Shown here in pieces: positions 1 through 36,724 of a DNA stretch of 36,724 nt (position 1 is the first letter of the stretch; every line of letters starts with the position of its first letter). Made by a program: the position numbers and the translations under genes. The notes beneath the pieces were generated by a model, which made no database searches, was not told the DNA's origin, and saw nothing but the letters and a program-made list of their open reading frames with translations. The DNA comes from Sulfurovum sp. (GTDB lineage Bacteria > Campylobacterota > Campylobacteria > Campylobacterales > Sulfurovaceae). The stretch covers positions 1 to 36,724 of the forward strand of contig JALWLU010000163.1 in the NCBI GenBank assembly GCA_026996325.1, read 5' to 3'.

Positions 1-18
1 CTTTTAATCTTAATTGCC

Positions 19-24
19 TATAAT
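19..24 (+). promoter_or_regulatory. -10 promoter box for the DUF302 gene
   Basis: A perfect TATAAT preceded by TTGCC lies 30 nt before the start codon at 55. An AAAGGA ribosome-binding site follows at about 43-48. No clear -35 box is visible, as at the other promoters in this window. Confidence 0.6.
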
Positions 25-54
25 CACAGCTCAATTTACATAAAAGGACCACTT

Positions 55-666
55 ATGAAGCTTATCAAAGGTTTGTTCACATTTATCGGTGCGATCGTCG
101 TTATCGGCTTTCTCTTCGCATTTGTGAAGTTCGATCTGGGTACACGTATGGGACAGGTGGCATCACTTGATTCAAACGCAATGCCTGAATACATGAAGAT
201 GTTCGACAAGGTACTCGAAACCGGTGACCCGGCAAAAGGTATGGTACGTAGAGTCAAGATGGAGATTCCTGAGGGAATGACCAAGCAGGAAGCGTTCGAG
301 AATGCACTCGAGATCGCGGACGAAGTTGCCAGCGAGCACGGACTTGCAATGGTTGACAGCAAAACAATGCCAAGAGGTGGAAAACTCTTCAAAGACGGTG
401 GTAAACTGACACACATCCGTTCTTACTGTTCTCCGACAATCGCGGACAAGTTCCTCAACTACTCTCCATACTTCATCGGTTTCATGCCGTGTAGAATCGG
501 ATTTGTTGAAGATGACAACGGTGACATCTACATCTATACAATGAGCATGGAGCTTATGATCAACGGTGGTAGACCACTGCCTAAAGATCTGCTCGAACTG
601 GCAAACGAAGTCAGAGACGGTATGTATCAGATGATCGAAAAGGCAGCAAAAGGTGAAGATGAGTAA
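55..666 (+). CDS. Membrane-anchored DUF302-type protein
   Basis: A 203-residue protein with one N-terminal hydrophobic segment (about residues 5-25) and no signal-peptidase site, so it is probably anchored in the inner membrane facing the periplasm. The C-terminal half, with hydrophobic strands around residues 125-170 (CSPTIADKF, FMPCRIGFVED, IYIYTMSMEL), resembles the DUF302 fold, whose biochemical role is unknown; this family match is from memory. The start has a good AAAGGA site and its own TATAAT box upstream. A second DUF302-like protein, a lipoprotein, is encoded at 19633. The next gene is a c-type cytochrome on the same strand, so a link to periplasmic redox chemistry is possible but unproven. 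Confidence 0.75.
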   Translation: MKLIKGLFTFIGAIVVIGFLFAFVKFDLGTRMGQVASLDSNAMPEYMKMFDKVLETGDPAKGMVRRVKMEIPEGMTKQEAFENALEIADEVASEHGLAMVDSKTMPRGGKLFKDGGKLTHIRSYCSPTIADKFLNYSPYFIGFMPCRIGFVEDDNGDIYIYTMSMELMINGGRPLPKDLLELANEVRDGMYQMIEKAAKGEDE

Positions 667-685
667 TTCATCTCTCCTTTGCGAG

Positions 686-701
686 AGGCTCCTGTGAGCC
701 T
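686..701 (+). terminator. Weak hairpin after the DUF302 gene
   Basis: AGGCTC-CTGT-GAGCCT forms a perfect 6-bp stem with a 4-nt loop. It is followed by a pyrimidine tract (TTCCCTCCTT) rather than a pure U-run. It may attenuate transcription between the DUF302 gene and the cytochrome gene. Confidence 0.35.
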
Positions 702-743
702 TTCCCTCCTTCAACCTTTCACACCACTCCCCCTTTTACCTCT

Positions 744-1241
744 ATGAAACATTCACTCTCCTATCTTGCCATACTCATCGTACTGCTCTACGCGCTTGCG
801 AACAGCTATATGAAAGAGCGCTCTAACACACCGCACCATACGGTATCGGAAAGTTACGCGAAGCACACTGCCATGCATACAGTGCCTCACATCGATGAAG
901 AGCTCTCCCGCATAGAGACGCCAGAATATACCAGAGCGTACATCACCGATATCATCAACCACGGCTCGGAAAACCTGCATTTCAAAAAAGAGGAGATCAT
1001 GGAAAAGGGGTTCGTCTCCAAAAAGGATGCCCCCAAAGTCGCCTGCTATGTAATGACTCTTGCGGGTAATAGGTGCGACTATCCCAAAGAGGCGTCACTG
1101 CTTTACACAAGCAACTGTGCAGGGTGCCACGGCAACGACGGCAAGGGGCTTGGCGGCACCTACCCCGACCTCACGCGCCGCCCCCTGCTTGGCATAGAGA
1201 TGCGAAAGGGTGTTCTTGAAAATCTGCGCAGCAGGCAGTGA
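744..1241 (+). CDS. Membrane-anchored c-type cytochrome, C-terminal haem domain short
   Basis: A 165-residue protein with an N-terminal hydrophobic anchor (about residues 4-20), a helical region, and a haem c attachment motif CAGCH at residues 125-129 followed by GNDGKGLGG, typical of class I cytochromes. It should carry a covalent haem on the periplasmic side. Two other cysteines (101 and 111) lie before the motif. Only 36 residues follow CAGCH, fewer than the usual 60 or more that bring the distal Met ligand; Met153 is the only downstream candidate. The ORF may be naturally short or 3'-truncated. No ribosome-binding site is seen before the ATG (the leader is pyrimidine-rich), so the start is less sure than the identity. 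Confidence 0.75.
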   Translation: MKHSLSYLAILIVLLYALANSYMKERSNTPHHTVSESYAKHTAMHTVPHIDEELSRIETPEYTRAYITDIINHGSENLHFKKEEIMEKGFVSKKDAPKVACYVMTLAGNRCDYPKEASLLYTSNCAGCHGNDGKGLGGTYPDLTRRPLLGIEMRKGVLENLRSRQ

Positions 1242-1248
1242 AATATGC

Positions 1249-1254
1249 TATAAT
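1249..1254 (+). promoter_or_regulatory. -10 promoter box for the coiled-coil gene
   Basis: TATGCTATAAT (extended -10) begins just after the cytochrome stop codon and lies 27 nt before the ATG at 1282. It indicates an independent promoter for the genes that follow. Confidence 0.6.
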
Positions 1255-1281
1255 AATCCATCATACCATCAGGAGCAGACC

Positions 1282-1758
1282 ATGGAAGAGAATCTCAAAG
1301 CACTACTGGAAAAATCCAAAGAGACCCTTGAAAATATTGAAACAAAAATTTTAGACTACACAGATGAGCTGGGTGATGATGCCCAAGGCTATTGGGATGA
1401 CCTCAAAAACTATCTTGCAAAAGTCGGAGAGAGACTGGAGTCTTCCTATGAAGCCTATGAGCAGAAAGCGGAGCTTAAGTCGAAACTAATGCTGATGGAA
1501 GCACGTGACAGGATGGAAGCGATCCGCAGCGATGTCGAAAAGGTACTGCACAAAGTTGAGAGGAAAGGTGAACAGGAGCTTGACCTGCTGGCACTCAAAG
1601 CGCACCTTGCCAAACTCGAAGCGCAAGAGGTATGGGACGAGAAAGAGAAGGAGTTCGAACACCTCTACGCCAAGTCGAAACTCGAAGCAGAGAAGCTTTC
1701 GCAAAAGGCGCTTCACGAACTCAACGAAATCTACCTGAAGCTCAGTGAGATAGTATAG
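1282..1758 (+). CDS. Charged coiled-coil protein of unknown function
   Basis: A 158-residue, highly charged, almost wholly alpha-helical protein without signal peptide or membrane segment, rich in Glu, Lys and Leu with heptad-like spacing. The ATG at 1282 is chosen because AGGAG lies at 1271-1275 and a TATAAT box at 1249-1254; an in-frame start further upstream at 1210 would overlap the cytochrome gene and this promoter. The stop codon shares its last base with the GTG start of the following lipoprotein gene, so the two are translationally coupled. I do not recognise a named family; it is probably a cytosolic scaffold or a partner of the lipoprotein. Confidence 0.75.
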   Translation: MEENLKALLEKSKETLENIETKILDYTDELGDDAQGYWDDLKNYLAKVGERLESSYEAYEQKAELKSKLMLMEARDRMEAIRSDVEKVLHKVERKGEQELDLLALKAHLAKLEAQEVWDEKEKEFEHLYAKSKLEAEKLSQKALHELNEIYLKLSEIV

Positions 1759-2366
1759 TGAAACGCTCTTTACTCGCTGCAATGGGGACTGCCCTGTTAC
1801 TGCTTGGCGGCTGTGCCCCCTACGCACAGATGCAGCTTGAGAAGCGTGCCGTTTCCCTCCAGCTTGAAACGGCCCAGAGCCGTCTTGAAGCTGTACCCCT
1901 CGAACAGAAGCGTACCGGCTTCATCTCCCTCTACCTGACACAGACCATTCTCAAAACCAAAGCGGGCAATCTGCTGGTGTATGAAGAGGCGGAGCTTGAC
2001 AGCAACTACGAGTTCAGACAGACTGCCTCGAGAACACTGGATATTGTATTCGAGAGCTTTCAGAAAAGAGCTGTCGCTTCCGTTGGCGGTATAGATGCCT
2101 ACCAGATTGTTCTTCCCAAACGGGGTATGCTCAATGTTCTTGTCCAGAAGAGAGGCATCTTCAACCTTACCCTGCTCTACGGCATGAGCAACGCGCAGCT
2201 AAAGCAGATGCTGCTGCCGCTGCATGCGAAGATCGCACCGCTGATAGAGAAAGATGTCATTACGCTGCATAACCCCGATGATGCCATACTCAGCAAGTGG
2301 GATGTGATAAAGGTGCGCTTCTACCCGCTTGTCGGACACATTCCAAGACCATTCAACGGACTCTGA
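1758..2366 (+). CDS. Predicted outer-membrane lipoprotein
   Basis: A 202-residue protein starting with GTG at 1758, sharing one base with the upstream stop codon. The N-terminus has a Lys-Arg charge, a Leu-rich h-region and a lipobox (LLGGC, Cys19), so it is a predicted signal peptidase II substrate. The mature part is mixed alpha/beta with no motif I recognise. The stop overlaps the ATG of the propeller gene (TGATG at 2364-2368), so the coiled-coil, lipoprotein and propeller genes form a tight three-gene unit. Its role is unknown; the operon suggests it works with the periplasmic propeller protein. Confidence 0.75.
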   Translation: MKRSLLAAMGTALLLLGGCAPYAQMQLEKRAVSLQLETAQSRLEAVPLEQKRTGFISLYLTQTILKTKAGNLLVYEEAELDSNYEFRQTASRTLDIVFESFQKRAVASVGGIDAYQIVLPKRGMLNVLVQKRGIFNLTLLYGMSNAQLKQMLLPLHAKIAPLIEKDVITLHNPDDAILSKWDVIKVRFYPLVGHIPRPFNGL

Positions 2367-3307
2367 TGAGACACCTTGCTTTCTGGCTGCTGCCGCTGCT
2401 GCTCTTTGCGGTGGAGATAAAACCCATTGCGACCATCGAAGTCTCCGGCCTTGTCAGTGATATGGCCGAAGAGAACGGCTACCTCTATGTCGCTACTGAC
2501 AATGGAAGTGTCGACATTGTCGATCTTGCAACACAGAAGATCGTCCGTCAGATACACTTTGCACCGATTCTGAGAAGTGACGGCGGCTACACCCCTGCGC
2601 GGATTCACGCCATCGACCGTTACAAGGGAAAGACACTGATGGTCACCAGTGCGCCAAACGCCTACCGCAATGTATGGGTAGAGCGGAACGGCACACTCAG
2701 CAAAGTCATCGACGCTTCCCGTAACCTGATGCCAAAACACGCTTTCTTTGACAAAGCGGGGAAGATTCTCCTTGGCGGCTTCGGGTCGGAGGTCACACGC
2801 TACGATACATCGGACAGCTTCGTACACTACAGCAGACAGGTCAGCGAAAGCACCCTTGGCGGCATGGCGCTCGATGCCAAAAGAGAGGTAGCGGTCATGG
2901 CCGACGAGAGCGGCAGTGTCGCCGTCATGGAGATCAACTCCTCCAAAGTGCTGCAGCGTTTGGACAGAGAACATGTCGACAACATCTACCGCGTCGCCTA
3001 TGCAAACGGCACACTGGTTACGGCCGGGCAGGACAGGCGTGTGGGCGTCTATCTTCCTGACGGTAGTTCCTACCACATCAAAAGCGACTTCCTGGTCTAC
3101 GCTGTCGCCATCAGCCCCTCGGGGAAAACGGCACTCTACTCCAGCGGCACAGAGCACACCCTACAGCTCTTCGATACGAGAACCGGCAAAAAGGGTCACC
3201 AACTTACAGGACACCACGCCACACCGGGGAAGATCCTCTTTGTTACTGAAAAGGCCGTTATCTCCAGCGGAGATGAAAAAGTCGTCTATTTCTGGAAACT
3301 GCCCTGA
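2366..3307 (+). CDS. Periplasmic WD40-like beta-propeller, NapL-like
   Basis: A 313-residue protein with a cleavable signal peptide (residues 1-15, Leu-rich, ending near FAVE) and repeated beta-strand blades with motifs such as YVATDNGSVDIVDLATQ, AVMADESGSVAVMEI and LYSSGTEHTLQLFD, as in WD40/quinoprotein propellers. Campylobacterota nitrate reductase clusters (nap) carry an accessory propeller, NapL, which this resembles in size and style; no other nap gene is visible here, so the specific name is withheld. The ATG at 2366 is chosen over an upstream in-frame start because it gives the signal peptide and overlaps the upstream stop. It is the last gene of its unit. Confidence 0.7.
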   Translation: MRHLAFWLLPLLLFAVEIKPIATIEVSGLVSDMAEENGYLYVATDNGSVDIVDLATQKIVRQIHFAPILRSDGGYTPARIHAIDRYKGKTLMVTSAPNAYRNVWVERNGTLSKVIDASRNLMPKHAFFDKAGKILLGGFGSEVTRYDTSDSFVHYSRQVSESTLGGMALDAKREVAVMADESGSVAVMEINSSKVLQRLDREHVDNIYRVAYANGTLVTAGQDRRVGVYLPDGSSYHIKSDFLVYAVAISPSGKTALYSSGTEHTLQLFDTRTGKKGHQLTGHHATPGKILFVTEKAVISSGDEKVVYFWKLP

Positions 3308-3395
3308 TATTCAGCGACTTTCCCTCTTTTTGGGTAAATTTGCCCTCTTTTTTACAAAATACGCCAAAACTAAGCGGGAGTATCTAAAAAACAGC

Positions 3396-3401
3396 TACAA
3401 T
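3396..3401 (+). promoter_or_regulatory. -10 box and long leader of the cold-shock gene
   Basis: GCTACAAT at 3394-3401 matches the local -10 style and lies about 127 nt before the cold-shock start codon, giving a predicted leader of about 120 nt. Long leaders are characteristic of cspA-type genes, where the RNA fold changes with temperature. An AT-rich segment near 3500-3515 could be a second -10 region. Confidence 0.45.
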
Positions 3402-3528
3402 AGTTCCGATGAAAGATGAGGATCGAGTTCATCTTTTGAGTGTTATGTACGTGTAAAACCCTGCAAGACCCCCGAAAGACTCTCTGTTTAAATGTTTTCA
3501 CAAATTTAAATTATAAAAAGGCTACACA

Positions 3529-3747
3529 ATGGCAGAATTGGTAAATGGAACAGTAAAATGGTTCAACGATGAAAAAGGTTACGGATTTATTCAGCAGGAA
3601 AACGGAGGAAGCGATGTATTTGTACACTTCCGCCAGGTTAACAACCCTGAAGGTGGACGCGTAACACTCGCAGAGGGTCAAGCGGTCACTTTCGAAATCG
3701 GCGAAGGACAAAAAGGTCCTCAGGCTGAAAACGTTACAGCACTCTAA
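3529..3747 (+). CDS. Cold-shock protein, single CSD domain
   Basis: A 72-residue protein filling one cold-shock domain (five-stranded OB fold). Both nucleic-acid-binding motifs are present: RNP1 (KGYGFIQ, about residues 18-24) and RNP2 (VFVHFR, about residues 32-37), with the aromatic residues that stack on single-stranded RNA or DNA. Members act as RNA chaperones in the cytoplasm. An AAAAGG site precedes the ATG, and the gene is monocistronic, between a long leader and a GC-rich hairpin. The name cspA is often used for such proteins, but paralogue assignment from sequence alone is not safe. Confidence 0.95.
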
Positions 3748-3753
3748 AACCTC

Positions 3754-3771
3754 TCCCGGCATCCGCCGGGA
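3754..3771 (+). terminator. Hairpin terminator between convergent genes
   Basis: TCCCGGC-ATCC-GCCGGGA is a perfect 7-bp GC-rich stem just after the cold-shock stop codon. It faces the convergent DUF4139 gene and could act in both directions. No U-tract follows. Confidence 0.6.
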
Positions 3772-3798
3772 ACCCACACTAAACTCTATCACTTCCCA

Positions 3799-3826
3799 CT
3801 ATCACTAAAACCCCTATCACTAAAAC
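3799..3826. repeat. Tandem 13-bp direct repeat
   Basis: CTATCACTAAAAC occurs twice with a 15-bp period (3799-3811 and 3814-3826), directly abutting the stop codon of the DUF4139 gene. It looks like a local duplication by slippage. Confidence 0.6.
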
Positions 3827-5221
3827 TTAGTAAGTAACTTTCAGATCCTTGTCATAGGAGAGTTCGAACAGCACCTCTATCTCTCTACGCTCATGCGGCT
3901 TCAGTGTCACAGGCATCACCACCTTGCCCTCTTTTTTCAGAGAATACTCTGCACCCTTGACTGAAAGCAGTTTCACTTTGATCTTGTCGGTGGTCGATAC
4001 CGGTATGCGCTCGACAATGCGAAGCTTTTTTGCCTTGTCTGACTTGTTGAGCACCTCCAGCCGGAAACCATCTTTTTTCTTCACAGTCGAACCGAAAATG
4101 CCGCTTTCTCTCTCTTTCTCGACAATGGGTTTTCGTACCACCCTGATATCCTGGTCAAGCTTCGTATAGAGCGCGTAGAAGTTGCCGTCATACTCACCCA
4201 CAGCACTCTCGTTAACAAGCTTTCCCTTCTCAAAAAACTTCCAACGGCGCTGCTCTATCTGAAGCTTGGGTGTAAAACGGCACACTTCAAAAACCCCCGC
4301 TCTGCGGTAAGGGTAGCTCTCGAGCGCACAGTTTACAGGCACTTTCCAGCTCATTACCGGCACCTCTTTCGCTTCGCCGGTAGAGGGAAGATTGAGGTTG
4401 ATGACCGAATACTCCCTGCTTTGCAGGTAGGTTGCCTTTGATGCAGGTGCAGTGGCAAATGTCACTTTCTCTTCCATAACCGCATCGTTTGCCGCAAGTG
4501 CCTTTTTCCTTGGCATATAGGCTCTGGCTTCGGAGACCACCCAGGGGTTGAAGTGAACGGGATAGAGGTGGACATTGGCTGTCGTGTTGTAAAAGTGCGC
4601 CTTGTCCGCTTCGATATCCACGCCGCTTCGGTTGAGCAGACTGAGCTTCTGTGTCACCTCTATCTGCCCGTTGCCCTGTAGATTGGCCTCATAGAGCGGT
4701 TTGAAGGTAACGTAGCCGTAGGGGAGCGTAAGTGTCAGCTCTTTTTTGCACGGCTTTTCCAGTATCAGCGGAAGCGTGCTGCGTGTCTCTCTGGCAAAAC
4801 GCTGTTTGAGTGCCTTGTTTTTGTAGGCAAGTTTCTCACGCTCCGTCATCAGCGCAGCTTTCTCTTTGGCGACACTTCTTGCCGCTTCGATCCACGATGT
4901 GGCATCGATGGCGTTAGGCTGCGGCAGTGTAACGAGCTTATCGAGTATCTTGCTATTTTCGGCATTGGTGCGGATAAGCCCCTCAAGGCTCCGGGACTCA
5001 CTGAAGAGTGCACAGAGACGTTCACCCGGAGGACAGTCGATACCGCTTTGCACTGCGACACTCTGGCGCTCGCACTCGGCCTTGACATTTTTGGTAAGGC
5101 CGATAAAGCTGTTTTCGGGAGTATAAGTGTAGAGGGTTTTGTCCTGATAGACGGCAAGCTGTGAAGCCATCAGAAGCGAAGATCCAAACGCCAAAAGCGG
5201 CAGCAGCATAACTCTTTTCAT
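3827..5221 (-). CDS. Exported DUF4139-domain protein
   Basis: A 464-residue protein with a signal peptide (residues 1-19, ending LLMAS). A helical region with paired cysteines (around residues 50-70) precedes a long beta-rich C-terminal region that resembles the DUF4139 (MuiA-like) domain, ending in strands with HERREIEVLFELSY. Family members are surface or periplasmic proteins without a defined reaction. It has its own promoter (TATACT on the minus strand at 5250-5255) and an AAGGA site before the ATG. The gene converges with the cold-shock gene. Residues 290-345 contain two further cysteines that could form a disulphide in the periplasm. Confidence 0.75.
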   Translation of the reverse strand: MKRVMLLPLLAFGSSLLMASQLAVYQDKTLYTYTPENSFIGLTKNVKAECERQSVAVQSGIDCPPGERLCALFSESRSLEGLIRTNAENSKILDKLVTLPQPNAIDATSWIEAARSVAKEKAALMTEREKLAYKNKALKQRFARETRSTLPLILEKPCKKELTLTLPYGYVTFKPLYEANLQGNGQIEVTQKLSLLNRSGVDIEADKAHFYNTTANVHLYPVHFNPWVVSEARAYMPRKKALAANDAVMEEKVTFATAPASKATYLQSREYSVINLNLPSTGEAKEVPVMSWKVPVNCALESYPYRRAGVFEVCRFTPKLQIEQRRWKFFEKGKLVNESAVGEYDGNFYALYTKLDQDIRVVRKPIVEKERESGIFGSTVKKKDGFRLEVLNKSDKAKKLRIVERIPVSTTDKIKVKLLSVKGAEYSLKKEGKVVMPVTLKPHERREIEVLFELSYDKDLKVTY

Positions 5222-5249
5222 CGTGCGATCCTTATAACGCTTTTGGATG

Positions 5250-5255
5250 AGTATA
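5250..5255 (-). promoter_or_regulatory. -10 box for the DUF4139 gene
   Basis: On the minus strand GCTATACT lies 28 nt before the start codon, in the short gap between the cytochrome stop and the DUF4139 start. The gene therefore need not depend on the cytochrome promoter. Confidence 0.5.
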
Positions 5256-5260
5256 GCGCA

Positions 5261-5638
5261 CTATTGTGAACGGTTGGTATCGCTACTTTTTTTGTGTGCA
5301 CGGATGTAGTCGGCATTTTTCTGCTGAAGAAAGTCGTAAATGGCCTTGACCTCTTCATCGGTCAGGTAGTAGCGTGGCATTACGGGATGATAGCTGTTGA
5401 CACTCCTGATCATCCGCTCCAGGCTCTCCAAACGGATGTCTGGCCCTCTGAGCGCCTGTTTGCCGTGAATGTCACGAAACTCGACAATGGTACACCCCTC
5501 TCCGCTCTCTCCGTGGCACTGTGCACAGCTGACCCCGCGGGGGTTGTTGTAGAGCATCTGGCCGTACTCGTAGTGGGAGATGAAGTCCTCATCGGCCCCA
5601 AGCAGCAGCGGCAGAGTCAATAGCAGTCGTTTCCACAT
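5261..5638 (-). CDS. Small periplasmic cytochrome c
   Basis: A 125-residue monohaem cytochrome with a short signal peptide (MWKRLLLTLPLLLGA) and haem motif CAQCH at residues 38-42 followed by GESGEG. The probable distal ligand is Met87 in HPVMPRYYLTDEEV, and the C-terminal helix (KAIYDFLQQ) completes a class I fold. An inserted Cys49 after the haem motif is unusual. It should act as a soluble electron carrier in the periplasm. Divergent from folD, whose promoter lies in the shared gap; the minus-strand leader has only a weak GGGA element as ribosome-binding site. Confidence 0.88.
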   Translation of the reverse strand: MWKRLLLTLPLLLGADEDFISHYEYGQMLYNNPRGVSCAQCHGESGEGCTIVEFRDIHGKQALRGPDIRLESLERMIRSVNSYHPVMPRYYLTDEEVKAIYDFLQQKNADYIRAHKKSSDTNRSQ

Positions 5639-5664
5639 CCGATAATTCCCTAAACTAATTTGGC

Positions 5665-5670
5665 TATAAT
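5665..5670 (+). promoter_or_regulatory. -10 promoter box for folD
   Basis: TTTGGCTATAAT, a strong match to the local promoter style, lies 31 nt before the folD ATG. The same ~60-nt gap must also hold the divergent cytochrome promoter. Confidence 0.65.
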
Positions 5671-5701
5671 ACTACCCTAAAAATCATTACAAGGTCCCAC
5701 C

Positions 5702-6547
5702 ATGCAACTGATCGACGGAAAAGCCCTGGCAAACAAGGTTCAGACCGAAGTGGCCGAAGAGGTCGAAAGACTCAAGCAGGAGAAGAATGTCGTTCCGGGT
5801 CTGGCCGTCATTCTCGTGGGTGACGACCCCGCCAGCCATGCCTACGTCAAGATGAAAGCCAAGGCGTGCGAAAAGGTCGGCTTCTACTCCATCACCCACA
5901 ATATGCCCGATACCATTTCACAAGACGAGATCATCCAGATCATCGAGATGATGAACGCCAATCCCCATATCGACGGCATCCTGGTACAGCTGCCGCTGCC
6001 AAAGCATATCGACACCGACAAGATTCTTGAGGTCATCGACCCCAAGAAAGATGTCGACGGCTTCCACGCCTACAATGTGGGGCGTCTTGTCACCAACCTC
6101 GACAGCTTCGTTCCCTGTACGCCCCTTGGTGTGATGAAGATGTTTGAAGCCTACGACATCGATCTCGAAGGCAAGGATGTCTGCGTAGTGGGAGCAAGCA
6201 ACATCGTAGGCAAGCCCATGGCTGCCCTGCTGCTCAACGCCAACGCAACTGTGACCGTTACTCACATCTACACAAAAGACCTCAAGGCGCACACCAGCAG
6301 AGCGGACATCGTCGTTGTGGGTGTCGGTGTTCCGGGCCTCATCAAGGAAGATATGGTCAAGGAGGGTGCGGTGGTCATCGACATCGGCATCAACCGCATC
6401 GAGGACGGTTCGCTTGTGGGCGATGTGGACTTCCCCAATGTCAGCAAAAAGTGCTCCTACATCACGCCGGTCCCGGGCGGTGTGGGCCCCATGACCATTG
6501 CGATGCTGCTTAGCAACACCCTCAAAGCGGCAAAGGCGAGAGCGTAA
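5702..6547 (+). CDS. folD: Bifunctional methylenetetrahydrofolate dehydrogenase/cyclohydrolase
   Basis: A 281-residue FolD of normal length. It interconverts 5,10-methylene-, methenyl- and 10-formyl-tetrahydrofolate using NADP, supplying one-carbon units for purine, fMet and thymidylate synthesis. Signatures seen: YVKMKAKACEKVG (catalytic Lys region, near residue 55), ILVQLPLPKHID, the DVDGFH motif, the Rossmann motif VVGASNIVGKP and the closing PVPGGVGPMT. An AAGGT site precedes the ATG. The TAA stop is followed directly by the lepB ATG with no gap, so folD heads a folD-lepB-M50 protease operon. Confidence 0.97.
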   Translation: MQLIDGKALANKVQTEVAEEVERLKQEKNVVPGLAVILVGDDPASHAYVKMKAKACEKVGFYSITHNMPDTISQDEIIQIIEMMNANPHIDGILVQLPLPKHIDTDKILEVIDPKKDVDGFHAYNVGRLVTNLDSFVPCTPLGVMKMFEAYDIDLEGKDVCVVGASNIVGKPMAALLLNANATVTVTHIYTKDLKAHTSRADIVVVGVGVPGLIKEDMVKEGAVVIDIGINRIEDGSLVGDVDFPNVSKKCSYITPVPGGVGPMTIAMLLSNTLKAAKARA

Positions 6548-7519
6548 ATGAAAAAACTTGCAGACAGACTCTACCGTTTCTCCAGCTCCTGGACAGGAAC
6601 GATCATCATCGTTCTCTTTCTTATCTTCTTTGTCGCGCAGTCTTTCGTCATCCCCAGCGGGTCGATGAAGCGAACCCTGCTCATTGGCGATTTTCTCTTT
6701 GCAAAGAAGTTCTCCTACGGCATCCCCACGCCGCACTTGCCGTGGCTGGAGGTTCCGGTACTTCCCGACTTCAACGGAAACGGGCATCTCATCGAAGGAC
6801 CGCGCCCGCAGCGTGAGGACATCGTCATCTTCCGCTACCCAAGAAACGAGAAGATCCACTACGTCAAACGCTGTGTCGCCGTGGGCGGAGACGAGCTGAT
6901 CTATGCCGACAAGAAACTGCTTATCCACTTCCATGAGGGTGACACATATATCCAAAAGCACTACCCTGCAAACAAGATAAGAAAGATCCGCAGAAAACTC
7001 TGGGTAGAGAATCCCTATATGGACAAATATCCGGGCATTCAGTACGCACCGGAGGGGATGCCCATCTTCGAAGCGCTGCTGAACTACTATATGTACAACA
7101 AAAAGATCGATATGATCCCAATGATGATCGATGACCTTGACGCACCGGTCTATGACCTTGGCGGCAAAGCGATCAACGGCCTTTATGCAAAGGTTCCGGA
7201 AGACCACTTCTATATGATCGGCGACAATCGTGACAACTCCAACGACAGCCGCTTCTGGGGGCCTGTGCCCTACCGTCTCATCGTCGGAAAACCGTGGCTG
7301 ATCTACATGAGCATCGAGCACCGCTCCTACGACCAGGTGCTCAACGGTGACCACCTTGGCGGCGGGCGTGACCACGCGGGCCTCAAGCGTGTCTGCGGTG
7401 ATGTGCCCATCGACTCCAAAGCGTGTGAAAAGCTCTGGAACAAACAGCGCTACACTGTCCGCTGGGGACGCGTGGGCAGACGCATCGATACCCTTGAACT
7501 GCAGCAGCCCATCCAATGA
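6548..7519 (+). CDS. lepB: Signal peptidase I
   Basis: A 323-residue type I signal peptidase that removes signal peptides from Sec and Tat substrates at the periplasmic face of the inner membrane. One N-terminal membrane segment (residues 17-31) is followed by the catalytic serine in IPSGSM (Ser39) and the general-base lysine in YVKR (Lys107), then box E GDNRDNSNDSRFWG near residue 225. An insertion of about 90 residues between the lysine and box E, rich in Lys and Tyr, is typical of larger proteobacterial forms. It starts immediately after folD and its end overlaps the next gene by ATGA. Confidence 0.96.
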   Translation: MKKLADRLYRFSSSWTGTIIIVLFLIFFVAQSFVIPSGSMKRTLLIGDFLFAKKFSYGIPTPHLPWLEVPVLPDFNGNGHLIEGPRPQREDIVIFRYPRNEKIHYVKRCVAVGGDELIYADKKLLIHFHEGDTYIQKHYPANKIRKIRRKLWVENPYMDKYPGIQYAPEGMPIFEALLNYYMYNKKIDMIPMMIDDLDAPVYDLGGKAINGLYAKVPEDHFYMIGDNRDNSNDSRFWGPVPYRLIVGKPWLIYMSIEHRSYDQVLNGDHLGGGRDHAGLKRVCGDVPIDSKACEKLWNKQRYTVRWGRVGRRIDTLELQQPIQ

Positions 7520-8160
7520 GCGAAGTAGAGATCCTCAAAATCACGGCGATGGTCATCGCCCTTGCGGTGGCGATCATCGGGCATGAGATCATGCACGGAT
7601 GGGTCGCCTACAAATATGGCGATATGACAGCCAAGAGCCTTGGAAGGCTCAAGATCAACCCATTGGTACACATCGATCCTGTGGGTACCATTGTCGTTCC
7701 TGCACTGCTCTACTTCTCCGGTGCACCATTCATCTTCGGTTGGGCGAAGCCCGTACCCATCAACATCAACACCGTCATGCGAAACGGCGGAACAAACGCT
7801 GCTGTGGCGGTCTCTCTTGCGGGTATCACCTACAACTTCGCACTTGCAGCGCTCAGTGCGGCAATTTTACCTTTCTTTCTGCATCCGGACTCTGCTGTAG
7901 GTGCCTTTATGGCACTGCTGCTCTACCAGAGTGTGCTTATCAACGTGCTGCTTGGGGTTTTCAACCTCTGGCCCATTCCGCCGCTTGACGGTGCACAGGC
8001 GCTGCGCTACATCGCAGAGAGGCTTCACTGGCGGAACTTTGCCGCATGGTATGACAGAATATACCCATACGGTATGCTCATCCTCGTTGCGGTGCTCTTC
8101 ACGCCGCTCTCTGCCTACCTCTTCACACCTGTCAGATGGATCGTGAACTGGCTACTCTAA
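7516..8160 (+). CDS. Site-2 protease family (M50) membrane metalloprotease
   Basis: A 214-residue polytopic protein with about five to six membrane segments. The zinc-binding motif HEIMH (His23, Glu24, His27) lies in the first segment and the third ligand in NLWPIPPLDG (Asp158), the hallmark of M50 intramembrane proteases. No PDZ domain is present, as in the short SpoIVFB-like group common in Campylobacterota. The substrate is unknown; regulated intramembrane proteolysis is the general role of the family. It overlaps the end of lepB by 4 nt (ATGA), so translation of the two is coupled. Confidence 0.92.
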   Translation: MSEVEILKITAMVIALAVAIIGHEIMHGWVAYKYGDMTAKSLGRLKINPLVHIDPVGTIVVPALLYFSGAPFIFGWAKPVPININTVMRNGGTNAAVAVSLAGITYNFALAALSAAILPFFLHPDSAVGAFMALLLYQSVLINVLLGVFNLWPIPPLDGAQALRYIAERLHWRNFAAWYDRIYPYGMLILVAVLFTPLSAYLFTPVRWIVNWLL

Positions 8161-8179
8161 TACAACAAAGGAGAATATG

Positions 8180-8644
8180 ATGTCTAAAAAATTCTATATC
8201 GCAACCGACCACGCCGGCTATGCCGTCAAAGCCTACGTCAAAGAGATCGTCACCGACCTGGGACACGAAATTATCGATCTTGGTCCCGACTCAGCTGACC
8301 GTGTCGACTACCCCGACTATGCGCACAAGTGCGCCCATGCCGTCCTTGCAGATCCGGGAAGTTTTGGCATACTCATCTGCGGCACGGGCATTGGCATCTC
8401 CATCGCCGCCAACAAGATACAGGGCATCAGAGCAGCGCTCTGCCACGACCACTACACTGCCAAACTGACACGCCAGCACAACGATGCGAACATTCTCTGC
8501 TTTGGAGAACGTGTTGTCGGCAAGGGTGTGATTGAAGACATGATAGAGGCATTTGCCAATACGGAATTTGAAGGCGGAAGACACGCGAACCGTGTTGCAA
8601 AAATTGAAGAGGGTATGTGCGGTTTTGGTTCGGATCTGGGATAA
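8180..8644 (+). CDS. rpiB: Ribose-5-phosphate isomerase B
   Basis: A 154-residue RpiB/LacAB-family isomerase interconverting ribose 5-phosphate and ribulose 5-phosphate in the pentose phosphate pathway. Seen: the N-terminal ATDHAG motif (Asp10, His11), the active-site cysteine in LICGTGIGISIAANK (Cys67) and the substrate-binding HNDANILCFG segment (His100). The ATG at 8180 is chosen over the adjacent in-frame ATG at 8177 because AAAGGAG at 8167-8173 is then better spaced. It follows the protease gene by 19 nt and is the last gene before a convergent REP-like element. Confidence 0.96.
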   Translation: MSKKFYIATDHAGYAVKAYVKEIVTDLGHEIIDLGPDSADRVDYPDYAHKCAHAVLADPGSFGILICGTGIGISIAANKIQGIRAALCHDHYTAKLTRQHNDANILCFGERVVGKGVIEDMIEAFANTEFEGGRHANRVAKIEEGMCGFGSDLG

Positions 8645-8671
8645 TAGAATCTTGAAGCGGGGATTCCAACC

Positions 8672-8750
8672 CGTCATTCCTGCGAAGGCAGGAATCTTTA
8701 CGTCAATAAACAAAACAATATCAAGATCCCGCATCAAGTGCGGGATGACG
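8672..8750. repeat. REP-like double-hairpin element
   Basis: Two perfect 8-bp hairpins, ATTCCTGC-GAAG-GCAGGAAT (8676-8695) and ATCCCGCA-TCAAG-TGCGGGAT (8726-8746), are enclosed by an outer inverted repeat CGTCAT/ATGACG. The CGTCATTCC...GGAATC style is a palindromic repeat type scattered through many proteobacterial genomes. It fills the gap between convergent rpiB and trxA and probably helps end transcription from both. Confidence 0.8.
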
Positions 8751-8754
8751 AGTG

Positions 8755-9126
8755 TTACTGCTGCTCAGCCTGCTGCTTTGCAACCTCTTTTCGTACCTCA
8801 TCCATATCGAGCTTCTTTACCTGCTCGATGAGATCTTTGAGCGCCTCTTCAGGAAGCATACCCGCCTGCTGAAATACACCGATACCCTCTCTCAAGATCA
8901 TGATCGTAGGAATGGAACGGATCTGGAAGTGGCCTGCAAGTGCCTGCTCCTCTTCCGTGTTTATTTTTCCAAAAAGAATATCCGGATTCTCGCCGGCTAC
9001 TTTTTCAAAAATAGGTGCAAACTGCTTACAGGGGCCGCACCACGGTGCCCAGAAGTCCAAGATCGCGATGTCGCTTGCCAGTACCCTCTCTTCGAAATTC
9101 GCTGCTGTCAGGTTTTCTAATGCCAT
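8755..9126 (-). CDS. trxA: Thioredoxin
   Basis: A 123-residue thioredoxin, a cytoplasmic dithiol-disulphide oxidoreductase. The active site is WCGPC (residues 29-33) after FWAP, and the conserved cis-proline is in SIPT (Pro73). A charged C-terminal tail (about residues 105-123, Gln/Glu/Lys-rich) extends beyond the usual domain. A well-placed AAGGA site precedes the ATG. The gene is divergent from apt; the intergenic region carries structured repeat A, so the trxA leader may include it if transcription starts far upstream. A nearer CATAAT-like box also exists on the minus strand. Confidence 0.95.
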   Translation of the reverse strand: MALENLTAANFEERVLASDIAILDFWAPWCGPCKQFAPIFEKVAGENPDILFGKINTEEEQALAGHFQIRSIPTIMILREGIGVFQQAGMLPEEALKDLIEQVKKLDMDEVRKEVAKQQAEQQ

Positions 9127-9212
9127 ATGTAATATCCTTATAGAGTTTATTAGCCACCATTATGACATATTGAGATAAAACTAACCATTCTTTTTATGCA
9201 CACAAGCTATGC

Positions 9213-9218
9213 TACAAT
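9213..9218 (+). promoter_or_regulatory. Extended -10 box upstream of repeat A and apt
   Basis: TATGCTACAAT (extended -10) ends 14 nt before repeat A. If used, the apt mRNA would carry a leader of about 150 nt that includes the whole repeat. A near-identical TATGCTAAATT precedes repeat B at 25075. Confidence 0.45.
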
Positions 9219-9232
9219 TGATATCTGAAAAC

Positions 9233-9318
9233 AGGTTTCACCCAATGGCTCTGGCAGTCGCAAACGGCAAAGCCGCCCTACGGGTTGAGTGCTCCTTTGT
9301 CGCCATTGGGCGAAACCT
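9233..9318. repeat. Structured repeat, copy A (86 bp, palindromic arms)
   Basis: A 17-nt left arm (AGGTTTCACCCAATGGC) pairs with a 17-nt right arm (9302-9318) with a single mismatch, G-U when read on the minus strand. The 52-nt core contains a CGGCAAAGCCG hairpin. The core is nearly identical, in inverted orientation, to copy B at 25111-25196, differing by one base insertion. The arms differ between copies at paired positions while complementarity is kept. It lies between divergent trxA and apt. I do not recognise it as a named RNA or repeat family; it could be a MITE-like element or a structured RNA. Confidence 0.9.
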
Positions 9319-9373
9319 ACTATCAAACAAAAGTTATTAAATCAATAAAACAGCCTAAATTAAAGGAAAAAAT

Positions 9374-9931
9374 ATGACACTTACCCCCGAAGCGAAACAG
9401 ATTATCGAAAAGAGCGTCCGTGACATTCCGGACTTCCCCAAACCCGGCATCATTTTCAAAGACATTACTACTCTGCTCTCCAATCCCAAAGCGTTTGGCA
9501 CACTGATGGAACATCTTGAGAGCCGATACAGAGACTACGGACTTGACTATATCGCCGGTATCGATGCACGCGGTTTCATCTTCGGTGCGGCACTGGCCGA
9601 CAGGCTCGGGGTGGGCTTCGTTCCTGTCCGCAAAAAGGGCAAACTCCCCTACACTACCGTTGCGGAGAAGTATTCGCTCGAGTACGGTTTTGACGAAGTG
9701 GAGATACACATCGATGCCTTTGGAGAGAACGGACTGTGCAACGGCACACCGGCGAAGGTACTGCTCATCGACGACCTGATGGCAACGGGCGGTACGGCAA
9801 AAGCGGCGGCGAACCTCATTGGCAAGGTGGGTGCCAACTGTGTGGAAGCGTGCTTCATTATGGAGCTGACATTCCTCAAGGGGCGCGAAGCATTTGAGAT
9901 GCCGGTCTATTCCGTTCTGCAGGTAGACTGA
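9374..9931 (+). CDS. apt: Adenine phosphoribosyltransferase
   Basis: A 185-residue Apt that salvages adenine to AMP with PRPP in the cytoplasm. It shows the family's N-terminal segment [15 protein letters not shown], the [10 protein letters not shown] motif, the flexible-loop [10 protein letters not shown] and the PRPP-binding motif [14 protein letters not shown] (residues 129-142). An AAAGGA site precedes the ATG. The upstream region holds structured repeat A, which may lie in its leader. The following exported-protein gene begins one base after its stop, suggesting co-transcription although the products look unrelated. Confidence 0.97.
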
Positions 9932-9932
9932 T

Positions 9933-11189
9933 ATGAAAAGATCTCTTTTTGCTGCAGCACTCTTTGCCACTGCCATGCTTTATGCAGGAGAGCGCTTCAT
10001 ACCTCCCAAGTGGCAGAGTGCCCAAGGCTTCTATACAACCCAGAAGCAGTACTGCCATCCTGTCAAAACAAGAACGCTCTGCAGCAAAACCACCCTCTCC
10101 TATCCACTCTTCACACCTGTTCCTGATACACAAACCGTAACAGTCATCGAAAACCTGCTTCAAAAAGCACAAGATATCTATGCCAAAAATGATCCGAAGT
10201 ATGAAGTGTTCCAACTGCTTTCAGATGGACTTGGCGATAGCTTTCTCTCTGAAGTCTATACAAAGACAGAAATCTCACTTTTTGCGCTGACACCAACCAC
10301 ACTCACACTTCGTAGCGACGATAGCGGTTACAGCGGTGGAGCACACGGCTTTTACGGAGTGGACTACCAAAACTATACCAGAAACGGGCGTGGTCCCCTG
10401 ACACTCGCAACACTTTTTGACAAAGAGGCACGCTTCAAATTCAAAACGCTTGCCGAAACCTATTACCGAAAAACCTTCGGTCTCAAACCGCATCAGAGCC
10501 TTATCGACGACCACTGGTTCAATAACAAGTTCGAATTGGCCGAGAATTTTGCTATCACCCCTCGCGGCCTTCTCTTTCATTATAACAGTTACGAGATCAA
10601 ACCCTATGCTGCGGGCCATACAGAGTTTTTGCTTCCCGCATTCGCACTCAGGCCGATCATAGATCCGAAAAGTCCTCTGGCTTTCTACCTCACACCGTCC
10701 AAAGCGTTCAGTGTATGGTTTCAGGAGAAAGAGATTGGAACTCTAAGAGCCGATGCAGAAGCAAAAGGCAGCGATGCCTACCACGTAACACTGACACTCA
10801 AGTCCGATGTCTACCAGCCCAAAACATGGCTTTCAGTCTCCTTTCCTCAGTTAGGCAACGCTCAGGGTATATCGGACATTCAAACTGTAGGCTTTGACCA
10901 TATCAAACACTACCCTGCAAAAACACCGGTTTACAACATAGAGCGCAAAAAGGCACTCAAGAGCCGCTACCTGCTGCTTGAGGCTGACAGCAAAACATGG
11001 AATGAGAACGAAACAAAGCAGCTTGCTTTCACACTGAAACTCCCAAAAGGTACAAAGTATGCCGATCTGCGTATCCGTGCCGTTTTCAAAAGGGGAAAAG
11101 AGATGAAAACAATGCCAAACCGCTATGACGGTATCAAAGGCCAGCAGGGATTTGGCAACTATCAGCTCTATCTGCCGAAACCGGAGTAG
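9933..11189 (+). CDS. Exported DUF3298-like (RsiV C-terminal type) protein
   Basis: A 418-residue protein with a signal peptide (residues 1-18, ending MLYAG). The middle region matches the DUF3298/RsiV style: SDDSGYSGGAHGFYGVDY near residues 125-145 and the strand motif NSYEIKPYAAGHTEFLLP near residues 220-240, which in relatives binds lysozyme or other ligands. A C-terminal beta-rich region of about 150 residues is not recognised. Two N-terminal cysteines (about residues 41 and 50) may pair in the periplasm. It starts one base after apt, and the next lipoprotein gene follows after 5 bases, so the two exported proteins probably function together in the envelope. Confidence 0.75.
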   Translation: MKRSLFAAALFATAMLYAGERFIPPKWQSAQGFYTTQKQYCHPVKTRTLCSKTTLSYPLFTPVPDTQTVTVIENLLQKAQDIYAKNDPKYEVFQLLSDGLGDSFLSEVYTKTEISLFALTPTTLTLRSDDSGYSGGAHGFYGVDYQNYTRNGRGPLTLATLFDKEARFKFKTLAETYYRKTFGLKPHQSLIDDHWFNNKFELAENFAITPRGLLFHYNSYEIKPYAAGHTEFLLPAFALRPIIDPKSPLAFYLTPSKAFSVWFQEKEIGTLRADAEAKGSDAYHVTLTLKSDVYQPKTWLSVSFPQLGNAQGISDIQTVGFDHIKHYPAKTPVYNIERKKALKSRYLLLEADSKTWNENETKQLAFTLKLPKGTKYADLRIRAVFKRGKEMKTMPNRYDGIKGQQGFGNYQLYLPKPE

Positions 11190-11194
11190 CCAAA

Positions 11195-11719
11195 ATGCGT
11201 ACTGCAGCACTTCTCTTCTCACTCTTTCTCTTCACGGCCTGCACCCCTTCGACACTGACACCCAAGAATGCAGAAGCATCCAAACACTATCCCGGAGAAG
11301 CAACCGTACTTATTGCTGTTGACGGCAGTGACGACAGAAAAGTGCGTTACCTCTGGCTTGTTACCGAGGAGGAGCCAGACGGCTACGAAATCTACTTTCA
11401 CGACGAAAAGAAAGGACACGGTTTCATCGAGATGAAGCTGCCCGCTCCCGCACACAATCTCTTTTTGCAGGAGTATTCTCTTACAGGCATGTACGGCTGC
11501 AGCCGAGGCAAAGCGGGCTACGGCAGGGGCTCGAAGCACATTGCTTACATCGAACCGGGCAAAACCTACTTTCTTGGCACCATCAATACAAGTATGAATA
11601 CCGTTTACAACGAGATACCAAAATCGCTGCGAAAAGAGGCAAAAAGCCGCTACGGATACACCCCGCACGGTGAGGATCTTGGCAGAGAGGGGAACTTCCG
11701 GTCCCGTTTGCAGCTCTAA
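11195..11719 (+). CDS. Predicted lipoprotein of unknown function
   Basis: A 174-residue protein with an N-terminal signal ending in a lipobox (LFTAC, Cys16), so it is probably lipidated and attached to the envelope. The mature part is beta-rich with Gly-rich stretches (GCSRGKAGYGRGSKH) and no motif I recognise. It follows the DUF3298-like gene with a 5-nt gap and probably shares its transcript. Nothing in it suggests an enzyme. Confidence 0.7.
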   Translation: MRTAALLFSLFLFTACTPSTLTPKNAEASKHYPGEATVLIAVDGSDDRKVRYLWLVTEEEPDGYEIYFHDEKKGHGFIEMKLPAPAHNLFLQEYSLTGMYGCSRGKAGYGRGSKHIAYIEPGKTYFLGTINTSMNTVYNEIPKSLRKEAKSRYGYTPHGEDLGREGNFRSRLQL

Positions 11720-11752
11720 TGCTGCTTTACCCCTCCCTAACCTCCCCTTTGC

Positions 11753-11758
11753 TATAAT
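11753..11758 (+). promoter_or_regulatory. -10 promoter box for trpB
   Basis: TTTGCTATAAT lies 27 nt before the trpB ATG, a full match to the local consensus. No leader peptide or trp attenuator-like hairpin is visible in the short leader. Confidence 0.65.
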
Positions 11759-11785
11759 CTGCCTACATCAATACAAGAGACTTCC

Positions 11786-13012
11786 ATGAATTTACACAAA
11801 GCAATTTACGTTCCAAAACCAAGCCCCTTCGACCCCGACGAACTTGGGCATTTTGGAAAATTCGGCGGCCGCTTCGTTCCCGAAACCCTCATGCCCGCAC
11901 TCGAGCAACTGCGAAAAGACTACGAAGCGGTACGCTTTGACGAAGATTTCTGGAAAGAGGTTGACTACTACTACAAGCACTATGTAGGGCGCCCTTCGGC
12001 CCTCTACTACGCTGCAAACATCTCCGAAGAGACCGGTGCCAAGGTCTACCTCAAACGTGAAGATCTCAACCACACCGGAGCGCACAAGATCAACCACTGC
12101 GTCGCGCAGGCGGTACTGGCAAAGCGCCTTGGCAAGAAGAAGATCATCGCAGAGACCGGTGCGGGACAGCACGGGGTTGCTACAGCTACCGTTGCCGCAC
12201 TCTTCGGGCTGGAGTGTGAAGTTTTCATGGGAGCGAAGGATGTCGCACGCCAGGAACTCAATGTCTTCCGTATGAAACTGCTGGGCGCCAAGGTCCACGC
12301 AGTAGAGAGCGGTTCAAAGACTCTCAAGGATGCGATGAACGACGCCATCCGCCACTGGGTCACCCATGCACGCGATACCTACTACCTCATAGGCACCGTC
12401 GCGGGTCCGCACCCCTACCCAATGATGGTACGGGACATCCAGAGCATCATCGGCTGGGAAGCAAAACAGCAGTTGCAGGAAGCCGAAGGGAGACTCCCGG
12501 ACAAGGTCATCGCCTGTATCGGCGGCGGCTCCAACGCGCTTGGGGTCTTCAACCACTTCCTTGAAGATGAGGAGGTCGAGTGTATTGGCATCGAAGCGGG
12601 CGGTGAAGGTCTTGACTGCAAGCACGGCTGTTCACTTGAAAAGGGAAGCCCCGGAGTGCTTCACGGACAGCTGAGCTACCTGCTTCAGGATGAGGACGGG
12701 CAGATCCAGGAGGCCCACTCCATCTCTGCGGGACTCGACTACCCGGGCATCGGCCCCGAACACGCCTACCTCAAAGATGAGGGTGTCGTCACCTACGACC
12801 ACATCACTGACGACGAAGCGATGGATGCCTTTGTATGGCTGAGCCAGAAAGAGGGAATCATCCCCGCATTCGAGAGTTCACACGCAGTGGCATACCTCAA
12901 AAAGATGAAGCCCGAAGCGATAAAAGGCAAGCTGATCCTCGTCAATCTCTCCGGACGCGGTGACAAGGATATGATGCAGGCGAAGGATATCTTGGCGGAG
13001 CAGTTTCAGTAA
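11786..13012 (+). CDS. trpB: Tryptophan synthase beta subunit
   Basis: A 408-residue TrpB that condenses indole with L-serine to form tryptophan, PLP-dependent. The N-terminal [14 protein letters not shown], the HTGAHKINH motif with the PLP lysine (Lys101), the [18 protein letters not shown] segment and the phosphate-binding GGGSNALG (from residue 246) are all present; it is of the TrpB1 type that works with TrpA. It stands alone: trpA and other trp genes are not adjacent, as is common where the pathway is dispersed. It has its own promoter. The downstream higBA pair has a separate promoter. Confidence 0.96.
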
Positions 13013-13039
13013 GCCTCTCTTCTCCCACACAAAACCTAT

Positions 13040-13062
13040 AAAGTTACCGTTATGGTAACTTT
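13040..13062. promoter_or_regulatory. Operator palindrome of the higBA module
   Basis: AAAGTTACC-GTTAT-GGTAACTTT is a perfect 9-bp inverted repeat ending 2 nt before the -10 box of higB, so a bound protein would cover the -35 region. It is the expected place for autorepression by the HigA-type antitoxin. Confidence 0.75.
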
Positions 13063-13064
13063 GC

Positions 13065-13070
13065 TATACT
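13065..13070 (+). promoter_or_regulatory. -10 box of higB, 6 nt before the start codon
   Basis: TTTGCTATACT ends only 6 nt before the higB ATG at 13077. Transcription would start at or next to the ATG, so the mRNA is predicted to be leaderless; no ribosome-binding site is present. Confidence 0.6.
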
Positions 13071-13076
13071 TTCCCT

Positions 13077-13367
13077 ATGCGAATCATTGCAAAACGAACC
13101 CTTAAGGCCTTTTATGAGCAGCCTGATTATGCAGACAGCAAGTCTGCACTGGAGGCTTGGCACTATGAAGTATCAAAACAGCAGTGGTCCAACCCGAATG
13201 AGATCAAGGCACAATATCGGTCCGCAAGCATCGTTGGCAACAATAAAGTCGTTTTCAATATTTGTGGTAACAAGTACAGGCTTATTGTTTCTATCAACTA
13301 TCCGGCGGGAATCGTGTTTATAAAGTTCATTGGTACGCACAAAGCGTACGACAAAAAGGAGTTGTAA
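13077..13367 (+). CDS. higB: HigB-type mRNA interferase toxin
   Basis: A 96-residue toxin of the HigB family (RelE-like fold): short alpha-helical N-terminus, then NIGPQ-like strand region and the typical ending NKYRLIVSINYPAGIVFIKFIGTHKAYD. Such toxins cleave ribosome-bound mRNA. The gene order is toxin first, then antitoxin, as in hig loci, with a 1-nt gap between TAA (13365-13367) and the antitoxin ATG at 13369. The ATG at 13077 lies 6 nt after a TATACT box and a perfect operator palindrome, implying antitoxin autorepression and leaderless translation of the toxin. Confidence 0.9.
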   Translation: MRIIAKRTLKAFYEQPDYADSKSALEAWHYEVSKQQWSNPNEIKAQYRSASIVGNNKVVFNICGNKYRLIVSINYPAGIVFIKFIGTHKAYDKKEL

Positions 13368-13368
13368 A

Positions 13369-13737
13369 ATGGACATACACCCCATACATACAGAAGAGGC
13401 CTATGAGGGCGCTCTTGAAAGAGTGGCTTCACTTATGGACGCAAAACCGGATACTCCCGAGTTCGATGAGCTGGAAATACTCTCTGTACTCATCGAAAAC
13501 TATGAGGCCAAACACTACCAGATCGATGCACCCGATCCTATAGAAGCCATAAAGTTCCGCATGGAACAGGAGGGATTGAGACAGAAAGATATGGTTTCTA
13601 TTTTTGGGAATAAATCACGGGTATCCGAGATACTGAACAGAAAGAGAAAACTGACTCTGGAGATGATACGGAACTTACACGAAAAGCTCAACATTCCCTT
13701 TGAGAACCTGATGGGAGACTATCAGATACAGCGTTAA
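13369..13737 (+). CDS. higA: HigA-type antitoxin with XRE-family HTH
   Basis: A 122-residue antitoxin. The N-terminal half (residues 1-60) is helical and acidic. The C-terminal half is an XRE/Cro-type helix-turn-helix (FRMEQEGLRQKDMVSIFG, then SRVSEILNRKRKLT), which should bind the palindrome at 13040-13062 and repress the operon. The ATG at 13369 is chosen because it follows the toxin stop by one base; an in-frame start inside higB is less likely. The last 4 bases overlap the stop of the convergent transporter gene. Confidence 0.88.
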   Translation: MDIHPIHTEEAYEGALERVASLMDAKPDTPEFDELEILSVLIENYEAKHYQIDAPDPIEAIKFRMEQEGLRQKDMVSIFGNKSRVSEILNRKRKLTLEMIRNLHEKLNIPFENLMGDYQIQR

Positions 13738-14684
13738 TCCAGCTTCGGCATATACCGGTTGGCGACAATGACCGACAGCGGTATCTGTACCAGATAGGCA
13801 AACATTATCGGCAGCAGCATCGACACACCGAAAGTACCTGATGAGAAAGTACTGATGACCAGTGCCAGGGTGATGTAGCGCGTCAGGCTGTGCCAGAAGG
13901 CTGCGCGCTCCTGAGGCGAGTTGCGGTCATACAGAAGCAGCGATGCGGCAGCTGTCAAGGCATAGAAGACAATTACTGCCACAAGTGAGACGAAGAAGAG
14001 TTCGGGGTAGAAGTCATACACCTCCACCAACTGTTGTGAACTCTGAAGCCCGAAGAGGTAAAAGAGGATCAAAAAGATGCTCCCCTGACTGATAAACTTT
14101 TTGTACTTCTCTATGAAGGCTACTACGGGCTTGAACCACAAAAGCACCCTGCTTGTCAGAAACGGAATGACGATCAGCAGCATAATGACCGGCTCTGCAA
14201 AGCGTCTGATGGTCACCTCCTGGTCATAGGTGACATCGAAGTATCCCGATGTGAACCGGGCAAAGAGGTGCAGCATCAGCAGTGAGAGTGAGACAGCAAG
14301 AAGGTTCAAAAAGAGCAGAAGAAAACCAAGCGAGGTATCGCCGCCGGAGCGTTTGATCCAATGCATTACCATTCCTCCTCCGCTAAGGACAGAGATAAGG
14401 AAAATCCCTGCCGCCACACCGAAGTCTTTGGTGGCAAGTCCTATGCCTACGGCAAAGAGCGGCAGCAAAATGTAATTGATGATCGCACCTTTGATCATAA
14501 GACTGCGGTACTCCCACACCAGCGTGATCTCACGAAGTTTGAACTTGAAGAGCGAGGGCATAATGAGCGTCAGCCCTGCAAAGAGACAGATGTCGGTGCT
14601 GAAGATGAACCCGTCGGTATAGCTGCCGTAGAGAAAGCCGAGTAAAGCACCCAGAAAAACGATGACGATCAACTGCATCTGCAT
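13734..14684 (-). CDS. BASS/ACR3-like membrane transporter
   Basis: A 316-residue polytopic protein with about ten hydrophobic segments. Its length, repeat-like helix layout and the unwound-helix style segment SVLSGGGMVMHWIKRSGGD resemble the bile acid:sodium symporter / ACR3 arsenite-efflux superfamily. Substrate cannot be set from sequence; no arsR or arsC neighbour is present, so an arsenic role is not supported. AAAGGAG precedes the ATG. It converges with higA (4-nt overlap) and is divergent from pepA. Confidence 0.65.
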   Translation of the reverse strand: MQMQLIVIVFLGALLGFLYGSYTDGFIFSTDICLFAGLTLIMPSLFKFKLREITLVWEYRSLMIKGAIINYILLPLFAVGIGLATKDFGVAAGIFLISVLSGGGMVMHWIKRSGGDTSLGFLLLFLNLLAVSLSLLMLHLFARFTSGYFDVTYDQEVTIRRFAEPVIMLLIVIPFLTSRVLLWFKPVVAFIEKYKKFISQGSIFLILFYLFGLQSSQQLVEVYDFYPELFFVSLVAVIVFYALTAAASLLLYDRNSPQERAAFWHSLTRYITLALVISTFSSGTFGVSMLLPIMFAYLVQIPLSVIVANRYMPKLD

Positions 14685-14744
14685 ACTCCTTTACAAATAA
14701 GGGTTATCATACCATATTTTCGGCTTTCCTTTACCATTCTTTGC

Positions 14745-14750
14745 TATACT
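14745..14750 (+). promoter_or_regulatory. -10 promoter box for pepA
   Basis: TTTGCTATACT lies 33 nt before the pepA ATG in the divergent gap shared with the transporter gene. A GAAGGA ribosome-binding site follows before the start. Confidence 0.6.
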
Positions 14751-14783
14751 TCTTTCACCAACCCTAACAGAAGGATACAAAAG

Positions 14784-16253
14784 ATGAATTTCAATATTAC
14801 CGCCTCACCGCTGAGTGAGATCAAAGCCGATGTGGAGATTGTCATCGTCATCGACGGCAATCTCAAACACGCATTCGTCAAAGACAGAAAGCTTCTTAAA
14901 AGAGCCGGTTTCAGCGGCGCACAGAATGAGGTGTGTCACCTTGTAGAGAAAAAACGTCTCTATGTTGGTGCCGAGAATCTCAAAGGAGCAGCCATCCGTC
15001 CCGCCGTTGCCAGTGCCATCCGCTCACTGGTAGGCAAAAAGGCTTTCAAGCGTGTCAAGATCGCCACTTATGTCAGCCATCCGCGCTGCTCGGCTTCCAT
15101 CCGCGCGATGGTCGAGGGTATCATCCTTGGAAGCTACACCTTCACCGAATACAAGAGCAAAAAGAGCAAGTGCCCGGTAAAAACGGTCGATATCTCTCTG
15201 GAGGGCTACGACGCGCACGAGATCAGCATGGAGACCGCTGCGCGTGCGGTACACAACGGTGAGATCGTCGCTTCGGCAACCAACTACACCAGAAACATCG
15301 TCAACACCCCACCGGACGACTTCTACCCCGAAACAATGGCAAAAAAAGCTAAAAAACTTGCAAAGGAGCTTGGACTTGGCTGCAAGATCCTCGATGTCAA
15401 GGCGCTCGAAAAAGAGAAGATGCATACCCTGCTTGCCGTCGGCCGCGCCTCGCGCCACGAGCCAAAGGTGATCCATCTCAGCTACAAGCCAAAGAATCCC
15501 AAAAAGGTCGTTACCCTTGTGGGTAAGGGGCTTACGTATGACTCAGGCGGATTGAGCCTGAAACCAGGCGATTTTATGGTGACGATGAAAGCCGACAAGA
15601 GCGGTGCTTCGGCGGTCATCGGTATTATGAAGGCTGTGGCTGAAATGGGACTCGATGTGGAGGTGCACGGATTTTTGGGAATGGTAGAGAATATGATAGG
15701 CGGCGATGCCTACAAGCCTGACGATGTGCTTACCGCCAAGAACGGCAAGACCATCGAAGTGCGCAACACCGATGCCGAGGGGCGTCTGGTACTTGCAGAT
15801 GTACTCTGCTACGCACAGCAGGAGGTCAAGGCTGACTATCTGCTCGACTTTGCTACCCTCACCGGTGCGTGTGTCGTGGGTGTGGGCCATTACACCTCCG
15901 GTGTCATGGGGTTCTGTGAAGATCTCAAAAGCAAGGTCAGACAGCAAGCGAAGATCGCCGGCGAGCTGGTGACACCGCTTGACTTCAACGACTATCTCAA
16001 AAAGACGCTTAAAAGCGACATCGCCGACATCTGCAACATCTCCAATACCCGTTACGGCGGTGCCATCACTGCCGGGCTCTTCCTTAGTGAGTTCATCGAC
16101 GAGGATCACAAAGACAAATGGGCGCACGTCGACATTGCCGGTCCGGCGTTTGTCGAACAGGTATGGGGGGAAAACCCAAGCGGTGCGTCAGGTGCCGGTG
16201 TACGTATGACAGTACGTTTCCTTGAGAGCCTTTCCAGAGAAGGTACGCACTAA
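14784..16253 (+). CDS. pepA: Leucyl aminopeptidase (M17)
   Basis: A 489-residue cytosolic M17 aminopeptidase releasing N-terminal residues from peptides. The dimetal-site residues keep the spacing known from E. coli PepA: Lys248, Asp253, Asp271, Asp330 and Glu332, with catalytic Lys260 and Arg334. These lie in the motifs GKGLTYDSGGLSLKPG and NTDAEGRL. The N-terminal domain (about 1-165) is more divergent. The gene has its own promoter and ribosome-binding site and no close downstream partner. Confidence 0.96.
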   Translation: MNFNITASPLSEIKADVEIVIVIDGNLKHAFVKDRKLLKRAGFSGAQNEVCHLVEKKRLYVGAENLKGAAIRPAVASAIRSLVGKKAFKRVKIATYVSHPRCSASIRAMVEGIILGSYTFTEYKSKKSKCPVKTVDISLEGYDAHEISMETAARAVHNGEIVASATNYTRNIVNTPPDDFYPETMAKKAKKLAKELGLGCKILDVKALEKEKMHTLLAVGRASRHEPKVIHLSYKPKNPKKVVTLVGKGLTYDSGGLSLKPGDFMVTMKADKSGASAVIGIMKAVAEMGLDVEVHGFLGMVENMIGGDAYKPDDVLTAKNGKTIEVRNTDAEGRLVLADVLCYAQQEVKADYLLDFATLTGACVVGVGHYTSGVMGFCEDLKSKVRQQAKIAGELVTPLDFNDYLKKTLKSDIADICNISNTRYGGAITAGLFLSEFIDEDHKDKWAHVDIAGPAFVEQVWGENPSGASGAGVRMTVRFLESLSREGTH

Positions 16254-16305
16254 ACATACTTTTATGATATTTTTGTTACTTTTATAATGTGTAAACAATA
16301 CATAT

Positions 16306-16311
16306 TATAAT
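16306..16311 (+). promoter_or_regulatory. -10 box for the CZB-protein gene
   Basis: An AT-rich gap after pepA holds two TATAAT boxes, at 16283-16288 and 16306-16311. The second lies 20 nt before the ATG, with GGAG at about 16320-16323 as ribosome-binding site. Confidence 0.5.
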
Positions 16312-16331
16312 AATACTTCGGAGACTAATCG

Positions 16332-16793
16332 ATGGACAAAAATGTCATACTAGAACAGCTTAGAGCAGCGAAAGCTGCACATATCAACTGGGTACAGCGT
16401 GCAAAAATGCTGATATCCGGTTTCAAGGTCGAAGAGGATGCCATTCCGGTCAACTCTACCCAATGTCAGTTTGGAAAATGGTTCTATTCGGATGCACAGA
16501 GGCTCAATACGCTGCCCAACAATACACTCGACTGTATGTCAGAGATTGAAAAACTGCATTTTGAACTCCACGATATCTACTTGAATATCTACAAGATCTA
16601 TTACGATATGGAGCCGCAGGGCTTCTTCAGCAAGCTTTTTGGCAAGAAGAAAAAGGTGAGTGAAGATGCATCCAGGCTTGCCAAAGAGTACTTCTCTTCC
16701 ATGCAGGAAATTTCGAAAAAGCTTGTCGACCAGATCAACCTTATGGAACGGCGCATCGTCGCACTTCCGGAAAAAGACCTCGATCTGCTTTAG
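16332..16793 (+). CDS. Stand-alone CZB (chemoreceptor zinc-binding) domain protein
   Basis: A 153-residue soluble protein. Residues 10-90 match the CZB pattern: His17 in AAHINW, Cys45 in CQFGKW, His76 and His80 in LHFELH, the four ligands that bind zinc in CZB domains of chemoreceptors and of the diguanylate cyclase DgcZ. There is no membrane or signalling domain; a basic linker (KLFGKKKK, about residues 102-109) and a C-terminal helix follow. It may sense zinc or hypochlorous acid and act on a partner encoded elsewhere. The stop overlaps that of the convergent antiporter by 4 nt. Confidence 0.85.
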   Translation: MDKNVILEQLRAAKAAHINWVQRAKMLISGFKVEEDAIPVNSTQCQFGKWFYSDAQRLNTLPNNTLDCMSEIEKLHFELHDIYLNIYKIYYDMEPQGFFSKLFGKKKKVSEDASRLAKEYFSSMQEISKKLVDQINLMERRIVALPEKDLDLL

Positions 16794-18421
16794 CCTTGCC
16801 GATCTTCAGGAAGGTGGCACACCAGCACCTCCTGTGAGAGCATATCGGCGATGGTATCGCGGGCGTTGATGACCGATGTGATACCCATCTCCTTGTATAT
16901 TTTCTCCTCTTCAGCGTTGTTTACCTTCACCACGCTCTTTACCCTGTCACTGAATGACGCGATGTTTTCACAGATAAGCCGTCTTTGCAGCTCGTTTTCG
17001 ACAGTCACGACAATAGCGGCGGAACGCTCAACATTGAAATGGGAAAGTACCATCTTCTGTGCCGCGTTGGCCAGATAGATCGCCTCATCCCCCTTTGCGA
17101 GCACACTGTCGACAATCTTCACGTCGTGCTCCAGAATCACATAGAGCATGTTGTGGCGCTTGAGCGTCTCCACCACCCTCTCTCCAATGGGTCCATAGCC
17201 ACAGACAATGACATGGTTCTCATAGCCCGTGTTTTGCAAGGCACGTTCCTGAAGGCTTTCGGGCTCACTGCTCATGCGGTCGGTGAGGTATTTGATGTGT
17301 CTGAGGACAAAGGGAGTGATGATCATCGAAAGCACTACGGTGATGATGAGCACCTGGTTCACCTCCGGGGAGATGATGCCATTCGAACGTGCCAACGCGA
17401 AGACCGCCAGCGCGAACTCCCCTACCTGAAAGAGTGCCAGGGAGGTTTTGATAGCGGTTCGCTTCTGTGACCAGACACCTATGACAGTAAAAATGATCAG
17501 CGCTTTAAGCACCATAATGCCTGCAAGCAGCCCCAGTATGTAAAAGATGTAATCCACAATGGCGTGCCAGTCAATGAGCATCCCGATGGTAACGAAGAAG
17601 ACACCCAGCAAAATGTCTCGAAAAGGTACCAGGTCCGCTTCGATGCGGTAGCGGTACTTTGTCTCCGAGAGCACCATACCCGCCAAAAAGGCACCCAGCG
17701 AATAGGTGAACCCGACCGCCTGCGCGAATACCGAGGCGCTAAGAACCCCAAGCAGTACGGCTACAAGGAATATCTCCTCCGATTCACTCGAGACGATCCA
17801 GTCAAAAAAGCGTTCGATGAAGTATTTGCTGAGTACGAAAAGGACCACGAAAATGGCCGCTGCACCAATGACGGTCTCCAGCAGCATTGTCGAGAGCGAC
17901 TTGTCCGAAGAGGTGAAAAAGGAGACCATCAGCAGGATGGGAATGACCGCCAGATCCTGAAAGAGCAGAATGCCCAGGGTCAGGCGGCCGTACCCGGAGT
18001 GGATCTCGTTGTTCTCATTGAGAATCTTCAGCACGATGGCCGTTGAAGAGAGCGCAAGCGCAAAACCGATGACGATGGAAGCGGTACTCTCCAAGCCAAA
18101 GAGCCAGTGGGCAAGTGCGGTAAAAAAGAGTCCGGTGACTCCCACCTGTAAACCGCCGTAGAGAAAGACTTCCCGCTTCATGCTTTTGAGGTGCGCTACG
18201 GAAAACTCCAGCCCTATCGTGAACATCAGGAAGACAATACCAAACTCCGCCAGGTGCATCAGAAAGTCGGTAGACTCCTTGACGAAATCGAAAATGGAGG
18301 TGATAGCAAAACCCGCGAAGACATACCCGATGATCGTCGGGATCTCGAAACGCTTGAGTACGACATTGAGTACGGTGGCAATGGTAATGGTTGTAATGAG
18401 AATATAGAGCGCGTGTTCCAT
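16790..18421 (-). CDS. KefB-type cation:proton antiporter with TrkA-N domain
   Basis: A 543-residue CPA2-family antiporter: about twelve membrane helices (residues 1-380) with the typical FEIPTIIGYVFAGF and GFALALSSTAIVLKIL segments, then a cytoplasmic TrkA-N (RCK) domain beginning HVIVCGYGPIGERVVE with the GxGxxG nucleotide-binding motif. It probably exchanges K+ or Na+ for protons. The ATG at 18421 is chosen because GGAG precedes it; a longer GTG start at 18454 would overlap the TATAAT box on the minus strand. No KefF/KefG partner is adjacent. Confidence 0.9.
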   Translation of the reverse strand: MEHALYILITTITIATVLNVVLKRFEIPTIIGYVFAGFAITSIFDFVKESTDFLMHLAEFGIVFLMFTIGLEFSVAHLKSMKREVFLYGGLQVGVTGLFFTALAHWLFGLESTASIVIGFALALSSTAIVLKILNENNEIHSGYGRLTLGILLFQDLAVIPILLMVSFFTSSDKSLSTMLLETVIGAAAIFVVLFVLSKYFIERFFDWIVSSESEEIFLVAVLLGVLSASVFAQAVGFTYSLGAFLAGMVLSETKYRYRIEADLVPFRDILLGVFFVTIGMLIDWHAIVDYIFYILGLLAGIMVLKALIIFTVIGVWSQKRTAIKTSLALFQVGEFALAVFALARSNGIISPEVNQVLIITVVLSMIITPFVLRHIKYLTDRMSSEPESLQERALQNTGYENHVIVCGYGPIGERVVETLKRHNMLYVILEHDVKIVDSVLAKGDEAIYLANAAQKMVLSHFNVERSAAIVVTVENELQRRLICENIASFSDRVKSVVKVNNAEEEKIYKEMGITSVINARDTIADMLSQEVLVCHLPEDRQG

Positions 18422-18445
18422 AAATGTCTCCAAAGGCTTTTGCGT

Positions 18446-18451
18446 ATTATA
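18446..18451 (-). promoter_or_regulatory. -10 box for the antiporter gene
   Basis: On the minus strand GTGTATAAT lies 24 nt before the chosen ATG, followed by GGAG. It decides against the longer GTG start that would run through it. Confidence 0.55.
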
Positions 18452-18485
18452 CACGATTCTAACCCCCTTTTCACGAAGATTTCGC

Positions 18486-18491
18486 TAAAAT
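18486..18491 (+). promoter_or_regulatory. -10 box for ychF
   Basis: TTTCGCTAAAAT, a one-base variant of the local consensus, lies 27 nt before the ychF ATG. A GAAGGA site follows. Confidence 0.5.
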
Positions 18492-18518
18492 CACGCTACT
18501 TAATTTTGAAGGATCACC

Positions 18519-19622
18519 ATGGGACTTGGCATCGGACTTGTAGGACTGCCCAACGTAGGAAAATCGACCACATTCAACGCACTGACAAAGGCACAGAACG
18601 CCGAGAGCGCGAACTACCCCTTTTGTACCATAGAGCCCAACAAGGCGGTGGTACCCGTACCCGACAAACGACTGGACGAACTTGCAAAGATCGTAAACCC
18701 CGAGCGCATCCAGCACTCCACGCTTGACTTCGTCGACATCGCCGGACTGGTAAAGGGTGCGAGCAAAGGCGAGGGGCTTGGGAACAAGTTTCTCAGTAAC
18801 ATCCGTGAGACCGAAGTGATCCTGCAGATTGTCAGATGTTTCGAAGATGAGAACATCACCCACGTAGAGGGCTGCATCGATCCCGTACGCGACATCGAGA
18901 TCATCGAGACCGAACTGCTGCTTGCCGATATGGAGGCACTTGAGAAGCGCATCACCACGATGCAGAAAAAGGCAAAGGGCAACGACCGTGAAGCCAAACT
19001 GCAGTTGCCTGTTGCAGAAGCGCTCCTGAAACACCTTGAAGCAGGACAGCCCGCCTCTACCTTCCCTGACAGGGACAACGAAGGGTTCAGCACCCTGCTT
19101 AGAGACCTCAGACTTCTGAGCAACAAGGAGATCATCTACGGCGCCAATGTCGATGAAGAGGGTCTTGCCGAAGACAACGCGTACGTTCAGGCACTCAAAG
19201 CCTATGCACAGGAGCGCAACCGTGAAGTGATCAAGCTCTGCGCCAAAGTCGAAGAGGAGATGGTCGACTTCGACGAAGAGGAGAAGATGGAGATGCTCGA
19301 GTCGCTCGGTGTCGAAGAGAGCGGGCTCGAGCAGATCATCCGCAAAGGGTTCGAGAAGCTGGGACTGATGAGCTACTTCACTGCCGGTGTCAAAGAGGTG
19401 CGCGCCTGGACCATCAGACAGGGCACGACTGCTCCAAAAGCTGCTGCAGTCATCCACAACGACTTCGAGAAGGGCTTCATACGCGCCGAGGTCATCAGCT
19501 ACGAAGACTTCATCGCCCATGGCGGTGAACAGGGAGCCAAAGAAGCGGGCAAAATGCGCCTTGAGGGTAAGGATTACATCGTACAGGACGGCGATGTGAT
19601 GCACTTCAGATTCAACGTATAA
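18519..19622 (+). CDS. ychF: Redox-regulated ATPase, Obg-family YchF/OLA1
   Basis: A 367-residue P-loop protein: G1 motif GLPNVGKST near residue 8, DIAGLVKGASKGEGLGNKFL (switch region), and the NVDE motif in place of NKxD, which in YchF shifts specificity to ATP. A helical insertion (about residues 130-200) and a C-terminal TGS domain (about residues 280-367, ending VQDGDVMHFRFNV) complete the normal architecture. It associates with ribosomes and is linked to oxidative stress and translation start-site choice. A small lipoprotein gene follows 10 nt downstream. Confidence 0.97.
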   Translation: MGLGIGLVGLPNVGKSTTFNALTKAQNAESANYPFCTIEPNKAVVPVPDKRLDELAKIVNPERIQHSTLDFVDIAGLVKGASKGEGLGNKFLSNIRETEVILQIVRCFEDENITHVEGCIDPVRDIEIIETELLLADMEALEKRITTMQKKAKGNDREAKLQLPVAEALLKHLEAGQPASTFPDRDNEGFSTLLRDLRLLSNKEIIYGANVDEEGLAEDNAYVQALKAYAQERNREVIKLCAKVEEEMVDFDEEEKMEMLESLGVEESGLEQIIRKGFEKLGLMSYFTAGVKEVRAWTIRQGTTAPKAAAVIHNDFEKGFIRAEVISYEDFIAHGGEQGAKEAGKMRLEGKDYIVQDGDVMHFRFNV

Positions 19623-19632
19623 GGAACAGCCT

Positions 19633-20094
19633 ATGAGAAAATTCCTTCTTGCCGCTGCACTGCTGCTGGTGCTGACAGGCTGCGACAACAAAAGAGGCGC
19701 CTTTTTGGAGAGCGTTCCCTCACAAAACGATGTACCCACTGCCGTAGCCAAATTCCTGAAAATCCTTGAGGCAAAGCATCTGACACACTTTGCCACCATC
19801 GATCATGCCGCCAATGCAAAAAAGGCCGGCATGGAGCTCAAGCCCGAAACGGTCGTCCTCTTTGGCGATCCCAAAATGGGCACACAACTGATGGAGTGCA
19901 ACCCCTCCATGGGGCTTGACCTGCCGCTGCGTATGCTCTTTACGACAGATTATGAGGGCAAGACCACCATCTCCTACACTAATCCGGAGTACTGGAGCCT
20001 CAAGCACAATATCAAAGATAAGAAATGTTTAGGTATCATTAGCAAGATGCACATCGCGCTGAAAGCCCTAAGTGAGGCTGCCGCGAAGAAATAA
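19633..20094 (+). CDS. DUF302 lipoprotein
   Basis: A 153-residue protein with an N-terminal signal and lipobox (VLTGC, Cys17). The mature part is a DUF302 domain of typical layout: AVAKFLKILEAKHLTHFATIDH, then ELKPETVVLFGDPKMGTQLM and DLPLRMLFTTDYEGKTTISYTNP. The family has no assigned reaction but often occurs in sulfur and metal-rich lifestyles. It is the second DUF302-like gene in this window. It follows ychF by 10 nt and precedes a YceI gene by 21 nt with an AAGGAG site between. Confidence 0.88.
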   Translation: MRKFLLAAALLLVLTGCDNKRGAFLESVPSQNDVPTAVAKFLKILEAKHLTHFATIDHAANAKKAGMELKPETVVLFGDPKMGTQLMECNPSMGLDLPLRMLFTTDYEGKTTISYTNPEYWSLKHNIKDKKCLGIISKMHIALKALSEAAAKK

Positions 20095-20115
20095 ATCTCG
20101 CCCAAGGAGTCCGTA

Positions 20116-20724
20116 ATGAAAAGAAGTCTGACTGCCGCCCTGCTCTTGGCCGGAACGCTGCTCTATGCAAAAGGCGGCTGTACACTTGTGCAGAACGACA
20201 CTGTCGATATTGTCTGGCAGGCCTACAAAACTCCCGAAAAGATCGGCGTAAAAGGGAAGCTCCCCTCGCTCTCCTACACCCCCGCACACAAAGAGGGGAA
20301 GAACTTCAAAGCGCTCTTTGAAGGTGCCACCGTCGCCATCGACACTACCAAGGTCGATACCGGCAACAGTGTCCGTGACGGGAAGCTGGTCACTTTCTTC
20401 TTCAAACAGATGAAAGCACCCAAAATAAGCGGAAAGATTCTTTCTGTGACACCCGATGCACACACCAAAGGAAAACCCTACACAGGGAAACTTGAAGTGG
20501 CGCTGACGATGAACGGCAAAACGGTCAATACGACCCTTGACTACCACTATGAAAAAGAGGTTTTCAAGGCACAGGGGAATATTGATCTGATGGATTTTGC
20601 GGCCGGTACCGCACTTGCAAGCATCAACCGCGCCTGCTACGACCTTCACAAGGGCAAGACATGGAGCGATGTGAGCATCGGTTTTGTCACGAACGTCACA
20701 GCAACCAAGTGTGACGTCAAATAG
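20116..20724 (+). CDS. Periplasmic YceI-family protein
   Basis: A 202-residue protein with a signal peptide (residues 1-18, ending LLYAK) and a YceI-type lipocalin-like beta-barrel: VDIVWQAYKTPEKIGVKG near the N-terminus, VAIDTTKVDTGNSVRDGKL in the middle and SDVSIGFVTNVTA at the end. YceI proteins bind isoprenoid chains such as polyprenyl-pyrophosphate or quinones; the ligand here is unknown. An AAGGAG site precedes the ATG. Its stop is followed one base later by the DUF1456 gene. Confidence 0.9.
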   Translation: MKRSLTAALLLAGTLLYAKGGCTLVQNDTVDIVWQAYKTPEKIGVKGKLPSLSYTPAHKEGKNFKALFEGATVAIDTTKVDTGNSVRDGKLVTFFFKQMKAPKISGKILSVTPDAHTKGKPYTGKLEVALTMNGKTVNTTLDYHYEKEVFKAQGNIDLMDFAAGTALASINRACYDLHKGKTWSDVSIGFVTNVTATKCDVK

Positions 20725-20725
20725 A

Positions 20726-21193
20726 ATGGCTGCATTTACCAACGAAGTGATGCAGCGTATCGCTGCGGCACTCAAACTCGATGCAGATATCATTGCCGAA
20801 GCCTATGAAAAAGAGAACTACCCTGTCACAAAAGCACGAATCGAAGAGATACTGGGTAACGCCGGTGAGCCCTGCAGCTATGAAGAGCTTGGCGTCTTTC
20901 TTGACGGGCTCATCACACTCAAACGCGGGCCGTCTCCCAAAAAGCCTGCAGAGGAAGCGGCAGTGGACCTGACCAACAATCTCATTCTCAAAAAACTGCG
21001 CATCGCGCTGGAGCTCAAAGAGATGGAGACAGAGATCATCTTTTCCCTTGGCGATGCACCGCTTGGAAAGCAGGAGCTCAAGTCACTCTTTCGCAAGGAG
21101 GACCACAAGAACTTCAAGGTCTGTCCCGATGGACTGCTGCTGGCATTTCTGGAGGGACTTGACGAGTTCTACTACAGTGGAGAAGAAGTTTAA
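20726..21193 (+). CDS. DUF1456 (YehS-like) protein
   Basis: A 155-residue soluble protein with two related helical halves, each with a segment of the form NNLILKKLRIALELKEMETEI / EVMQRIAAALKLDADIIAEAY, matching the duplicated DUF1456 domain. No catalytic motif is seen and the family role is unknown. The ATG at 20726 is preferred over an in-frame upstream start within the YceI gene because it follows that stop directly and begins the first repeat. The phosphoribosyltransferase gene follows after 12 nt. Confidence 0.85.
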   Translation: MAAFTNEVMQRIAAALKLDADIIAEAYEKENYPVTKARIEEILGNAGEPCSYEELGVFLDGLITLKRGPSPKKPAEEAAVDLTNNLILKKLRIALELKEMETEIIFSLGDAPLGKQELKSLFRKEDHKNFKVCPDGLLLAFLEGLDEFYYSGEEV

Positions 21194-21205
21194 AAGGAGA
21201 GTACC

Positions 21206-21658
21206 ATGGGCAAATACTACGACTACCCCGCTTTTGTAAACGACGTCAAAACGCTTGTCAAAGCAACAAAAGAGTTTGAACCCGATACCCTGCTTGCTAT
21301 CGCACGGGGCGGACTCACCCTGGCACAGGCCTATGCCGAAGCGACTGACAACCGCAACCTCTTTACTATCAACTCCATTCTCTACGACGGAGAGGTGAAG
21401 CGCTCACACCCCAAGCTCATCAACCTGCCAGAGCTCGGCGGCGCGAAAAAAGTGCTCATTCTGGATGACATCGCAGACTCCGGGCAGACGCTGCGCGCGG
21501 TGCTGACCGTACTCCAGGAGCGCTACCCGGACATCATCTTCAAGAGTACCACCCTCTTCTACAAGCCAAGCTCCTGTATCGAACCCGACTACTGGCTGCA
21601 CGAAGCGGATGAGTGGATCGACTTCTTCTGGGAAAAAGATTTCTTAGAATCCAAGTAA
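21206..21658 (+). CDS. Purine-type phosphoribosyltransferase
   Basis: A 150-residue type I phosphoribosyltransferase. The PRPP-binding loop is VLILDDIADSGQTL (about residues 76-89), and LLAIARGGLTLAQ near residue 30 is the usual PPi-loop region. Length and the WIDFFWEK C-terminus resemble the xanthine-guanine (Gpt-like) group, so it probably salvages guanine, xanthine or hypoxanthine, but base specificity is inferred only. An AGGAG site precedes the ATG. mltG follows after one base. Confidence 0.9.
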   Translation: MGKYYDYPAFVNDVKTLVKATKEFEPDTLLAIARGGLTLAQAYAEATDNRNLFTINSILYDGEVKRSHPKLINLPELGGAKKVLILDDIADSGQTLRAVLTVLQERYPDIIFKSTTLFYKPSSCIEPDYWLHEADEWIDFFWEKDFLESK

Positions 21659-21659
21659 A

Positions 21660-22700
21660 ATGCTCAGACAGTTCAAGCACCTCATCCATCTTCTGGAAGG
21701 GCTGCTTGTGCTGCTTCTCTTTGCACTTGCCTACAACTTCCTGCTTCCCATCGGAGAGGGTCAAAAAGTACTCTTCTTCGATGCTAATAGCACGCAGAGT
21801 CTACTCAACACCCTCAAAAAGAACGGTTACAGCACGACCCGATTTGATGCATGGCTCATCCCAAAAGAGCAGCTTCCGCTGAAAGGATGGTACCATATCG
21901 GCCATACCCGTGAGGGGCGATGGCACTTCTACCATGCACTCAACCAGAGCCCGCTTCCGGAAATGCACATCGTCATCTATCCTGGAGAGACACGCGAAGA
22001 GATTCTCTCCCGCCTGGCGAACGACGTGAAACTCGACCTTGAAAAACTTCGGAAAATATACAACTCACACGCACGCTACCCGGAGGGAGAGATTCTTGCA
22101 GGTACCTATACACTTGCAAGGAGTGCAGATGAGAATGCCACGCTGAACTATCTCTTTGAACGTTCCAACGCACAGTTTGATGCCTTCAAGAGACGCTACT
22201 TCGACAAACCCGTTGATGCCTACACCTTCAAGCTGCTGATGATCATCGCATCCATCATCCAAAAAGAGAGCAACAAACAAGAAGAGATGCCGCTGATCTC
22301 CTCTGTCATCTACAACCGCATCGACAAAGGGATGAAACTGCAGATGGACGGCACGCTCAACTACGGTGACTACTCCCACCGCATCGTCACGCCGGAGCGC
22401 ATCAAAGAGGATTCAACCTATTACAACACCTACAAGTACAAGGGTCTGCCGCCCGCACCGCTGGCCTCCTTTTCCATAGAGGCGCTCAAGGCCGCCCTCT
22501 TCCCCGCACGCAGCGACTTTCTCTTCTTTATGCTCACACCCGACGGCAGCCACAGCTTTGCTGCAGACTATGCTACACACCTGAAAAATCTCAGAGCCTT
22601 CAGGGAGTATCAGAAAAGGCGAAAGGCGCAGTCGGCACAGGAGAACAATACAACCCTCTTAAAAAAGCCTTCCCATAAGGGCCGAAAGGCGGCTAAATAG
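21660..22700 (+). CDS. mltG: Endolytic murein transglycosylase MltG
   Basis: A 346-residue inner-membrane protein with one N-terminal membrane helix (about residues 10-30). The YceG-like domain carries the catalytic glutamate in IIASIIQKES (Glu203), the substrate-groove motif IYNRIDKGMKLQMDGT and the ending LPPAPLASFS...FFMLTPDGSHSF. It cleaves nascent glycan strands and helps set their length. A Lys/Arg-rich tail (about residues 318-346) is unusual, and its coding end overlaps, antisense, the 3' end of the small ORF at 22659-22832. Confidence 0.95.
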   Translation: MLRQFKHLIHLLEGLLVLLLFALAYNFLLPIGEGQKVLFFDANSTQSLLNTLKKNGYSTTRFDAWLIPKEQLPLKGWYHIGHTREGRWHFYHALNQSPLPEMHIVIYPGETREEILSRLANDVKLDLEKLRKIYNSHARYPEGEILAGTYTLARSADENATLNYLFERSNAQFDAFKRRYFDKPVDAYTFKLLMIIASIIQKESNKQEEMPLISSVIYNRIDKGMKLQMDGTLNYGDYSHRIVTPERIKEDSTYYNTYKYKGLPPAPLASFSIEALKAALFPARSDFLFFMLTPDGSHSFAADYATHLKNLRAFREYQKRRKAQSAQENNTTLLKKPSHKGRKAAK

Positions 22701-22832
22701 CGAATCGGCAGCCTTGCGCTTCTGTTTTTGCTGCTCCTTTTGCATCCGCTGCATCTGCTCCACACGCTCAAGCTGCCGGCCAAGCGTCTCTTTGGCTTCC
22801 CTAATGCGTTTGGGTTCGAACTCACTGCGCAT
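22659..22832 (-). CDS. Small charged coiled-coil protein, 57 residues
   Basis: A short ORF beginning MRSEFEPKRIREAK and ending SRLSALMGRLF, rich in Gln, Lys, Arg and Glu with heptad-like Leu/Met spacing (LERVEQMQRMQKEQQ). Its ATG at 22832 overlaps the last 11 bases of the OmpA-domain gene, a typical translational-coupling arrangement, and it would be the third gene of the MotA/MotB-like operon. Its last 42 bases overlap the convergent mltG end. No family is recognised. Real coding is likely but not certain because of its length. Confidence 0.5.
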   Translation of the reverse strand: MRSEFEPKRIREAKETLGRQLERVEQMQRMQKEQQKQKRKAADSLFSRLSALMGRLF

Positions 22833-23946
22833 CGAGCACCTTCTCTATCTCATGCATTGCATCACGGTTTTTGAGCCTGAACTTGATCTCGATACGGCGT
22901 GAGGCATCTTTGTCCTCCACACCATTTACCTTGACAGGGTCCAGAAAGGCGCGTCCGGAAGCGACCAGCAGCGGTTTGAGATTGTACTTCTTGGCAATAT
23001 CGAGTGTCAGCAGATAGTGCATGACCGCAAAGGCACGCCGCTGTGAGAGGTCTAGGTTGTAGAGGTAGCCGCCGTCACTGTCGGTGTGCCCTTCGATGAT
23101 GATTTTGTCGAGGTAGGGTTTGATGGCAGGGTTTGTCACCAGCGTTCCTATATACTCCTCGAATGCTCGCTTGAGCTCCCCTTTGGCATCCTCTTTGAGC
23201 ACGGCGCTCCCTTTGTCGAAGAGTACGTTGGAAGCCAGCTTGAGCGCCCCGCTCTTCCTGTCGATACGCACCTTGTCACCCAGTGCCTCTTTGAGCGCAG
23301 CGATAACCTTCAGACGAATACCGGTAAGCGATTTTATCTTTGCTTTCTGGCTCTGAAGCCTCTCAAGCAGCGCATCGTACTTTGTCCGTTTCTCATCGAG
23401 CGCACTGGCAAGCTTGAGCAGCTGTGCCTCATTTGCCTTGATGGTTTTGTTGGCATCACTGAGCGCACCGGAGAGCACAACAATCTTCCCTTTATACTCC
23501 TTGAGCTGTCTGTTTAAAGTAGCATTGGTATCGTTGAGCATCTTCTGTACGATGACCAGTTTGCCTGCCAACCGGTCTTTTTGGGTATTGGCCTCAAGCA
23601 GCATGCGTGTGAGTTTTTGTATCTCCTCCTCTTTGAGCCTGATAGTCTGCATCTGGGCATCGAGAGAACGGTTCTTTGTTAGCAGGTCTTTTTCGCGCTC
23701 ACTGAGCAGTACTTTGTTCTTTTGCAGGTCCGCACTCAGGGATTCGAGCATCTTTTCGCGGCTCTGAAGTGTAGAGGAGAGCTGACTGAGTCTCTCCTCT
23801 TTTTTGTGCAGGTCACTTTTGAGAATCATGGATTTGGAGACAATGGCGCCGATGAGGAGGATGAAGACAAAGAGCAGTCCCGCCATCAGGTCGGCATAGG
23901 AGATCCAGAAGTTGTTCCCCTCGTCCGTACTTTTGCGTCGGAACAT
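22822..23946 (-). CDS. MotB-like protein: TM, coiled coil, OmpA domain
   Basis: A 374-residue protein. Residues 13-37 form the single membrane helix FWISYADLMAGLLFVFIL with Asp19 at the position of the proton-carrying aspartate of MotB and ZorB. A long charged coiled coil (about residues 40-215) should project into the periplasm, followed by an OmpA-type peptidoglycan-binding domain (about 245-360; IIIEGHTDSDGGYLYNLDLSQRRA). Flagellar MotB lacks so long a spacer. The ATG at 23946 overlaps the stop of the MotA-like gene (TGATG). With that partner it should form an ion-driven rotary motor anchored to the cell wall. The output is unknown. Confidence 0.88.
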   Translation of the reverse strand: MFRRKSTDEGNNFWISYADLMAGLLFVFILLIGAIVSKSMILKSDLHKKEERLSQLSSTLQSREKMLESLSADLQKNKVLLSEREKDLLTKNRSLDAQMQTIRLKEEEIQKLTRMLLEANTQKDRLAGKLVIVQKMLNDTNATLNRQLKEYKGKIVVLSGALSDANKTIKANEAQLLKLASALDEKRTKYDALLERLQSQKAKIKSLTGIRLKVIAALKEALGDKVRIDRKSGALKLASNVLFDKGSAVLKEDAKGELKRAFEEYIGTLVTNPAIKPYLDKIIIEGHTDSDGGYLYNLDLSQRRAFAVMHYLLTLDIAKKYNLKPLLVASGRAFLDPVKVNGVEDKDASRRIEIKFRLKNRDAMHEIEKVLDAQ

Positions 23947-25064
23947 CACTCACCCGCTCTGTTGTTCTCTTTGAGTGCGGCAAGGGTCTTGAGTATCTCC
24001 CGGTTCTGCTCGGAGAGTATTCTTGAGAAGGTGGCAAGCTTTTCGACCACGTCACCAATCTCTGCATCGATCTTCTCGAACGTGCGGTCCACACTGCCGT
24101 CAAAACGCTGCATGGAGCGCTGAAGATTCTTCGCATTTTCGTTGAAGCCCTCGATATTCTCCTTGATAGTAGCGACCGCATTGACACTCTCGCCTCTGCT
24201 CTCGATACGATCGAGCGTATCGCGCAGCTCTCTTGAAATCTGCTGCATCCCTTTGGTGATCTGCGTGAAGCTGTCGGTCGTATCGGAGACAATGGTCGTG
24301 AAGTTCTTGAGGTACTGGTCGTTGAGCTCCTTGATGAAGTCCATATTGAAGGTCTCTTTGAGCGTTTGGACGATCTCCTGGTCCTTGAGCTCGCTCTGCA
24401 TATGCTCGTGCTTGATGAGCTCCGCCTTTTTCCAGACACGGTTCTCGTAGAGCTTCTCAAGATCGTAGAGGTTCTTCTCCACCTTGCTCACACCCCGCTT
24501 CTCGAAGTAGATCCAGACCAGTGAAAGCGCGATGCCGTAGATGGAGGCGTAAAAGGCCGTGCCGATACCTGAAAGCAGGATGGAGATCTCCTGGTCGAGC
24601 GCATCGAGGTCCTTGACGGTAAAGTCGGGCATCGACATAGCTATGGCAATGAAGGTCCCCAAAATCCCCAGCATCGGAAATACGGAGGGGGCAACCCTTG
24701 CGAAGTTGTCGTTTCTAATATCTTTATAGAACTCCTCCATAAAGTCTTTCACATGCAGCGTCGACTTGGTCTTGCCCATAATGGTCAGCGCATTGGCTCG
24801 CAGCTCCTTTTGCAGCTTCTCCTCCATCTGAATGAACGATCCACGCATATGACAGGCGGCGTAGTTGGCATTGTGGCGCACAAAGAGAAGAAAAACAACA
24901 AAGATAAAAGCGATGATGACCAGCGTGTGTATCTCCACGTGAAGCGGTATGATACCTGCATAGCCAAGCGCCAGTGCAACAAGCAGCAGCATTGGTAGCA
25001 GCACGATGGCGAAAGCCTGTGCAAAACAGGAGGGTTTTTGGGCAGTGTTTTCCAGTACGAACAT
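23946..25064 (-). CDS. MotA/TolQ/ExbB-like proton-channel protein with long cytoplasmic tail
   Basis: A 372-residue inner-membrane protein with four membrane helices (about residues 17-39, 47-63, 123-145, 165-187). The TM3 region VFPMLGILGTFIAIAM and TM4 region LLSGIGTAFYASIYGIAL are the MotA/ExbB hallmarks that line the channel. A C-terminal helical tail of about 180 residues (190-372) is predicted to reach into the cytoplasm, a feature shared with ZorA of Zorya defence systems. It is first in the operon and overlaps the MotB-like gene. No flagellar, Tol, TonB or Zorya effector genes are adjacent. An upstream region with repeat B separates it from the divergent kinase gene. Confidence 0.88.
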   Translation of the reverse strand: MFVLENTAQKPSCFAQAFAIVLLPMLLLVALALGYAGIIPLHVEIHTLVIIAFIFVVFLLFVRHNANYAACHMRGSFIQMEEKLQKELRANALTIMGKTKSTLHVKDFMEEFYKDIRNDNFARVAPSVFPMLGILGTFIAIAMSMPDFTVKDLDALDQEISILLSGIGTAFYASIYGIALSLVWIYFEKRGVSKVEKNLYDLEKLYENRVWKKAELIKHEHMQSELKDQEIVQTLKETFNMDFIKELNDQYLKNFTTIVSDTTDSFTQITKGMQQISRELRDTLDRIESRGESVNAVATIKENIEGFNENAKNLQRSMQRFDGSVDRTFEKIDAEIGDVVEKLATFSRILSEQNREILKTLAALKENNRAGE

Positions 25065-25079
25065 ATAATTATCCTATGC

Positions 25080-25085
25080 TAAATT
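25080..25085 (+). promoter_or_regulatory. Possible extended -10 box upstream of repeat B
   Basis: TATGCTAAATT lies 25 nt before repeat B and closely matches the TATGCTACAAT before repeat A, including the following ATTGA and TCTGAA words. It could drive the histidine kinase gene with repeat B in a leader of about 215 nt. A nearer GATAAAAT box exists at about 25285. Confidence 0.35.
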
Positions 25086-25110
25086 GAATTGTCTGAATCA
25101 TAGCTTACGA

Positions 25111-25196
25111 AGGTTTCACTCGATGGCGACAAAGGAGCACTCAACCCGCTAGGGCGGCTTTGCCGTTTGCGACTGCCAGAGCTATCGAGTGAAACC
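25111..25196. repeat. Structured repeat, copy B (palindromic arms, core inverted relative to copy A)
   Basis: The left arm (GGTTTCACTCGATGGC, 25112-25127) pairs with the right arm (25181-25196) with one G-U wobble on the plus strand. The core matches the reverse complement of copy A except for one extra base. Compared with copy A, the arms carry two compensatory double changes (C-G to T-A and A-T to G-C). It lies between the divergent MotA-like and histidine kinase genes. Confidence 0.9.
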
Positions 25197-25308
25197 GATG
25201 GTGCCCCAGAGACATTCTATTGTATCGGAGTATATCCAAAGATATTAAATCGGATGTTAACTCGATACTTCAACCAACTTTCGATAAAATCAAAAAAAAC
25301 GGCACAGT

Positions 25309-26931
25309 ATGAAATCTTTCAACATCTCCACCTTCATCTTTGTACTGCTACTGCTCTTCCTGGCAGCCGATTTTGCCGGTTATCGGTTTCTCAGGGAGTA
25401 TATCCGACAGAACCACGAAAAAGACACCCAAATTCTTTTCTATCAGATAAAGACCGTTACAGATGAGATGGTTGCCAAACTGATGAGAGAGCACGATACA
25501 CAAAGAGAAAACGCGTTGGCAGTACACCGAAAAGTTGCGTCGCTGCTTAAAAATGCCGACCTCAATATCTCCCTTGAAAAGATTCACAAAGAGATCAATG
25601 CCGACGATACAAGGCACCCCTATGACATCTATCTGGCAGACAAGAAGCTTGTCATTCGCAATACAACCTTCCCTGCCGACAAAGGTTTCGACCTGAGCTT
25701 TGCAAAGGAGATCTTCGATGCGCATTTCAAAAAACAAACTATCGGATACTCCGCACCCATTCAGGAGAAAGCTACCAACAGTTTTTTCAGCTACACAGAC
25801 AGCTACTTAGAAAGAGACGGAGACCCAAAAGCAATGCTGCTGCAGACAAGCTACCGCTACCATGATGTCAGTGAAGCACTGGAGGAACTCAAAACGATCA
25901 TCCAGAAGAACCCCTCCATAAGCCTACTGAAAATCTATGCATTCATCGATCATGAGTTCACCTACGAAATTGTCCTCAAACACGACGACAGACATGTAAA
26001 ACCGAACATCCAGACGCTAGAGCGTGCACACCGTGAAGGGGAGGAGACGATCAAGGAGCTCGGGCACCATACGCTCTTGACAAAGGAGTACACCGCAAAC
26101 GGTATCCCCTACCGCATGCTTCTGATGGCTACACGCAGCAGTCATGACAGTAAAATGCTCATTGTCAATGCCGTCACACTTGATGATACAGCCTACCATA
26201 ACGAACTGAGGAATCTCAATATCGCAATGGCACTGCTGACTCTCTTTGGGGTACTTGGTATCATCATTGTCTACAAGGTCCGCTCAAAAGAAGTGAAACT
26301 CTCTGAACAGGATGCTTTTGTCCAGAGCGCCATGCACGAGATCAAAACACCACTTAGCGTTATCAGCCTCAACAACGAGCTTCGTACCATCGAAAAGGGG
26401 GAGGATGAGTACAGCCAGGAGATCGACAGTGCCATCCGAACCCTGCAGACCTCCTACGATGCGATGAACTTCATTATGACACGCTCGGAGCTGACATACC
26501 CCGTTGAGAGACTTTCGCTTTCAGATGTCCTCAAGGAGCGCATCACCTTTTTCGAGCGTATCGCCGAAACCAACGACAAGCAGATAGTCGCACAGATCGA
26601 AAACGACCTGAGTGTGAAAATCTCCCATGTCGAAATGGTACGCCTCATCGACAACAACCTTTCAAACGCACTCAAATACAGTGCGCCGGGCAGCACCATC
26701 ACAGTAACGCTCAAAGAGAATGTACTGAGTTTTCACAACACCGGTACGCCCATTGAGGATACCGAAAAGATATTTGAAAAGTATGTCAGGGAGAACCGCA
26801 CTGTCGGCGGCTACGGGCTGGGGCTGGACATCGTAAAACAGATTGCAAAGCGCTACGGTATAACCATAGAGCTTCACTCCGATGCAAAGAACGGCACACG
26901 CTTCAGTTATATCTTCAAGGAGGCAGAATGA
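25309..26931 (+). CDS. Membrane sensor histidine kinase
   Basis: A 540-residue two-component kinase. A first membrane helix (residues 7-25), a periplasmic sensor region of about 270 residues, and a second helix (about residues 303-323) precede the HisKA domain with the phosphoacceptor His343 in MHEIKTPLS and the HATPase domain with the N box NNLSNALKY and the G box GGYGLGLDIV. The sensor domain is not recognised. No clear ribosome-binding site precedes the ATG. Its 3' end overlaps the TonB-dependent receptor gene by ATGA, and the response regulator lies beyond that gene, so kinase, receptor and regulator probably form one signalling unit. Confidence 0.92.
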   Translation: MKSFNISTFIFVLLLLFLAADFAGYRFLREYIRQNHEKDTQILFYQIKTVTDEMVAKLMREHDTQRENALAVHRKVASLLKNADLNISLEKIHKEINADDTRHPYDIYLADKKLVIRNTTFPADKGFDLSFAKEIFDAHFKKQTIGYSAPIQEKATNSFFSYTDSYLERDGDPKAMLLQTSYRYHDVSEALEELKTIIQKNPSISLLKIYAFIDHEFTYEIVLKHDDRHVKPNIQTLERAHREGEETIKELGHHTLLTKEYTANGIPYRMLLMATRSSHDSKMLIVNAVTLDDTAYHNELRNLNIAMALLTLFGVLGIIIVYKVRSKEVKLSEQDAFVQSAMHEIKTPLSVISLNNELRTIEKGEDEYSQEIDSAIRTLQTSYDAMNFIMTRSELTYPVERLSLSDVLKERITFFERIAETNDKQIVAQIENDLSVKISHVEMVRLIDNNLSNALKYSAPGSTITVTLKENVLSFHNTGTPIEDTEKIFEKYVRENRTVGGYGLGLDIVKQIAKRYGITIELHSDAKNGTRFSYIFKEAE

Positions 26932-28763
26932 GAAAATGTCTGTTGCTACTTCCTCTTCTGCTGAGCGTTTCAGGTGCAGAGAGCATCACACTGCAGCCCA
27001 TCGATGTCGACCAGAATATGACTTCCGAGGCTGCCGGACAGATGCGCGTCTTCTCTTCCCAAAAGGCAAAAGAACAGGACGCCAAGACACTCCAGCAGCG
27101 CCTTGAGAACGATGTCTCCTTCTCCAGGACCATCGACAACAAAGGAGAGTGGGCACTCTCTTTCAGGGGAATGGACTTCCTTGCCACAGAATATTTCGAA
27201 AACGGCATCCCTCTCTACCGTACGCCAAACGGCTTTGTCGACCCAAAATTCGTAATGACACTGGCGACACTTGTACTAAACGATGGCAGCACTCCGGGAG
27301 AGCTTGGGGTCTCGGCCACGGGAGGAGAAGTTTCCATCATCTCTCCTCTGCCCCAGAAAGCGTTTGATGCCACACTCTTTGCAACCGCTTCTACCAATGA
27401 TCGTTTTGTACATACTTCTGCCGGAACGATGCAGGAGAGATTTTACCTCCAGGCAAATGCGGCACTTTATGACCGCAACACATTTCGCATTTCGGACGAC
27501 TACCCCAAAAACAGCCTGCAGCCTGGTACCAAACGCGAAAACAGCGACAAGTACCAGGCCAACGTCTCCCTCAAGGCAGGCTGGTTTCCAAGTGATACAA
27601 CCCACATCGGCATCAAAGTGGCCTCCACCCGAGCCGAGTTTGGCATGCCCCACAATGTTCATGCCGATGAGAGTACACCGCCGGTATGGAACGCATACAG
27701 ACGCATCAATGACAAGTCGCTTGACAGCTTCTACCTCTACGGAGACTATACCGATGAAGGTGTGAGTGTGACACTGCGCACCTATATGGACCACTATGAG
27801 GATATCTTCGATATCTATAACGATGCCACCTACCTTTCCAAATGGCCGAGTGTCCTCTACAACGACCATCGCTACGGTGCCATTGCCAAAGTTTCTTTGC
27901 ATGCCGAAAAGAGCATACATACCGTTACGTTACAGTACGAGCGTAACGATCATGAACGCAGTGGAGGAGAAAAATTGGAGAACGCATTTTTTCGTGCCGA
28001 CACCCTCCGTGCAGCCTACAACTATCATCTTGACCTCTCTCCCCATTGGCAATTCGACAGTGCGATCGAGCATGTTATGCTTGACCCAAAACATGCTACC
28101 GATCTAACCGACAACACCATGCCAAACCGAAAAAGTGCCTGGAATGTCCAAGCAACACTGGGTTACAGACAGCTGCACTGGCAGATCGACCTGGGAGCAG
28201 CACTCAAACACCGTATGCCCTCAATGCGTGAGATGTTCTCACTCTTTCCATGGCACAAAGTGGACCCATCTCTAAAACCCGAAGAGAGCAGACAACTGAC
28301 ACTTTCATATAGCGGCATACTCGATGCCAAAAGCCGCATTAGTCTCTCACTCTACCACTACCAGCTCAACGATCTTATCGTCAAAGATAACCAGTATGTC
28401 ACCAACCACGATAAAGCCACCCACTACGGGGTAGAACTGCGATTCAAGAGCAACCGTTTCAAAGGTCAGCATATTGCCTTCTCATACGCCTATGCACATG
28501 CCAAAGAGGACGATGGTACGCCTTTGGAGTTCGTACCGACCCATCAGCTGACACTTGAGGATACAGTGCCCCTCACCCCCTCACTCTCACTCTACGGACG
28601 CTTTGCCTACGTGGGTATTCGCTACAGTACCGCTACAGCGATACCCTCACCGCACGTATTGGGGCAAAAAACCTTTTGGACAGCGACTATGAGTGGCAGT
28701 ACGGTTTTCCCGCAGAGGGCAGAAGTCTCTATTTTTCCATTGACTGGCGGCTTTAGTGTGTAA
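26928..28763 (+). CDS. TonB-dependent outer-membrane receptor, frameshifted near the C-terminus
   Basis: A 611-codon ORF with signal peptide (residues 1-17), a plug domain (about 20-140; EWALSFRGMDFLATEYFENGIPLYR) and a beta-barrel of aromatic-rich strands. It should import a siderophore, metal complex or other ligand using TonB. The last ~50 codons of this frame look like noise, whereas the -1 frame from 28613 to the TAG at 28754-28756 encodes a proper barrel end (TARIGAKNLLDSDYEW, then SLYFSIDWRL). One missing base in the GTGGGT run at 28611-28616 would restore it. Either a real inactivating mutation or a sequencing indel. The 4-nt overlap with the kinase gene implies co-expression. Confidence 0.85.
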   Translation: MRKCLLLLPLLLSVSGAESITLQPIDVDQNMTSEAAGQMRVFSSQKAKEQDAKTLQQRLENDVSFSRTIDNKGEWALSFRGMDFLATEYFENGIPLYRTPNGFVDPKFVMTLATLVLNDGSTPGELGVSATGGEVSIISPLPQKAFDATLFATASTNDRFVHTSAGTMQERFYLQANAALYDRNTFRISDDYPKNSLQPGTKRENSDKYQANVSLKAGWFPSDTTHIGIKVASTRAEFGMPHNVHADESTPPVWNAYRRINDKSLDSFYLYGDYTDEGVSVTLRTYMDHYEDIFDIYNDATYLSKWPSVLYNDHRYGAIAKVSLHAEKSIHTVTLQYERNDHERSGGEKLENAFFRADTLRAAYNYHLDLSPHWQFDSAIEHVMLDPKHATDLTDNTMPNRKSAWNVQATLGYRQLHWQIDLGAALKHRMPSMREMFSLFPWHKVDPSLKPEESRQLTLSYSGILDAKSRISLSLYHYQLNDLIVKDNQYVTNHDKATHYGVELRFKSNRFKGQHIAFSYAYAHAKEDDGTPLEFVPTHQLTLEDTVPLTPSLSLYGRFAYVGIRYSTATAIPSPHVLGQKTFWTATMSGSTVFPQRAEVSIFPLTGGFSV

Positions 28764-28842
28764 AAAATCACCACAAAACTATCCATTACACCAAATTTTT
28801 TCACTTTTTTACAAATGTCACACCAGTGTCATACGGATGTAG

Positions 28843-28848
28843 TATAAT
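28843..28848 (+). promoter_or_regulatory. -10 box of the REC-HTH-GGDEF gene, 7 nt before its ATG
   Basis: GTATAAT ends 7 nt before the ATG at 28856, with no ribosome-binding site in between, so the mRNA is predicted to be leaderless. The box also argues against the longer in-frame starts at 28826 and 28847. Confidence 0.55.
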
Positions 28849-28855
28849 GATTACT

Positions 28856-30058
28856 ATGAAAATTCTTTTGCTTGAAGATGATATTGCACTGAACAAGGCG
28901 ATCAGGAAAGTGCTCGAACTCGACCGTCATGAGGTTGCTGTCTTTACAGACGGCAAAGCGGTGCTTGAAGCACTTCCGGGCTCCTATGGTCTCTACATTC
29001 TCGATATCAACGTACCGCATATCACAGGTTTGCAACTGCTTGGGAAGATCATGGAAACCAAAAGCGATGCGCAGGTAATGATCATCAGCTCCAACACCGA
29101 TCTGGAGTCGATCGAGAACGCATACGGCATCGGGTGTGTCGACTACCTAAAAAAGCCGTTTCACATCACCGAGCTGCGTGCAAAGATCAACCGCATCAAG
29201 CCTCCCAAAACCGATCTTCTCTCCAAGGTCAAACTCCACTCTCAGGAGGAGGTGCTGACAAAAAAGGAGAAAAAACTGCTTACGCTGCTGCTTGAGCATA
29301 TGGGAGAGACGGTAACCTACAAAATGATCGCCAGTGAGATTTACGACAACAAGGAGATGAGTATGGAAGCACTGCGTACCCTGATGCGCAGGCTTCGTGC
29401 CAAACTCGAAAGCGATATCATACGCAATGTCATCGATGAAGGGTATTCCATTCCCTCACTCGATCCGGCAAGTACACAAGAGAGAAGAAGTGACATCTCT
29501 GCGCTGCTGTATGAAAACAGGCAACTTCGAAGAGAACGCGAAATACTAAGGAAAAAGGCTTTCACCGATCCTTTAACCGGATTGTACAACCGTGCACGTA
29601 TGGAGGAGGTCTTTCTCTTCGAACACCAGAAGTTCCTGCAGTACAACACCCCTTTTTCCATCGCTCTGATAGACCTCGACGACTTCAAAGATGTCAACGA
29701 TACCTTTGGACATACTGTCGGGGACAGATACCTCAAGATGATCTCAAAACATATGATGGCATTCTTCAAACAGCAGGGGATCATCGGTCGCTGGGGCGGG
29801 GAGGAGTTTCTCATCATGCTCCCGGGGCTCTCTCTGAATGAGGCCAAAGCGCTTGTAGAACGATTTCAAACCTCGTTTCGGGATATAGACTGCCCGACCA
29901 TCGGAGAGCGTACCGCATCCTTCGGTCTTGCAAGCATCGATACGGACGATACCCTCAGCTCACTTGTCAGCCGTGCGGACGAAGCGCTTCTTCTGGCAAA
30001 GCTCAAAGGCAAAAACCGCATAGAGGTCAATGACCGGAGTATGCACATCAGTGCCTAA
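28856..30058 (+). CDS. Response regulator: REC, OmpR-type winged helix and GGDEF
   Basis: A 400-residue regulator. The REC domain (1-115) has the acidic pair Glu7-Asp8-Asp9, phosphoacceptor Asp50 and Lys100 in KKPF. Residues 130-200 form an OmpR/PhoB-type winged helix (LTKKEKKLLTLLLEH, EALRTLMRRLRAKL). After a short coiled coil (about 212-235), residues 237-395 are a GGDEF domain with TDPLTGLYNR and an intact GGEEF site (314-318), so it should make c-di-GMP. The RxxD inhibitory site is absent (KQQG at that position). A DNA-binding and cyclase domain in one protein is unusual. Likely partner: the kinase at 25309. The stop overlaps that of the convergent gene. Confidence 0.92.
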   Translation: MKILLLEDDIALNKAIRKVLELDRHEVAVFTDGKAVLEALPGSYGLYILDINVPHITGLQLLGKIMETKSDAQVMIISSNTDLESIENAYGIGCVDYLKKPFHITELRAKINRIKPPKTDLLSKVKLHSQEEVLTKKEKKLLTLLLEHMGETVTYKMIASEIYDNKEMSMEALRTLMRRLRAKLESDIIRNVIDEGYSIPSLDPASTQERRSDISALLYENRQLRREREILRKKAFTDPLTGLYNRARMEEVFLFEHQKFLQYNTPFSIALIDLDDFKDVNDTFGHTVGDRYLKMISKHMMAFFKQQGIIGRWGGEEFLIMLPGLSLNEAKALVERFQTSFRDIDCPTIGERTASFGLASIDTDDTLSSLVSRADEALLLAKLKGKNRIEVNDRSMHISA

Positions 30059-31275
30059 TCGAGTGTCAATACCTCTCCAAAGGGCACCTCTTTGGCTTCG
30101 GGCATCACCCACATCACATCGTACCCGGGTGCTTCATCGGGAAAGGTTCCCATACCGTCGGTAAAGTAGAGCAGCAGCGTAGGGTAACTCACTTCACGCT
30201 CGATATGTTCGAATACCGGCCTGAAATCAGTCCCCCCTCCTCCTTTAACACTGTATTCAAGCGCTTCCCCGGGAAGAAACACCTTATGGCTCTGCACCTT
30301 CGCATCGGCGGTAATGAGGTCTATCTCGTAGTTGCCGTAGCTCTGCATAATGCCGTCCACTTCTCCAAGAAACGTCCCAAGCAGCTCTTCATCAACAGAT
30401 CCCGAGGTATCGACGGCGATGACAATACGCAGCAGGTCCGAGCTGAGGCTGGGCAGGCATATGCCTCGGTAGAGATACTTGGGGTTTGGCGGCATGAAGC
30501 TGTAGGTGCTTTTGGCAAACTCGGCAATGTAGCGGTAGAGCAGCTCGCGCCAGTGGATCTTGTGCGAAAAATATGCCGGTACGACAAACTCAAGCCCCTG
30601 CGGAAGCTCCCCTTGGCGTTTGAATTTCTGGAATATCTGTTCGAAATACTCCGCAAGCTCCTCCTGCAGTGCGGAAAGCGCTTCATCAGTAAGTGTCTCT
30701 TCCTCTGCCGAAAGCGGCTGCGGCATTTCGGCGGCCTGCTCCGGTCTTTGCGGAGGCTCCGTCGGCGTATCGTTCTGCGTTTGTGTCTGCTGCTCTTTGC
30801 TCTCCCCATCTCCCTCCTGCTGCGGCACATCATCAGGGGTCGGGGCTTCGCTCTCATCAAGCGTCTGGTTATAGATCATCTCGTCTTTGAGAATGTCGTA
30901 GATCTCTTCGGCGTACATATTCTCGAAGCGCTCGTCGTAGTAGGCGTAGGGAGGAAGCGTAAAGTCGTTCTTTACCAGCATACTGTTTACCGCCAGATCG
31001 GTGGCTGCCTGCCAGATGCGCCCTACCCGCTGCTCTATACGCTCATGGTGCTTAAGCAGTGCGTGCATCGCACCGTTGGCAAGTGCGAACTCGATCTCAT
31101 CGAGCGGCGCTCTTTCGATGTACTCTTCGTTATAGGTCAGCTTCGTACCGTCACTGCCGAATGTCAGCGCGTTGCCGTCGGGGTTCATCTGCAGCACCGT
31201 GGCTACAGAGCCGATGTAGGGGTGCTCGAGCATCAGTTTGGCTTTGGCCTTGGCTATCTTCTCTTCGTGTGTCAT
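30055..31275 (-). CDS. DUF2201-type protein with VWA-like domain
   Basis: A 406-residue cytosolic protein. The N-terminal part (about 1-140) resembles the putative metallopeptidase half of DUF2201 proteins, but the expected HExxH is NGAMH (followed by ALLKHHER), lacking the first His and the Glu. A Pro/Glu/Gln-rich linker (about residues 150-200) leads to a C-terminal VWA-like domain with MIDAS motif VDTSGSVDEE, GGGTDF and LYFTDG. Such proteins usually pair with a MoxR-type AAA+ ATPase; none is adjacent. A minus-strand TATAAT lies 6 nt before the ATG. Function unknown. Confidence 0.85.
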   Translation of the reverse strand: MTHEEKIAKAKAKLMLEHPYIGSVATVLQMNPDGNALTFGSDGTKLTYNEEYIERAPLDEIEFALANGAMHALLKHHERIEQRVGRIWQAATDLAVNSMLVKNDFTLPPYAYYDERFENMYAEEIYDILKDEMIYNQTLDESEAPTPDDVPQQEGDGESKEQQTQTQNDTPTEPPQRPEQAAEMPQPLSAEEETLTDEALSALQEELAEYFEQIFQKFKRQGELPQGLEFVVPAYFSHKIHWRELLYRYIAEFAKSTYSFMPPNPKYLYRGICLPSLSSDLLRIVIAVDTSGSVDEELLGTFLGEVDGIMQSYGNYEIDLITADAKVQSHKVFLPGEALEYSVKGGGGTDFRPVFEHIEREVSYPTLLLYFTDGMGTFPDEAPGYDVMWVMPEAKEVPFGEVLTLD

Positions 31276-31281
31276 GCCGCG

Positions 31282-31287
31282 ATTATA
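31282..31287 (-). promoter_or_regulatory. -10 box of the VWA gene, 6 nt before its ATG
   Basis: On the minus strand TGTTATAAT is followed by CGCGGC and the ATG at 31275. Transcription would start at the ATG; there is no ribosome-binding site, so a leaderless mRNA is predicted. Confidence 0.55.
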
Positions 31288-31309
31288 ACACAGGTATGCG
31301 GTTTTATGA

Positions 31310-31315
31310 TAGAAT
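31310..31315 (+). promoter_or_regulatory. -10 box for the DsrE-like gene
   Basis: TATGATAGAAT (extended -10) lies 33 nt before the ATG at 31349. AAAGGAG follows at about 31336-31342. It is divergent from the VWA-gene promoter 25 nt away. Confidence 0.5.
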
Positions 31316-31348
31316 AATGAACTCTCTTACGCTTCAAAGGAGCCTTTT

Positions 31349-31801
31349 ATGCTGCGTATCTTCCTTCTTATCCTTCTGCTTGGCGGAAGCCTCTTTGCCA
31401 AAACCTACAAAGTCGTCTACGACCTCACCACCGGCTCGGAAGCGGTAGTCGCCAAAAAGCTGGTCGCCAACACCCAAAAGCTCAAAGCCTACTATGCAGC
31501 AAAAGGCGATACTCTTGAAGTAGCCGTCGTCGTCTCGGGAGAGGCATACCGCCTTTTCATTAAAGATCTTGCTGACTCTCCCTATGCCAATGAAAAAGCG
31601 TTAAGAGAAACGCAGCGGACACGCACCAAAATGCTTGAAGCCTTCAGCAGCATCGCTGTCATCGAAATGTGTGGTATGGGAATGCAGCACAGAAAGATCG
31701 ATAAAAAAACACTCTACCCCTTCATCAGACCGGCTTTCAACAAAACAGAGGCGCTGGTGCGCTACCAGAACGCAGGGTACGCCTACATCCCGCTGCAATA
31801 G
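31349..31801 (+). CDS. Periplasmic DsrE/F-like protein
   Basis: A 150-residue protein with a signal peptide (residues 1-17, ending GSLFAK) and a DsrE-type fold: KVVYDLTTGS, then LEVAVVVSGEAYRLFIKD and VIEMCGMGMQHRKI with the single conserved-position Cys (about residue 108). Cytosolic DsrE proteins relay sulfur; exported versions are common in Campylobacterota and have no fixed role. AAAGGAG precedes the ATG. The znuACB operon starts 42 nt downstream with its own promoter. Confidence 0.85.
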   Translation: MLRIFLLILLLGGSLFAKTYKVVYDLTTGSEAVVAKKLVANTQKLKAYYAAKGDTLEVAVVVSGEAYRLFIKDLADSPYANEKALRETQRTRTKMLEAFSSIAVIEMCGMGMQHRKIDKKTLYPFIRPAFNKTEALVRYQNAGYAYIPLQ

Positions 31802-31830
31802 GCACTCTGCCCAAATGCGCCAAATTTCGC

Positions 31831-31836
31831 TATAAT
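31831..31836 (+). promoter_or_regulatory. -10 box of znuA, 7 nt before the ATG
   Basis: TTTCGCTATAAT is followed by TCCCCCT and the znuA ATG, leaving no room for a ribosome-binding site. A leaderless mRNA is predicted. No Zur-type palindrome could be recognised nearby. Confidence 0.55.
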
Positions 31837-31843
31837 TCCCCCT

Positions 31844-32710
31844 ATGAAAAGAATACTCCCTTTATTTATCGTACTAAGCAGTTTTATATTGGCAAATATT
31901 AAGACCGTTGTCAGCATCGTCCCCGAAGCGACCTTCGTCAAAGCTATAGGCAAGGAGAGAGTCGATGTCACCGTCATGGTAGCCCCCGGTAGCTCTCCGC
32001 ACACCTACGAGCCAAAACCCTCACAGATGAGAGCCGTTGCCAATGCGCAGCTCTACTTCGCCATCGGTGTGGAGTTTGAAAATGCATGGCTGCCCCGCTT
32101 CAGAGACCTCAACCCCAAGATGCAAGTCATCGACCTGTCACAGGGCATTGCCAAACTTCCCATGAAGGAAGAAGCGCATGAGGAGCATGACAGCGACCAT
32201 GAGGCAGATGTACACCACCACGGTGAGATGGACCCGCACATCTGGACAGACCCAAAAAATGTCACAGTGATTGCACGACACATCTGTGATGCGCTCATTG
32301 CCCAGGACAGCACCAACGCCGAATTCTACAAAGCCAACCTCGATGTGTTCCTTGCCAAGGTCAGACAGACGGATGCAACCAACCGAAAGATCCTCTCTAC
32401 CGTACCCAAAGGCAGTGCCTTCATGGTCTTTCACCCCTCATGGGGATACTTCGCCAATGCTTATGGGCTGGTACAGCTGCCAGTAGAGGTTGAGGGCAAG
32501 AAGCCAAAACCAAGAGAGTTGATCGCCCTCATCAAAAAGGCGCGCCAGGCAAAGGTGCAGGCCATCTTCACACAGCCGGAGTTCTCCGATGCCAGTGCGA
32601 AGATCATCGCTAATGAACTCAACATTCCTGTCATCAAAGTATCACCGCTGGCAGCGGACTGGTCGGAGAACCTCATACGCATCGCCAAGGCGATCGCAGG
32701 AGTACGCTGA
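31844..32710 (+). CDS. znuA: Zinc/manganese ABC transporter substrate-binding protein
   Basis: A 288-residue cluster A-I (ZnuA-type) binding protein with a signal peptide (residues 1-17). Metal ligands expected from the family are seen: His53 in SSPHTYEP, His132 in DPHIWTDP and a His in MVFHPSWGYF. A His/Asp/Glu-rich loop (about residues 110-128, EAHEEHDSDHEADVHHHG) before DPHIW is the mark of zinc-specific members. The znuC gene follows after one base and znuB overlaps znuC, giving a complete importer. Zinc is the most likely substrate; manganese cannot be excluded. Confidence 0.92.
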   Translation: MKRILPLFIVLSSFILANIKTVVSIVPEATFVKAIGKERVDVTVMVAPGSSPHTYEPKPSQMRAVANAQLYFAIGVEFENAWLPRFRDLNPKMQVIDLSQGIAKLPMKEEAHEEHDSDHEADVHHHGEMDPHIWTDPKNVTVIARHICDALIAQDSTNAEFYKANLDVFLAKVRQTDATNRKILSTVPKGSAFMVFHPSWGYFANAYGLVQLPVEVEGKKPKPRELIALIKKARQAKVQAIFTQPEFSDASAKIIANELNIPVIKVSPLAADWSENLIRIAKAIAGVR

Positions 32711-32711
32711 T

Positions 32712-33500
32712 ATGGATGTCATCGAGATAGACAACCTCTCTTTTGCCTACGACAAAGACATAATATTAGAAAATATAAATCTCACTGTCGAGCCCCTCGA
32801 CTTCCTTGCCATCATCGGCCCCAACGGCGGCGGCAAGTCGACACTGCTCAAGCTCATCCTGGGGCAGCTTACGCCAAAAAGCGGTACCATAAAGGTCTTT
32901 GGCGACAGCCCGAAAAACCAGCTCTCCAATATCGGCTACGTACCGCAGAACACCAATGTAAACACCGACTTCCCCATCAAGGTCATCGAGGTGGTGCTTA
33001 TGGGTCACATCGGCGAAAAGCGCCCACTGTTTGGCTACGGCAAAGACGAAATTGCCTGCGCCAAAGGTGCGCTTGCACAGGTGGGTATGGAAGAGTATGC
33101 AAATGTACGTATCGGCGATCTCTCAGGCGGCCAGCGCCAGCGTGTGATGATTGCAAGAGCGCTCTGTGCCCACCCAAAGATACTCATTCTCGATGAACCC
33201 ACCTCCAGCATCGACACCAAGGGACAAAAGGAGATCTACAGTCTGCTCAAAAAGCTCAACGAGCAGATCACCGTCATCGTCGTAAGCCACGATATCTCCG
33301 TCATCCTCGAGTACGCCAACAAGGCAGCCTACGTCAACAGACACCTTGCTTTCCACGACATCAGCGACAAGAGTGCCGTCTTCCATACCCACGGAGAGGA
33401 TGAACACTTCTGTGAGGTCGAGCTGCTGCAGCTGCTGGGTGCTGAAAGCTGTAACACCTGCGCCCAGGAGACCAATGCCGTATGGAGGGAGAAAAAATGA
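32712..33500 (+). CDS. znuC: Zinc ABC transporter ATP-binding protein
   Basis: A 262-residue ABC ATPase with Walker A GPNGGGKST (about residues 36-44), signature LSGGQRQRV, Walker B ILILDEPTSSID and the switch His in VVSHD. It powers zinc import with ZnuA and ZnuB. The C-terminal tail carries a cluster of His and Cys (FHTHGEDEHFCE, then CNTC) that could sense metal. The ATG at 32712, one base after the znuA stop, is chosen over an upstream in-frame start inside znuA. The stop overlaps the znuB ATG (ATGA). Confidence 0.94.
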   Translation: MDVIEIDNLSFAYDKDIILENINLTVEPLDFLAIIGPNGGGKSTLLKLILGQLTPKSGTIKVFGDSPKNQLSNIGYVPQNTNVNTDFPIKVIEVVLMGHIGEKRPLFGYGKDEIACAKGALAQVGMEEYANVRIGDLSGGQRQRVMIARALCAHPKILILDEPTSSIDTKGQKEIYSLLKKLNEQITVIVVSHDISVILEYANKAAYVNRHLAFHDISDKSAVFHTHGEDEHFCEVELLQLLGAESCNTCAQETNAVWREKK

Positions 33501-34297
33501 TAGAAGCACTGCAGTTTACCTTTGTACAGCACGCACTCATAGCAGGGGTTTTGGTCTCCATCGCAGCGGGCATCATCGGCTCGCTTATCGTTGTCAACCG
33601 CATGGTCTTTCTTGCAGGCGGCATCGCACACGCCTCCTATGGGGGCATCGGCATGGCACTCTATTTCGGTTTTCCCATCTTCCTTGGTGCTTCACTCTTT
33701 TCAATCTTCTCTGCCCTTCTGGTAGCCAACTTGACACTCAACAGACGCAACCGTATCGATACTTTCATCGGGCTCATCTGGGCGGTGGGTATGGCCATCG
33801 GTATCGTCTTTATCGACCTGACACCGGGCTACAATGTAGACCTGATGAGCTACCTCTTTGGCTCTATTTTGGCAGTAGGTACGCAGGACCTCTACTTCAT
33901 GGGCGGACTGCTGGTACTCATTGTCGCTGCGGTATCGCTTTGGTACCGGCAGATCCTCGCCGTCTCCTACGACAGCGAATATGCTGCTTTGCGGGGTGTC
34001 AATGTCCGCTTCTTCTATACGCTCATTCTAATACTCTCAGCCCTGACCGTCGTCATTGCCATCAAGGTCGTGGGGCTCATCCTTGTCATCGCGATGCTGA
34101 CCATCCCCGTCTACATCGCCGAAAAGCTCTCCAACTCCCTGTGGCAGATGATGCTCATCTCAGGCTTCGTCGCCACACTCTTCACCCTTTTGGGCCTCTG
34201 GCTCTCCTACACTTACAACCTTACTTCGGGTGCCTCCATCATCCTCGTATCGGCGGCAGGGCTGGGAGTGTTTTCGATGGTAAGAAGAGGGAGATAG
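33497..34297 (+). CDS. znuB: Zinc ABC transporter permease
   Basis: A 266-residue permease with about eight membrane helices and typical cluster motifs: VVNRMVFLAGGIAHASYGG near residue 40 and VVGLILVIAMLTIPVYIAEKL near residue 195. The ATG at 33497 is chosen because GGAGGGAG lies before it and it overlaps the znuC stop; an in-frame ATG at 33482 would remove that site. It is the last gene of znuACB. A perfect REP-like hairpin begins 15 nt after its stop. Confidence 0.94.
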   Translation: MIEALQFTFVQHALIAGVLVSIAAGIIGSLIVVNRMVFLAGGIAHASYGGIGMALYFGFPIFLGASLFSIFSALLVANLTLNRRNRIDTFIGLIWAVGMAIGIVFIDLTPGYNVDLMSYLFGSILAVGTQDLYFMGGLLVLIVAAVSLWYRQILAVSYDSEYAALRGVNVRFFYTLILILSALTVVIAIKVVGLILVIAMLTIPVYIAEKLSNSLWQMMLISGFVATLFTLLGLWLSYTYNLTSGASIILVSAAGLGVFSMVRRGR

Positions 34298-34311
34298 AGA
34301 TTTCGGTTATT

Positions 34312-34340
34312 CTCTCGCTCCCATGCTCTGCATGGGAGTG
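34312..34340. repeat. REP-like hairpin R1
   Basis: CTCTCG then CTCCCATGC-TCT-GCATGGGAG, a perfect 9-bp stem with a 3-nt loop (34318-34338). It lies 15 nt after the znuB stop and could also end that transcript. It is the best-paired of four related hairpins in the next 1.4 kb. Confidence 0.8.
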
Positions 34341-34360
34341 TATATGGGTATTTTATTGTT

Positions 34361-34627
34361 TTATATACTTAACTTTATTTTATTAGATGCAAACTGATGT
34401 ATGAGCATCTGAATGATATTCTGATAAGGCACACCGCTTTCCAGTGCTTTTTTCTTGAGCTCATAGATATCATTTTCTGATACTCTTATAGAGATGGCTT
34501 TTTTCTTTTGATGCTTTATATAAGACTGCAGCTCTTTGATTCTCTCATCAATATTTCCCCGACTCTGCCACTCTTCATTTTCAACACTTTGAAGGATGTC
34601 AGCTTCATATTTGTCCAACTCTTTCAT
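34361..34627 (-). CDS. BrnA/CopG-like antitoxin
   Basis: An 88-residue protein with an acidic helical N-terminus (about 1-38) and a C-terminal ribbon-helix-helix-like region KKAISIRVSENDIYELKKKALESG followed by PYQNIIQMLIHQ, resembling the BrnA/CopG DNA-binding fold. It should bind the toxin and repress the operon. Its ATG overlaps the stop of the toxin gene by 4 nt (ATGA), toxin first as in brnTA. AT-rich composition differs from the znu genes next to it. Confidence 0.75.
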   Translation of the reverse strand: MKELDKYEADILQSVENEEWQSRGNIDERIKELQSYIKHQKKKAISIRVSENDIYELKKKALESGVPYQNIIQMLIHQFASNKIKLSI

Positions 34628-34920
34628 TTTGACTCCTTTTTGTTGTATTTTTTATTCATTTTTCTTGATGGTATGATGGTTTTCAAAAATATAGAAGTTT
34701 CATCTTCTACATACGGCACAAGATAGACATAATCTTTGACAACAACCAATATAATGAAGATATTCTGATTAGGATATTTCTCTTTGTTTGGGTGCTCTAT
34801 GTCATCCAACAAATACCCCTCTTCAAGCGCCAAGATCACATCTTCAAATGAGATACCTCTACTTGCTTTGAGTATCTCGTTTTTCTCAAGGCTATATCTT
34901 ATTGATTTGGTCTTGAACAC
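34624..34920 (-). CDS. BrnT-like toxin
   Basis: A 98-residue protein starting with GTG behind an AGGAA site. The order of motifs (EKNEILKASRGISFEDVI at the N-terminus, central beta-strands IFIILVVVKDYVYLVPYV, then KTIIPSRKM and a basic tail) is that of BrnT/DUF4258-like ribonuclease toxins. It lies upstream of and overlaps the RHH antitoxin gene. The C-terminus is Lys/Asn-rich. Target not known; mRNA cleavage is the family role. Confidence is higher for the toxin-antitoxin call than for the BrnT label. Confidence 0.75.
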   Translation of the reverse strand: MFKTKSIRYSLEKNEILKASRGISFEDVILALEEGYLLDDIEHPNKEKYPNQNIFIILVVVKDYVYLVPYVEDETSIFLKTIIPSRKMNKKYNKKESK

Positions 34921-35006
34921 ACCCGTTCCTATATTTTATATATACAATGTATTTTATTGTTATTTAAGAGTTTTGTCAAGATTAAATGCAAGATGACAAT
35001 TACTAC

Positions 35007-35039
35007 CTCTCGCTCCCATGCTCTGCGTGGAAACGAGTT
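35007..35039. repeat. REP-like hairpin R2, decayed
   Basis: CTCTCGCTCCCATGCTCTGCGTGGAAACGAG: the left arm matches R1 and R3, but the right arm has diverged. Its end touches the stop codon of the minus-strand RelE-like gene. Confidence 0.7.
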
Positions 35040-35289
35040 AATACACCTCTTTTCTGTGTGCAATTCTAATAACTGAAATAAGCAGATAGTCGTTCTCTTT
35101 TAGATAAATGATCCAGTAATTCCCGGCTCTTTTCCTGAATTTGCCTTTGTGTTTTCCTTTAAGCGGTTTGTCGTTGGAAAAGTTGCCGTCTCGCAGATCC
35201 AAAATCTTTGAAGAGACAATTTTTTGTGCTTCAGGGTCTAACTTCAAAAACTCTTTCTCTGCATTTTTTTCAAATGCTATTTTATACAT
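35038..35289 (-). CDS. RelE/ParE-family toxin
   Basis: An 83-residue toxin of the RelE superfamily: YKIAFEKNAEKEFLKLDPEAQKIV (helical hairpin), then LKGKHKGKFRKRAGNYWIIY and the C-terminal ISVIRIAHRKEVY with the usual basic and aromatic residues. Such toxins cleave mRNA on the ribosome or poison gyrase. The ATG at 35289 is chosen over a TTG one codon earlier. It overlaps the antitoxin end by 8 nt (antitoxin first, the classic order). Its stop touches REP-like repeat R2. Confidence 0.88.
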   Translation of the reverse strand: MYKIAFEKNAEKEFLKLDPEAQKIVSSKILDLRDGNFSNDKPLKGKHKGKFRKRAGNYWIIYLKENDYLLISVIRIAHRKEVY

Positions 35290-35512
35290 CAATGCCGGCT
35301 TTTTTAAATACTTCTTCCAAAGGTACCAACGTACTCTTTCCCGATTTTAGATTGTCTATCCTTTTATCGGCAACCATCTCATCCAGTCTGTCAAAATAGA
35401 GTTCGATCGCTTTTTCAATAAGACTTGTCCTTGTCTTGTCAAGTTCGGCAGCATACTCATCAAGCGTTTCCAAAGTATCTTTTTCCAGTCTAATATTGAT
35501 TGCCTGCTTCAT
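35282..35512 (-). CDS. Ribbon-helix-helix antitoxin
   Basis: A 76-residue protein. Residues 1-45 form a ribbon-helix-helix DNA-binding domain (AINIRLEKDTLETLDEYAAE, then KTRTSLIEKAIELYF), and the C-terminal tail (GKSTLVPLEEVFKKAGI) should wrap the RelE-like toxin. Upstream lies a TACAATTGTA palindrome with nearby TGTAG repeats, suggesting autoregulation. The partner toxin gene overlaps its 3' end. Confidence 0.85.
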   Translation of the reverse strand: MKQAINIRLEKDTLETLDEYAAELDKTRTSLIEKAIELYFDRLDEMVADKRIDNLKSGKSTLVPLEEVFKKAGIDV

Positions 35513-35535
35513 AATGATAAACCTTTACACTTTTT

Positions 35536-35563
35536 GTAGATACAATTGTAGTGTAGTTGTAGC
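35536..35563. promoter_or_regulatory. Operator/promoter region of the RHH-RelE module
   Basis: The palindrome TACAATTGTA (35542-35551) is embedded in four TGTAG words (35536, 35548, 35553, 35559). RHH antitoxins bind short repeated or palindromic sites in just this position. The minus-strand -10 box probably lies within the same segment. Confidence 0.5.
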
Positions 35564-35644
35564 GTATTGTCAAGCATTTTCCTATTGCTTTCATGTTTTG
35601 GATTGGAGTCCATATGATCACTTTGTGAGCTGTGATGGTTTTCC

Positions 35645-35673
35645 CTCTCGCTCCCATGCTCTGCGTGGGAGTG
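35645..35673. repeat. REP-like hairpin R3
   Basis: CTCTCG then CTCCCATGC-TCT-GCGTGGGAG: a 9-bp stem with one G-T pair. It is nearly identical to R1 and is followed 54 nt later by an inverted copy (R4), together forming a REP doublet. Confidence 0.8.
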
Positions 35674-35727
35674 TGTATAGGTGTTCTGTTGTTGGAGTGG
35701 AAGTTTTTATATGCAAGGTTTAGGTAT

Positions 35728-35756
35728 GCGTTCCCACGCGAGAGCATGGGAACGAG
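35728..35756. repeat. REP-like hairpin R4, inverted orientation
   Basis: GCGTTCCCACGC-GAGA-GCATGGGAACGAG reads, on the minus strand, as the same CTCGTTCCCATGCTC type. It is the inverted partner of R3 and lies 25 nt past the stop codon of the minus-strand nuclease gene. Confidence 0.8.
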
Positions 35757-35781
35757 TTAAATATTTTTCTCCAATGATTTG

Positions 35782-36724
35782 TTATGACTCATTTTCAAGA
35801 GCTTCCATTTTTTCACGTCTTAACTCATCTAATGTTTTATCTTCATTTATTAAAATTGTCCAAGCATAAATATTAATACTAGACCAACCTGTAGTGTTTT
35901 GACCCCATTCGTTATATTTGAGTTCAGTATTATTCACAAGAACTTTTTTCGAATCTATGACAGTGGCTATTGAATCATCATATCCTTTGATTTTAATCTT
36001 ATCACCTTTTTTCAAAATTCCCCACTCAAAAAGTTTACTCATATTAGGCAGGGTTGTTCTTGTTATGTTTGATTTAGTTTTATTCTCAGATTTTGAATTT
36101 TTAGACTTAATGTTTGTGTAGTAGTCTTCAAGTTTCAATGGAGGTAATATTTTAGTTACTTCTATAAAATAATCATCTTCTATTTGGATTGGTGTAAGAC
36201 TATGACAACTTATGTCAACTTTGTTTGCAATTAGCCAAGATACCGCAGATAATGTATATTCATCAAAAGATGATGCTATTAAAACAATTCTTTGTTTCTT
36301 ATTGAATGTATTTATTGCATTATTTTCTTTTAAAAATGAATCTAAATTTCTTTTCGCTCTTTCATTTGATGTTAATTCAGATTTTGAAATTGATTCAAAT
36401 TTTTCAATGTAATGCTGATATATCTTATCAACCAATTCATCTGGAGTTTTTATCATTGCAAGACTAGCTGCATATCTTATTGCTTGTAGTTCAAGAGGTT
36501 CTTTTCTTGCATGTGAATCTTCTTTATCTCTTTTAATTTCAATTAAAACTAAATTACCGTCAGAATCTATTGCAATTAAATCACTTCTTCCATTTTGACT
36601 ATCTAATACTTGATGACCGATTACAAGTAAAGTTTCATTGTCAAATACAGTATCAATATTAACTCTTAAAAATTCTTCTAAATCTTTTTCTTTTAAAGAT
36701 AGCTCTTTAAAAGATTTTTCTGAT
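35782..36724 (-). CDS. PD-(D/E)XK (NucS/DUF91-like) nuclease with DUF4357-like C-terminus, 5' end outside window
   Basis: The frame is open from the window edge at 36724 to the TAA at 35782, about 313 residues seen; an internal ATG at 36456 is not the real start. The visible N-terminal part has LEEFLRVNIDTVFDNETLLVIG, then GRSDLIAIDSDGNLVLIEIKR, the Asp and Glu-x-Lys of a PD-(D/E)XK nuclease as in NucS/DUF91 proteins. A Ser/Lys/Asn-rich linker leads to a C-terminal region ending TTGWSSINIYAWTILI...KTLDELRREK, the pattern of DUF4357. The gene is strongly AT-rich compared with the rest of the window, consistent with transfer. A role in DNA restriction or repair is possible; the upstream neighbours are not visible. 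Confidence 0.75.
   Translation of the reverse strand, partial: SEKSFKELSLKEKDLEEFLRVNIDTVFDNETLLVIGHQVLDSQNGRSDLIAIDSDGNLVLIEIKRDKEDSHARKEPLELQAIRYAASLAMIKTPDELVDKIYQHYIEKFESISKSELTSNERAKRNLDSFLKENNAINTFNKKQRIVLIASSFDEYTLSAVSWLIANKVDISCHSLTPIQIEDDYFIEVTKILPPLKLEDYYTNIKSKNSKSENKTKSNITRTTLPNMSKLFEWGILKKGDKIKIKGYDDSIATVIDSKKVLVNNTELKYNEWGQNTTGWSSINIYAWTILINEDKTLDELRREKMEALENES

Follow-up and report, generated by a model that had tools for sequence, protein, structure and literature searches.

A core gene pair of Sulfurovaceae and many other Campylobacterales encodes a ZorAB-type motor variant without Zorya's DNA-attacking parts

Zorya has been studied as a mobile defense system. Its type I form, represented by the Klebsiella plasmid locus L161 (PDB 8qyd and 8vvn), has a MotA-fold ZorA subunit of 729 amino acids with a cytoplasmic helical tail, and its ZorB1 subunit carries the motif FWISYADLM, the channel Asp, and a C-terminal OmpA domain. 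The type II ZorAB of Sulfuricurvum (PDB 8vvi) is a 5:2 motor, and type II loci have an HNH gene. Zorya defense requires peptidoglycan binding, ion flow, and the tail (PMC11890865). Flagellar MotAB has the same MotA/ExbB fold, an Asp-bearing B helix, and an OmpA domain, and the fold of the A subunit is also that of TolQR and ExbBD. In Myxococcus, the gliding motor is MotAB-like; an MltG homolog links it to peptidoglycan, with MreB also involved (PMC11444678).

We analyzed a 36,724-nucleotide stretch of a Sulfurovum sp. contig (JALWLU010000163.1; here, the window), in which an original prediction had placed an orphan ion-driven motor. Open reading frame analysis of the window gave the gene order A-B, then C, on the minus strand, with a convergent neighbor:

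23946..25064, minus strand: gene A, a ZorA-like subunit of the MotA/ExbB fold, 372 amino acids (PF01618, fold match, and tree)
22822..23949, minus strand: gene B, a ZorB-like subunit of 375 amino acids with a transmembrane helix, a coiled coil, and an OmpA domain
22659..22832, minus strand: gene C, a small third protein of 57 amino acids (present at 109 of 131 B loci; dN/dS)
21660..22700, plus strand: an mltG-type lytic transglycosylase gene, convergent (PF02618; E value, 6e-52)

B overlaps A by 4 nucleotides from its GTG start and by 1 nucleotide from the following ATG; C overlaps B by 11 nucleotides, and its overlap with the end of mltG is 42 nucleotides. The predicted overlap of A and B and the 57-codon open reading frame agree with our annotation. 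A promoter and terminator scan found weak promoter-like sites 5' of A and no terminator on the operon strand of A-B-C.

We found that A matches MotA_ExbB (PF01618) above the Pfam cutoff (E value, 4.9e-9). In a single-chain AlphaFold model, A has helices at residues 14 to 36, 45 to 62, 119 to 143, and 153 to 205 and a beta hairpin at residues 92 to 101, and residues 213 to 371 form a helical tail of low confidence. Two parts of A are mapped as follows:

24510..24710, minus strand: transmembrane helices 3 and 4 of A, about residues 119 to 185 (alignment and conservation profile)
23949..24452, minus strand: cytoplasmic helical tail of A, about residues 205 to 372 (model, alignment, and conservation profile)

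The alignment and conservation profile identify helices 3 and 4 as the best-conserved part of A, including FPMLGILGTF and SGIGTAFYASIYG. The tail, of about 165 residues, carries a conserved IDxE motif (Asp333 and Glu335) at its tip. We looked for heptad periodicity in the tail and did not see it. The Pfam match and the AlphaFold helices bear out the predicted MotA/ExbB-like protein with a long cytoplasmic helical tail.

B matches OmpA (PF00691) above the Pfam cutoff (E value, 1.4e-11) and scores below the cutoff for MotB_plug (PF13677; E value, 1.2e-3). Its single-chain AlphaFold model has helices at residues 13 to 141 and 152 to 223, followed by an OmpA fold. The parts of B are the following:

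23890..23892, minus strand: codon of the channel Asp20, invariant in the B alignment
23326..23820, minus strand: periplasmic coiled-coil spacer of B, about residues 44 to 208 (heptad pattern and spacer lengths)
22981..23223, minus strand: OmpA peptidoglycan-binding domain of B, residues 243 to 323 (Pfam and fold search)

Asp20 sits in the motif NFWISYADLMAGLLFVFILLIGAI, in a MotB-type transmembrane helix, and the OmpA domain also has invariant residues in the B alignment. In the spacer, of about 165 residues, 56% of the a/d positions are hydrophobic, compared with 16% of the other positions; when the window spacer was shuffled 200 times, its heptad hydrophobic pattern was never matched. We also found that, among 98 unique B proteins, nearly all interspecies differences in spacer length amount to whole heptads, and for this reason we regard the spacer as a true coiled coil. 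The spacer is a coiled coil beyond chance. Thus, the predicted MotB-like protein with a channel Asp, a long periplasmic coiled coil, and an OmpA domain is what B encodes, as judged from invariant Asp20, the heptad pattern, and PF00691.

At 92 of the 109 B loci that have C, the start offset of C is identical. The median dN/dS of C is 0.22, which indicates purifying selection. Its N terminus is conserved (xxDFEPxxLKxA), and its C-terminal segment is basic and aromatic. From this sequence evidence, we take C to be a real gene, the third of the putative operon; the original prediction had noticed the open reading frame and missed this place for it. Campylobacter-like genomes have a longer A. We found no profile match to C in it and rejected the idea of a fusion.

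The MotA/ExbB fold of A and the Asp-bearing transmembrane helix of B are those of the superfamily of 5:2 ion-driven rotary motors. Within it, the closest PDB matches of A and B, by sequence and by fold, are ZorA and ZorB; the best fold match of A is ZorA 8qyd/8qyh, and B matches ZorB 8vvn (5.6e-11). With PADLOC profiles, B scored 4.1e-57 against ZorB1, and the ZorA2 score was 8e-20. In a tree with only two MotA rows, A, ZorA1, and ZorA2 group apart from TolQ, ExbB, and MotA with 100/100 support, which applies to the joint group and not to the branching order inside it. Both proteins score far below the NCBIfam ZorA and ZorB cutoffs. Sequence comparison and structural models thus place A and B nearest to ZorA and ZorB and not to MotAB, TolQR, or ExbBD. 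The original prediction, an orphan motor that is extended on both sides and belongs to the MotAB/TolQR/ZorAB superfamily, stands; it had left the motor as an unplaced relative, and profile, fold, and tree now assign it to the ZorAB branch. We found no close orthology to a characterized system.

A-B shares with Zorya type I the gene order, the tailed MotA-fold A, and the B features described above. It differs in its much shorter A, in the long heptad coiled coil of B, in the extra small gene C, and in being a core gene pair rather than a mobile defense system. Compared with the type II motor, which is kin from the same phylum, A carries the beta hairpin and, at its N terminus, two additional transmembrane helices. 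We conclude that A-B is a ZorAB-type motor variant without Zorya's DNA-attacking parts, not previously described as such. That it rotates and that A forms a pentamer would follow by homology.

We searched for the gene pair across genomes and surveyed its neighbors, a check that the original prediction had suggested. A-B is widespread in Campylobacterales, with neighbors that depend on the lineage. It is present, usually in single copy, in 77 of 88 good Sulfurovaceae genomes and, in the class as a whole, in 166 of 346 good genomes. The relatives of A in the tree mostly track organism families, and the pair looks vertically inherited; a search of viral contigs found none. A-B is therefore a core pair of Sulfurovaceae and many other Campylobacterales and not a local oddity. 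Genera g3 and g7 and family f2 lack it altogether, so rod growth does not generally depend on A-B. The probable Campylobacter ortholog is annotated as hypothetical, and literature mentioning the tags Cj0598/Cj0599 states no function.

A Pfam scan of the neighbors found no flagellar, tol, or zor gene adjacent to A-B in the window, as predicted. ZorC (PF15611), which the same search detected on two Zorya plasmids, was found in 0 of 150 family genomes. The ZorD helicase and the ZorE HNH nuclease were seen neither among the genes adjoining A-B in the window nor among recurrent neighbor families, identified by Pfam or by eye. A-B thus differs from type I in lacking zorC, with no zorD seen adjoining, and from type II in having no HNH gene seen next to it. 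We rejected a strict Zorya assignment because of the absence of ZorC and the near-universal, nonpatchy distribution in Sulfurovaceae. We also rejected TolQR/ExbBD: A lies outside the TolQ/ExbB clade, B carries an OmpA domain and a long stalk, and A-B genomes, G000 included, have their own TolQ-like and ExbB-like genes.

The cell wall neighbors of A-B are each confined to a single lineage. mltG adjoins the operon only in Sulfurovum, at about 20 loci, mreB-mreC adjoins A-B in 18 named loci, murA lies 1.4 to 4.2 kb away in 8 loci, and an AMIN-domain gene lies nearby in Sulfurimonas. We looked for a universal mreBC or mltG link in 31 genomes and did not find one: mreC adjoins A-B in the three g8 genomes among these (about 7 kb away in G004) and mltG in two (G033 and G006), and in most complete genomes both are far away. 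The cell wall category was chosen after the neighbors had been seen, and their link to A-B is therefore not a statistical result; mreBC, mltG, and murA hint at an envelope role and are suggestive only. Another neighbor is found on the upstream side of A:

30055..31275, minus strand: DUF2201 metallopeptidase/VWA gene (Pfam and neighborhoods)

This gene lies just upstream of A in many Sulfurovum loci; in the window, a kinase/receptor/regulator insert parts the two. A TonB-receptor-like gene at 26928 to 28763 is also near A-B and is not conserved in that place.

Could A-B be a core chromosomal anti-phage defense, in which the motor senses wall damage and the effector is encoded elsewhere? Its closest kin is ZorAB, and the requirements of Zorya defense (PMC11890865) fit such a role. 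We nevertheless consider it decidedly unlikely, given the near-universal vertical spread in Sulfurovaceae, the absence of ZorC, the housekeeping neighbors, and the ZorA2/ZorB2-like pair that some A-B genomes carry as a separate locus. That A-B is, or once was, a flagellar stator is extremely improbable. The MotA/MotB fold is shared, and in one Sulfurovum clade the region a few kilobases upstream contains FlhF-like and FliMN_C-like genes. However, FliG was found in only one of 150 family genomes, which lacks A, and A groups away from MotA (100/100), so we rejected this candidate. Most lineages have no flagellar neighbors, and conserved pairing with flagellar genes, on which the original prediction would have fallen, was not found. 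Its claim that the motor has neither a flagellar nor a Zorya partner agrees with the FliG and ZorC counts.

A gliding-type surface motility motor like AglRQS, linked with MreB and with peptidoglycan modified by MltG, has the Myxococcus precedent (PMC11444678) and the mreBC or mltG genes adjoining A-B in two lineages in its favor. The likeness to AglRQS with AgmT/MltG and MreB is conceptual only, a MotAB-like motor tied to MreB and an MltG-type transglycosylase; for A-B, each adjacency is limited to single lineages. We consider this explanation very unlikely, since no gliding genes were found beside A-B, A-B also occurs in genomes with their own MotA gene, and A is in the ZorA branch. In a sensing or signaling motor, wall tension would open the channel, and the A tail and C would switch a partner in the cytoplasm; in Sulfurovum, the DUF2201/VWA protein could be that partner. 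The conserved tail-tip motif, the conserved C protein, and the position of the DUF2201/VWA gene upstream of A agree with this. That gene does not adjoin A-B in other families and so offers no universal partner, and we hold the signaling motor to be quite improbable.

The A-B motor is probably housekeeping, and an envelope or peptidoglycan role is tentatively the likeliest. We give about even chances to the whole reading, that A-B, with or without C, is a housekeeping ZorAB-type ion motor with its likeliest output in the cell envelope. By homology, five A subunits would encircle a B dimer at its transmembrane helices, and B would be anchored to peptidoglycan by its OmpA domains through the heptad stalk. 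Ion passage at Asp20 in B and at the conserved Ser/Thr in A would make the A ring rotate relative to B, which the wall would hold in place. As Zorya and MotAB suggest, the five-helix A tail would thereby move in the cytoplasm, and its tip with the conserved motif, C, or both could pass movement or a signal to a cytoplasmic partner. The output may be sensing or driving peptidoglycan growth or remodeling rather than phage killing or swimming. It is unlikely, in our estimate, that A-B-C is a wall-anchored three-part core envelope motor of Campylobacterales, with its long heptad stalk and C as a new small subunit, coupling the ion gradient to peptidoglycan growth through MreBC/MltG, possibly of a housekeeping lineage from or beside which Zorya arose.

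The existence of a ZorAB-type motor that is inherited vertically and lacks Zorya effectors, in the order to which Campylobacter belongs, suggests that such motors also do ordinary work in the cell. A-B offers a route to asking what a ZorAB motor does alone, and gene C and the heptad-constrained stalk are concrete parts for mutation. Automated defense annotation may label these core genes ZorAB. In G011, G277, and G240, we found that a separate ZorA2-like gene coexists with A-B.

A, B, and C constitute a real, widely conserved three-component motor of the ZorAB type that lies outside the Zorya definition. We recovered the three minus-strand ORFs at the originally predicted positions:

23946-25064, minus strand: A, ZorA-like gene of the MotA/ExbB fold, 372 aa
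22822-23949, minus strand: B, ZorB-like gene, 375 aa
22659-22832, minus strand: C, small third ORF, 57 aa

A and B overlap by 4 nt if B begins at its GTG codon and by 1 nt if it begins at the following ATG; the overlap of B with C is 11 nt. C and the convergent mltG share 42 nt (22659-22700). The original prediction of a MotA/ExbB-like A and an OmpA-bearing B held in Pfam, where A matched MotA_ExbB (E value, 4.9e-9) and B matched OmpA (1.4e-11), both over the cut-off; MotB_plug matched B weakly (1.2e-3). In AlphaFold models of the single chains, A has four membrane helices together with a beta hairpin (residues 92 to 101) and a long helical cytoplasmic tail (mean pLDDT, 73.8; tail, about 50 to 60). 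The B model (mean pLDDT, 77.9) shows a long helix in two pieces (13 to 141 and 152 to 223) and, after it, an OmpA fold. In a 17-sequence alignment of A, the cysteines at residues 13 and 71 of the window protein are both invariant.

Every comparison that we made places this motor with ZorAB. PADLOC identified B as ZorB1 (4.1e-57) and A as ZorA2 (8.1e-20). Zor families also top the NCBIfam lists for both proteins, yet the scores are far below the family cut-offs. Sequence searches of the PDB returned ZorB (8qyd and 8vvn) for B and ZorA (8qyk) for A. By fold, B matched ZorB (8vvn; 5.6e-11) and A matched ZorA (8qyd; 5.2e-5) ahead of TolQ/ExbB (about 0.04); because the pTM of the A model is low (0.53), we take the ranking of A as supporting evidence only. 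The OmpA domain and the channel Asp of B (Asp20) are conserved, and the motif around this Asp, FWISYADLM, is present in ZorB1 of Klebsiella Zorya. We also built a tree from the TM3-TM4 core, using 109 columns and just two MotA rows; its Zor branches are long. In it, A grouped with ZorA1 and the ZorA2-like proteins, apart from TolQ/ExbB/MotA, with 100/100 support. This split persisted when two long-branch rows were dropped, and the tree resolved no branching order inside the A-ZorA group.

The motor is not flagellar: we found FliG in only 1 of 150 Sulfurovaceae genomes (G007), which does not carry A; MotA had no match in the window's own assembly (84.6% complete). That assembly has TolQ-like and ExbB-like genes in addition to A, which argues against A being the Tol/Ton motor. 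Nor is this a strict Zorya system, as the ZorC profile matched 0/150 family genomes. Since no control genome matched in that search, we tried the profile on two Zorya plasmids, and both were positive.

Several genomes, including G011, carry A-B plus a separate ZorA2/ZorB2-like pair elsewhere; in G011 (locus L177), this pair is followed by an HNH-like protein identified by eye. Family f2, probably Helicobacteraceae, has a different ZorA2/ZorB2-like pair (A subunit, 640 to 930 aa) that follows exbB-exbD in most loci read. At five f2 loci (L179, L180, L182, L183, and L185), the pair is an orphan with an A subunit of about 870 to 930 aa, is preceded by ispE-like, smpB-like, exbB-like, and exbD-like genes, and shows no adjacent ZorE. 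A few kilobases upstream of A-B, a gene for a FliMN_C-like protein (about 160 aa) is present at L052, L053, L054, and L056 and in G122, G124, G134, and G143, the last four of which lack FliG. mnmA adjoins this gene, as does an FlhF-like gene in the loci named here. Such proteins were found in 34/149 FliG-less family genomes, with matches often near the cut-off.

The predicted periplasmic coiled coil of B was borne out. From membrane helix to OmpA domain, the stalk spans 102 to 242 residues. Among 98 unique B proteins there are 24 distinct stalk lengths, 18 of them in a single residue class modulo 7. The probability of this by chance is about 2e-10 for independent lengths, an assumption that related sequences do not fully satisfy. 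In the window stalk, 56% of a/d positions are hydrophobic versus 16% elsewhere, and in 96/98 B proteins no shuffle matched the observed contrast. From the lengths and this contrast, we conclude that the stalk is a coiled coil with retained register. A straight stalk would measure about 15 to 36 nm (0.15 nm per residue); the longest may exceed the periplasm, and a folded-back form is possible.

By analogy with ZorAB and MotAB, A and B would assemble 5:2, ion flow would turn A against wall-anchored B, and the cytoplasmic tail of A would move (PMC11890865). The tail tip retains an IDxE motif (Asp333/Glu335) and the region preceding it is variable, a pattern that suggests a binding partner for the tail.

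A was present in 120/150 family genomes and in 77 of the 88 good ones, nearly always as one copy. The relatives that bear genus names belong to Sulfurovum, Sulfurimonas, and Sulfurospirillum. In the wider class, a B-profile search matched 167/347 genomes and 22/63 genera. We did not find the pair in sampled genomes of family f2 or of Sulfurovaceae genera g3 and g7, and the viral contigs searched held no relative. The gene order in family f3 is PPIC-type rotamase, fructose-bisphosphate-aldolase-like, A, B, and desulfhydrase-like. This order probably corresponds to Cj0596-Cj0600 in Campylobacter jejuni, which would make A Cj0598 and B Cj0599. Cj0598 is catalogued as hypothetical and of unknown function (PMC5841378).

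An ORF of about 39 to 67 codons follows B at 109/131 B loci (some sharing a genome), starting 11 nt upstream of the B end in 92 of the 109. The dN/dS of C was below 1 in 40 comparable pairs (median, 0.22). Its N-terminal motif approximates xxDFEPxxLKxA, and its C-terminal segment is often basic and aromatic. C had no notable match in Pfam, NCBIfam, or PADLOC. Campylobacter-like and some f10 genomes have no such ORF and no trace of C fused to A or B.

When conserved neighbors were tabulated, as proposed with the original prediction, the constant set was A-B alone, usually with C. Upstream of A-B, we found a DUF2201/VWA gene at 31 loci, mreB-mreC at 18 loci (sister lineages of Sulfurovaceae), and mnmA in a further clade. 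A convergent mltG lies downstream at 20 loci, and murA, named from an EPSP-synthase-family match and its sequence, is within 4.2 kb at 8. Downstream in Sulfurimonas is an AMIN-domain gene, along with a small gene judged FtsB-like by eye (no Pfam match). Among 31 genomes searched, mreC and mltG were both usually far from A-B. The cell-wall neighbors suggest an envelope role without establishing it, because they were picked after inspection. In Myxococcus, peptidoglycan is coupled to the gliding motor by an MltG homologue, with MreB also involved (PMC11444678); for A-B, we treat this parallel as no more than a lead.

Two mltG-type genes occur in several Sulfurovaceae genomes; one of them adjoins A-B in the window (21660-22700), G033, and G006. 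Histidine kinase, TonB-receptor-like, and response-regulator/GGDEF genes (25309-30058) separate the DUF2201/VWA gene from A in the window; in most relatives having this gene, it lies much nearer A, often directly upstream.
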